In this document: positions 1 through 64,000 of the stretch, one piece after another
Layout: each line of letters begins with the position of its first letter
How positions within the stretch are numbered: the stretch's first letter is position 1
NCBI GenBank assembly: GCA_903813345.2
Contig: CAIIXF020000010.1
Location: 2,719,169-2,783,168 of the forward strand
DNA from: Owenia fusiformis
Taxonomy: Eukaryota; Annelida; Polychaeta; Sabellida; Oweniidae
Reading direction: 5' to 3'
Length of the DNA: 64,000 nucleotides
The notes under the pieces: model-generated
Databases searched by the model: none
What the model was told of the DNA's origin: nothing
The model's input: only the letters and a program-made list of their open reading frames with translations
Program-made: the position numbers and the translations under genes

Positions 1-310
1 GGAATCATCCAACTGTTGACTAAAAAGGGAGTTCCTCCCAAAAATGAAACCTCAAAGGCAAGGATGTCAAATGGCTGGCATGCGAAAAATTTGAGCCACC
101 CAATAGTTGACTATAAAGGGAGTTCCTCTCAAAAATAGGATGCATGTAGATTAAAACTATGTAGATCAAACCTAAGTCCCTTGCTTGGAATCATTTAATT
201 GTTGGTAATGGGAGTTCCTCCCAAATAGAACACAGGTATATTCCAGCCTTACACTGCTTGGAATATCTGTAATTACTGAAGAATGGAAGTTCCTTCTGAA
301 ACTGTTTAAG
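1..310. repeat. Degenerate tandem repeat, about 90-100 bp period
   Basis: The core gggagttcctc(c/t)caaa with an upstream tggaatcat..aactgttg word recurs near 30, 120, 210 and, more diverged, 285. It begins at the window edge. Confidence 0.55.
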
Positions 311-3300
311 TATATTACCTTGATGGAACTTTTTTCCCATTTCATCTTCTTTAAGAAGAATGAAAAAATTAAAATAGCTTGTTTGTAGCCATGCATGGCA
401 CAAATGTAGAAACCCATTATGTTCAGTAACTAATCCTGTTTTGAGGAAGTTGCTAGCTATAGCTGCCCCAGCTCGGATCAAATTGTAGCAATAGATTCGC
501 AAAAACGTGTTTTTCCAACTATGACCCCTGATGGGGATTGAAATACAATAAAGCTAATAAATTTGAATTTGTGCACCCTTTTGAAGGCATTGCTACTAAG
601 AAACATTACAATTGGGCAAAATAAGCCTCAATCTTCAGTATAAATTCTCAGAGCCAATCCAGCGTCAACTGTTTCAGACTGATGATCAAGTCTTTTTGCA
701 TCATGGCAATCGCATCTGTCCCAGATCAAGTGCTATGGTAATAGAGCTAAGGTAGTTTGAAATGTATTTTTAACAGGAATCATAATCATATCCTTATATA
801 TCTTTTAAAACTAGATTAAAATGGAGAAATTAGCACAGTGAGTGCAGGGAAATGATAACTTTTCATTAAAACTTGACTTTTATCCAACTCTATCCTTGAG
901 GATAGAGGTCCATGCCTCAAACAAACTTGACTAAGACTTTATCTTCATTCGAAAAGTTAAACAATTTTTAGTGTGGATGATCCAAAATTGAAACTTTCTA
1001 AACAGACATTTGGCCTTATACAGAAAGAATACTAGATATAGCATCATAAGGCATCATAAAAATCACACACTTTGATGAGAATGTTTAAGATTTAAATTAC
1101 TTGAAAGTAGCAGGTTTTTTTTTTAGCTAGGTCACTAATTTGTTAGAAAATGATGCTTTAAATGCATAAACTGTGAAGTCAGTGTTATCACTTTTCATCT
1201 TTATTCAGACAGTATGTATTACATTAATGTCGGTACCTTGACAGATATTAGTCATATAAAAATGCATGCACACAAAACATTGTGCCTACTTGGGAAGGAC
1301 ACATGAGAAACAGTTCTAAGGATAGCATTGAATCAATGTGAAATCACAGCTTGCTAACCTTATTACATAAGCATGAGCATCTTTTTCAAAGGTCATTGGG
1401 TTTGTGTCTTTATTGTTGCAACTTATGATAATCTCCTACTTTTTCAATACATGAATCTTGAATAAGATGAAAGTAAGGCATGAGACATCAGAGGCAATTA
1501 TGAAGCAATCATATCATTATCAAATGATTCTAATGTAGCTGGCAGACTGGGGAACAATGAAATCCAGTGACTCAATCAGTCATGGTGTCCAAGACATGAC
1601 CCTCTTCACTGATGCATCAGGGAGTGGTTGATGCTGTGTATGAAATGGCATTTTGAAGGCAGCCCTTGCTCTTCTAAAGAAGATAATAGTATGACTTAAA
1701 TTACTTAGAAAGAATCTACATCAAAAGTTGGCCTAATAATGTGTGACTGTATGACTCTCATAGTTCAAACTTTATAAATGGGACGAAATCTTTACTTGCA
1801 CACATAAAATGATTGTAAAGGTATTCAATGCTCATCCATGAGTCTAGTGTTAGTACATTTACTTTGGAAGTAGATGCAGAATCCAAATATGAAAACATTT
1901 GTGCTATGAAAATGTAATTACTTAAGTTGCAAACCCTTTTAAATGTTCCCTAATATAAGTTTTATGTTGTTTTAGAGTACTAATTGAGACTCATTTTGTG
2001 ATCTTGAATCTAAGATGAAGATAATCATATCATAATGATATAGGGTTGTCTATGTATTTTGATAAATCTTTCAAAAGAAAGAAATGCACAAAGGACACAA
2101 CATTCCTTTGTTTGTGTCTAAAAACCAGAACCTGGTGAACATGCAAAGTTGCATCTTTGGGCTTGCCCTCTCACCTTCCAAAGAGGAGGGGGTGGGGGGT
2201 GGGTGGTGAAATACATGTACTCAATACTCATTACAGTATACCCAGATTTGCCAACAAGCAAAGTTCTAAATATTTTTTCAATTATACAAGTTATTGTTAG
2301 CTGCCCCAGCTATCCAAGTGTTGAATATTGAAGTTTTCTATAAAGCAAACACTTTTGATAACACTTTCTAAAGATAACCAATCTTTACTTGGAATATCCA
2401 TGTAAGCTATAAGTTATAATTATATTTAACAAGATTAGGCCTGACAGAGGCTTTTTTGGACATCTACATATTTAATGTATTAGATATGCTCATTCCTGTA
2501 GCACTGTATACTTTACATCACCTCAGATAAATAAGTATTTCACTAAAAATGAAAGTATTTCATTGTTTGTCAATGTGCGTGGCTTAGCGCTAACTACATG
2601 CAAATCGTCATAAAACATGACACCTCATTTCATATGAGATGTTTTAAGTAAAACAGAAGATGCTATGAGTAGCAGAATGGATGCAGATAAGCATTGCATT
2701 TTTCACATCTAGAGATGTATAAACAAGTTGTTCAATCATAGAATAAACAACTTTAAGAAATAAAAAATAAAAATAAAAAGTAAATAACCTTTTTACTGCA
2801 ACTTTGAATGGATGTTGATTTTAAAAAATATTTTACTACAAATGAGATGTTACACTTTAGACCATTCACCATGCTAATGGTTAAATCTCATAAAACTGGT
2901 CATCAAATATGACTTCATGTGATTATTTGATAATGTTTTGACATTATGTAGATACATTCAGTTAAAAATGAGAACTTATAACTGGGTTTCTTCAGAAACC
3001 TTAAACATTAATTGATGTAATATATCCCAATTTACAGCAGCAATTAACAACTCATGCCAAATCCATATTAGTATCTGGATAAGACTACAGGAATGCATGT
3101 GATGCTTTATTTTATTTTTTGAAATGTCAAAAACTTTATTCCAAATGAGTTAGATACAGTGTATCAATAAACCTAAAGGGAAGGATATGTTTTTACACAG
3201 CTGTGGGCATTGTGCTTTTGTGAGGTCTGAGTAACTTGACACAAGATTGTCTGAGTACAGCTTTAACAATTTCATTGTTTTGTTTCTATAATTGATGTTT

Positions 3301-3395
3301 GTTGAAGATAATCTTCATTACAAAAGTTATACTTTTGTTGTTTCAAAATTTTATTTTGATATTCATTAATTATTGAGTGATCCCATGCTTTAAAA
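311..3395. other. Non-coding, upstream of first visible CBL exon
   Basis: AT-rich sequence. Short open frames here show no family features or codon bias. It may be intron of CBL or flanking DNA; none of the family's N-terminal exons is recognisable on either strand. Confidence 0.5.
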
Positions 3396-3434
3396 TCTCA
3401 TATAGTCTCTTTGTTACGTAATACAGTGAGGTAG

Positions 3435-3701
3435 AATTGATAGTTAAACGAGACTTACCTTGGTAAGTTGAAGTTTGACTGTAGTTCTACCGAACTGTAT
3501 GCAGGAACAAAGAGATTATATCCCACCCTATCCCTCCCAAATTGTTCCTGCATCATGACAATGTGATCACTCAATGCTCTCAATAGTGATTAACCAGCAG
3601 CTGACCGCTCTCTCATATAATCTCTTTGTTCCTGCATACAGTTCGGTAGAACTACAGTCAAACTTCAACTTACCAAGGTAAGTCTCGTTTAACTATCAAT
3701 T
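3435..3701. repeat. Perfect 87-bp inverted repeat (long hairpin)
   Basis: The left arm 3435-3521 and right arm 3615-3701 are exact reverse complements over all 87 bases by direct reading, with a 93-base spacer. The arms contain CTTACCTTGGTAAG and, read on the + strand of the right arm, ACCAAG|GTAAGT, which looks like a splice donor. A diverged partial third copy, in the right-arm orientation, lies at about 3396-3434. Confidence 0.92.
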
Positions 3702-6700
3702 TTAGAGCAGGAAAGCAATAGAATGATAGAGTATCCAAATATGTGGCAACAGTAAAATGATTACTGCATATCCTCTAGTCTGCAGGTAGAGGCGACAACC
3801 AGGGTAGGGGGAAGTTTGGAAATATGTTCAAGTTAATGTTTAGAATGATCTGTATCCCTGTAGAATTGCCTCATATATACATCAGTGTAGCTTCAATATT
3901 GCTTAACCCATAGATTTTATTATAAGTATTCTAGTATTAATATATAGCATGAGAATATTATTTGGTACTTTTTCATAGCTAACTCTAATTAATAGAACAA
4001 TTTCTTGATTCTATATTGAGGAGTAGCATGATCAAAAAATCTAAGTAAATTAGAGGGATCAAATGAATGCTTATGCTGTACTTGTATTTCAAATTCATAA
4101 TTCATAGTACGTGCACACTTAAAACCAGAGAATTTTTCAGCTTTTCAATGATATATGAATCTCCAAGTTAAATAGAGTTCTAACAGGAAGGATGACATCT
4201 CACTTCCAGGAAATAATCAGTTCTTCATCTGTATACTTAGTGAAAATCAATACCTAGGCTAGCATTACCTGCTTTTATTTTCTTCATTGTAGTTTACCTC
4301 AACGCAGAATTGTATCATTTTGTGTCAGACTGATGTGACATTATGACGTGATTATGTAATTTTTGTCAGGATTTAATCATATGATGTCAAGTTTCAGTAG
4401 GATATGTCAAGTTTGTGTAATATGGAGTCAGATTTGTATCATATTTACAATATATTTGTAGGAATTACATCGGAGCTATATAAAATATGGGAACCAATTA
4501 TATGTTAAAATATTGTAAAATGAACCAGATTTTTGAAACATGTTTTTTTGTAATACATTGTTTAGTTTAATAAATTAGAGTTATGTAAAATGTACATATC
4601 CAATTTGTGTATTAGGGATGTTGTCCAATTATCTACAGTAGTAGAATAATGAAATTAGTTTTGTTAGGGGGAGAGGATAAATTAAGTTTTTTTTGTGAAT
4701 AGTGTTGATTTTTTATAATATTCAAATGAAAGACAAATCAACATATAAAGATTTTGAAAATGCAATTAATTTTGTTTTTCTATGACTGTTGATAGTTGAA
4801 CACCATTTCCAAGTCAAATTTGCTCAACAGGTGTCAAATTTGTAGAACATGTATTAGATTAGCCCTAATGTGAATCATATCAGAGTTATGTAACAAGCTG
4901 TCAGATTCAACACTCAACGCTGATAACCAGCAGTTGTAATTTGAAAACAGAGCCTTTCATCCTTTAAAGAAAATTTTATAAATTGCCAAGCTTTACTCAC
5001 AAATATTCAACAGAATCAGCAGACTCTAAAGGAATCTGATATATAGAGATTATTGTGTATACCCCCCCCCCCACCCTCCCTCTACATTATCTCTTTATAT
5101 CCAGAAATGTAAAGTTTATATGTTGGTAGAGGTAGGGAGTATATTTGATATAAGGACCTGATTGGGGACCTGATGTAAGACTTCCTAGCTAATCCGAGGG
5201 ACAACAGATTTTTCAATGAGTTGAAATAAACGATTTGCTTTAAATATACTAACAACTTGATATTCAGCATCCCAAATTATTTCAAATAGTCAACTGCTAT
5301 TTAGATTGTGACATATGTCTTGTAGCAGCTTCATTCAGTATCAAGGTAGAAGGTACCACATTATTTGTACCTTTTTCAAACATGTTAAGCTTTATAGGGC
5401 AAATTACAATAAGACATCCTGGCCATCCTGGGTATAATAAGTTCATTACATACTAATAGCATACAGCAGAATGGCCTTTGTATTTTCTGTGATGTTTTAA
5501 TCACAAATAATACCTTCAATTAACTAATCAATACATTCCGTCTAAGTCTCATAAGTCCCTATCATTAGAATAACACATTAGATAAAACATTGATACATGT
5601 AAATAATCATATTAGGAAATTAGAAACCCTAAATGTTAACATAAATGACGTTATCAATTCTCTTATACTACTAGATTAAAGGTGTGGATATTTTTTTGAA
5701 TATTACAATTTCTGAGTAATCAAAAATATGTCTGATGCTCCCTTTAAGTACATGTCATGACAGTATTAAGGTGTCGGTGCTGTTATTTTTTCTTTCATTT
5801 GTTTAACACTTCTGATTACTATTAAGGTGACCTTTGACTGTCCTTTAACAGGGGTTATAATAAAAAACATATTATGATGAGTCATAAATACTGTTCCTTG
5901 TATGAATGTTATGATTCACACTAATTGTGACAGTATATCCCACCCTAGTGTCAGAGACCATGTAGCTTTCTTTCTAGAAATATACTGAGTATAAGAGCCT
6001 AGTATATTATAGTCTGATGAATCTCTCTTTTAAGAAATGAAGACATAAGGCTGTCTTTTAAAGTGAAGACAAGGCTCTCTTTTAAGAAGCTTAGTTAAAT
6101 GAATAGAAAAGGTAATTTCAAAGAAACAAAATTAATCAAAGGTATTCTAAAAGCAGTTTGGAAGTCTGAAATCAGAATGAGAATGAGTATCGGGATAGGG
6201 GCTATCTAACATATCAAAATATATTTTTGCAAAATTATTTTATTGAAAGCTCATTATTTTGGTCTTGTCTACTTCTATATGCATGCATTTCTCTGTTTGA
6301 GATTTGTATTTTTGTCATTTTACCCATGAACCTCTCAAAAAGCTTTCTCTCATTAAGCTTTCAAAAGGTTTAATATAGGAAAAGGTTTACATGTGAAATG
6401 AATGTGATCTACATGAAGCCAATAAGTTGGAGTGTCATCAGTGATTTTCTGCCATTTTCTGATTGGTTATAGGCTGGATCTAAAAGATTTCTCAAATCCG
6501 AAGAGTGTAAACAAATGTAGCTCTTGCAAAGGGTGATAACATTGAATGTTAGCAAGTTTAACGTCTGTATTAATATGATCATGATTGTACCTGTTGATTC
6601 CTCGATTTGAAGCTTGCATTTTATCATCCTCAACCATCTGTTTTAACTTAACAACACTCAGCGAAACACACTGGGAGGATTTCGGCAAAATCATTTTTTC

Positions 6701-6956
6701 AATAAAGTGTATGTAGTATAAGGAACTAAGAGCTATAGGAACCTGATTTTAAATGATGTATATGTATGCTTGTCATCATCGTGATTTTAAAGTTATTTTG
6801 TTAGTCATGTGACCATAGTATTGATTGGAAGGGAGAGCCATTTCGACAAATTAACAGGTTTAGCATTAAAACATCAAATGTATGTTTTAGCTTTCAGCAT
6901 CTTACTAGGTTTATCAGTGTGAATTATTGTTCAAGATATCAGTACATAACAAACTC
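3702..6956. other. Non-coding, no gene seen
   Basis: AT-rich with a C-run at about 5061-5075. Words such as tgtcaagttt and gtcagattt recur loosely between 4320 and 4920, possibly a very old tandem array. Confidence 0.4.
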
Positions 6957-7138
6957 CAGTAAAACTTGTATATCTGAACACCTTTCATATTTGAACACCT
7001 CTCAATGTTAACACCTTTTCACTATTATTTTTAATCTTCTATAGATTACCATGCTAGATAACCTAGAAATGTGAACACCTGCCAATTTGAGCACTTTTGG
7101 CCAGTTCCAGTAGCATTCAGATTAGACAGGTTTTACTG
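6957..7138. mobile_element. Small inverted-repeat element, CAGTAAAAC family
   Basis: The left end CAGTAAAACTTGTATATCTG and the reverse complement of the right end (CAGTAAAACCTGTCTAATC) match. The inside carries repeated tttgaacacct words. Related ends occur at 20771-20913 and near 29600-29626. Non-autonomous; no coding. Confidence 0.65.
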
Positions 7139-10100
7139 TACATTCAAAAGAAATGTTGAAATTGCCTCTTATAAACCAAATGCTTGTTTATTGGCAATAT
7201 TGTACGCAAAGACTGAAGACAGTCCTGTATACATAATTTTAAGTAAGACTGAGTTTTCTCAATGAATGAAAAAATACATATATCACATCCGGTAGTAGAG
7301 TTCATACCTAGTTTTTTGTCTTGAATAAACTAGTTTTATATATCATTATGATAGTGATAATTATCTCTATAGTTTTACTTAACTGTACTATAAGTACTTC
7401 CTTTATATTTGAGTACAGTATGTAGTTAGTAAACTTTTTTCTTGTTTCTGAAGTGTAATCAGAGGATATCCTTTAGGGATTCTACCAGCATAAGCAAGTA
7501 GGCGCTTTTCATTCAGAAAACCTATTTGCATCCTTCTGAAAATGGGAAAATCATGAAAAATTGCCCTATTAAACAACTTTGGTAAGAATTATGAATATGA
7601 GAATTATGCATGCTCTTAATCATGTTAATGGGAAAATGTTAGGGGAAACACAATTAACATATCTCACTATGTTTAAGATGGATTTATTCAACATATATAA
7701 CCATTACTATAGGTTAAGTGATCAGACCTTTTATCCTTTAATGACTAATTCAAGGATCAATATTACCCACAAAATATCTATAAAGAAGTTCAATTATAAG
7801 TTAAAAACCTCATCAATCTATCAGTAAAGAAAGTCACTAAAAGTTCCCACACTTTTCTTTTTGTGAAGTTATTAAACTTTTGTTGCAAGACAAGTGCTAA
7901 GTGTAAATATTTGCTTTAACCTATAAGTATGGTAATAAGTTTATTACACTTCACAATTAAGTAGTTATCTTGATTCAGGGCAAGCATATAGTGTTTTTAT
8001 TATCAGAAAACTGTATTTAGTTGATTCATTTCTCTTAAACTGTTTATTATTTCTTCCTTATTTCAATATAGGTTTTTCTATCTCAAAACTAGGTTCCAAA
8101 AAACTAATGGTTACCCTAAGCTCACCAACTAGTGTGCTACTCTCTGAGTAACATAGATCATTTAACACTTTGGCATTAACTTGAGCTCCTCAAAGCCACT
8201 CTAAAATCTTAACTTATTCACATATATTTGGTGTCCCAAAAAAATGAACTGTGGTGAACCTAGATGAATTATCATTAACTAAAGAGTGAAAAGTCAGACT
8301 TGAAAAGGGTAATTAATGTATGTCCCCTTTGGTAAAGGAGGAAATGTAAAATAAAACTTAACTTGTCAGTCGTGACATGAAGTTGTCATAAACTACCAGT
8401 TTATGTGGTACATGTATGAATATGTCACGTAATAGTCATAATATGTATGAACTGTGAATTAAATGTCTCTTTCATGATTAAATATTGGCTCCCTATCCTT
8501 TCAGTTTAATTATAATCATGCTGATTTTTGATCTGCTCATTTGTGATTGATATTTTATTGCATATATATATTTGCATGAATCAGAATTCATGACATGTCA
8601 AATCAAAAATCACCACCTACATATAAACTATATCAGTCCCATGGTTCATTGATGTTAGTTATATACATGTATTCTTAATCAATATACCTGATTGGTCAAG
8701 CCTGTTCACATGTTATAATCAAAACAACTCATGTTTACCTCCTTTGTAAAGAAAAGTGATACTGTACTTATATGTGAGGATGTTATACAACCTTGGCAAA
8801 CTAAAAAATAATCCAGATTTAGATTCATATTTTTGGTCATAATATATATACATGTCATGTATTTTACGCCTTCTTATAATGTTTTGGGATTTTATATGAA
8901 TATCATGAATGAATATACTGGTCTATGAAAGTCCTCCTCCCTTTTTGAACATTTTCTGTCTATCTCTCATTTTCAAGTTTTAAAGCAAATTCATTTGGAC
9001 TTTATAAAAGGAAATTCCAGGTATTTACACATCTATTTTAAGTCCTGGAGTCCCAGAGAGATAAAATATAGAGGCACATAGTGACACATATAAATTTCTT
9101 GAGACACATAGAATATTGGAGACACAAAGAATCTCAAATACTCATCTCAATTTAGTGTTCTCATTGACTCATATATAGTCCCAGAAAAGAGAAAAAAACA
9201 ATTTTCGCAAGAGTTCAAAAGACGACAAAATGTGGTTGATAATCCATATTTTTCTCATTATCCACACAATTGCTTTTTCAAATGATTACATCTTTTGACA
9301 GGTGTTAAATGAGCTTTTTCAGGAACTCCATGGAATAGAATTCATTAAGGTAAAATGTGATAAAGGGAGTCATTAATTTGTAACTGAAGAAGAGTAACAG
9401 GAAGTGATAAAAACAACCATTGCAAACATGTAATGCTCGTCTTTTGAAATTAAAAAAAGTATTGAAAAGAGAAGCAGCACGGAAGGTAAAAAGGCATGGT
9501 ATAGCAAGTCATCGACTTAAATAGTACAGATATCTAGAAAATGGACAGTTTATCAGTTTTATAGACAAAATGAATAGACCTGATATAAGAGATTCAGGCA
9601 CAGGGGTTATTATAAATAATTAAACGTGCTGCTTCCGTATCTCATTCAAAAATATGTCATCCTCACTTCCTTTATGTCATATATCTCGTAGGAATTAGAC
9701 CATTGGGTCATGAAAACATGAAAGGTTGGATTTATGAACAACTTTCTTTTGATTTATTTTCAAAATAAAATAATTTAAGATTGAATATGAAATAACATAA
9801 AAGAAGTTGATGTAGAATTTTTTCGATGGGTGGATTATAGAACAAAAACACTATTTAAAACAACAACTCTCAAGAGACCCCATTAGCAGATTACTTCAAT
9901 ATAAATTCTCATAAAAAAGTTTGTCTGTCATTTATTGTTAACATTTAATCTATTCTAATCTGAAATGTAGAATCAAAAAATCATGATGTAACTTTCAGAA
10001 CCTAAAATTCATCTCTTATTTCAATCCATATGAAAGGTTATATAATTTACAATTGAGATTATTAAGATGTTTTTAGGATGAAACAGAAAATTATTTGCCA

Positions 10101-10230
10101 GTGTCAGCTGATATTGTTCGTAGCTAATGGGATTATAGGTGCAAGTATTTGTATGTCGGCTGCAATAAGCTATGAAGATTCAGACTTCAAATCTTGCATT
10201 TTCTTAGTATATAAATATTAAGCATACTTA
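7139..10230. other. Non-coding, no gene seen
   Basis: AT-rich. Loose gagacacata repeats occur at 9070-9130, but I see no gene and no well-supported element. Confidence 0.4.
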
Positions 10231-10432
10231 CACTCCCCTCCATAAACTTGGCAACCAGAAGTTTCCATTAGATACCATATTAAAGTCTGACAATGTTTAA
10301 ATCTTCCATTTTGTTCCTTTATTACAATAGTTCGGAACTGTATGACAAAGATGAATATTTTGTAATCGCTACATAAATTTGATAAATGATCTATAAGGGG
10401 ACTTCACATTGCCAAACTTATGTAGAGGAGTG
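10231..10432. mobile_element. TA-flanked MITE, 202 bp
   Basis: Terminal inverted repeats CACTCCCCTCCATAAACTTG and the reverse complement of CAAACTTATGTAGAGGAGTG match with a few changes. TA is present on both sides (10229-10230, 10433-10434), as for Tc1/mariner-type insertions. Confidence 0.75.
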
Positions 10433-11264
10433 TAACCATTAACAAATATGATCTACAGTCCATTTCACTGCTTCATTTCGTCAGTAGAACGGCAAAAATA
10501 AGAAATTGGGAGACCATTGTGCAATAATATATGGAAACGTATATTCATAATGTACATGAATAGTGAAATATCAATATATTAAAACCTAAAATGTGAGCTC
10601 TTGAAAACAATAAAATATTAAAAGGTATTCATGCTATTGTATTTATTGTGTATGTTCTTTATAAATGCTTGTGATCTCCAAATTTCTATATTTCAACGAT
10701 CTGTAGCAAAATAAAAAATTTTATGGCCATGTAGTTCAACAAAAGTGGTTTAACCCTTATGAGACATTTGGCTCTATTGACCAGTATATAAACCTAATTG
10801 ATCAAATGTAACACAAATCAGTTAGACCCAAGCTATAAATATATTAAACTGGTTTGAAAAATATTTTAACCAGAATGATCAAATAAAAACAGAATCATAA
10901 CCATTTTTTATACTACTTACACCCACTTATGATTGCAATTTCTCTACGAAGTTATTCATAAACATTTGTAGATATTTTTTATAGAATATTGTTATTTATA
11001 TGTGTCAAAGACACCTTGAATTCCCAAAGTCTGAAGTTTGCATGGTTGAAAATCAAACTTGGATGCAAGTATGCGTTAAAGGAATTTGTGTTTCAAAAAA
11101 TGTGTTTAAAAATTCTTGTGACCCCCTCCCCCTCCCTCCCCCAGACCTCACCACCTCGGGAATGTGAAGTATATAAGAGACCAGAAACTTGATTATAGGC
11201 TAAGACTAGTGCTTGATTATGTAGTCTTCATAATAAAAAGAATTGCAATGTTTATGTGTTTTAG

Positions 11265-11411
11265 GACCATAGTTCAGTGGAAACTATTCCGCCAGACGTT
11301 ACATGAGACCCACATAATAAGTTCTCCGCTAGAGGCCATGGCGTTAAAGTCAACCATAGACCTGACGTGCAACGATTATATATCCTGCTTCGAGTTTGAT
11401 GTCTTTACAAG
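11265..11411 (+). CDS. CBL: CBL exon: EF-hand part of TKB domain
   Basis: Acceptor tgttttag before 11265, donor GGTAAC after 11411. The first base completes a codon begun upstream. Encodes [10 protein letters not shown] through the calcium loop DLTCNDYIS to FDVFT (residues 1-48). This is the first CBL exon I can find. Confidence 0.93.
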
Positions 11412-14400
11412 GTAACCCATTTAAATATTGCTTATAATGTTAATCTAGCTGATAGAGGTCTATTCCAGGCATTTGGACATTCTAAACTTACTCCATACTA
11501 ATTATCAACATGTGTGTTACTAGAGAAAATAAGTGTTCAAAATGCATAGAAATGCAGATCATAGTAAAAGAAATAATTTTCAATCTCCATACAGAGGTTT
11601 ACGATATTGACAACATATTAAAAATGAACTTTGAAAAGGTTTAATGAAAATACAAAAAATCACCTCCTTTTCTTGAGGAAATTTGATTACACTCTGAGGC
11701 AAATATTATACAAACAACAGTTGCAGTAACATTTGAATAAATCCATAATCGTGTTCTTTTTTATTTTTTTAACTCAGGCATTAGGAAGAATTGATGCTGT
11801 AAACAGATATTTGAATATGTCCTCAGGCATATATATTGTTATATATTGGTCTCAGGATAATTTTAATATCCTCGTACCTCGTATAGGATAACCTTTCAGA
11901 TAATCTCTATATATTTTCCACTCCAACTCCTACTCACAGTCATAATGAAGAATTAATGAAATCGCATTAAGACGCTAAAGAAGCTAGAGAACAAAATAAG
12001 AAACAGTTTTCTTCGTCATTGATAATAATATTGAGCATCTTGTTAAAATGTTACAGAACTCTCCGCAAAGTTTATCCCAATTTGTAGTTATTACATTGGA
12101 CATTCATGTATAATCTTCTCCTACATGAGAATGAGGTGTCAGTTGTACTTCAGTTGATTAAATATCTCATTGAATTTCAAATTACTTTGACCCTGTGTTA
12201 AATAATACAAAAGTATTTACAATGTTCTAGTCCATCCAATTTAGTCTTCCTGATATTCTGCGAATTAATTGTCAAGCAATCCTGCTACTTAATCTTCTCT
12301 CATGTCATCACTTTTTTTTTTTCTTTCTTTTTTATCTAAAATTTCAGTTGTTTTGTAATCTCTTGATGCAGAAAAACCTGTATATTCAAACATCTCTTGA
12401 ATCTGACAGAATCTTGGAAAGAACCCTATGTTCATATTTCCTTCATGCGCTAACACATAATATTCTTCACAATATTAAGTTCTTAGCATTTGGGAGGTGC
12501 ATGTACCTTCATGTATTTTGTTCAACAATTTTAACACAATTGGAAAAATTATTCAAATATCAATTATTTTTTCTTTTATTGTGTTTTTAGATTGTTTCAA
12601 CCATGGCCCAACCTGTTGCGGAACTGGAATGTATTAGCAGTGACGCACCCTGGCTATGTGGCATTCTTGACTTATGATGAAGTGAAAGCGAGACTCTCAA
12701 AATATATAACCAAACCTGGGAGGTAGGTTGCCCAAATACTCAAATCTGATTGCTCAAGTGGAGATGTACAATTTGTATTGTTAGTGTCTCAGTCTGAATA
12801 CTCTGAATAATTTGATTGGTTAAATAGAGGTTTACAATTTGTATTGTTAGTAATAGTATCTAAGTGTGAATACTCCAATCTTATTGGTCACATATGCATA
12901 TTGTATATTACTTGCATATCAGAATCGTGTAAAACACCCAGGTGATTAAGATGTTAATATAGACAGTGTTTTCATATTAACTCGGATACTTCAATCTGAT
13001 TAATCAAATGAAGACTAATTCAATTACAGACTACTATAGCTGGACCCCATTCTGATACTCATCACATCTTTCTGTCTTCAACCAGAAATATGTGTGATAG
13101 CGGGATAAATAGTGTAAAGTAATCGCCGTTTGTGGAACAAATCGTGAAACTTTCCTCAAATGATCACTGATTGCTATTCTTTAAATAAAGCAACTGTGCC
13201 AAAAAATCGCCCCATAGGAACTACCCTAATTTTTCAATTCTTACCCCCCCCATGGTCACGGAGGGGGGGGGGCTAAAAAAAATTTGACGCAATTTTTTTT
13301 ACTAAATTATGCTCATACTTCAAATTTAATATTACCTTATCATGTTAAGAAGTTGATGTTGAAGTAAAAATATGAAATACCATTGATTTTCTATTGCTAT
13401 GTTAAAGGGTGGTGATGGGCGACGCCCACTTTTCTTGTATTGAATATTTTGCACCATATCACAGTAGCAGGAGTAAATCAAATAAGTGATATATGATTTT
13501 AAAATTACATCTATATCTAATGCTTCACATGACTATTATTTTTCACCTTTTTCACTGTTAAAGGCTTGTTTTGAGTCACACCCATCTTTTAGATATACAG
13601 AAAAAATGGTCGATACGGCTTGACTTGTGGTTTCTTTTGGCTTCTGAGTGCAGTTAGACTCCATATATCAACTATCTATATCTGTTTCACTTTGCACACA
13701 TTTTTAAATCATAGTTTTATTAATCTTACCAATAGAAGGATTTATACTAGTGTCTATCAGTATCATAGTTACTTTTTGGTATGTTGCAGTGTCCTTATGA
13801 AGAACAATTGCCATCACACACACATAATGCTGTACAAACAAGATTTCCTTTCAGGCTCTTGCATCGTGTTGATATGCATTGGTTTTTGCAGCTACACTTT
13901 ATGAGAGCCTGGCAAGTGTCTGATGCTTGGGGTAAGGTTGTCGACCTTGGTATCCATTTGGTGTCTTCAAATATCCAGCCCCACTCAGCTGGGGAAGGAA
14001 CTTGAGGATTCACTGTAAGTGGTTGCCCCCAAATATATACAGCTTGGTATATGACTCTCTGCATATGCTGTAAAAGGGCATCTTATGTTGGACGAATGTG
14101 TGATATTATTGAAGTCCTCTTTGTGAACATCTCCTTCCTCGCAGCATTGATTGATGTTTCATTGCTTGTTTTAAGTTGGAGACCAGAATAATGAACTGCT
14201 CTAAAATAGGCATCAAGCAGGGTATTGGGTCATATTGAGATTTCTGTTAATACTGTAGTCAATTCAGGGTAGGTACTCCGTTGGTTCCAGGCTGATGTCT
14301 TAGACTTTCCATTAAAGCCTGATGTGGTGTCACACCCAGTCATAGCATGGAATATTGGGAAACACATGGCTTTCTGAGGAGTCATTTCATGGGCAATTTC

Positions 14401-17400
14401 GTGGGCTGGAAGGTATCTATAGGACTTTCCCTTGCCAAAGGTGAGCCAGATTTGAATGTTAAGTTGTACTAACTGTCAGAACAACAATGTCTGAATCAAC
14501 TGTTCTAATCATCATTTTTGTGAAGCCTTTTTTCATTGCATCATATATGTGCAGAAAGATTCGGAATCTGCCTCTTCATGGGATGATGGTGAAATCTCAG
14601 AGACATGCTGCTTAGGATATGCCTCTGCAGAATTCCCAATTGTTGTAATCAGGATTTTATTCTCTGGTATTGGAATGGCTGAGACATTTGATGCAAGGAA
14701 GGTAAAGAGATCACTTTTCTTGTCATCCGAGCGTAGAAATTCTGGTCAATTTCCTGGCAATTTGTTTTCTGGATAAACTATTTGATGTTTCCAGATCCAT
14801 GCTTTTTTCTTGTTGAAGATTTGACACTATTTGGTATATATTGATCCCATAAAATATCAAGTCTTTGTACTCTATTAAGTTGATTGGCAGTATACTTATT
14901 AAATGCCATTTGAGAATTGTAGGAAGGTTCTTGCTTTTTGAGTTTTCAGCAGGTGGACTATTACGGCACCATGAAGAAACAGGGCTTCAACATCTGGTGT
15001 ATTGATCTCTCTATTTGGAACAAGGTCTTCTACTGGTTTTAAGATATTTGCTTTGAGTCCAGTCTTGATTGTGCCATCTTGTGAAAGGGATGGAGTTTTT
15101 GAACCTTGCATGCTCAATATACATGTGTATGCTTATAAAACTAATTCATTTCTTCTTCAGTCTGTCCAAATATGGCTCAATAGACTCACCCCCGGACCTT
15201 ACTTCTGATTTGATTTCTCGCTTAAAACGCGAAAGCCATTGGTATAATTGATGGACCTCTGCAGAAGTACCATCCAACACCTAATTATTCATTTTTTCTG
15301 TTTGTCTACACCCCTGATGGTCTAGGGATCTCCATAGGCCAACTGTTCTAAATGCCCCAAGTACTATACATGTAATCAAAAGGCTATACTCTATATCAGT
15401 AAGCAAGAATAGTGACATTTGCGATAAAAGGCTACTCAAATCGAGATGACATTTTTCTGAAAGGTAGGTGGTGTCCACTCAGTGTTTCCCAAAAAGGAAA
15501 GAGCCCTGTTTTTGAACCAGGAGCAAAAATATACTCTGAATGTTAATGACATGAGGTGGTAAAAAAGGACTCCTCAAGAATATAAAAAACATGTGAAAGA
15601 AATTTCATTTTCTGATAGAACAGTGTTCCATCACACAGGTCCAATGCTACCCTGGAGTTTTTGGAGATTCGAAATGTCACCATCTCTAGCCCAGAAAAAT
15701 GGCTCACTGGCAGTCCAGTTGCCAATAATGTTGATTACCATACCTGGGAGCATCTAGAACAGTTGGAATTTAAATATACCCAGCCTATCAGGGATGTAGA
15801 GGAACTAAAAGAAAGAATAACTAGTAGTTGAATGGTACTTCCGCATACATCCATCAATTATGCCATCAACAAATGGCTTCCGTGTCTTAAGCAAATAATC
15901 CAATCAGAGGATGGGTTCGGGGGGGTCTATTGAGCTATTTTTGGACAGACTGAAGAAGAAATGAATTAGTTTTATGACCATACACATGTATATTGAGCAT
16001 GCAAGGTTCAAAAACTGAATTAAAACAATATATAATATCCAATTATGAAAGACTCATGACAATGTTGTAATTTACTAAAATTTGGTAGAAATAGGCAATT
16101 GTTCGCAAAATCGACGAAAATTGAAAAGGTGTTTTTTGACCCCCATGTCACATAACTGGTCATATTTCTATATGGGGTTGTTGAAAATGGTGCTATCATA
16201 TATCATTTTGTTGCAAATTAAATTATCTTTAATATGATATATCATTGTTGGTGTGATTGTTAAAAAATAAATATTTATCAGGAATATTGGCTAGGGGGGT
16301 GGTTTTTTTTGGCCCACCCTGTATATACTTCACATTAACTTTCCCCCTTTTCTCAATTGTGTTCAATGTGTCAACTGCACTGCTTGACATTACATCTTTA
16401 GTATCAAGTGTCCAAAGTTCCTTTGATGTTGCAATAAAGGGGTTTCCTAAATCATTGATAACCTAAGTAAGGGAATTGACATATTTGTTGAAACTGGTTT
16501 GATAACTAACACTGTGCTCATTATTCTTCATCTCATCCTCAAACTCAGTTAACATTCTTGCGATCTCTGGACCATCGACCATCCACTTCTGTAATGTGGT
16601 TGGATTGTCGAACAACCCCACAGCTCCACCCTCACTTTTGATCACACTATTATTTTGCTCATGGGCTTGGTCTATTGACATGGAGGAGAAGCTTTTTATT
16701 GACTTGCTGACAGTGAAATGCCCCTTCATGAAACCATTGTGAACTTCAGGGTGTATTTCTTTGAGCTAAACCATATCACTTACATGGACAGGTACCTAGC
16801 AGGCATACTTGGTATGATCCAGGGAGACAAACCATGGCATGATTTCCATGATAGTTTCTTTGTAGAGCTTGAAGTCCCCAAGTCTCACAGCTCTAACATT
16901 TGTCAGACCCAGAACTTGTAATTGGAGTACCATATACCAGAATTTGAATATAGGCTACCCTGTTTTTTCACTCTGCTGGGTATCTATCAAAGATTCAAAA
17001 TCAAGAGGCAAAATTGTATTGATTGGTAATCTACCTGAAATCTACCCAAGTAACAAGACCCCCTCCCAATACACATAAGACTCATTCTTAACAGTCGATT
17101 CCTCAGCTAGCGAGAGGAATCCCCATTAAGTCACACAAGCGCCCACAAGTGCCTTGAACCAGGCAGCCAATCAGGTTTATGATGAACAAATTCAATGACC
17201 AATCAGATAACAGGACGACTTTCCCGGTATATTCACACTTCAGATTGAATTAATTTCTTCGAAAATAATATTAATCATGTAGGTCAAAATCATACTTACA
17301 AAAACTGATCTAGATCCTATCATAAACGTTGATGCTCATTGTCACTCAAGCATGACCTTGTCAAAAACAAGAAGTGATTTTGGTAGTTGTTTAAGAAAGA

Positions 17401-20400
17401 TACACTTTTTTCTAGATTATTCTGTATTTACATTCAAGTCACTCATCAGATGTCACATAGTTTGTCAAACTTTATTTTCAATTAAAATTACGTTGTTTAT
17501 TATGTTGAAGTACATGCCACGACTATGGAAAAGAGAAAAAAGGAATTAATTAAAGATAAGTAAATATTCATTTTGCTAAAAATTGACTGCAATCTGACCC
17601 ATTATCATGTGTATCATGGTAAAAGGTCCAAACATTGAAATTATGATACTATTTAATGATAATCCTAAAATGTTATGGATGGTCATTAAGCCTACCTCTA
17701 TAAATTTTAGGGGTATGGGTAAAAATTGCGAAAAGTAGATAAAAAATGGAGGAAATTTTCGGCACAGTTGCTTTTTACACCCAGGAAGGTTGTCTGGTCA
17801 TATATGGAAAGTTCCACGATTTGTTCCGTTTTCGGCGCTTTCGCCCTTTTTTATGTCACTATTTATCTCGCTTGGAGCTTTCCTGTATTTATTGATTATG
17901 GTGGATTTTGATGAAATTTATTTTAAATAGAAAATAAAAGGGTGTATACTTGCAAGTTTTTGAATAGTAGGTAATTGATGCTTCCTTTTATATTTGTAGC
18001 TATGTGTTTCGGTTGAGCTGTACTAGGCTGGGTCAATGGGCTATAGGTTACGTGACCAGTGATGGACAGATCCTACAAACAATACCCCAGAACAAATCAC
18101 TCTGTCAGGCTCTGTTAGATGGCCACAGGGAGGGATTGTAAGTATTACTATGCTTTACATAGAGGGAAAACATTGTGTAACTATACAGTCATATGACATG
18201 TAGAAGCCCATGTTTGTTTGCTATAAAAAGGTTTGCAACATCTTATTGTACATGTACAAGGATTAAGAGTACAGTACTCAGTTTAACATGTTTGAATACT
18301 CTTTAAAGATGTTGATTTAAGAGCAAAAAAGGCTCCAAAACTTAATGAAATATGTAGTTTGGATGTTCATTTATGTCTGTGGATTATATTTTATACCACA
18401 AACACTTTATAAATACCTGAAATTTGCAATAAAAGTGCCCAAAAATTGTTGTTTCGAAATTCCCCATTTTTCCTGTATCGCGCTAGTCACGTGACCATAA
18501 CGCGTAGCAGTCAATGTACAGATATTACAGTACATATAATATGTTCAATATGGCAAACATCAGCGATTCTGATTCCCGGGTTCTGGGAAATGACTATATA
18601 AATCGGCGAGAGGGTGTAATTTGAATGAAGACAATTTAAGGAGGGGAAATGTGTGCAAGTATGGCAGTAAGAGAGCAGATATGGGGACTTTAAACAAGAA
18701 CTATGACGGAGAATCAACTTAAAATGTGAGTTCTGGAATGAAGACCCGTTGCCATTGACTGAAGATTCCAGCGATCCTATTATCATACTCAGTTTGAATC
18801 TAGACGCGGACTAACAGATTATGAAAACAGGTTTTCTGCAAAGTTATCAAATTTAGAAGATATCGATCTTGTTTTTGAGTGGCTTAACAAGCATTTAGAT
18901 ACCAGACTTGGCGCTATCTCTTGTCAAATACATGCACTGGACTTGCAGTAAATTGGCCATTGCAAATTGCAAAATCAGATCGTCAAATTAATCGCTTCGT
19001 TTTTAAACCTACGCTTCACATCTTCTTCCAAAACTTTAGGATTCGATAGAGATAAGTTATAACTTGTACAGGAAAAAATGACAGATCCTACCTTAATTTA
19101 GAATCGCTGATTTCTCTGGACAAATTCCGAGAAGAAATTGTTCAACATCGCGATCACCCCAGACAACATGTCGCGTGCGTGTCACTCTGAACTCACGTGA
19201 TAAAATACGGCATCTTGATTGGTTACTACTCGTGTTGTCATGACGTGAAAAGCAGTAGTAAACACTGAATATGTTAATGAACTGCCATATATGGAACAAT
19301 TGTCTTTCTGATTGGTTAACTTTACACGCCTCCTAAATGAATATAGTAGTCGTAGTAAATGATTCATTGATAACTCTGAAAGTGGGCGTGACCAGCTTCA
19401 TTTTGACACCAAATTCAAGATGTTTCAAATCAAAATGGCCTCGCAAGACGAGGTTGAAATATCAGTAATTTGATACTGATATGGTCTACGATAGATCAAA
19501 ATTGACTGCCCCGCGTCACATGTCACGTGAGCCTATATTTGTTGAAAAATGAAAGAGATAGTGACACTTTTTAATCTTAAGTTTATACCAATATTACAAA
19601 CACATATCTATTTTTTTCATTATATATTTATTTCTTCATAATACATACATTTGTTTTATACTACATTGATTTATTTTTGCAAAACCTTTGCTATTAGATC
19701 TTTAAGTGTCATATGGCATATCACAAACATTACACCTGCTACAATGATGTTTTAACAGAGTGAGGACAGAATTCCAATGAAGCAGAAAGTGTGAATAATA
19801 GCCTTTACCTTGGTAATTTATTACTTTCATGCATATTTGATCAGGTTTAGAGTTTCATTTCTTTGCAAAATTGTTTCACAGGATATAACATAATAGGAAG
19901 GCCTGATAGAATGCTTATATTATTGGGCTCTCAGGCGGATGCATGATGCATATTCTATACTTGGGTTTGTTTAAATTTCAGCTACATGTATCCAGATGGA
20001 CGTAGTATAAACCCAGACCTCAACTTCCTTGCAACGGACCTATCAGAGGACCATATACAGGTAAGTTCAGTTAACAATTCCATTGGGATATCTTTCAGAT
20101 CATCGTAGTTGAACACTCATCAGAATTTTATGTATTTTCATATTTACGCCTGTTAAGTTCTTAACAAATGCATAATGGACCTTTATAAGCATTTCCATAA
20201 CTTCGAAAAAATTCCTTCCTTGTTTGTGCGGAAAACTAGGTATCTTTCTAATATTTGGTCCTACTTTCCAAAATTTTTGTACATTTTTTTAAAGCTCATT
20301 TTTCAAAAAGGCATTCATATACAAGCTCTACTATTTGAAAAAAGGAAGATGATTTGTAAAAATATTTCACCTGGGTTATATTCTTGAACAATACCCCTAG

Positions 20401-23400
20401 TAATACGAGTAATGTGTGACGTCATAACAGCAGGCCGTAGTAATGGCGGACCATAATGAATATTCTAAACATTTTGGTGAGTTTTCATGTTCGAATCGTA
20501 ATATAGACCTCAGAGCAGGTGTTATATCAATGAATACAGACCTTAGGGCTAGGCACAAAAGCTTTCAGTGCAGAAAACATTTGTGCCTAGCCCTGCGGTC
20601 TGTATTTGTTGATAGAACATCTGCCCTTCGGTCTATATTTCTTTATTAATAATAATTACTAAATGCATTTGAGGGTTTTGATGTTTTTGTTTTATATGGC
20701 AAAAACATAATGAGAATGCAGTTGAACTTTTGTTGCAATGTATTTGGTGTTATCTCTGATTCTTGGTTTGTACACTGAAACCTGTAAAGTGGAACACCTA
20801 GAAGTGGAACACCACTGTGCAACACTAATCCCAATAGAAACTGACTTAATGTTTAATGAACCCTCCATAAGTGGAATACCACAAGGTGTTCCACTTGGAC
20901 AGGTTTTACTGTATTATATTTCTTATTGATTGATTATTTCATGATTGTCGCAACACAGATGAGTATTTTGGGATTGTAAAGGGAACATTTTAAAAAAAGT
21001 GTTGCGTCTTCTCTGTTAACAAAACATTTATCTACATCTTCCATCGGGCATGAGCTACGGCTGGTTATCGAGAGCACTCAACCTCATTAGGATCCCAGTG
21101 TTTATGTGATGTTTGCCATTCTAAAGGCCTTCTTGTAGTCAGTTTTGAATGAATAAATTAAGTTTGCCATTTTCTACTCTTTTACAGGAAGTTCCATGGG
21201 GTAGCAACCTTTTAATTACAATATTAGCACATTAGATATAAATATTACTTGTTAATGATTCTAAATGGTTGCATCCTTCTTGTGATGTAATGATGTAAGG
21301 CCCTTACATATACCAGTTTAGGGGCCTCAGTCATCCCAATACCTTATCCCTTATAAATTTAATGTAACTTCAGAGATTCGTTGATTGAATTTTTCTGGCT
21401 TCTTTATAAGATTTTACCAATTTCTTTTATTTTGACATTTACTTTAGCAATTTAAGAAATAAGAAAAAAGCCTGGTCACTTGGACAATTTGTATATCGGG
21501 CCTATAATTTGTATGATAAAGAAGTAGGCCTACTTGAAGGTCACTGTCAGATTCAGATGGCATAAAAATACTAATGATTAAAATGTGAATTGGATCAATA
21601 CATGTTCGCTCTTTTGAGATTCACATTATTTCAAACCTTAAATCTGTTTGGCGCAAATGCGTGTGTTTATCTTATGGGAATAAAGTTCTGGGTGCATCAT
21701 TTGTTTACTACAGAAAGGTCTCGTGGACAGTTCTTGTATAAATACTATAATATATAAAGTATCTTTTATATTTATTCTTCAGGTGTCGCAAGAACAGTAT
21801 GAGTTGTATTGTGAGATGGGCTCCACGTTCCAGTTATGTAAAATATGTGCAGAAAATGATAAAGACATCAGAATAGAGCCATGCAGCCATCTTTTGTGTA
21901 CCCCTTGTCTCACAGCTTGGCAGGTGAGCTATACCATAATGCATTGCACATAGCAGACGGCTGACAGGTGCATTCTATATACAAGTATGAGGAAACAAGC
22001 GCCAAAAATTTAATAAATGAAATTTGAATTTGGGAAAATGTGATTTTTCATGTAATTTTTTCTCAGTGGTATTTTGGATAAAGTTTTGAAAACATTATAA
22101 AGTCGGTCATGATACTCACTGAAAAAATTCTTCAAATAGATTACATTTATATGTAGGACTCTGATGGTCAAGGATGTCCCTTCTGTCGGGCAGAAATCAA
22201 AGGCACCGAACAAGTTGTCGTTGATCCTTTTGACCCACGAAAAACGTTATCCAAAAAGAATTGCTCAACCACAAAGTCTGGCAGTGCACAAAGTCTCGAT
22301 ATAGATGAAGAAGATGCATTTGAGGTAAGTTAACATCTCCCATAATGCAATATTTTTATCAGACGACAAATATATGTATCCCATAATGCATTGTCAGAAG
22401 ATAAAATGTTGCAAAATATATGTAGGATATATAGTTCATGCATGATTGTTCTTGTAATTTAACAAATTGTAGTAAAACACACAATTATGTAACAATTAAT
22501 AGTAAATAGTAGTTATAAAATTTTAGTTTTAAAACTAGTTTAAATGTAGTGGTGGGAGATGATTGAAGCATGTTCCCTATATAGTCTTAAACTCTAGCCA
22601 AACACCTTGTTTTTTTCTAATGTCATTTTTATGGTCTCTTCTCGAGGTGTATTCTTCTGTAATATTATTTTATTTTTATTCTTAATTTTATTTAGTATAG
22701 AGAAGACCATGTGAATTATAAATAATTTTCTGTAAATCAAAGCTGTGACACACCTCAGTTCCCTATAGAGCGATGGTTATGTTTGTAATACATTCAACCA
22801 TATCAAAATTTAAAAACCTTTTCAAGAGTTTGATTTCAAAATGCATATTTATATGTTCTATTCTACATTTAATGCTGTCCCCTCAGTATAAGCAGTAAAA
22901 TTTCCTATGTAAGGCATAATATCTATATATATTTTTTTGAAACTGTTAGGATTAATTCAAGTGATTTTCACTTCCATGTTTTTGTGGTCGGACTTGATAA
23001 ATGCAGTTTTGTAGTCTTGTAAAACTATAGTTCCATATTATTGCCTTCAAAATACACTCCATTAAAGCATGCCAAAAAATTAATGGTGACCTAGATAAAT
23101 GAATGGCTGAGAACATGATACTTGAAAGTAAGTGGGAATTTTTGCCTTTTACTTGGTGTATGTGCTGGTATATATAGTTTGTGCTGGCTGGTAGAGTTTA
23201 ACTGGAGCATAGAAACACATGAAACTGAGGGGACAGTCAGTGGAACACATAATTCAATATTACGATGTGCTAATGAGCTTTTGAGACTCAGGAACTGCTT
23301 CTGCAAAATTAGACCAAAATATATGTTCTTCATCTAGACTTGCTCTTCGAAGTAGAGATACTTTATTTATTTTGACAACCATGTTCCCGTTATATATGCT

Positions 23401-26400
23401 TATTCTTAAAATAACTACATTTATTATGAGAGTATTATAAGAATGTCTGGCACAGTTCCTCGTACCGATAAAGTAAATCAAGTGTAGTATGTGTTGGCCA
23501 TGTGATTCAAAATCACACATTGATATTTTTGACACACATTTTTGCTTAATTATCTGAATCCACTTGCAATATATCAGGGCCTCACTACTGGCAGATAACA
23601 TTTCTAACAATGCAAATTATCAATATTGCAGGTATTGAGTATATATATATAAAAGAATGAAAGATTTGAACTTGAGTAAAGTTATGTTTTATGACAAGAG
23701 TTCAGTCAATTTTGCTTTGAAAGTAATCGCATTTGGTTAATAAATACTTGCTTAGATGAGTCTGTTATATAATTCCCTGTGACTACTTTATAACCAATGC
23801 TCATTTGAGCACGTTTTACTCCATTAGAGATCCCCTCTCCCATTGTTATCTGTATTAAGATTCCCTCCCTGCTGTTGTGTGTAGGGGTGTCCTCATGTCC
23901 TAATGTTAGTTCCATTGTATTGATAGGACCCCAGCCAGTGGTTGATGGTGAGCACAAGTAATACAAGTACACTGCAGTCCCTTGCCCTGGCACCTCGGCA
24001 GGAACAGGTACAACATACTCAATACTATCCTGACCTTGTTTTGTAGTGTACAGCATACTCAATACTATCCCAAACTCGTTTTTCATAGTGTAGAACTAGC
24101 TACGACAGCCACTACAACACTGCTACATACTCAATACTATCCTGACCTTGTTAAGTAGAGTGTACAACATACTCAATACTATCCCAAAAGTGTGTAGAAC
24201 TCACTTCAACATATTCAATACTATCTGGACCTTGTTTTGTAAAGTGCACAACTTACTAAAGCGTACTCAGTCTACTCCTGACCTGATCCTTAATTGACAA
24301 ATGTGTACAAAACACTAAATATTATCATGACTGTCTCAAACACCATTTTCTTCACCAGGATTTTTTACTGCGCACAGCACACTTAAAACTATTATAGGTT
24401 GTTGTTTTTTTTAAATAGTATAAGAAGATTGCCCACAAATATCCAATTTTCTTAATATTGTCTCTCCATCTCTCAAACACCATTTTTCATGACCATTATC
24501 CGTATACTGTGCAACATACTGCATATAGTCTGACTTTATCTTGAATATTGTCTGTGTAACATTCAGATATGGTTTGTAATGAACATATGTTTTATATATA
24601 CTCTGTATATTTCATAGACCCTTGACTCTTGAAGCAAAATAATACTATGGGCAGTTTCATTGTTCAAATTATGCATGAAACACTATGTGCTAAATCATGC
24701 ATGTGTATGAATAAAATATTGCTATTTTTCAAGTTGGTCATCCTCCATACGCAGGGCTCCAAATTCCAGAATATCTTCTTTTTAAGAAAAAGGGGGTTCG
24801 GATTCTGGACACCTGCTTGGAGGGTGAAAGTTGTTTTAATGGCTTATGTCCAAGGTCTAATCATGGCTTTTCTTTTGTACTTGATGGTTATGCTGTGCTT
24901 TCTGCCAAACTGATTTTCACAGAAAGCAAAAATAGGTTAACATAGATCAGCATGCCATTAGGGGGTACTTATACTTGTATAGGGAACACCCTGTAGATAT
25001 AATAAGCATGCATATAGCAATGAAAAATATGGGAAGCTTCTCCACCTCTAAAACCAAAATAATAGACAGGGAGATACTTGATTTTAAACCTTTCTGTGGC
25101 AGTTGATTGAGACCTTATTGCATAATGTCAAACCTGTATACATGTAAATGGCAAGTTAAAGGTTCATTAGCCTGAAACTAGTTCTGCTTGGTAAACCTTA
25201 AACATAAGCTTCTTATTTATTTTTTACCTAAATTCACATTATTTTGCATGTATAGTACTTTACCTAACATAGCAATAGAGTGGTAAAATATGCTCTGGGG
25301 ACTAGTTGTTCCCTTCATAGTACTTACTTGCATGCCTTGGTATAATGCTTCAGTCACATTTGATCTACAGCAACGGTATGTCAGCTGTAACTTCCAAAAA
25401 TCGAGAAAAATTTGATGCATAAAATATAGGGATAAGCTGTATGATGTGTATTTTCTATATCGATTTTGTGAAGCTACTGCCGCCATAGAGCAAATGTGAC
25501 TGAGGCTTAAAGGTCTTAAGAAAAACATGTTATTCGGTTTTTAGATAAACCAGTTGAGGGGGGGGGACAGTATTCCCTTGGAGTAGCAATATTACACATT
25601 TACATAGATGTATTCTTATTCTTAGCTTTACCTCCTCAATATCGCTATGAGTAGTATTTAATGAGTAGTATATTGATGTAGTCAGATGTAGTCTAGTAAA
25701 TGAATGATTATGTTTGACTAATTCATGACTAACCCACACCAGCCATTAACATGGGGTTAGTTTAAAATCTGTTTCGAAATAACTGGGATAAAATTGAATA
25801 AAGGTTGTATTTTATTTTATTTGGTATAAAACAATTCCAGATACACTTTTCAACTTTGTAGTGATTTTCTTCATTGTAGGTAAAGACTCCATTTGGTTCT
25901 CCACAGATGACACGGCGAGATCAGCCGCCCCCTGTGCCTCCAAGACGTCTCAACTCACCTGCACCCTCACCATTGAATTCCCCTACAACCTCGCCACGTC
26001 CTCCTCGGTAAGTGTCATTAAATAGCCTCACATCCAAAATGATATCATTAAGACTAAAATAAATATAAACCCAAGGACTGAATCAAGAATGTTCACCTGT
26101 AGGAGATTGGAAGTTCTTTAATTTTTATAGGGCTAAAATAATGATTTTTTTCCATGCATGTTCTTGCCCAGTATAAGCGGCAAGACCCAAGGAACTTAAT
26201 CTCAGTTGCAAAATTGTAACTGAGTATGTGGTATTCATTAGGTCTATTCACAAAGGCAATTTTAATGACAACATATATCAAAATGTAACAAAATGTTAAA
26301 ATTCAATTTGGCATACATTATCATAATATACAGGGTGTCAAATAAATATGTTCTCCCCCTGTAACTTTAGCATCCCCATAATGTTGCATTACTTTTTTGT

Positions 26401-28263
26401 GTGCCAGATATCTGGATTGTTCTTTTGCACATTAGTTCTAGGCTTCATTAAGCAACTCCACAAGAGGTTTCAGATGACTAGCTCAACTAGGTGCACTTTT
26501 ATGCAAAAAAGTTCATACTCTTGATATTAAGAGGGAGAACATATTTATTTGACACCCTGTAATGTATATGGTATAGAAGGAACCTTTATAATTGGACAGA
26601 CTGTAGCGAACATCTAGACAAAAAAGTGTTCAAATTTACAACAGTCGGTATTATTTAGTAGACTAAATCACATGAGTAACATCAATGTTGCAAAGACACT
26701 CCATTAAATAACACAGCATGTTTCAAAGAAATCATGAAAATATTTGCTTTTAGTCGACAACTGCCCCCACCCCCCTCCAATGATGAAGAACCACCCCCAG
26801 ATTACAATGCACCAGGGGTTCCTAACAGGCTAAATGGGGCCACTGTAGGAGGTAAGTTAAACACATGCATACTTAAGTTAGGTTCTAAAAATCCAAATAA
26901 ATACCAGAAAATGGGAAAAGTGTGTATTGTCAGAATTGGAAAATTGTGCAATTTTTATTTTGAATTATTATAGTCTGCCACAAAACGTAGTATGGGTCAT
27001 ATTGTCAACCGAGGCACATCTGTCTGTTTGTCTGTCTATCTGTTTGTAAATTGGACAGTTTTCATATGAATGTTTTATATGCAGAGGTGTATGATGTTCT
27101 ACCAGGACGCAACAATGTAGCAGCGAGGGGCTCCCCTGGTGCCTCTCCCACAGAAAGCTCACCCACAAGGGCCTCACCTTTGGGAGCCTCACCTGAAGGA
27201 AGACCAAGAGAAGATGGACCAACCTACCACAACACAAACCTTCAATCTTCATTACCAACTGGTAAACATACTTCATAGTAGTACTATATACAATTGTCAA
27301 CCTATTCAGAGGTCGACTGGTAAAATTATATACTGGGTAAATAACTGGGGTGCTAAGTAATGACATAAAGGGTAAATAAAGTTTATTTTGATGTATAACC
27401 AAACTAGCAACTCTTTATGTGCTGTACTATGTTTCACAAAAATGATCGACTTTTTCGTATGATAGATGGGATGAATGCGTCTGTCCCTGGCCGTTGAAAT
27501 GGTCTTATTCGCTGACATTATTACTGTTTTTCATGTGAGTGAATACTAAATAAGGGCCAGTGTAGGCTATAAAGAATGTAGACAATAATTCTGGAGGATC
27601 ACTGTTTTTGTTACCCTGTCCCCTTTATGAGATAAACATATGGAATAACTTGCTTATTCACTCCAGGGGATTCTAGTGAACTACATCGGACCCCTAGTGA
27701 GTATGACTTGCCTCCGCCTGTACCAGAAGAGAGACCACCCCATACTCTTAAGCATAGGTGAGCCTTATTCTTACTAATTGTACAATGACATCACTTCCTG
27801 TTAGACATCTTGAAAGGTGGGCGTGGCGAATCACAAGAAATGAACATTTTTTATAAATGAAACCAAAATATTTTTATTTATGTTTTAAATAATATATGTG
27901 TGATTCTCCATCAGCTAATGGTGAAATGCCAGGAATGGGGATAATTCGGCACATTTTTTGGGCAAAATATTGAAGTAGCCTACACATATGCCATTCATTT
28001 AACTGATAAACATTTGATATTTCAGTAAAACCAGCATAGAAAGTTCTCCAGATAGCACTCTGACATCACGCAATAGACTAAAGGAGAGCTCTTCAAATAA
28101 GGAAAATAAAAATCAATCAGACTGTGTCATTAATGAACACTTTCTCGAAGAGCTAGTTAGCGAGGGATTTGAGAAATGTAAGGCAGAACAGGCCCTTGGA
28201 ATCACATTAAATAACTTACATATGGCTAGGGAGATACTACGAACATTCGTTCAGAGATCATGA
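11265..28263 (+). CDS. CBL: CBL-type E3 ubiquitin ligase, 3' part of gene (11 exons)
   Basis: Seen: eleven exons with GT-AG borders join in frame into 511 residues ending in TGA. Order, numbered within this partial protein: EF-hand loop 32-43 with D32, T34, N36, Y38 and E43; SH2-like fold about 50-160 with R97 in VFRLSCTR; linker helix with Y171 and Y174; RING 184-222 (C184, C187, C199, H201, C204, C207, C219, C222, plus W211); proline-rich tail; UBA about 467-507. Known for the family: CBL proteins bind phosphotyrosines on activated receptor and Src-type kinases through the TKB domain and ubiquitinate them through RING-bound E2 enzymes at the membrane and on endosomes. Tyr motifs at 346 and 415 could dock SH2 proteins. 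The N-terminal four-helix segment (about 200 residues) is absent and probably encoded left of the window. Full length would be about 700 residues, shorter than human CBL. All zinc ligands are kept, so it looks functional. Confidence 0.95.
11412..12590 (+). other. CBL intron (1.2 kb)
   Basis: Bounded by the CBL exons. AT-rich with T-runs near 12311; no other feature seen. Confidence 0.85.
12591..12722 (+). CDS. CBL: CBL exon: EF-hand to SH2-like linker
   Basis: Acceptor tgtttttag, donor AG|GTAGGT. Encodes [31 protein letters not shown] and KPG (residues 49-92), leading into the SH2-like fold. Confidence 0.94.
12735..13020. repeat. Degenerate tandem repeat about 85 bp, in CBL intron
   Basis: The words aatctgattg..caa, gaatactc(t/c) and tttacaatttgtattgttag recur at about 12745, 12820 and 12870, and more weakly near 12990. 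Confidence 0.5.
15100..16020. repeat. Inverted duplication inside the broken repeat gene
   Basis: 15100-15260 reappears as its reverse complement at about 15840-16020, for example TTCTTCTTCAGTCTGTCC against GGACAGACTGAAGAAGAA. The spacer is about 580 bp. The duplicated piece overlaps the C-side block of the nuclease-like family. Confidence 0.75.
16030..16322. mobile_element. Single end of a GGCCCACCCTG-type element
   Basis: TTTTTTTTGGCCCACCCTG followed by TA at 16323 matches the ends of the larger element at 35461-37241. The other end was not found, so the left limit is a guess. It interrupts the family block to its right. Confidence 0.5.
16951..17999. other. Rest of CBL intron, no feature seen
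   Basis: Non-coding sequence up to the CBL acceptor at 17999; no repeat structure recognised. Confidence 0.4.
18000..18137 (+). CDS. CBL: CBL exon: SH2-like core with phosphotyrosine Arg
   Basis: Acceptor tatttgtag, donor TT|GTAAGT. Encodes [18 protein letters not shown] and onward (residues 93-138). R97 matches the phosphate-binding Arg of family SH2 folds. The Gly after CTRL matches the position whose Glu mutant disables human CBL. Confidence 0.95.
18787..18951 (+). other. 55-codon open segment ending in a stop, in CBL intron
   Basis: Reads [31 protein letters not shown], then IHALDLQ and TAA. No ATG begins it. The composition (varied, amphipathic) looks protein-like, unlike the AT-rich frames around it. 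It lies between two CACGTGA-bearing flanks (18491 and 19525), which may mark a larger inserted element. No family recognised. Confidence 0.35.
19982..20060 (+). CDS. CBL: CBL exon: end of SH2-like fold
   Basis: Acceptor aaatttcag, donor CAG|GTAAGT. Encodes [14 protein letters not shown] to EDHIQ (residues 139-165), in frame on both sides. Confidence 0.94.
20501..20639. repeat. 139-bp foldback in CBL intron
   Basis: ATACAGACC..AGGGCTAGGCACAAA pairs with TTTGTGCCTAGCCCTGCGGT, and the outer ATATAGACC pairs with GGTCTATAT. Likely a short foldback element. Confidence 0.75.
20771..20913. mobile_element. Small inverted-repeat element, CAGTAAAAC family
   Basis: Ends TACACTGAAACCTGTAAAGT and AGGTTTTACTGTA are inverted repeats, and GTGGAACACC words pair inside. 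Same family as 6957-7138. Inside the CBL intron. Confidence 0.65.
21783..21923 (+). CDS. CBL: CBL exon: linker helix and first half of RING
   Basis: Acceptor attcttcag, donor CAG|GTGAGC; 47 whole codons. Encodes [16 protein letters not shown] (regulatory Tyr positions 171 and 174) and six of the eight RING zinc ligands, ending at W211-Q212. Human CBL has CGH at the second zinc site; here it reads CSH. Confidence 0.96.
22157..22324 (+). CDS. CBL: CBL exon: second half of RING and tail start
   Basis: Acceptor atatgtag, donor GAG|GTAAGT; 56 codons. Encodes [15 protein letters not shown] with the last two zinc Cys, then VDPFDPRK, then a hydrophilic acidic stretch DIDEEDAFE. Confidence 0.95.
22325..25879 (+). 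other. CBL intron (3.6 kb)
   Basis: Bounded by CBL exons. Apart from the tandem repeat at about 24008-24340 I see no feature. Open frames of 94-126 codons on either strand lack family features and overlap repeats. Confidence 0.7.
24008..24340. repeat. Degenerate tandem repeat around CATACTCAATACTATCC
   Basis: acatactcaatactatcc(t/c)(g/a)a recurs at about 24010, 24052, 24124 and 24168, then decays (24209, 24260, 24310). Spacing is about 40-70 bp. Confidence 0.65.
25880..26007 (+). CDS. CBL: CBL exon: proline-rich tail 1
   Basis: Acceptor tcattgtag, donor CG|GTAAGT. Encodes [17 protein letters not shown] and TSPRPPR (residues 269-311). PPVPPRR is an SH3-type ligand, as in CBL tails. Confidence 0.9.
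26331..26559. mobile_element. TA-flanked MITE, 229 bp, in CBL intron
   Basis: CAGGGTGTCAAATAAATATG at the left and CATATTTATTTGACACCCTG at the right are perfect inverted repeats, extending to about 27 bp. TA is present on both sides. CAGGGTG ends are typical of Tc1/mariner-type elements. Confidence 0.88.
26754..26851 (+). CDS. CBL: CBL exon: proline-rich tail 2
   Basis: Acceptor tgcttttag, donor G|GTAAGT. Encodes [18 protein letters not shown] to GATVG (residues 311-344). Phase agrees with both neighbours. Confidence 0.88.
27085..27261 (+). CDS. CBL: CBL exon: EVYDVL motif and Ser/Pro repeats
   Basis: Acceptor atatgcag, donor G|GTAAAC. Encodes [10 protein letters not shown], then [17 protein letters not shown] and a similar stretch (residues 344-403). 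The Tyr is a candidate SH2 docking site, similar in position to the YDVP site of vertebrate CBL. The repeated ASP/SSP words suggest proline-directed phosphorylation. Confidence 0.88.
27667..27757 (+). CDS. CBL: CBL exon: [14 protein letters not shown] motif
   Basis: Acceptor cactccag, donor AG|GTGAGC. Encodes [19 protein letters not shown] and [16 protein letters not shown] fits the pYxxP pattern bound by Crk-family SH2 domains and overlaps a proline-rich SH3 ligand. Confidence 0.88.
28026..28263 (+). CDS. CBL: CBL terminal exon with UBA domain and stop
   Basis: Acceptor gatatttcag. Encodes a Ser-rich linker, then [20 protein letters not shown] and [13 protein letters not shown] (UBA, residues about 467-507), ending QRS-TGA at 28261-28263. 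UBA domains end vertebrate CBL and CBL-B and mediate ubiquitin binding or dimerisation. Confidence 0.93.
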
Positions 28264-29098
28264 TGCGTGAAATATTCACTTTTCATGAACACAGTTAAAG
28301 GATATTAAAGCTGACCAGAGAATTATCTTCCAACAGATACAAATCATTTATGCCACCAGTTGGAGATGACATGATTCTTATTCATTAGGCTATTATTTAG
28401 CCCTTTTTACAGGATTAACTCATTTGGTGACTAACAAAATGCAGTGGTGCATTCAACATTGAGACTATAGGATTTGGCATATAAGGATTGTATACCTACT
28501 GGCAAAAACTGATGACATCTCCATCCATATAAAATCAGTTGCTATAGTTCAAAATTAACTAGCTCTGGGCTGTTATTTATGTTGCACCCGTAAGTATCAT
28601 TGTTTGAGTCTTTCAATCACCTGATTTAAAACGAAAATATTTGAAGAAATCTCCTCAAAGGAGAATGGCTTCAAATATTTAGAAAAGTGTTAAATAATAA
28701 TCAAAGCAAAGGGAGACCTGGTCAGTGGTCAGGTTAAAAGCTGTATATAGTGTATATATAACAAAAGCATGTAGGAGTATGTCCTCATTACATATATATA
28801 TATAATTATCTACCTTTCCTGTATGTAACATAATGTGGTTCTCAGAACTATGTACAAGAAACGTGCAGTAAATTAACATGGTGCCGAATATCGGAAAATA
28901 GAACTGCCTCGATCTGACGTTAATTTAATTTTGAGTCAATTTAAGAATTAGTTTAAATTAATTTCAGAATTAAATGAACATTTAATGATATCAAAATGAT
29001 AAGGACTCTGACCCCCCCCCTGTTTGAAGATTCCTCAACTCTATTCAATTTTTCCAATTACAATACCTTGCTTTTCAATAATTCATCAAACATAATTA
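28264..29098 (+). other. Probable CBL 3' UTR
   Basis: Non-coding sequence after the CBL stop. I see no AATAAA close to the stop. The first AATAAA followed by more A's that I noticed is near 29787, beyond a MITE, so the transcript end is undetermined. Confidence 0.35.
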
Positions 29099-29413
29099 CA
29101 GTATTCTCTCTAATGAGCGCACAGGTCCATTGAGCCTACATCCGGCTTTTATGTTAAATATTGTCTCAAGAAAACACAAAGTTTAACACATTCGCTAGTT
29201 TCAATTATTTATACAACATAATATAATTGATGATTAGTGCAAAGAAAGAAATACAGGACTTTAGAGTATGTATACCTTATTAGAGATAACAACTAAAACG
29301 ATTATAGGCAATATTTCTTTCTAATCTTTTTGTATGTGCACATATTGGAATCTCTCAATATCTTTTAATTTCAATTTGGAAATCGCATTGTGCGCTCATT
29401 AGAGAGAATATGG
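29099..29413. mobile_element. TA-flanked MITE, 315 bp
   Basis: GTATTCTCTCTAATGAGCGC (after CA) pairs with GCGCTCATTAGAGAGAATAT at the right end. TA flanks at 29097-29098 and 29414-29415. No coding. Confidence 0.85.
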
Positions 29414-29968
29414 TAGCTTTATGAAAAAATGATACATTGATATATGTATGGGGAAGCTTTTTCCATGTGGACATGTTTGAGACCAGAACCAGATCAGAAG
29501 GTTCATATTACATTTAATTCTGTTCATTTCCTGATGATGTTTTAACATGGGAGTAAATCGGGGAAGAATCATGTCTTTTAAAAGTATTCATATTTGAGGC
29601 GTTCACATAGACTGGTTTTACTGTACATATTAATCATCCTTTCTTTGTTGTTGGTTACATGGCAATCATTTTCAACTTCACTTTACAAATTCAAGGAAAA
29701 CAAAGTATACAGAGTACACAATCAAATGTAAAAAATTAAAGAAAATGTTACCTAAATTAGCCTAGCGGTTATGATTTTCAGTGTTGCAATAAAAAATGAG
29801 TTTATATGGGAATGTAAAGATGTGCAAGGTGCGAATTAAATTGTATCAACTAATTAAAACCCTCTAAGTGACTAACTGGCATCATTACCACAAGTTGTAC
29901 GATAATTTTCTGGAATAGTTTGCTGAATATGGATAACAAACATGGATATCAAAAATTTGAAAGCTCCA
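29414..29968. other. Non-coding, one half-element end
   Basis: Contains an isolated GACTGGTTTTACTGTA end near 29611-29626, matching the CAGTAAAAC element family, and AATAAA near 29787. Nothing else seen. Confidence 0.4.
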
Positions 29969-30068
29969 AAGGTGATTTATGCACCAGTTATTGATTTATG
30001 CACCAGTTAATTGATTTATGCACCAGTTAATTGATTTATGAACCAGTTAATTGATTTATAGACCAGTT
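29969..30068. repeat. 20-bp tandem repeat, about 5 copies
   Basis: Unit TTGATTTATGCACCAGTTAA, diverging toward the right (gaaccag, then agaccag). Confidence 0.88.
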
Positions 30069-31507
30069 GTGTTATTTCACTGTACAATCTGATTCTGAAA
30101 CCATCAGCTGGTTTACTGTTCAGTTTACTAACAATTTTCAATTGTCTAGCCTAGAACCCCATGTTGCAAATTCACCAAAGTAATTTCTGATATAAATAAT
30201 CATCCCGTGTTTTAATTCCATATTGTCTATTAATATATTTTTCTACTGACCTAAAAACAGTCATTTCTTTATGTAATGTATTTCTGTGTTCTGAACATTT
30301 TCATGTATAAATTGAACATTTTTCAACTCATGTAATGCGTTTCTATTATACCCCTTGTAAAGTTCAGTGTTCTGATTGAACTATATTTACTCAAAAGAAA
30401 ATAGTATTTTTATTTGAATTCCTCATTTCTTAAGCTATATGTTCAATATGTTATACCAAATAAGTGATATGTTTTAAATGCGTTTACTTGCTATGTCATT
30501 TATCAGATTTTTACTGTTTTTGCATCTACGCCTGCCTTCTATCATTAAGGCGGGACAAGTGGAATGCCTTTTGGAATTAAGGTGGGACAAATGTGCTAGC
30601 TTTTGGCTTTCTCATGTAATAGTCCAAATTGATATTCCAAAAGGTTCATTCTACCTGGCCAATGTCATCTGAGTTAATTGAAATAATCATCACTGATTTG
30701 ATGAATTTTGATAAATGTTTAAATGTTATAGAATACACTAGATGCGAGTAGAAATAATCTTGATTTACGTCATTAAATATTCAAAATTCAGTCAAAGTGA
30801 TGTCATATTTGAAATCTGCATGTAAAAGTAGATCTAAAAATAAGGTTTTGAAAATTGTCTATCAACTTTGAAAATTAAATGTTTTTTGAAAATGTGACTT
30901 CTTGTTCGGGTTGATTCCACATAGACCCCATGTTACAAAATCTCAAAAAGTGAATTATCTTATCTTGTATTGGACAGATAACATTTTCTTTTACTGGACA
31001 TATTTTCATTTGCATAACTATTAGATACATAAGGGTCATATGAAAATTGAACCACGCAAATATATGTAATTTAAGGTAAAGGGAACTTTCTACTATACCC
31101 GCCATGCTATCTGTCCCGAACGAGCCACCTGGTGGTGAATCTGGTAATTACCTACTCGCATCTGCGTTATTGATTATTTCTGCATTTATTGTAATTAATG
31201 CATTTACTTGTAGATGATTTTGCTGCCCACATTCCTTGAAATACAGTAAATGTCATTGTTAGTTTTTCTGCCACAATAATGGACAACTATTTTTAAGGAG
31301 TATTTAAGGCGATACCCAATTTTGATTTAACATTAGGCACATTTTATAATGAATACTGATTAAAAAAAAGATGTATAGCCAAAGGAGGCCATAGAGCCAT
31401 AAATAATTTTTAAAAGCAAATGGCTTATTTGATTAATGCTAAGTTAGAAATATCCACTGAATTCTTTTGTTTTATAGTAATTCCATTTAGACATAAAACA
31501 ATGATGT
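30069..31507. other. Non-coding, no gene seen
   Basis: AT-rich. TACTCGCATCTGC at 31152 is the reverse complement of a word near 30741 (GATGCGAGTAGAAATAATC), perhaps the ends of an old ~430-bp element; not well enough supported to call. Confidence 0.35.
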
Positions 31508-31606
31508 CAAGCTTGAATGTGGAACAAGCTTGAATGTGGAACAAGCTTGAATGTGGAACAAGCTTGAATGTGGAACACGCTCGAATGTGGAACACGCTCG
31601 ATGGAG
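31508..31606. repeat. 17-bp tandem repeat, about 6 copies
   Basis: Unit AAGCTTGAATGTGGAAC repeated head to tail. The last copies change to acgctcgaatgtggaac. Confidence 0.9.
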
Positions 31607-31874
31607 CATGCTTATATTATGTGTTATATTATATGTGGATGCAAAACATCTTCACATTATTTCTAAAGAAAACTTAATGGTTTTGAGAAAATACATGATT
31701 GATAAGTGAAATCCTAACTGAATCAAATAACTCAAATGGAAGATATAAATGTATATAGAAGTGAAGATTTTAAGAAAATAATTCACTTCAGTTGTTTAAC
31801 AAGAAATAAACATGGAATTTGCATGACATTTAAGGAAGGCACAGTCTGACATTGGGGCAAGTTACATTTACTTA

Positions 31875-32383
31875 CTGTAGATTGGGTTAATTTGGCGCTA
31901 CTTAATTTGGCGATTTTGCCATTTTTGGCATATTGGCGGCTATTTAATTTGGCGGATATGCAAAAAAAAAATTCAAACTTACGCGCTGTTTGCTAATTAC
32001 CACGTAAATGGGCATCTTTGGCTATGTTCATTTTTTCTTATAAGGACCATTGGCGATATTCATCACGTTTGTACATTTTTGTGAGATCATCCTTTACATT
32101 TTGCACCTCGATCGATGCTGCTTCTATACCACGCTTTTCCTTTACTAGTTTTTCCCTGAGTATTAATGAGTGACTGACCAGTTCTGAGCCAATTTATGAG
32201 AGACATTTTTTCATATTTTTGGAAAAAAACTAAACCGGAAGTGACCTAAATATACTGGACGAAATGCCCTAGACAATTCCCGGGGATTCATTCTAAATTT
32301 TGGCGAAGATTTATATTGGCGAATTTTTCAATTTCGCCAAATTCGCCAAATTAAAGCGGGCGCCAAATTAACCCAATCTACAG
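31875..32383. mobile_element. TA-flanked inverted-repeat element, 509 bp
   Basis: CTGTAGATTGGGTTAATTTG at the left matches CAAATTAACCCAATCTACAG at the right, with TA on both sides. Subterminal regions are full of TTTGGCG or CGCCAAA words facing each other. Non-autonomous. Confidence 0.88.
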
Positions 32384-33130
32384 TATGTAGATACAGTATT
32401 CAAGGTTTTTTGTGAATAATCCAGTTTAATTGGCAGGATTACTCTTTCTACTATGCCTACCTGAAAAGTTAAAAAGAGTTTTGTATATGTGCAATCATGG
32501 TTTTAAGATATGTAAGTTTTATGTTAATACAGATAAGACTTCAGTCCTTGGATTTAAAAATACAACTAAAATATTCTCCGGAAAATCTCCATTCAATTCT
32601 ATATCCAACATAATTGTTATTTGAATTATCTCAAATGCTATATGGTTGCAAAATGAAAGCACTTGTGAAATCTAATTTTTAAGTACATTGTTTAAAAACT
32701 GAGGGTCTTCTTATTTTGTTATTATGTAAATTTTATATTCCTTATTTTACTGTTTTCGGCCTGAATTTTTCTCCGCCAAAACCATATTTTTAAGCAGTAA
32801 TACTTATGTTGGTTATAAAATTAAAGAATCTTGAAGTTAAGCATTGTACTTTAAGAGAACCAATCAGAATTACAGATATCCAAAAACTGCCTTTATTAAA
32901 GGTTCATCTTGTATCAACTGTTTAACATTGTAAAATGCAAAACGCGAGGGGAGATTATAATGTGGAGATGAATGTAAAAATGAAGCCTGTAAAACTGTAT
33001 GGAAGTTCTGATATTTCAATGTCAGCCAAATTTTATGTCACCACCACAAGTGGTGATATAGGCTATTGTTATTCTCCATCTTTTTTAAGATGGCTGTTGG
33101 TATTCAGTGTTCGGAGGTCCGCATCTGTAA
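32384..33130. other. Non-coding, source region of the 51-bp repeat
   Basis: Its last part (about 33030-33130, ttatgtcaccacc through gtctgtaac) is similar to 33745-33835, so two copies of one dispersed repeat flank the minisatellite. Confidence 0.45.
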
Positions 33131-33608
33131 CAAATGACATGGTGTCTGTAACAAATGGACGGCAGTGACATTATGCATGTTAATACCTTGTTAAAGTTGT
33201 AACAAATTGATAGCGTTGACATAATGCATGCTAATGCCTTGTTTAAGTTGTAACAAATGGATAGTGGTGACATTATGCATGTTAATGCCTTGTTTAAGTT
33301 GTAACAAATGGATAGTGGTGACATTATGCATGTTTATGCCTTGTTTAAGTTGTAACAAATGGATAGCAGTGACATTATGCATGTTTATGCCTTGTTTAAG
33401 TTGTAACAAATGGATAGCAGTGACATTATGCATGTTAATGCCTTGTTTAAGTTGTAACAAATGGATAGTGGTGACATTATGCATGTTAATGCCTTGTTTA
33501 AGTTGTAACAAATGGATAGCAGTGACATTATGCATGTTAATGCCTTGTTTAAGTTGTAACAAATGGATAGTGGTGACATTATGCATGTTTATGCCTTGTT
33601 TAAGTTGT
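33131..33608. repeat. 51-bp minisatellite, about 9 copies
   Basis: Unit begins TTGTTTAAGTTGTAACAAAT and ends GCATGTTAATGCC; tgtttaagtt recurs at exact 51-base spacing. Because 51 is divisible by 3 and the unit has few stops, long open frames run through on both strands. These are by-products. Confidence 0.95.
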
Positions 33609-34802
33609 GTCCCCAGTTTGAAGATGTAAACCTATGCATGTGAATTGTACATTGTAAATATCAGGATTTTAATTTTTTATTAAACATAAGTACTAAACAT
33701 GTACATTTGTAATTGTATCCCTACATCTTTAGATTGGACCTTTTTATGTCACCACCCAAATATTGTCTCAAACCTTTTTGGGGACAGGGTTTGGCATTCG
33801 GCAGTCAGTGTTCAGAGTTCGATGTCTGTAACAAATGGCAGGTGGTGAAATTTTGCATGTTAAAGCCTTGTTTAACATGGCAGTGTTCCCCTACAGTTTC
33901 ACAGGGCTTTATAGAGTAAAGGCAGGTCAGCTGTACATATTAGTAACATTATACTAATGGCATCGCCAATCTTTGCCAAATAATATGAAAACTAAAATAA
34001 ACTGCAGTACTATAATATATAAAGTTCATGTTATTGTCTTTTTCTTTGGAACATATTCAGGATGAAGACCCTTTGATTTCTGTTTATACAGTTATAAGGT
34101 CAGTAATGCACAACTTATATGCAGACATGTGAGAAGTTCGTTCATCTTTATTAAAGAGAGAATCAGATCAAGCGAGCAGCCTAACAAAAAATTGTTTCAG
34201 TTTTAGAATATTTCTGGCTCTGTGGCTTATGTCATTCCTTTTCATGTTTATTTTCTAAAAAAACCAAAGTACACACTTTATTTCAGGAAAAGTAAAGATT
34301 TTTACAATAATGTATTATTTTTTTCTATAAGAATGGTTACCATTCTTATTATTTGGGAGAATTTAAACATTCATTTTTCACTCATTTTTGCATTTTGAAT
34401 CCATCCACCAATTACCAAGATATTTTATTTGAGATTGTAGAATAGATTTGTAGGTCCATTGTACATGTTGCTTGTAATTTTGTCACCCCCTATAGATCTG
34501 ATTCTACCTTTAATTACCCACTCATCCTCCCAACAGGACAACCTCAATAATTATTGATCCAAGAGACCTCTATAAAACAATACGGGAATAATATTAATGA
34601 GAAATAGATTCATATTTTGTCCCCCTGATGATCTGGATTCTAAAAGCTGTTTCATTAACTCTTTTAAACAAACTACTTTCCTAAATCAGTAAATGAGCTA
34701 AAAATCTTAATCCTCATTGATTCCTCACAAAATGGCTAAGGAAAGCTCTCAGATCTTTGTGTTATATTTCACAAATGAATCAAAATCAATAGATATCAAA
34801 TA
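33609..34802. other. Non-coding, partial repeat copy
   Basis: 33745-33880 is a second copy of the dispersed repeat that seeds the 51-bp array. The rest is AT-rich with no gene seen. Confidence 0.4.
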
Positions 34803-34812
34803 CTTTCATCAA

Positions 34813-37508
34813 GGTGACCGGTCATCTCAACCCAGTCCAACTCAACCCCAAATCAACTCAACCCTGTAAATCTCAACCCCAGAAATACACGACCCTATTC
34901 ATTTGTGCAATGTCTCATTTAATTTGACGATAAGCAATTTAAGCCATTCATTTCTGAAAATCTAGCATTTTGCATGATACTTTGAATAGAAATTTGTAAA
35001 AGTATTCAAAAAGCAGTTGTCATTATTATTTAATTTAAGACATCTTTTGAAATCAAATTTTTGATAATTTAGAAAAAGTTAACAATGTAATTAGTAATAT
35101 AACTTTTTATTTATATTTACATGCATTATTGAAATTATTAACATTTACTAATTAATAGACTGAAAGCATAGGCATAGCCAGGAGGGATGAGAGCACACCC
35201 CCACTCTGCCCCCATTACCAATGAAAATACAACTATTAGACAGAAACAGATAGAAGAGCTTTAAAATGCTCTTTATTTGAAGCTTCTAGCTCAATTTTTT
35301 GTAAAATTCAAAACAAATCTTTTTTGGCTCGCTTATGCCACGATCGCACCCCCCCCCCCTTACTGAAAGCTGGCTAAGCCCCTGGAAAGCAATGGTCATG
35401 TTCAAGCATTTCAAATGATCATGAGTGTCAACCTCAGAGGATTACAACAAAACAAATGTACAGGGTGGGCCAAAAAAAACGCTACTTTTTTTTCAAGACA
35501 CAACTTTTTTATTTTCCAACCTACATATCCCAAATTTTGCAGTTATATAGTGCCAAGGGTTCTTAGTAATAATATAATGTATCAAATCCTTCAACTTGGA
35601 TTATATTTGATATAAAAAGGGAGTTCAATTGGTCCGCCACCCTAATTGATGATACATTTTAGTTTTAGCCGCCTTGCTGATATTGCAGTATCAATGAAAT
35701 GATAGCTAAGTTTTTTTCAACCTGTCTTAATTGCCAGCTTTAGTTGAGCAATTTTCTTGATTGGGTGCCTTCATACAATCTCCTGGAGACCTTCCCATAC
35801 CCACACTACCCTACCTCGATCGCACATGTGCGAATCTTTTGGCTTTCAACCAGGTCGCTTTTGAGTATATCGACTGCTTAGTCAAAAGGTTAATACGTTT
35901 GGTGTTTGGAGTGAGTCAATATTGCTATTCGCTACACTTCAGTGGTGCAATAGTGAAGTCCATGTTCCAAGTTATATGATAGTTGAAGAAAGAATGTAAA
36001 TAATATCGTTTTAGATTTTAAAATATTTGATATGTCATAGTACACGGTACACAGTTGCAGAAGTTGATCAATACAGGGTACAAGGAATGTAAATTGTTCA
36101 ATAGTACAGGGAGCGAGAAAGTAAGCTGATTATACAGACATACTATGTCCCGACCTCATGTACATTTACGTTGCAAACAGTGAAAGTAATGCTAAAAAGG
36201 CCGCCTGTTGATGCTTTGAGGTGTCATCAATTGTTATTTTATCCAAATAAAGTAAATATTATTTTGTAAATTTAGACACGGGCTTTCAGGTCGTATGCAT
36301 TTTAGTCATTAAATTAACAAGAACGCTAGATTATACGTGTTACTAAGGTATCAAATTGAAATAAAATAACGAAATTAAATATTAACACGTTAATGATAAA
36401 TGACTATCCGCTCTCAGTATTAATGACTATCTGCTACTCAGAATAATTAAAACTGCCTGAACTACATGTGAAGAATCTTTCTATAGAACCCCTTGAATGG
36501 TCTAATTCACTACCGTCCTCAAAAACTGATCATTCAAAATGTTTTATTCAAATTCACAAAAATACAGTTGACTAACATACTAGAAAAGGTATCCACCTAT
36601 AACACGATGACACGCAGTTTAAATAACAGTTAACTGTTTTTTTATTACATATCAATGTAACATTTTCGAAAGGAAACCTACTGTACGTTGATAGATTTAC
36701 TGAAATGTATCGTGTATTGCATTCGTGTTTTGCTTCACTGCGCCCACTATTATCTATCTTTGCCTATAGTGGTTTTTTGCCAACAATATTCTACACACTG
36801 CTTGATGAATCAATTCTATGTCTGGTAGAACACTAGAAATAAATGTAAAATGTATTTTACGTTCAGAAATATGGAATTAAACCCACGTCCTCCATTTGCA
36901 ACTAAGCTGTACCCTGTTTCCCTTTTAAACATGGTCACGTGGTAGGGTAGTGTGACACCCTATACTCACTTGGGTTTGCATCAGGGCTATTATCTTGGCG
37001 ATCATCAGGCAATATCAGTTCAGGAACATTTTACAAATTATGCTTATTTCTCATGGCACACCACATGTTTAAGTGAGACTCTGGTGACATATTTTATTCA
37101 AGTAAAAGTGTATAATTCATGATCAATGGCTAGATAACAACCTCAAGTTTCATTTGGTATGCAAATTATGATTTAATATCAAAAATTAAAAAAGTTCTAG
37201 CATTTTGAAAAAAAGTGGCGTTTATTTTGGCCCACCCTGTATTAGCAAAATTAATAAAATGACCCATACTTTAATCCCATTAAAGTACCATGTTGACATT
37301 TTGGATATAAACTCATTATCAACTTAAAAGGAAGGTCTAAGAATGATAATCACAAGCTGACTCAGACTTATCAAAACCTTTTTTATGAAATAAACTTTCA
37401 TATCATTTGGAATATAAGTTTATCAATAAATAAAAATATAGGGGTTGAGTTTTAATGGGGTTGAGTTTTACTGGGTTGACTTGACTTGGGGTTGAGATGA
37501 CCAGGAAG
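34813..37508. mobile_element. Inverted-repeat element with 10-bp direct flanks, interrupted
   Basis: CTTTCATCAA flanks both sides (34803-34812, 37509-37518). The left end GGTCATCTCAACCC pairs with GGTTGAGATGACC at the right. Beside each end are several CTCAACCCC / GGGGTTGAG words. Without the inserted element at 35461-37241 it would be about 0.9 kb. No transposase seen; class unresolved (9-10 bp target repeats suit MULE-type elements). Confidence 0.7.
35461..37241. mobile_element. TA-flanked element, 1.78 kb, inserted in another
   Basis: CAGGGTGGGCCAAAAAAAAC at the left pairs with GTTTATTTTGGCCCACCCTG at the right, with TA on each side. The length fits a Tc1/mariner-type element, but I find no transposase motif, so it is decayed or non-autonomous. 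Confidence 0.78.
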
Positions 37509-37518
37509 CTTTCATCAA

Positions 37519-38330
37519 CAGTAATGTTACACAAAAATATCAAATTTTATAATGAACTTTTATTATTGAACATAACAAATATTAACAATGTTTTATAAAA
37601 ATAACATGAAAAAGATACAATTTATGATAAATATTTTACAAGATGAGAATATACATTTTATAATACAGACATTTGAACCCTAAGAAGTAAGTCTTTCTTA
37701 GTTTAGATTTTTATCATTCTCAATCAAGTAAATATGTACTGCTGTATACCCACTGCTACAAAGTAGGTTTATGTATAATTATTTTATATTATTTATTCTA
37801 TAGGCCTAATACATTTTTGTAAGTTTTTATCTATAAATACATTTTTTGTAAAACTATGTTAAATAGTAAAAAATAAGATAATTTACAGAATAAGTGAATA
37901 AGATAATATTAGAAAACAAATATAAATAGGCATCTTGTATATGAAGAGAGCATTTGAAGTAATGTCCTTGCAAGCTTTTAAATATAGACTAGAGATAATC
38001 AGAGTGTAACTTTCTAAGCAATTGTCACCGTTTATCCTTTTTTCCAGCTTCAACATTTGACACTCTTGCTGCCATTTAATTAGGCCTATTAGCATGTCCA
38101 AGAGGGGGAAGAACCCAGAATTCAAAGTTGACATGGAGGTTCATATTTGACTACTGGGTTATTCCCCTCTTCATATTATATATAATACTTCATTACATGA
38201 AAGATAGTAGGCCTAGGATGAGTTGTGCAGATTCCCATACTACAATGCTGAAATACCTAAATGACATCAAAACAAACCAGAACAACGGCAACGCCAAAGC
38301 GTAGCGAATCCCATCGAACATTTTTCAAAA
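37519..38330. other. Non-coding, no gene seen
   Basis: Very AT-rich. The 83-codon frame on the - strand at 37883-38134 has no splice or family support. Confidence 0.4.
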
Positions 38331-39180
38331 GGGGGACCTTCTACCAAAAGTGTCATTAGACAGTGTGCCATGCTTATAATATTCACATACCAAATATGAA
38401 CAAAATCGCTCTGCTACTTTTCGAGTTATAGTAAAATACGTTAAAATAGTGGCCATTTTGAAAAATGGCCGCTTTCTACTAAAAGTCTCATTAGACAGTG
38501 TGCCATGCTTATACGTATTCACATACCAAATATGAACAAAATCGCTCCGCTACTTTTCGAGTTATAGTAAAATACGTTAAAATGGTGGCCATTTTGAAAA
38601 ATGGCCGCCTTTTACCAAAAGTGTCATTAGACAGTGTGCCATGCTTATACGTATTCACGTACCAAATATGAACAAAATCGCTCCACTACTTTTCGAGTTA
38701 TAGTAAAATAAGTTAAAATGGCAGCCATTTTTCAAAATGTCCACCATTTTTCAAAATGGCCGCCTTCTACCAAAAGTGTCATTAGACAGTGTGCCATGCT
38801 TACAGTATTCACATACAGAATATGAACAAAATCGCTCCACTACTTTTCGAGTTAAAGTAAAATACGTTAAAATGGCGGCCATTTTGAAAAATGACCGCCC
38901 TCTACCAAGAGTGTCATTAGACAGTGTGCCATGCTTATACGTATTCACATACCAAATATGAACAAAATCGCTCCACTACTTTTCGAGTTTTAGTAAAATA
39001 ACTTAAAATGGCGGCCATTTTTCAAAATGTCCGCCATTTTTCAAAATGGCCACCTTCTACCAAAAGTGTCATTAGACAGTGTGCCATGCTTATAGTATTC
39101 ACATACCAAATATGAACAAAATCGCTCCACTACTTTTCGAGTTACAGCAAAAATCGTAAAATAACGAGAAAAGGGCGCCA
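38331..39180. repeat. 135/155-bp tandem array, 6 copies
   Basis: The word gtcattagacagtgtgccat starts units near 38351, 38486, 38622, 38777, 38912 and 39067, so spacing is 135, 136, 155, 135 and 155. The longer units carry an extra ~20-bp ttttcaaaatgtccgccat piece. Units end in facing ATGGCGGCCAT words that can fold. Confidence 0.92.
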
Positions 39181-39302
39181 TTTTTCAAGATGGCTGCCAT
39201 GTGCTTTTTTAATGTCTACATTTCTAGCTTTATTAATGTCCTATATAATTTTTTTTACATTTAAAACATATTGCTATTACAGTTTTACATAGTGCACCTA
39301 AA

Positions 39303-39560
39303 TTACTGTAAAATCGGCACTAAAATGGCCGCCATTTTTAAATGAGTGGCCATTTTGAAAATCGGCTTTCGAGCAGAACTTCTACCCCCATAGGGTATAT
39401 GTATACAAAATATGAATAAAATCGGGCCAACGGTATTTGAGTTATTGCCTGGACGGACGGACGGACGTACGGACGGACGGACGGACGTACGTACGGACGG
39501 ACGGACGGACGGACGGAGGCGTTCCCTATATCCCTCCGAACTTCGTTCGATGGGATAATC
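39303..39560. repeat. Dispersed repeat with (GGAC)n and GGGATAATCAT tail
   Basis: A GGAC/GTAC-rich tract (39454-39517) is followed by CCCTATATCCCTCCGAAC and TTCGATGGGATAATCAT. A shorter relative (ggacatacggacagacag, ccctctcataggataatcat) is at 42205-42257. Probably a SINE-like or LINE-tail family. Confidence 0.6.
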
Positions 39561-39929
39561 ATTCATATACGAGATAAAATATATCATGTATCACTGTATG
39601 GATAATAATTATAGGTACATTTGTATAACACACATAATATCAATGGTCAGTATCAGGAAAAGGAAGCAGCCATTACCTTCTCTTTCAAAATGGTGGAAAG
39701 TAAGTTTTGATTTCAATATGTTTTGTTTCCATTAAATTAATTTAGTTTGCAGTTGACATTTGGCTTAGAAATTGTGTCCATATCAAGCTTGTGTGATATA
39801 AAAATTCTGGAATCTGATAAATAATTCCTATATAATGTGTGGACACTGGACACCTCAGTTCAATGATATATTGTACCTCTTAGGGTAGGGTAACATCAAT
39901 TGCATGATACAATAATGTGTACTATTCAA

Positions 39930-40340
39930 GTAGATTTTACAATAAAATATGTATGTTTTCAAGGAGCAACTTATGCTAAATTTTGCATTCTTCCTGGTAG
40001 ATCCAAGTAGATGTACAATATATATGCAGCATTTTCCTAAGTACATGTACAATAAATTATGCAATTTTTAAGAAGATTTACAATTAAGTATGCAATTTTC
40101 CAAGTAGACTTACAATATATTACACTTTTTTCAAAACAGATTTACAATGACATACACATAAATATGAATTTACAATAAATTATCCACTTCTTTCAAAGAG
40201 ATTTACAATAGGGTATGCACCTTTCTCAGTATATTTACAATAAATCATGCATTTTTTCTAAATAGATTAACAATAAGGTATGCAATTTAGTTAGATTTAT
40301 AAAATATGCATTTTTTCGTATTTTACAATTCTTCAAGTAG
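39930..40340. repeat. Degenerate tandem repeat about 40-45 bp
   Basis: tttacaat(a)aa(t)tatgca(a)tttt recurs at about 39935, 40015, 40075, 40110, 40140, 40200, 40237 and 40270 with much divergence. Confidence 0.6.
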
Positions 40341-40579
40341 TCTCACAAAAAGTAGATTTTCGAGTAAACTATGAATAAAATTTTGAATATGAAAATTTTG
40401 AGTACAGTTGCAATAGGTTGCTATTTTCCAGTAAATTACAAAAAAAAATTTATTCTCTGAACTATATTTATTTGTTCAGCGTCTATTGAAATGTATATTG
40501 AATAAACATAGTTCAAGAAAAATAAATTGTTTTGTTTAGTTAAAAACACAGGTCAAAGATTCATTGGATAATTACTAAT

Positions 40580-41168
40580 GTAGACTGCTCTAACTAATAT
40601 CTGTACTGTAGAGTCCACATGGAACTCCTCTGAATTTACTTCTAATATAGACTGTTCTAACTCTGATCTGAACTGTAGAGTCCACATGGATCTCCTCTGA
40701 ATTTACTTCTAATATAGACTGTTCTAACTCTGATCTGTACTGTAGAGTCCCCATGGATCTCCTCTGAATTTACTTCTAATATAGACTGTTCTAACTCTGA
40801 TCTGTACTGTAGAGTCCACATGGAACTCCTTGAATTTACTTCTAATATAGACTGTTCTAACTCTGATCTGTACTGTAGAGTCCACATGGATCTCCTCTGA
40901 ATTTACTTCTAATATAGACTGTTCTAACTCTGATCTGTACTGTAGAGTCCCCATGGATCTCCTCTGAATTTACTTCTAATATAGACTGTTCTAATTCTGA
41001 TCTGTACTGTATGAGTCCACATGGATCTCCTCTGAATTTACTTCTAATATAGACTGTTCTAATGCTGATCTGTACTATATGAGTCCACATGGATCTCCTC
41101 TGAATTTACTTCTAATATAGACTGTTCTAATTCTGATCTGTACCATATGAGTCCACATGGATCTCCTC
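40580..41168. repeat. 67-bp minisatellite, about 8-9 copies
   Basis: gtagagtccacatgg recurs at 40608, 40675 and 40742 and onward at 67-base spacing. The unit has no in-phase stops for long runs in any - strand frame, which explains the overlapping open frames. Its rightmost, most diverged copies run into the last recognised exon of the - strand gene. Confidence 0.95.
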
Positions 41169-41246
41169 CGAGTTTACCTCTGATGTAGAGTTGATTGCAA
41201 GTTCAAAACTGTCACACTGAGGAGAGGCTACTGCAGAGACATCTAA
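41127..41246 (-). CDS. Unknown gene, last recognised exon
   Basis: Acceptor tatttttcag. Encodes LDVSAVASPQCDSFELAINS and TSE, then either runs on through VNSEEIHVDSYGTDQN to TAG at 41127 or splices at GAG|GTAAAC (41178). The tail after 41178 is the first monomer of the 67-bp array, so the true C-terminus is uncertain. Confidence 0.6.
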   Translation of the reverse strand, partial: LDVSAVASPQCDSFELAINSTSEVNSEEIHVDSYGTDQN

Positions 41247-44200
41247 CTGAAAAATAAAATCATGACAAGAATATATTTTTTGCTTTATCGTTTCCATAGA
41301 ATAAATGTATATTTTCTCATTACATGCCTTCTGAGTCTCTACTATTATGTATGTATGAATGTAATGGAACCAAACCATAAAAACTTTTTTCGCAAACAAC
41401 ATTCTATTAGATGTAACTTACAGATGTATTATTGGATGGCGGTGAGTTGATTGGTGTGCTGGTGAAGGTTCTAACACGTCTTATACCTAGGCACTGTGCT
41501 ACAGCTAAAAAACAAAACACATGTATTTTATATACTATAAGAAAATAAACAAATATCCCGTCTTGTTGTATCATGCATGTTGTCAACTATATTGCTTTTT
41601 GTGCTTTCTTTTTCTACGTAATGAGTAAAAGACAACTGAATAACCATCATGATAAACCATGCCATATCATTTTCAGGCTTATTCAGTAAACTCAATCATA
41701 CACATTAGAATTAATCATACCAAAGCTGTATTTCTATACTTTGATTGTTTATCCCTAATAATAATTTAATTGAGTACCTCTACTGTGTCCATGTGTTATT
41801 CCAGATTGGTGAGATTCCGTGTCTGGAGCTACATCAGGGAAAAGATGTGTGGAACATTTTATTGGCATTTTCTTTTGTAGTCGTCTTCGCTTCTGTGGCC
41901 TCCTTGTAAGCAAATAAATCATGTTACATGGGATCAGATCAAATCAGTTTAAAAAACGTGACAAATGTTTTTGAGTGTGATAATATGTTTGGCTACTAAG
42001 GGTCCATCTATATTCATTTTCTTGTCCATTTTGTCAAGAATAGGTGTCATGGTATTGAAAAGATAAGATTAAGATCTCAAGCAATGCAATTAACAACCTT
42101 CTGCAATAAAACAATCATAATATTGCAATGTTTACAGTAGAGATTGTTGAAATTATTAAAAGGACACTATTTTGAAAATTCTCTCCATAAGGCATAGTGA
42201 CAAATGGACATACGGACAGACAGGGGTATTCTCTATACCCCTCTCATAGGATAATCATGGGTACCTGGAATCCAATGTGCTGATGTGTCTCACTGGAGAT
42301 CTTTCTGCAACAGCTGTAATAGACACACATGGAAGTCAATTTCTGTTAAGAAGGCAGATGGGGAATATTTGAGCATTTTGCTGCTGTTACTGCAATTTTA
42401 CAACAAAAATAGTACCATATTTTAGACTGGTCATCACACGGGAGAATATATATTATTATATCATTGAGGTTCATGTTACTTTACTTATTATCAGAAAACT
42501 GGAGCCTAATCAGTTCATATAATCTAAATATCTCTTTGAAATGTTCTCTAGTCATATGGATTATCAAAAACTTAAGATATCTCACCCCTAATTTTCACCA
42601 ATTCATCCTGTGGATTGTCGACATCATCACTGTCTTCTGTATCTGCATCGTCTGCATTGTCACTACTTGATGACACTTCTTCAATGTCCTCATTTATGGT
42701 TGGATCTTCATCCTTGTCACTGACATCATTATCTGAGTTATTATCAAGGTTATAATCATTGACTACATTATCTCTTTGTGCCGATTTCTTGTCCTCAAGA
42801 GCAGCTATTTCATCATTGAGCATGAAGCGATTGATTGGTGACCTGTCATTGCAATTGGCATCTTCAAATGAATGTTCTACTATGGTTTCAAGATCTGGTA
42901 GGAAACTAAGAGATTTTACAGATTTTTCAAATGTTGGAATCTGAATATCATATTTGCTGTCTTTTCTACTTAGTTCAACACTGCTCTCGGATGAAGAAGG
43001 CTCATCCTCATCTTCTTGTTCTTCTGGGTCTTTGCTGGGAGAATCTTTCACTGAATCTTCACAAGTATTGTTTAAATCATTTGTACTGACATTGTTCTTT
43101 TCTTTACAGCTTGTATCTTCAGCCTCATATTTGTTCTCATTCACTGGAGTTGAGATGCCAACAGTCTCCCACACAGACTCACTCTCATTTAGTTTTACAT
43201 CATAAATAGCATCATTATCTGATATTTTTCTGTCTCTTGTTTCAGGTTGACCATCATCATTAGCTTTGCAGTTCCAGTGAAATATTTTCCAGTTTATTAG
43301 TCCCTTGAGACTTATATTGTCAGGAGAGACATCGGGTCTTTGTAAATCTGCAGCAATTTTCTCAACTGATTTTGTCATATGTTCGATACTTGAATCTTTA
43401 TTTTGTTTAAACTTTTGAGTTTGTTTTTCAGTGATTGAATAAATTGTTGACATATTCAAGAGTTGGTCATTTTGAATTATAACTGTTTTGTGACCATCTA
43501 TTTTGGTAGAGCATAATGGTTCTTCCTTGTTCAGAGAAAGGGCTTTGCAATCCTTGCTCTCAAAATCATCATATCTTACTGAATGTTCTTTGTGGATGAG
43601 CTTGTCTGTTGCCTTTTGTGTTATATTGTAGATTGTTGACAATTCCTCCAGTTTATCCTCATCATATGTGTCATATATTTTGGTAGAACACTTTGGCTTG
43701 CTATTCACAATACATGAAGATTGATAGTCATTGTCTTCACTATTTTTGTTGTTCTGTTGTATTCCAATATCATCCTTTTGAATGTGGGATATTTCTTGAA
43801 ACTCGTGAAAGTTGTTATCTACCATTGTTGAGCACTTTAGTCCACATTCTTTCAAACCATTTGCCCTGTTCTCTTTCTTCAATTGTGCTTTCAAATGATT
43901 TCCATTTTTTGTGTTGGAAGTTCCCTTTTCGTCATGAATAGATGACAATTCAAAATTGTGTGCAACAGTAGGATGACTTGATTGGATCATGGTAGAACAT
44001 TTGGGAGTGCTCTTTAAATTGTCAATGCATTCAGCACCCTTTAATCCTCCCCTATCATTATCTTGTATCAGTTCTGGAGAGTTCAGCTGAGTTTTTTGTC
44101 TAACTACTGTAACATGTTCTCCACTTGGTATTCTCAAGTCATTATCTGCCTTTTTCCAAGGTGCCTCAGTCTCATTGGAATGGTGTAAATTTTTATTTTC

Positions 44201-47200
44201 AAGTATAGTGTCATCATATATAGAAGACAATTCAATGCTTTTGCAGTGTATATTAAGACCATTTGCTTCTGGTTGTATCATCGTGGAGCATTTATGAATG
44301 GCCATATATCTGTTACTTGGTTTTTTCTGATTATCAGTTTTCCCTTTAATCACTGTACATTCTGCTATGGGAGATATTTTTAATTGTTCTTCAACTTCAT
44401 CAATATTTCTTGCAAACTTGGTATGCATCACTGTAGAGTTTTTAGGTCCATATTTTTCAAGCATGTCAATTGTGTTTGTGAACACTGAATATGGTGTTTC
44501 GCTGTAGATGTTTGGTGATGGCTCCTCATTATTCTTCTCACTTTGAGTGATTGCTGTTTGAGTGTTTTTGATCCCTGACATACATGTTTTGCTACCTTCA
44601 ACTTTATTGTTGTTAACATCAGTAGCATTTGAATCAGTTTTCTTGTTTGTTAGATGAAATACTTTATTTTCTGATATTTTTTGCCTTGTGTTGCTGATAT
44701 TTTGAATTGGAGATAATGTTTGAATGTCCACACCCAGTTCAACTGAGCTACTATTATTTATTGAATATAACTTTGTTGAGTGTTTTGGGTTGAGATTTCT
44801 CTTATTATTTGGATCATATTGTTTTTCATTCACTTGTACTGCAAGGGGGCTAGCTGCATCTGTTTGGGACTCAATATCCATGTGTTTAGAAGTTATTGAA
44901 ATCTGATGGTTCGAATGGCTCAATTTTGATCCCCTTTTTGTAGAATTGTCTAATTTTCTCTTCTCCACTTCACTTTGAGCAGAACCATCATTTTCATGAG
45001 GGGCAATGACATTGGTATCACTGGTTGTGCTGTTTATTAATCTGCTTTCATCTTGTATATCAGACACATCACAGTTTTGCTGTTTGCCTATATCAATCTG
45101 TTGAAGATTTTGGGTTCCCTTATGAGCTATTGTGGTTCCAGTTTTTCCTTGTGTGGTAATAACAACTGATAAAGCATCATCATTAGTATTGATCATTGCG
45201 TTATTTGGGGATCTGCTTTCAACAGTATTTATACTAGAGACATCACAATTATGATCAAGATTGTGTGCATTTATCACACTTCTATGTATTGCCGTTGAAT
45301 TCTTTGGACAAGGCTTTTGTGTAGTTGTTTCTTTTGTACTAGATAATGAGGTAACACTTGGTGTACCAACCATATGTTTATTGGTTATTTCACCTTTTGA
45401 GATTTCTTTTTCAACATTTATAGATGACATTTCTGCTCTATCAACATCCTCAATATTCAAAGCACCATTTGTGGGATTCACAGTTGAATTCTTTGGTCCA
45501 CACTCCACTGATACGCTAGATGAATCAGTTATTTGTACATGGAATGGTTTCTTCTTCTTTTTGCTTATGACTCGGACATCAAGCTCGATGTTTGTTCTTT
45601 CCTCTATTCCACTATTAGAGGTTTCAGAGCTGATATCATATACTTTATGTTTTCGTCTCAGCATGCCAAGTTTTGAAGGAGGTAATGTTTGGAATGTTAT
45701 CAGTTCATTATCACTACTTGATGAGGAGTCTATGCTTACTGTTTTCTTTGACTTTTTCCTCGATTTCTCTACTTCCTTCTTAATGTTCGATTTATGAGAT
45801 TTTATCTTTTCTTCCTGAGATTTCTGATTTGATGTTTTGCTCATTTTTGAGAAAAGTCTAGGTCCTTGAATAGAAAGGACAAAATCTGAGCATTTTCTTT
45901 TGTTTCTTTTATTTATGGAAGAAACACATCTTTGAAAAACATTGGGACCTTTTTGTTCAATTTTTTCAGTCTCAGTGTACTTTGCCAATTTGGAACAAAT
46001 TATAGGTACATTGGGATGGGTTTCTTGAGTTTGCCTTTTCATACTGTACTTCCTTGGATAAGGATGAACATCACCAGGTGTATTTTGCAGTATAGCCATG
46101 AAGCTATCCTCAGTTCCATTACCTTCTAAACTCAATTTGCTTGGTTTTTGCTTGTCTTTATCAACAGTATTTCCAAGAATATGTTGCGACACTTTTTCTG
46201 CATTGATGGATCTTTTGCTCCGTTTCATTGTTTTACGAATATTTTTTTCAGTATTTTGATTCATTTTCTGATTTGTTGTATTCCACTTAATAAGGCATCT
46301 TGAATTTTTCACTGCTTGGTTTGAGTTCTTTTGGAATCCACTGATTAGTTCTTTATCCAGTGAATTCCTGGTTTGCCTTGTGTAATCTTTGGTTGTTTTA
46401 TTAGGGATTGGGGTTCTTAATTTTCCTTTGGCCAATATCTCCTTGCTTTGCCTTGTGTCATCATCTGCGGTTGTATTTGGAATCAAGGTTCTTAACTTTT
46501 CTTTGGCCAATATATTCTTGGTTTGATTTGTATTATCTTTGGTTGTATTTAGGATTGCAGGTCTGAGGTTTCCTTTAGTAAATAGATTCTGAGTAGTAAA
46601 TAGGACTGAAGATTTTGATTTGTCCTTAGAAAATGAATTTTGGGTTTTCCTTGTGCGATCTTTAGTTCCAGTATCTAGGGTTGGAGATTCATCTTTGGAG
46701 ATTGAGCCTTGTGCTACTATCCTATCATCCTTGATTGCAGGACTCAAATAACTTACTTCCTTTATATCATCTTTGGATAGAAATGAAGTTTTTGATCTGT
46801 CTTTGGTATATGAATTCAATGAATTTTGAACTGCACTTTGTTTTGTTATAGTATCTACCATTAAACATCTTGGTTTGCATTGATTTGATTCAAAAATTGT
46901 TTTATCCTCCTTATATACATTAGATGACAATTCAAGCTCATCAGAAGCCACTCCTTGCTTATTTTGTCTCTTTTGTGCTAATCTTATACTGTCCACGTGT
47001 TTCCATGTATCGCCTGATGCATGTGCAGATTTTTGATTTGCAGGACATATTTCCCCACCATGGTCAATTATCTTGTTTTGTTGGTCAACCTCTATTGTTT
47101 CTTTCTGTGCGGGGAATTTATTGTCTGAACCAAGAAAAATATAAATTTGATGGTTTGTTTTTGTTAAAGTTGTTCAAGCAGATTTTGTACATTTCAATCC

Positions 47201-50200
47201 AGAGTTTTATATTTCAATTTTATGAATGAGGAATCAATTACAATCAGTAAATATGGTGTACTACTTCGATCATGTTGGAGCAGTGGCCAGATATTGTAAA
47301 TTACACAAGAAAAATTACTTGTTTTACTAAGAACTCTGTTGTCTACTATATTCTGCATGCCTGAATATACAAGTATATTGAGGGCATTAACCAGACTTCA
47401 TGATACATTGAATTTGCTTGGCAGTATCATGGCTACAGCAAAGAAATATGTGCATGAGCAAACATGATGTATATGATTTCCTCTCTACAATGACCTATAC
47501 ATAAACGTATACTTACATTCAATACTTGACAGCTCAAAAAAGTCAGTTACATCATTAGCTTGTTTTGCAAAGCCTCCGTCCAAGAGAGTTGAATTCTTGA
47601 TGAGTCTTGGTTCCACAAGTGGACTAAGAGTGAGACTGCCACACAAGCTCACGTCTGTAAAATTAACACAATGTTAATATTTTTGACATGTTGACTTTTT
47701 ATATGACTTTCTTAAAAATTTCCTCCCAAAAAACAAATTAATGTTGAGAATGCCCATATCAAAATGAAATTGTACACTATTCAACTGCAGACATGTATAA
47801 ATAAAGTGGGTTATGTATGCTTTACCTTTACAGGGAGAGGCGAGTTTTTCCACATTGTCTATCAGAGGCAGATAATGGTCTGCAAAAAATCAATAGAGTA
47901 TTAAAATTGCAGTATTCTCATTACACATGTTTTCATTTAATGTCAAACATTAATTCATATTTAATCTTAACCCTAGAAGTCAAAAGGAGTCAAAATGACT
48001 CCCCCTCCCCCAGGTTAAGTTTTTCCTGTGAAACCTTTTATAGACATCAGGTAAGATCTTCAAATTCTCAGTAGCCTGAGCTACAGATATTTCACATGTA
48101 ATCCCTCGGTAAATACAGTATTTTCCTCAGATATACCCTGTATCAAAAACCTCCCATTAAATAACCTCTATATATTTGATACTGATATAATATATCAATA
48201 AACATTAAGATTTACAAAACAAGATGACATACCTGTCTGTATCTGTGCACGTCTACATTGTTCTATTGGACTAAAGGAATCACGATATGCAAACTGGCGC
48301 TGCTTTTTTGGACTTAACAAAGTACAGTTATCAACTTTCTCTTCTATTGGACTATTAACTATGTCACTTAGATGTGTAGGTTGTTCTACTGCATGTCTTG
48401 GCTGTTCAATTGGACTTGCTTTATCTCTGTCATGTCTTGGCTGTTCGATTGGACTCAACGCACAACCTGCTAAGAAGCAATGTTCTGAATAAAATAATAA
48501 TGTACAGGGTGTTCCATAATGACCATCCCCCCATCCATCCATTACATTGCTATAGATAATAGTGTATGGAGACATGGTTATTATAGCTGTTTGCAGGACA
48601 CGTGGATAATTTTGGAGAAAAAGTAGATATCAGATTCTATGCTTAAGGTAAAATGGGTACCTTTTGTAAAGCGATGTAGCAAGTTGTAAAGACTGTTGAG
48701 CTTATTCAAAGATGTTTTAATTAGTCCAGAATTGAACAAGCTTTCATATGATATATAACATGCTGGTACGCTATTTGTGATTGGTGGTTGATGGGGGACG
48801 GTCATAATGAAACACCCTGTATATTGTTTCAATATTGGAATATTACTTGTGTCTTTAATGTTTACAACATCAATGCAATAATGAATACAAAAATATTCTG
48901 TAGTCATGTGAATGAAAACTGAGCTAAAATAAGGACCTACCCCTAGACTTTTGTTCTGCAGTATCCTCATCACTGGCCATAAATGTCTTCATATCAGCTG
49001 ACTCATTACCCAGACTCCTCTCTGCTTGTAACAGTGCATGCATCATAATATCCTCAAAGTTCTCAGGATTTCCGGCTTCTTTTGTTGTATATCTTTTAGG
49101 GCATGTCATCTTTGATGCACTGAAAACTGGTTGCCTTGTTTGTTTTTTGTCATTTATTTCAATAACACATTCAGGTTGGGTTTGTGTAGGTTTAGGTTTT
49201 GTAGCTCTTACTAAATGTATGTTTTGTTGAGGTTTGATGGTGGATTTAGTCTTCTGAAATGGAAGAGTTCCTCAAATGGCATTTATCATTGAGAGACAAA
49301 TTTAAATGCAAATGAAAGAAATGACGAAAATGAAACCTTGAAATTTAATTTACTGACCAAATGATCAGCATAAAGGAACATACACAATTGGAAGGTAAAT
49401 GTACTAGAAACTATTGTATTAGACACTATTGATCATACCTTATACACTAAATACTGTGACTTTAAAATTGTAACAAGTTTACAGTATTTAACTCACTTTA
49501 AACAAGGCATTAACATGAAAAATGTACCACCTAGTTGCTTACAATATCATTAGTTCAATGTGAAGTCACATTTAGAACTGTAGATGATTTTGAAAAATGG
49601 TCAATTTAAAGCAAGTTTTTTGACCCTGAAAGAAGGTCATTGAAGGTGAAATCTCAAATCAGATTTAAAACTTCTGAGAACTTGTAGATGATTTTATACA
49701 TATATTTCTTTATTGCGACCAATTCTGATCACATACATAAAGTTTAATATAAAAGGTTATGAAGAAAAAACATACACATACAGATATAACAAAATACAGT
49801 TGTGTAGTGCAGGACGTTTAGAGTATTGAGAAATCTAGTTCTCAGTTGGTATATATGATACACCATCCTGGCTATTATAATACAATCATAATATTCATTT
49901 GGGGCAAAAATATTTTCAATTACATTTAGGTCACTTCCACCTAAGTAAGGTCGTATAGGATCTCTAAATGTTTCTAGCACATTACAAAATTTAATGAAAT
50001 GTAACAATGATTCATGCGAATTACACATTTTGAAAAAAAATTGGTCAATATGCAGCAAGCTGAAAAAGACCTTTTTGACCTTGAGAAGGTCATTGAAGGT
50101 CAAATCTTTTTTAACCTGGAGAATGTCATTGAAGGTCAAATATATAGTCAGATTTGAACTTTTGAGAACTTGTAAATGATTTTGAAAAGTAAATAAAGTT

Positions 50201-51571
50201 GAAAAAAGACTTTTTTGACCTTTTTTGACCTTGAAATGGTCATTGAAGGTCAAATCTTGAATGTAAAAGTCATATTTGAACTTCTGATAACTTGGACATC
50301 ATTTTGAAAAAAATGGTCAATTTGAAGCAAGTTCAAAAAAGACATTTTTGACCTTTTTAGACCTTGAAAAGGTCATTGAAGGTCAAATCTTAAATGTAAA
50401 GTCAGATACTGTCTAAACAGTATTTGTTAAGTTATTAGAAGTTTTAAGAATTTTTTACAGATGCCAACCGCCGCCTGCCAATCGCCACTTCTTGGTGGTG
50501 ACATAATGATACCACATTTATTTATTAATCCATGATGTCATGTGCATACAGGGATTAGCATCCATCCTATTTTGCTCTTTGAACCATGCATGTGTGCAAG
50601 AATCATGTTGGATTTTTGCAGAAAGAATATATATGTATTATTATGGCACATTACTGATAAAAATAAGATGTGAGATTAACATCAAATGAACCACACACAT
50701 ACATGGAGCTTATAAATAGAAATGCATCTAATCATTCCATTCTCAGCTAAGACCAAGATCATGTTCAGATTCCATAATATTGACAGAATTTGACTTCATG
50801 TTAATGGAATTTACACAACCTTATATGAGTATTTAATTGTGAAAAGTAAAGAGGTGATATTCTGCCCACACACTGATTACATATGGGTAACAAGGTATAT
50901 GAACTTTAAGAATTAAATATTAGCCTACCTTTTTCTTGACAGTTTTTGTCTTATTTTGACATCCATTAGTCTGTTTGGGAAATGTTGACAAAAGTTTCTT
51001 GTTTCCTTGATCCTCAACATCTGGTAAGGTGGTGGACATACTTGTTAACTTAGCATGGTAGTAATTCCTGAAATGGTAAAATAATCAAAGGCACACAGCA
51101 AACAATATTGTATCAAAATGACTCCTTATAAAGTTAAACTCCCCAAAAACTGAACGAGTCCAAGGTTTTAATACCACAAATAATTCCTGGAAATTTCAAA
51201 GCAATCAAATGAGCATTCTATCTTCAAATGCACAGACAAGAATAGTAAGACAATGATACCCACCCACAAAAGCGGACAACAAAAGGTACAATAAAAAAGG
51301 TAAAGTACGACTAAATTATTTTTGAAATCAAGCAAATACAATCGACAACAATGCAATTGTGAGTTAAATCAGTGCATGTATTGATTATGATCATTTTAAT
51401 ATTGAAACATCATCCAGATGCCACAATATGTGCAACTGAATATCCCCTAAAATATAGTTTTTCAACATTAAACATTTAATCATATTCAAGAACACACCTC
51501 AATGTATGCTTCCATGTTTTACTGCAAGCCTCTTTTGGACTTTTGGACCTTTCTTCACTCCTAGTCTCCAT
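41127..51571 (-). CDS. Unrecognised large Ser/Thr-rich motif-repeat protein (11 exons)
   Basis: Eleven exons with GT-AG borders and agreeing phases join into about 1,939 residues, or 1,955 if the last frame runs to its stop at 41127. I do not recognise the family. Seen: a basic, Lys/Thr-rich N-terminus; four SPIE motifs (exon 4); 25-residue repeats around TRQT(K/R)N..L.K..L(R)T.IPN (residues ~465-565); basic clusters; about eleven PK[C/N]ST-x-hydrophobic boxes, each followed by [ED][LMVI]S[STP]I (residues ~300-318 and ~860-1545); an acidic Ser-rich stretch; and RRPQKRRRLQKK near the C-terminus, a likely nuclear signal. No globular domain or membrane segment. It converges on CBL. The motif array suggests a multivalent nuclear docking scaffold regulated by phosphorylation; that is inference. 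Confidence 0.8.
41422..41504 (-). CDS. Unknown gene, exon 10
   Basis: Acceptor gttttttag, donor ATCT|GTAAGT. Only one frame is open and it is the one the phase of exon 9 predicts: VAQCLGIRRVRTFTSTPINS and PPSNNTS. Confidence 0.75.
41778..41902 (-). CDS. Unknown gene, exon 9 with basic nuclear signal
   Basis: Acceptor gcttacaag, donor AGAG|GTACTC. Encodes RRPQKRRRLQKKMPIKCS then THLFPDVAPD. KCST recurs right after the basic cluster, a possible last copy of the box. Confidence 0.75.
42205..42257. repeat. Short copy of the GGATAATCAT-tail repeat in intron 8
   Basis: ggacatacggacagacag plus ccctctcataggataatcat match the tail of the repeat at 39303-39560. Confidence 0.5.
42265..42313 (-). CDS. 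Unknown gene, exon 8
   Basis: Acceptor ctattacag, donor CCAG|GTACCC. Encodes AVAERSPVRHISTLDS. The phase bridges exons 7 and 9. Confidence 0.72.
42586..47124 (-). CDS. Unknown gene, 4.5-kb exon 7 with main repeat array
   Basis: Acceptor cttggttcag, donor AGGG|GTGAGA; open for 1,512 codons. Modules read from right to left (start of box): 45499 KNSTVNP/EMSSI; 45316 KNSTAIH/DVSSI; 44790 HSTKLY/LSPIQ; 44450 KNSTVMH/ISPIA; 44296 KCSTMIQ/ELSSIY; 44010 KCSTMIQ/ELSSIH; 43845 KCSTMVD/EISHI; 43695 KCSTKIY/ELSTIY; 43515 CSTKID/NMSTIY. A tract near 45720-45840 is very basic. The end is acidic and Ser-rich (EEQEDEDEPSSSES; VSSSSDNADDADTEDSDD). Confidence 0.93.
47517..47654 (-). CDS. Unknown gene, exon 6 with first CST/ELSSI module
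   Basis: Acceptor attttacag, donor GAAT|GTAAGT. Encodes LTLSPLVEPRL, then KNSTLLDGG and FFELSSIE, one full module of the later array. Confidence 0.8.
47826..47879 (-). CDS. Unknown gene, exon 5
   Basis: Small exon, acceptor ttttttgcag, donor AAAG|GTAAAG. Encodes DHYLPLIDNVEKLASPCK. Kept because its phase bridges exons 4 and 6 exactly. Confidence 0.72.
48233..48466 (-). CDS. Unknown gene, exon 4 with SPIE repeats
   Basis: Acceptor tcttagcag, donor ACAG|GTATGT. Encodes ALSPIEQPRH, ASPIEQPRH, NSPIEEK and FSPIEQCRR, plus LLSPKKQRQ: four copies of S-P-I-E-[Q/E]. S-P sites are potential proline-directed kinase targets. Confidence 0.82.
48505..48819. mobile_element. TA-flanked MITE, 315 bp, in intron 3
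   Basis: CAGGGTGTTCCATAATGACC at the left and GGTCATAATGAAACACCCTG at the right are inverted repeats (about 27 bp with few mismatches), flanked by TA. Same CAGGGTG end class as 26331-26559. Confidence 0.88.
48941..49253 (-). CDS. Unknown gene, exon 3
   Basis: Acceptor ccatttcag, donor GG|GTAGGT, 104 codons. Contains a Lys/Thr/Pro/Gln stretch, then the only helix-like segment of the protein, ENFEDIMMHALLQAERSLG, then an acidic stretch ASDEDTAEQ. Confidence 0.78.
49570..50420. repeat. Degenerate tandem repeat, about 110-120 bp, in intron 2
   Basis: The core gaaggtcaaatc with gaccttgaaaaggtcatt recurs near 49640, 50090, 50130, 50240 and 50370, each with a following cttgta(g/a)atgattttgaaaa. 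The array is split by a LINE fragment at 49697-50033. Confidence 0.75.
49697..50033 (-). mobile_element. 5'-truncated LINE, C-terminal end of reverse transcriptase protein
   Basis: On the - strand the frame reads KMCNSHESLLHFIKFCNVL, ETFRDPIRPYL and onward. The pattern C..C-x-H-F-x-C with following R fits the zinc-knuckle-like end after a non-LTR reverse transcriptase. AATAAAG lies about 15 bases before the 3' limit. It sits inside the 110-120-bp tandem array. Clade not resolved. Confidence 0.6.
50929..51067 (-). CDS. Unknown gene, exon 2
   Basis: Acceptor ccatttcag, donor AAG|GTAGGC. Encodes RNYYHAKLTSMSTTLPDVED and a Lys-rich end KTKTVKKK. Phase agrees with exons 1 and 3. Confidence 0.75.
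51498..51571 (-). CDS. Unknown gene, first coding exon
   Basis: GTTGCCATGG is a strong start context. An in-frame TGA lies just upstream. Encodes METRSEERSKSPKE and KTWKHTL; donor GAG|GTGTGT. A tttttacag acceptor at 51600 suggests a further non-coding 5' exon. Confidence 0.72.
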
Positions 51572-51747
51572 GGCAACTCATCTGCAACATTTGATAAACC
51601 TGTAAAAACAAAAAACTGGGTAAAATGTTAAAAAATATGTCCATGAGCATTGGAGCCACTGGCTAACTTGAGGGGCTGGTCCATTTGAAATGAATTCATT
51701 TAAAATGAGGGCTTACCAAGTTCTTTCACAATCCAAAGAAAGTATTT

Positions 51748-54700
51748 GACTATTGCAGATAAAAGGAGGCAAAAGCCAGTTTGCTTTCTATAGGACTATT
51801 GCAGATAAAAGAAGGCAACAGCCAGTTTGCTTTCTATAGGACTATTGCAGATAAAAGGAGGCAAAAGCCAGTTTGCTTTCTATAGGACTATTGCAGATAA
51901 AAGAAGGCAACAGCCAGTTTGCTTTCTATAGGACTATTGCAGATAAAAGGAGGCAAAAGCCAGTTTGCTTTCTATAGGATTATTGCAGATAAAAGAAGGC
52001 AACAGCCAGTTTGCTTTCTATAGGACTATTGCAGATAAAAGGAGGCAAAAGCCAGTTTGCTTTCTATAGGACTATTGCAGATAAAAGGAGGCAAAAGCCA
52101 GTTTGCTTTCTATAGGACTATTGCAGATAAAAGAAGGCAACAGCCAGTTTGCTTTCTATAGGACTATTGCAGATAAAAGGAGGCAAAAGCCAGTTTGCTT
52201 TCTATAGGACTATTGCAGATAAAAGAAAGCAACAGCCAGTTTGCTTTCTATAGGACTATTGCAGATAAAAGGAGGCAAAAGCCAGTTTGCTTTCTATAGG
52301 ACTATTGCAGATAAAAGGAGGCAAAAGTCAGTTTGCTTTCTATAGGACTATTGCAGATAAAAGAAGGCAACAGCCAGTTTGCTTTCTATAGGACTATTGC
52401 AGATAAAAGAAGGCAACAGCCAGTTTGCTTTCTATAGGACTATTGCAGATAAAAGGAGGCAAAAGCCAGTTTGCTTTCTATAGGACTATTGCAGATAAAA
52501 GAAGGCAACAGCCAGTTTGCGTTCTATAGGACTATTGCAGATAAAAGGAGGCACCAGCCAGTTTGCGTTCTATAGGACTATTGCAGATAAAAGGAGGCAC
52601 CAGCCAGTTTGCATTCTATAGAACTATTGCATATAAAAGGAGGCACCAGCAAGTTTGCGTTCTATAGGACTATTGCAGATAAAAGAAGGCAAAAGCCAGT
52701 TTGCCTTCTATAGAACTATTGCAGATAAAAGAAGGCAACAGCCAGTTTGCTTTCTATAGGACTATTGCAGATAAAAGGAGGCAAAAGCCAGTTTGCTTTC
52801 TATAGGACTATTGCAGATAAAAGAAGGCAACAGCCAGTTTGCTTTCTATAGGACTATTGCAGATAAAAGAAGGCAACAGCCAGTTTGCTTTCTATAGGAC
52901 TATTGCAGATAAAAGGAGGCAAAAGCCAGTTTGCTTTCTATAGGACTATTGCAGATAAAAGGAGGCACCAGCCAGTTTGCATTCTATAGAACTATTGCAG
53001 ATAAAAGGAGGCACCAGCCAGTTTGCGTTCTATAGGACTATTGCAGATAAAAGGAGGCACCAGCCAGTTTGCATTCTATAGAACTATTGCAGATAAAAGG
53101 AGGCAAAAGCCAGTTTGCTTTCTATAAGACTAAGACTATTGCAGATAAAAGAAGGCAACAGCCAGTTTGCTTTCTATAGGACTATTGCAGATAAAAGGAG
53201 GCAAAAGCCAGTTTGCTTTCTATAGGACTATTGCAGATAAAAGGAGGCAAAAGCCAGTTTGCTTTCTATAGGACTATTGCAGATAAAAGAAGGCAACAGC
53301 CAGTTTGCTTTCTATAGGACTATTGCAGATAAAAGAAGGCAACAGCCAGTTTGCTTTCTATAGGACTATTGCAGATAAAAGGAGGCAAAAGCCAGTTTGC
53401 TTTCTATAGGACTATTGCAGATAAAAGAAGGCAACAGCCAGTTTGCGTTCTATAGGACTATTGCAGATAAAAGGAGGCACCAGCCAGTTTGCGTTCTATA
53501 GGACTATTGCAGATAAAAGGAGGCACCAGCCAGTTTGCATTCTATAGAACTATTGCATATAAAAGGAGGCACCAGCAAGTTTGCGTTCTATAGGACTATT
53601 GCAGATAAAAGAAGGCAAAAGCCAGTTTGCTTTCTATAGAACTATTGCAGATAAAAGAAGGCAACAGCCAGTTTGCTTTCTATTGGACTATTGCAGATAA
53701 AAGGAGGCAAAAGCCAGTTTGCTTTCTATAGGACTATTGCAGATAAAAGAAGGCAACAGCCAGTTTGCTTTCTATAGGACTATTGCAGATAAAAGAAGGC
53801 AACAGCCAGTTTGCTTTCTATAGGACTATTGCAGATAAAAGGAGGCAAAAGCCAGTTTGCTTTCTATAGGACTATTGCAGATAAAAGAAGGCAACAGCCA
53901 GTTTGCGTTCTATAGGACTATTGCAGATAAAAGGAGGCACCAGCCAGTTTGCGTTCTATAGGACTATTGCAGATAAAAGAGATAAAAGGAGGCAAAAGCC
54001 AGTTTGCTTTCTTTAGGACTATTGCAGATAAAAGAAGGCAACAGCCAGTTTGCTTTCTATAGGACTATTGCAGATAAAAGAAGGCAACAGCCAGTTTGCT
54101 TTCTATAGGACTATTGCAGATAAAAGGAGGCAAAAGCCAGTTTGCTTTCTATAGGACTATTGCAGATAAAAGAAGGCAACAGCCAGTTTGCGTTCTATAG
54201 GACTATTGCAGATAAAAGGAGGCACCAGCCAGTTTGCGTTCTATAGGACTATTGCAGATAAAAGGAGGCACCAGCCAGTTTGCATTCTATAGAACTATTG
54301 CATATAAAAGGAGGCACCAGCAAGTTTGCGTTCTATAGGACTATTGCAGATAAAAGAAGGCAAAAGCCAGTTTGCTTTCTATAGAACTATTGCAGATAAA
54401 AGAAGGCAACAGCCAGTTTGCTTTCTATAGGACTATTGGAGATAAAAGAAGGCAACAGCCAGTTTGCGTTCTATAGGACTATTGCAGATAAAAGAAGGCA
54501 ACAGCCAATTTGCATTCTGTAGGACTATTGCAGATAAAAGGAGGCAACAGCCAGTTTGTGTTCTATAGGACTATTGCAGATAAAAGAAGGCAACAGCCAG
54601 TTTGCATTCTATAGGACTATTACAGATAAAAGAAGGCAAAAGCCAGTTTGCATTCTATAGGACTATTACAGATAAAAGAAGGCAAAAGCCAGTTTGCTTT

Positions 54701-57700
54701 CTATAGAACTATTGCAGATAAAAGGAGGCAAAAGCCAGTTTGCTTTCTATAGGACTATTGCAGATAAAAGAAGGCAACAGCCAGTTTGCGTTCTATAGGA
54801 CTATTGCAGATAAAAGGAGGCAAAAGCCAGTTTGCATTCTATAGGACTATTGCAGATAAAAGAAGGCAACAGCCAGTTTGCATTCTATAGGACTATTACA
54901 GATAAAAGAAGGCAAAAGCCAGTTTGCTTTCTATAGAACTATTGCAGATAAAAGGAGGCAAAAGCCAGTTTGCTTTCTATAGGACTATTGCAGATAAAAG
55001 AAGGCAACAGCCAGTTTGCGTTCTATAGGACTATTGCAGATAAAAGGAGGCACCAGCCAGTTTGCGTTCTATAGGACTATTGCAGATAAAAGGAGGCACC
55101 AGCCAGTTTGCATTCTATAGAACTATTGCATATAAAAGGAGGCACCAGCAAGTTTGCGTTCTATAGGACTATTGCAGATAAAAGAAGGCAAAAGCCAGTT
55201 TGCTTTCTATAGAACTATTGCAGATAAAAGAAGGCAACAGCCAGTTTGCATTCTATAGGACTATTGCAGATAAAAGAAGGCAACAGCCAGTTTGCTTTCT
55301 ATAGGACTATTGCAGATAAAAGAAGGCAACAGCCAGTTTGCTTTCTATAGGACTATTGCAGATAAAAGGAGGCACCAGCCAGTTTGTGTTCTATAGGACT
55401 ATTGCAGATAAAAGGAGGCACCAGCCAGTTTGCATTCTATAGTACTATTGCAGATAAAAGAAGGCAACAGCCAGTTTTCATTCTGTAGGACTATTGCAGA
55501 TAAAAGAAGGCAACAGCCAGTTTGCGTTCTATAGGACTATTGCAGATAAAAGGAGGCACCAGCCAGTTTGTGTTCTATAGGACTATTGCAGATAAAAGGA
55601 GGCACCAGCCAGTTTGCATTCTATAGGACTATTGCAGATAAAAGAAGGCAAAAGCCAGTTTGCTTTCTATAGGACTATTGGAGATAAAAGAAGGCAACAG
55701 CCAGTTTGCGTTCTATAGGACTATTGCAGATAAAAGAAGGCGACAGCCAATTTGCATTCTGTAGGACTATTGCAGATAAAAGGAGGCAACAGCCAGTTTG
55801 TGTTCTATAGGACTATTGCAGATAAAAGAAGGCAACAGCCAGTCTGTGTTCTATAGGACTATTGCAGATAAAAGAAGGCAACAGCCAGTCTGTGTTCTAT
55901 AGGACTATTGCAGATAAAAGAAGGCAACAGCCAGTTTGAATTCTATAGGACTATTGCAGATAAAAGAAGGCAACAGCCAGTTTGCATTCTATAGGACTAT
56001 TGCAGATAAAAGGAGGCACCAGCCAGTTTGTGTTCTATAGGACTATTGCAGATAAAAGGAGGCACCAACCAGTTTCCATTCTATAGGACTATTGCAGACA
56101 AAAGAAGGCAAAAGCCAGTTTGCTTTCTATAGGACTATTGGAGATAAAAGAAGGCAACAGCCAGTTTGCGTTCTATAGGACTATTGCAGATAAAAGAAGG
56201 CAACAGCCAGTTTGCGTTCTATAGGACTATTGTAGATAAAAGGAGGCACCAGCCAGTTTGTGTTCTATAGGACTATTGCAGATAAAAGGAGGCACCAGCC
56301 AGTTTCCATTCTATAGGACTATTGCAGATAAAAGAAGGCAAAAGCCAGTTTGCTTTCTAAAGGACTATTGGAGATAAAAGAAGGCAACAGCCAGTTTGCG
56401 TTCTATAGGACTATTGCAGATAAAAGAAGGCAATAGCCAATTTGCATTCTGTAGGACTATTTCAGATAAAAGGAGGCACCAGCCAGTTTGTGTTCTATAG
56501 GACTATTACAGATAAAAGAAGGCAACAGCCAGTTTGTGTTCTATAGGACTATTGCAGATAAAAGAAGGCAACAGCCAGTTTGTGTTCTATAGGACTATTG
56601 CAGATAAAAGAAGGCAACAGCCAATTTGCATTCTATAGGAATATTGGAGATAAAAGAAGGCAACAGCCAGTCTGTGTTCTATAGGACTATTGCAGATAAA
56701 AGAAGGCACCAGCCAGTTTGTGTTCTATAGGACTATTGCAGATAAAAGAAGGCAACAGCCAGTTTGCATTCTGTAGGACTATTGCAGATAAAAGGAGGCA
56801 CCAGCCAGTTTGTGTTCTATAGGACTATTGCAGATAAAAGAAGGCAACAGCCAGTTTGTGTTCTGTAGGACTATTGCAGATAAAAGGAGGCAGCAGCCAG
56901 TTTGTGTTCTATAGGACTATTGCAGATAAAAGAAGGCAACAGCCAGTTTGCATTCTATAGGACTATTGCAGATAAAAGGAAGCAACAGCCAGTCTGTGTT
57001 CTTGAGGACTATTGGAGATAAAAGAAGTTAACAGCCAGTTTGCGTTCTATAGGACTATTGCAGATAAAAGGAGGCAACAGCCAGTCTTTGTTCTTGAGGA
57101 CTATTGGAGATAAAAGAAGGCAACAGCAAGTTTGCGTTCTATAGGACTATTGCAGATAAAAGGAGGCAACAGCCAGTTTGCATTCTTTAGGACTATTGCA
57201 GATAAAAGAAGGCAAAAGCCAGTTTGCTTTCTATAGGACTATTGGAGATAAAAGAAGGCAACAGCCAGTTTGCGTTCTATAGGACTATTGCAGATAAAAG
57301 GAGGCACCAGCCAGTTTGCATTCTATAGGACTATTGCAGATAAAAGAAGGCAAAAGCCAGTTTGCTTTCTATAGGACTATTGGAGATAAAAGAAGGCAAC
57401 AGCCAATTTGCGTTCTATAGGACTATTACAGATAAAAGAAGGCAACAGACAGTTTGCGTTCTAAAGAACTATTGCAGATAAAAGAAGGCAACAGCCAGTT
57501 TGCTTTCTATAGGACTATTGGAGATAAAAGAAGGCAACAGCCAGTTTGCTTTCTATAGGACTATTGGAGATAAAAGAAGGCAACAGCCAGTTTGCTTTCT
57601 ATAGGACTATTGGAGATAAAAGAAGGCAACAGCCAATTTGCGTTCTAAAGGACTATTAGAGATAAAAGAAGGCAACAACCAGTTTGCGTTCTATAGGACT

Positions 57701-57756
57701 ATTGCAGATAAAAGACAACAGCCAATTTGCATTCTATAGGACTATTGCAGATAAAA
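51748..57756. repeat. 46-bp minisatellite, about 130 copies (6 kb)
   Basis: Unit starts GGACTATTGCAGATAAAAGA and continues AGGCAACAGCCAGTTTGCTT then TCTATA; spacing is 46 bases (51748 to 51794 and on). Variants differ at the GAAGGCAAC / GGAGGCAAA / GGAGGCACC position and at TTTGC(T/G/A)TT. The left part alternates two variants very evenly; the right part (after about 55.5 kb) is more mixed, with TTGGAGAT and TTTGTGTT variants. Blocks containing a rare GCATATAAAAG unit recur at 52629, 53555, 54300 and 55129. No long open frame. Confidence 0.98.
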
Positions 57757-57790
57757 TTACCACGGTTGGGAGGCTTGAAATATATATATA

Positions 57791-58777
57791 CAGGGTGTCT
57801 CAAAAAATGTACCCAAAAGTATATCAAGAGCACAGATAAACCAATCAATATTTTCAGACATTTTTTGCATGGTCATGTAGCCAAAACATAAAAGTTTTCT
57901 CCCCAATGCACCATTTTTATTCCAGTCTTGTCTTTTTGATGCTTTAACCCTTTACCTTTTACACCACATAATCGATGTTACCCCATATTTCGATGACAGC
58001 CTGTATCCTTACTGCTACATTTGATAATAATTCCTGTGGAATGTTTTGGATTCCTCTTTGGAGATTGCCCTTAAGCTGGTCTCGGTCTTTTTGCTTGGAA
58101 TGAGCATCAAAACATCCCTTCAAATAGCCACAGAGAAAGATGTTTGAGGATGACGATGGCAGAACAAACACTGATAATCAGGTCAATTATCAGCAAATGA
58201 TTCAGGAGTTACCTTCCAGCGTTAGGCAGGCTAGCCTGGAGACCAAATGATATCCAAATGAAAACACAGTGGTCTCAAATTTATACACACAACAAAAGCT
58301 ACACTAGAATCCCAACCAATGCAGTGTCTTGAACCTCTGACCTCTCTGTATAAGGGGGCTATAAGGCATTGTGAGGGCCGCCCTATTCACCATATTTGAT
58401 GGCCCATACTTTTTTCTCTAAGGCTATTTGAAGGACAATTTTTATGCTAAACCCAAGCTAAGAGACCTAGAACAACTTAAGACCAGCATCCGAACAGAAA
58501 TCAAAACATTCCACCAGAAATATCAAATGTGATGAACAATGTAGTACATGTAGTAAGGATGCAGACTGTCATTAAATTATGAGGTAACATTGAATATGTG
58601 GTGTAAAAGGTAACGGGTTAAAAAGTATCAAAAATGCAAAACTGAATTAAAAACTGTATATAGGAGAAAAAACGTTCATCTTTTATCTACAAGACCATGC
58701 AAAAAATGTCTGAAAATATTGATTGGTTTGTCTATGGTGTTGATATACTTTTGGGTACATTTTTTGAGACACGTCCC
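57791..58777. mobile_element. Foldback mariner-type element, two transposase ends head to head
   Basis: Ends GTGTCTCAAAAAATGTACCC are inverted, with TA on both sides; 987 bp. The left arm, - strand, 58171-57962, encodes the C-terminus of a transposase: YLKGCFDAHSKQKDRDQLKG, IPQELLSNV, IEIWGNIDYVV. The right arm, + strand, about 58400-58620, encodes a diverged copy of the same end (SPYLM, IPPEISNVMN, GNIEYVV). The pattern (YLK, then LK.NI..EI..IP.E.L..V) is that of IS630-Tc1-mariner transposases. No catalytic DDE/D core is present. Confidence 0.8.
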
Positions 58778-58792
58778 TATATATGATACCAG

Positions 58793-59262
58793 GGCTGTCA
58801 ACTTGGGACCACCTAATATGAGTGACTTCAAAATGTTGGACACCTAAGTCCAAATCTGAACACTTTTGTCCAAATTTTGAACACCTTTGGCCAACTTTTA
58901 AACACCTTTGGCCAAAGTTTGAGCACCTTTGCCAAACTTTGAACACCTCAAATTTTCTCAACGGGGGGGGGGGGGGGGGGGGGTAGGTACGAAAATTTTC
59001 CAATGAACATGCGTGACACATACGGGATTCGCGTGACAAATCCGAACAAATTGCGTTCGTTTTTTTCCGGCGTTCGTATTTTTACCGTATCGTAAACATA
59101 TTTCGAAAAAATTTCTACAGAAATATTTTTGCTTGACAATTACCAGGTAAAATGCGTATTTGGCGTGACATTTTCTGTCACGCAAAAAAAACTGGCGTGA
59201 CTTCAAATTCTTCAGCAAATGCGTGACAAATACGCAAATTGCGGGACAGTTGACAGGCCTGT
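58793..59262. mobile_element. Inverted-end repeat with TTTGAACACCT array and G-run
   Basis: CAGGGCTGTCAACTTGGGA at the left pairs with the reverse complement of the right end (CAGGCCTGTCAACTGTCCC). Inside are 4-5 copies of a ~21-24-bp (t)ttgaacacctttggccaaa unit, then a run of about 18 G's at 58963, then a 280-bp unique part. Confidence 0.65.
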
Positions 59263-59265
59263 GAT

Positions 59266-59554
59266 ACATATGATAGCCAACACACCAAACAAGCCAAAAT
59301 ATACAAAATTTGGGTATTGTACGTACTCTTACATTTCTATTTCTTCATATACTTTTGCATCTTCATCTACATCAATAATCTGCAAAAGGCTAATAAGCCC
59401 ATTTAAAGCAGATATATTAACTGTGACAGAATTGAATAGAATACAATGGAAACGTAACATTTAAAAAAAAGATATATCACAATCCCAAGATTTAAATCCC
59501 CCCCTCACTCATTGTGTTATGCATGCATTTAGACAGTTTTTTTTCTTTCATTAT
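59266..59554. other. Non-coding, no feature seen
   Basis: Short AT-rich interval between two repeat elements. Confidence 0.35.
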
Positions 59555-59565
59555 ACAGTGAGTGG

Positions 59566-60973
59566 TAGACTATATCCTCTAGTCTGAAATTTTTTCGAAA
59601 TTTGGAATGAAAATATTCAGACTATAGCCCACATATGTTAAAATTTGGGATTGAAAAATATTTGTTTACATAGGAAGTGCCATTCAAAATGGCAGATTGG
59701 GTAAATTAATTTGCATATTTGTTACTTCCCCTAGCTTTATTTCCATTTGATAATATGCTGTGTTACTTTTCATAGCATTTATTTGCACCTTACTACTTAA
59801 GGTCAGGGTGCATGATGGGAAATTTAATTGTGACTTGTGAGAAGAATGTTAAAGTGTATAAAAAACAAGAAAATTCAGAAAATTTTCAGAAATTTTTTTC
59901 ACTGAATTTTTTCGTTTTTTTATATATTTTACAAAACAAATCTTCTCACAAGGCTTTTCTAGGCACATAAATGCACTCTTTGTGCAAACCTGGAAGATGT
60001 AGACAATGTGGAGAAGGAGTTATTTTTCTTTGAAAAATAACATGTGACTCAATTGAGGAATGTAGAAAATTTCCCAACATGCACCCTGTCCTTAAGGTGA
60101 CTGTTAACTTAATCGATTTTCAGAAAAAATTGAAAATTTCACAATCTTGAAATTTTCAAACTCTTCCTGAGAAGTTGTTTTTATTATTTCACATATGCTT
60201 GTGCACTGTAATCATTACAAAGACATCAAAGAACAACAAAAAACTTTAGTTTGAGAAAAAAAGTGCCGTTTAAAGAATTTGAGAAGATTTTTTTCTAGGA
60301 GTAGCCCGTGAAAAACCGCTGATTCAAAATATCTGAACATTTCAGAAAATATACTTCAAACATATATCAAAAACGAAGGAGCAACGGAAATTTGAAAAAT
60401 TAGTCGATAAAAAAATTGGGATCAAAATAAGGAAAAAAGTACACTTCTCAAATTGTTTTTTTCTATTTTTTTTAATTTGTATGAGAGATTTCAAAATTCT
60501 AAAGCTCCTTCCATTTTATATTAAAGGGATGTTTCAGAGAAATTAGAAAAAAATGTTCAGGGACCTTTGCCGTGCTACTCTTTTTGTCAATTTTTCTGTC
60601 ACATTTTCAGAGGACTCAAATTCCCATTCCAAAATGTTTACTGTTTCTATTTGCATTACCACAGTGAGCCTGGTTATATAAATGATAAGTGGAACTAAAA
60701 AATTGAGAGAAAATCCAACCAAAAGACAGTTAATTTTGATGGTCAGATGATACTCAAATGCCATGTGCTTCCTGGTTTCGGCCATCTTGGATGTTTTGAT
60801 TAAGTTATAAGTTACCTTAATTGAATTGTTATAATGCTTATTTTTGGGAAGGGAAGTTTCCTAAAATTGATAATCGTGTGCCTGAAATTTCCTGTTTTTT
60901 TCCCACAGGAGGGACATACAGTAATGATCAATAGACTGAATTCTCAGGAAATTCAGTCTATTGGATATAGACT
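59566..60973. mobile_element. 1.4-kb element flanked by 11-bp direct repeats
   Basis: ACAGTGAGTGG stands at 59555-59565 and again at 60974-60984. Just inside, GACTATATCCTCTAGTCTGAA and the reverse complement of the other end (GTCTATATCCAATAGACTGAA) are similar. No coding. Class unresolved; the long direct repeat could be target duplication or chance within a G-rich flank. Confidence 0.45.
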
Positions 60974-61089
60974 ACAGTGAGTGGGGGGGGGGATTAAATC
61001 TTCTTCCTGGGCCTGTGGATCTATGGTTTAGGCTGGCCCTAGGCCTACATCTCCTGGAAACTCCTGGTTGGACCAGCAATGTGGTCCCT

Positions 61090-62645
61090 TGATTGCTTAC
61101 AGCCCCATAGCCAGGGGGGATTCGATGGGAGGTTGAAAGCCCATGGTTCGAGCGAACCCCCCCCCCCTGGCCAAAAAATCCTTCAAAATCATGCAGTTTT
61201 TTACCATTCTGAACACTTTTTAAGGTCTCATGGAAGTTAACAGAAAATGACAAAACAAAAAATGACAAAGCCATGCTGGATTTTGAAAATTTTTTGAACC
61301 AAGATAACAGAGTTCTGTTTGGACCTCCAGTCAGTTTAACTAGTTCCACATATCATTTACATGACTGGGAACACAATTGAAATGGTCAGAATGACCATAA
61401 ACATGATAAAATAACCTTTTCAGCCCTCTGAAAATGTGACTGAAAAATAGCAAAAAGTAGGTGCTCAGGAAAGGTCAATCAACAGAATCTTTTGATTTTT
61501 TCAGAAAATGTGTCCAATATATTGCTCTAAATGACACAATCTTTGAAATTTAAAAAAATTGTCTGAAACAATAGTCTAATGGCTGTTGTAAAAAGGAAAA
61601 TAGATCGATTTTCAATACAGTTTTTTTAAATTTTTTCTTTTTCTAAGAATGATATCAAATTTGTTTAAATTGTATCATTTAGAGCAATATATTGGGCACA
61701 TTTTCTGAAAAAGTCAAAAGATTCTGTTCAGTGACCTTTCCTGAGCACAGACTCTTAGCTATTTTTTAGTCACATTTTCATGAGACCTTAAGGTGCTATG
61801 GAAGTTAACAGGAAATGACAAAACAGGAAGTGACAATTTTTTTGGCACTTTTAGATTTTTTTTGAATAAAGATAACAGAGTTCTGGTTTGACCTCCAGTC
61901 AATTTAACTATTTCCACATATCATTTACATGACCAGGATCACAATGTGCATGGTCAGAATGACCCTAAACATGATGAAATAACCTTTTTAGCCCTTTGAA
62001 AGTGTGACTGAAAAAAAGCTAAAAGTAGGAGCGTAGGGATAGTCACTGAACAGAATCTTTTGAATTTTTCAGAAAATGTGCCCAATATAATGCTCTAACT
62101 AGTACAATCTTTGAAATTTTAGAAAATTGTCTTAAACAAAAATGGCGGTCATAAAAAGGAAAATAGATCGCTTTTCAAATCAGTTTTTTCATTTTTTTTT
62201 CTTTTTCTATGAATGATATCAAATTTTCAAAGATTGTATCATTTAGAGCAATATATTGGGCACATTTTCTGAAAAATTCAAAAGATTCTGTTCAGTGACC
62301 TTCCCTACGCTCCTACTTTTAGCTTTTTTTCAGTCACACTTTCAAAGGGCTAAAAAGGTTATTTCATCATGTTTAGGGTCATTCTGACCATGCACATTGT
62401 GATCCTGGTCATGTAAATGATATGTGGAAATAGTTAAATTGACTGGAGGTCAAACCAGAACTCTGTTATCTTTATTCAAAAAATATCTAAAAATGCAAAA
62501 AAAATTGTCACTTCCTGTTTTGTCATTTCCTGTTAACTTCCATAGCACCTTAAGTGATTTTGGACATTTTGGGACCAAAATTGTCACAAGGGAGAATTTT
62601 GAAAAAGTGATCCCCCCCTTGGCAAATCCTTGCTACGGGCCTGGC
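61090..62645. repeat. Chain of four alternately inverted related segments
   Basis: One ~370-bp unit (word set: gataacagagttctg, acctccagtca, tcatttacatga, tgaaataacctttt, agattctgttcagtgacc, gcaatatattggg) occurs + at 61207-61580, - (partial) at 61640-61795, + at 61795-62145 and - at 62180-62556. The outer edges carry facing GCCAGGGGGG-like ends (61110, and 62610-62645 reversed). A diverged - copy is at 60540-60620. Confidence 0.8.
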
Positions 62646-62900
62646 TTATTTTTTTGATTCAAAGTTGTGCAATGGTAGCCTTGTACCTACGCCTTCGGAG
62701 TCTACAAGGCTAGGGGGGTGGAGTAAGGGGGGGGGGGGGCTTTTGCGATGAGCAGAAATCAAGAAATATAGGTTTGATAAGCCCCGTGCGAGGACAAGAA
62801 CAGAAACAAAATGTTGACCATGAATGAAATGTATAAACCATGATGATGAGTGATACGTCTTTAAAATAGATCTTCAAATCAAAGTAGCATGCTGTCAAGA
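62646..62900. other. Non-coding with G-run
   Basis: Contains a G-rich run at about 62713-62740. No gene seen. Confidence 0.35.
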
Positions 62901-62909
62901 TATACTTAC

Positions 62910-63090
62910 GTTTCAAAATGGCGCGGATGTGACGTATTTATTCCGTCAAAAATACGAACGTTTTCCTTTCCACAGTTTACAAAGCGAACTCCCGTGCAGT
63001 GATAATATCGAGACACTAAATGTGAGCTCAGTTCGTTTACAAAGCGCATTCTGATCAATGCAAGTTTGGATGCGCGTCACATTTTCTAAT
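62910..63090 (-). promoter_or_regulatory. Candidate promoter and 5'-UTR exon of the unknown gene
   Basis: A locally GC/CpG-richer stretch on the - strand contains TGACGG, TACGTCACATCCGCGCCATT and then AAAC|GTAAGTAT, a good donor with its last exon base at 62910. TGACGTCA-like and GCCATTTTG words are common at animal promoters. It could splice to the acceptor at 51600, making an 11.3-kb first intron that spans the 46-bp array. Inference only. Confidence 0.25.
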
Positions 63091-63310
63091 ATATTAGGCC
63101 TAAGGTATGAGTACCGTAATCCAACACCAAATTCGAAAATTCAGAACAATACTTTGCACATATGGGCGTTCTAGTCCAACAACATTAGACCTAGCCCGGG
63201 CCTCGTTTCTTATCTGACATGTGTTATGGCTAGGTCTAACCTCCATGACCATTTTGCCTTTGATGCGTTAATCTAATCGTTCAGCAGGTTTAGACAAGCG
63301 GAACTAATTG

Positions 63311-63609
63311 CAGGCCTGTCAACTGTCCCGCAATTTGCGTATTTGTCACGCATTTGCTGAAGAATTTGAAGTCACGCCAGTTATTTTTGCGTGACAGAAA
63401 ATGTCACGCAAATACGCATTTTACCTGGTAATTGTCAAGCAAAAATATTTCTGTAGAAAATTTTCTAAAAAAGATCGTCTACACAGCAAAAATATGAACG
63501 ACGGGAAAAAACGTACGCATTGCGTTCGGACTTTTCACGCGAATTATGGATATGTCACGCATTCCGTTCGAAAATTTTCGTACCTACCCCCCCCCCCCCC
63601 CCCCCCCCC
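63311..63609. mobile_element. Second copy of the G-run repeat, opposite orientation
   Basis: CAGGCCTGTCAACTGTCCCG to the C-run (63587-63609) is the reverse complement of 59261 to 58963, with close identity throughout about 290 bp. The array of TTTGAACACCT units present in the first copy is missing. Confidence 0.85.
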
Positions 63610-64000
63610 ATGCCTGTTATTGAACCCTGAAAACATGGCAATATTACACAAAGAATGTGATTCAAGCATGCATACATACCTTATAAACACATACACCCCG
63701 TCCCGTATCCCCCTTAGACCCTATTGATGCATAATTACGAAAATATTGGAGACAGGTTTGGAATATGACGAAAATGTCGGTCAGTTTCGGTAACATCGAA
63801 ATTGCAAATTGAAATCGTTTCAGGAATTAACCGTCATCACGGCAGTTGCATTAACGAACAGTTGGTTTGCAATTAATAACTATTTTGCGTGTATATACGC
63901 GCTATATAAATTAATCAAAGATACCTGTTTAGTGTTATCCTCAAAATTGATCTTTTTATCCCGAGTAAACGCGATAATAATTATCAATCTATTTGACAAC
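63610..64000. other. Non-coding to window end
   Basis: No gene or repeat recognised in the last 390 bases. Confidence 0.35.

Follow-up and report, generated by a model that had tools for sequence, protein, structure and literature searches.

Results

The window analysed here is a stretch of DNA of 64,000 nucleotides. On its minus strand lies a gene, from 51039 to 41127, whose 10 coding exons are joined in our splice model at AG/GT sites with consistent phases into a single frame of 1,921 amino acids. An open frame of 1,533 codons covers exon 6, and the extent given in the original prediction, 42586 to 47654, corresponds to exons 5 and 6 only. Exon 7 is needed to maintain the reading frame. 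The encoded protein is compositionally disordered and rich in Ser, Lys and Asn.

50929..51039, minus strand: coding exon 1 of the splice model; start ATG at 51039, donor GTAGGC, phase consistent
48941..49253, minus strand: coding exon 2; one predicted helix without a confident fold (AlphaFold2 pLDDT 51.9, single sequence as input)
48233..48466, minus strand: coding exon 3; four S-P-I-E boxes resembling box 2 (LSPIEQ, ASPIEQ, NSPIEE, FSPIEQ)
47826..47879, minus strand: coding exon 4 (splice model)
47517..47654, minus strand: coding exon 5; contains LSPLVE and module 1
42586..47124, minus strand: coding exon 6; 1,513 codons, carrying most array modules and, C-terminally, an acidic region rich in Ser and Asp
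42265..42313, minus strand: coding exon 7; 49 bases
41778..41902, minus strand: coding exon 8; contains the basic stretch RPQKRRRLQKK and an unpaired box 1
41422..41504, minus strand: coding exon 9 (splice model)
41127..41246, minus strand: coding exon 10; stop TAG, the end overlapping the start of a 67-bp tandem repeat

Judged by eye, RPQKRRRLQKK in exon 8 is probably a nuclear localisation signal. The Pfam scan, which covered exons 2, 3, 6 and 8-10, gave no family at E <= 10. No PDB relative and no second copy of the gene in the same genome were found, and these results support the suggestion that it represents a new motif-array family. An Rfam scan of the whole window gave no match. A weak second match for the array region, at C2:3900362 (E 0.22, 27%), is not significant; the view of this locus contained just two open frames of at least 80 aa on one strand, both without the boxes, the matched frame itself not being shown.

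The protein carries two short motifs. Box 1, K-[C/N/H]-S-T-x-[I/L/M/V], occurs at 11 sites, with K before [CNH]-S-T in 10 of them and I, L, M or V at +2 from the Thr in 10. Box 2, [L/M/V/I]-S-x-I, usually after D or E, likewise occurs at 11 sites, and 10 of the 11 box-1 sites have one downstream.

47521..47601, minus strand: module 1, IKNSTLL ... FELSSIE, Thr-Ser spacing 20
45419..45496, minus strand: module 2, PKNSTVN ... AEMSSIN, spacing 19
45230..45307, minus strand: module 3, PKNSTAI ... CDVSSIN, spacing 19
45056..45070, minus strand: orphan box 2 (aa 970), DVSDI, its box 1 lost or unrecognisable
44705..44788, minus strand: module 4, PKHSTKL ... QTLSPIQ, spacing 21, S-P type
44366..44446, minus strand: module 5, PKNSTVM ... 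LKISPIA, spacing 20, S-P type; weakest box 2 of the array (leave-one-out score 3.6)
44219..44296, minus strand: module 6, HKCSTMI ... IELSSIY, spacing 19
43937..44005, minus strand: module 7, PKCSTMI ... FELSSIH, spacing 16
43781..43840, minus strand: module 8, LKCSTMV ... QEISHIQ, spacing 13
43631..43696, minus strand: module 9, PKCSTKI ... EELSTIY, spacing 15
43442..43519, minus strand: module 10, PLCSTKI ... LNMSTIY, spacing 19
41842..41862, minus strand: lone box 1 (aa 1830, exon 8), IKCSTHL, without box 2

The original observation of about eleven two-box modules holds, with 10 box pairs and motif numbers beyond chance in shuffles. The distance between the boxes had been put at 10-25 residues and is narrower, 13-21 from Thr to Ser, with 7 of the 10 pairs at 19-21. 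The modules had also been called dispersed; instead, the array is quasi-periodic, with steps of 63, 173, 114, 50, 97, 55, 48 and 59 residues between core box-1 sites.

In 20,000 shuffles of the protein, neither the paired boxes (9 observed; the pattern used was strict and overlooks one box 1) nor [P/H]-K-[CNH]-S-T (7 observed) was found more than twice. A further set of controls took its spacing limits of 13-21 residues from the data and is therefore descriptive. In an unbiased self-similarity scan, box 1 ranked top and exceeded all 20 shuffled maxima at widths of 7, 8 and 9; box-2 windows were absent among the best 12 per width, and the exon-3 SPIE windows did not rise above the highest shuffled maxima. 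Leave-one-out scores surpassed the 95% shuffled maximum at 9/11 box-1 sites and at 4/11 box-2 sites, so box 2 rests on its position relative to box 1. SPI[EQ] occurs five times in the protein (the four exon-3 boxes and one box 2) versus 0.08 expected from shuffles.

The codons suggest how the array arose. Gene-wide, AGY accounts for 35.5% of the serine codons, yet each of the 22 box serines is encoded by TCN (P 6e-5), which points to common descent. Third codon positions within the boxes vary as much as free codon choice predicts; it is therefore the peptides, not the DNA, that were kept, and the earlier view that selection acts on the motifs is supported by codon use. In the module alignment S, T, S and I alone are invariant, one Lys column is nearly so, and the linkers are without clear similarity. 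The modules look like remnants of an old tandem repeat of about 55 residues, of which only the two short linear motifs have escaped decay.

It had also been proposed to look in the genome for a separate KNL1 with an RWD domain. A KNL1 was found at C8:12.61 Mb by Pfam MELT_2 (E 1e-14); its frame of 1,190 aa has M-[E/D]-[M/F/I]-T repeated 18 times, and an open frame some 2 kb upstream of this array contains RRVSF. The assignment rests on MELT_2 and RRVSF. For the C-terminal RWD or coiled-coil part, PF18210 and PF08317 had no match over the cut-off genome-wide, the true KNL1 included, and both searches are therefore insensitive here. The sole PF18210 match, L001, lay below the cut-off and looks by eye like a kinesin-type coiled-coil gene. 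PF08317 had seven matches, all below the cut-off. Among the three loci viewed, L012 and L013 are by eye coiled-coil and L015 is something else, L014 being left out. The five PF19221 matches, also all below the cut-off, include the KNL1 itself (L008); L007, L009 and L010 were only glanced at and L011 was left out.

Discussion

Repeat arrays of phospho-motifs, such as the MELT array of KNL1, are a recognised design for tunable signalling platforms. To our knowledge, few repeat arrays of short phospho-motifs have been described. From the sequence alone, the locus analysed here adds another array of this kind to a genome that already has KNL1, and it follows a grammar of its own, with two boxes about 20 residues apart that were kept after the rest of the repeat decayed. 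We infer that the protein may be a scaffold for phosphorylation-dependent docking in cell division, the link with mitosis being made by motif only.

We tentatively propose that the array consists of docking sites for the polo-box domain (PBD) of PLK1, each paired with a downstream PLK1- or CDK-type serine; a reader other than PLK1 is at least as likely. Phosphorylated box 1 (S-pT-x, without Pro after it) would dock the PBD, and PLK1 held there would phosphorylate the box-2 serine about 20 residues on, the two S-P copies of box 2 being suited to CDK instead. Phosphorylated box 2 (phi-pS-x-I) would then recruit a second partner, and with about ten copies the array would bind with high avidity and respond in a graded way. 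If box 1 docks PLK1, the protein would offer about ten tandem sites as a PLK1 platform versus the two described in CENP-U, and the tuning of PLK1 recruitment by copy number becomes testable. Otherwise the array points to a phospho-reader as yet undescribed. The published PBD rule is S-pT-X or S-pS-X, where a non-Pro X points to non-CDK or self-priming (PMC13161223). The S-T core is present at 11/11 box-1 sites, although it is part of the defining pattern; a profile scan found no further copy of box 1 without S-T. Pro follows the Thr at 0/11 sites, and the position at -2 from the Thr is N in 4/11, C in 6/11 and H in 1/11. The PLK1 kinase domain is described as favouring D, N, E or Q at -2 (PMC13161223); that only 4/11 box-1 Thr have one of these counts against the proposal. 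D, E or N stands at -2 from the box-2 Ser in 9/11 copies, which therefore fit PLK1, and the remaining two, both of the S-P type, fit CDK. A PLK1-like polo box is found in the same genome, in a frame reading DHTKIIVCPLM, whose H-x-K we take for the phosphate pincer given for human PLK1 as H538/K540 (PMC13161223).

Short motifs were also scanned in the protein against 2,000 shuffles, with observed and expected counts compared. In favour of the PLK1 proposal, [ST]P sites were mildly enriched (28 vs 16.6, a number reached in 4/2000 shuffles). Against it, the PBD core is short and the S-[ST] class was only mildly enriched (52 vs 40.6, reached in 58/2000), as was [RK]-x-[ST], which the K-x-S of box 1 fits (64 vs 51.6, reached in 48/2000), and the general PLK1 site pattern was not (20 vs 18.9).

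One of the closest known systems is CENP-U/PBIP1. The PBIP1 peptide FDPPLHSpTA binds the PBD (PMC6828814), and in the relay-priming scheme of PMC13161223, CENP-U pairs Thr78 with Thr98, 20 residues on. The Thr78 site has an S-T core without Pro, like box 1, and is followed at a distance of about 20 residues by another Ser/Thr site, both within a disordered region, as in the array; Pro at -4 from the Thr, as in PLHSpT, is seen in 7/11 box-1 copies. The two systems differ in that CENP-U has one docking pair and the array protein ten. The upstream aromatics reported to give CENP-U Thr78 nanomolar binding are absent in the array, where an aromatic residue for the cryptic (Tyr) pocket, as in high-affinity 'master' sites, lies 5-12 residues upstream at just 2/11 box-1 sites. 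First docking in CENP-U is placed at a CDK-primed S-T-P site, the second site of its pair (PMC13161223); box 2 lacks S-T-P, which was counted against the PLK1 proposal. The helical domain of CENP-U (PF13097) was absent by Pfam from exons 2, 3, 6 and 8-10, and none was found genome-wide in a search without a positive control. Nor did PBD dimerisation bring a clear advantage in the eyes of the CENP-U authors (PMC13161223), a further point against the proposal.

A stronger form of the PLK1 proposal appears rather unlikely. Here the protein would be an independently evolved, KNL1-like mitotic or meiotic scaffold, an avidity-tuned platform of ten- to eleven-fold PLK1 relay modules on which phosphorylated box 2 might recruit a second factor, perhaps a phosphatase. 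Our literature search for PLK1 relay arrays of this kind found none.

The best-surviving alternative, plausible if short of probable, is that the array is a scaffold for another pair of readers, not PLK1 and possibly not mitotic; one such reader might recognise the phosphate together with the Lys and the hydrophobic residue of box 1. Box 1 keeps features beyond the need of the PBD, namely K at -3 from the Thr (10/11), C, N or H at -2 (Cys in 6/11) and a hydrophobic residue at +2 (10/11), and these hint at another reader. No Pfam (exons 2, 3, 6 and 8-10) or PDB relative was found, and among the scanned patterns no known one accounts for both boxes: USP7 (13 vs 14.0), SIM (3 vs 10.0), KEN (1 vs 1.1), D-box (4 vs 4.3), SxIP (2 vs 1.1), LC8 TQT (2 vs 0.6) and CK2 (59 vs 52.7) fail to do so, as do LxxIxE and the PCNA, HP1 and FFAT-like motifs (0 each in the protein). 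S[ST]P (3 vs 1.8) and T-x-[ILVM]-aromatic (3 vs 1.1) do not account for the boxes either, and 14-3-3, FHA, CtBP and BRCT were weighed by consensus only, outside the shuffle scan. However, this alternative names no reader, and the S-T core with an acidic or S-P context at box 2 is typical of mitotic kinase motifs.

It is improbable that the array couples kinase and phosphatase, with box 1 docking PLK1, and box 2 and the exon-3 SPIE boxes being sites of the LxxIxE type for PP2A-B56 that phosphorylation at position 2 switches on. Pairs of PLK1 and PP2A-B56 are known on BUBR1 (PMC10577578) and APC1 (PMC8441438), where, as described, a PLK1-docking site is likewise combined with a phospho-regulated phi-S-x-I motif. 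Both hydrophobic anchors of LxxIxE are present in 11/11 copies of box 2 (by the defining pattern), position 2 is Ser, and LSPLVE and ISPIAE fit the strict motif. Yet position 6, where Glu is described as crucial (PMC8441438), holds Glu in only 1/11 box-2 copies and Asp in 3 more; strict LxxIxE matches are about as frequent as in shuffles (6 vs 5.3), and BUBR1 and APC1 have a single module where the array protein has many.

Less probable still, and already counter-indicated, is neutral decay of an ancient minisatellite-like repeat within a disordered protein, the boxes being kept by chance or recent conversion: the quasi-periodic steps near 50-60 residues and the common descent of the codons would agree with it, but synonymous positions differ as under free choice, with S, T, S and I nevertheless conserved, and the linkers have lost clear similarity.

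The least probable reading, that of a diverged or second KNL1/Spc105 with box 1 as T-x-x-aromatic and box 2 as a MELT-like Bub3 site, is strongly counter-indicated. The protein is not the genome's KNL1, which is encoded separately, and of the two options left by the original prediction the diverged KNL1 scaffold is not supported. The absence of SILK and RVSF noted then is confirmed (0 RVxF and 0 SILK in the 1,921 aa); M-[E/D]-[L/I/M/F/V]-[T/S] also has 0 matches, and no RWD or coiled-coil family was matched by Pfam in exons 2, 3, 6 and 8-10. The genome's own KNL1 has Met before 18/20 copies of [E/D]-[LIVMF]-[ST], all 18 ending in Thr, whereas Met stands at the corresponding place in 0/11 copies of box 2 and the boxes carry Ser. 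Moreover, no enrichment of [E/D]-[LIVMF]-T is seen (2 vs 4.6 in shuffles), and an aromatic residue is at T+3 in 3/11 box-1 sites. The likeness to KNL1/Spc105 is that of a large disordered scaffold with two short repeated motifs, a Thr-bearing one followed by one built on an acidic-hydrophobic-Ser/Thr core. In addition, [E/D]-[LIVM]-S is more frequent than in shuffles (18 vs 5.9), the motif order matches the units of the genome's own KNL1, and the spacing is similar, with 12-16 residues from T-x-[IL]-F to the MELT Thr there versus 13-21 here.

Results

Read from its predicted sequence, the array protein is a motif array with a two-box grammar of its own, which is unknown to Pfam in the exons scanned and is not KNL1. 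The gene lies on the minus strand, and the open frame of its largest exon is 1,533 codons long.

Coding exons of the array gene (hand-extended splice model)
51039-50929, minus strand, coding exon 1
49253-48941, minus strand, coding exon 2
48466-48233, minus strand, coding exon 3
47879-47826, minus strand, coding exon 4
47654-47517, minus strand, coding exon 5
47124-42586, minus strand, coding exon 6 (largest)
42313-42265, minus strand, coding exon 7
41902-41778, minus strand, coding exon 8
41504-41422, minus strand, coding exon 9
41246-41127, minus strand, coding exon 10

Each of the nine introns begins with GT and ends with AG, the phases are compatible, and the predicted model runs from ATG to TAG over 1,921 residues. 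The original prediction (about 1,950 residues at 42586..47654) spans only exons 5 and 6 of these ten, which extend over 51039-41127. AATAAA-type signals were seen by eye downstream, near 40,450-40,470. The predicted composition (S 11%, K 10%, N 8%, T 8%, D 7%) is of the disordered-protein type. A Pfam scan of exons 2, 3, 6 and 8-10 returned no families, a PDB search with the large exon returned no relatives, and exon 6 found no further copy in the genome (498 Mb, 525 contigs; the window is G000:C10:2719169-2783168 there).

Box 1 (K-[C/N/H]-S-T-x-[I/L/M/V]) and box 2 ([LMVI]-S-x-I) each occur eleven times. In box 1, S-T is preceded by C/N/H in 11/11 copies, with K ahead of that residue in ten, P ahead of the K position in seven, and I/L/M/V at +2 from the Thr in ten. 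Box 2 is preceded by D/E in 8/11 copies and by N in one. The search patterns for the two boxes included S-T and S-x-I. A profile scan of the array protein gave no extra box 1 lacking S-T, and the sole extra box 2 was LSPIEQ in exon 3 (chance expectation 0.065). Five boxes in exons 3 and 5 resemble box 2 with S-P (LSPIEQ, ASPIEQ, NSPIEE, FSPIEQ and LSPLVE).

A box 2 lies downstream of ten of the eleven box-1 sites, at Thr-to-Ser distances of 20, 19, 19, 21, 20, 19, 16, 13, 15 and 19 residues. The motifs of the original prediction are real; its roughly eleven modules become ten pairs and its gap of 10-25 residues narrows to a spacing of 13-21. In 20,000 shuffles of the protein the paired boxes numbered two at most, against nine observed when the pattern was so strict that one box 1 escaped it. 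Two further controls used this nine-residue pairing window, which was chosen from the same data, and are therefore descriptive: random S/T positions gave at most six pairings in 20,000 draws, against the observed 10/11, and ten was not attained by any of the 1,920 circular shifts. The best shift reached nine, probably through small shifts that stay within the window. In an unbiased repeat scan box 1 was the strongest signal and box 2 by itself was unremarkable, and leave-one-out profile scores exceeded the 95% shuffled maximum for 9/11 copies of box 1 and only 4/11 of box 2. The evidence for box 2 is therefore its position relative to box 1.

Successive core box-1 copies are 63, 173, 114, 50, 97, 55, 48 and 59 residues apart, and box-2 copies 63, 58, 117, 113, 49, 94, 52, 50 and 63. 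Because these steps are mostly about 50-60 residues, or two or three times that, they suggest a decayed tandem repeat with a unit of about 55 residues. Codon usage points to common descent of the copies, since all 22 box serines use TCN codons and no single synonymous step connects TCN with AGY. The AGY share is 35.5% of Ser codons gene-wide and 25/57 among other serines of the same region, and under free drawing an all-TCN set has a probability of 6e-5. When copies are compared, the third bases of the S, T, S and I codons disagree at rates of 0.69, 0.80, 0.64 and 0.64, as often as under free codon choice (0.63, 0.64, 0.63 and 0.63, with Ser as TCN only), and the linkers have lost clear similarity in the module alignment. 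Since the boxes are nevertheless kept, their peptides seem to be held by selection while the DNA has become saturated; the two-box array is apparently maintained in this way, as had been proposed. Exon 6 also contains a 75-bp duplication that is distinct from the array and has decayed less (46412-46550; 1.9 copies, 82% matches; ILAKEKLRTLIPNTT... / ILAKGKLRTPIPNKT...), which suggests that the gene is still acquiring repeats.

Discussion

PLK1 is the leading candidate among named readers of the array. Its polo-box domain (PBD) docks on S-pT-X or S-pS-X; an X other than Pro raises the suspicion of a non-CDK kinase, and PLK1 itself prefers Leu at -3 together with D/N/E/Q at -2 and no Pro at +1 (PMC13161223). 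CENP-U Thr78, in the sequence PLHSpT (PMC6828814), is such a non-Pro site and is phosphorylated efficiently only after CDK1 primes Thr98 (PMC13161223). Compared with PLHSpT, box 1 has the S-T core in 11/11 copies and Pro at -4 in 7/11; His or Asn stands at -2 in 5/11. CENP-U has Ile-Tyr at +2/+3, and one box 1 has Ile-Tyr there and another Leu-Tyr. Every box-2 Ser is compatible with a site of PLK1 or CDK type, because nine have D/E/N at -2 and the other two are S-P. The protein has nine non-box [LMVIF]-S-x-[IL] sites, of which three are S-P and one carries Glu at -2, while the remaining five lack both features. A PLK1-like polo box containing DHTK is likewise present in the genome. From this core fit, serine context and polo box we tentatively propose, with some doubt, a relay in which PLK1 would dock on box 1 and then phosphorylate box 2, about 20 residues downstream. 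Against the relay, N/D/E/Q is found at -2 in only 4/11 box-1 sites and upstream aromatics in only 2/11, box 2 has no S-T-P priming site, and the general PLK1 site is not enriched in the array protein (20 versus 18.9).

The box-1 Lys and the hydrophobic residue at +2 exceed what the PBD needs; they also speak against PLK1 and favor some other reader, which we regard as a serious possibility, slightly likelier than the relay if short of an even chance. For box 2, a site for B56, the PP2A subunit that reads LxxIxE motifs, is possible but weak: PLK1/B56 pairs exist on BUBR1 (PMC10577578) and APC1 (PMC8441438), but the position-6 Glu, described in the latter paper as crucial, is present in 1/11 copies.

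The array protein is not KNL1, contrary to the suggestion of a diverged KNL1-type scaffold, since a separate KNL1 was found in the genome and the array protein has no match to MELT (the KNL1 repeat motif), RVxF or SILK in a motif scan; the lack of SILK/RVSF had been anticipated. This KNL1 is a 1,190-residue open frame at C8:12,610,932-12,614,501 (L017:4933-8502, minus strand; also locus L008), matching Pfam MELT_2 at E 1e-14 with 53.6 bits against a cut-off of 24; for PF19221, the second MELT model, its score falls short of the threshold. It has 18 M-[E/D]-[M/F/I]-T repeats and ten T-x-[I/L]-F boxes that precede a MELT Thr by 12-16 residues, and RRVSF occurs in an open frame about 2 kb upstream. 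Met precedes 18 of its 20 [E/D]-[LIVMF]-[ST] sites, all 18 ending in Thr where the pattern permits Ser, versus 0/11 boxes of the array protein, in which [E/D]-[LIVMF]-T occurs no more often than expected (2 versus 4.6). RWD models match neither the array gene nor the true KNL1 and are thus insensitive here. Box order and spacing are alike in the two proteins; the resemblance is real and may be analogy.

Within the KNL1 frame, several copies of LDSKSLLSKLT... are interleaved with the MELT repeats and a HIEANNTHI... repeat lies near the C-terminal side; to our knowledge, neither is a KNL1 motif.

Around the array gene, a 67-bp tandem repeat of about nine copies (40575-41189) starts near the stop codon, still within the final coding exon, and occupies the presumed 3' UTR, and interlocking 136/154/290-bp tandem repeats lie downstream (38337-39152). 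A 46-bp tandem array extends from 51748 to about 57200 (by TRF up to 52000, further on as repeated open frames by eye); coinciding with it, at 52-58 kb, GC content is elevated and both GC skew and AT skew are strong. On the plus strand, a frame at 21684-21950 matches the RING-finger family zf-C3HC4_3 of Pfam at E 3.9e-6, and by eye we take it to belong to a Cbl-type ubiquitin ligase. About 5-8 kb past the right end of the window (locus L002), a 589-residue open frame, retrotransposon integrase-like by eye, adjoins one of 497 residues.
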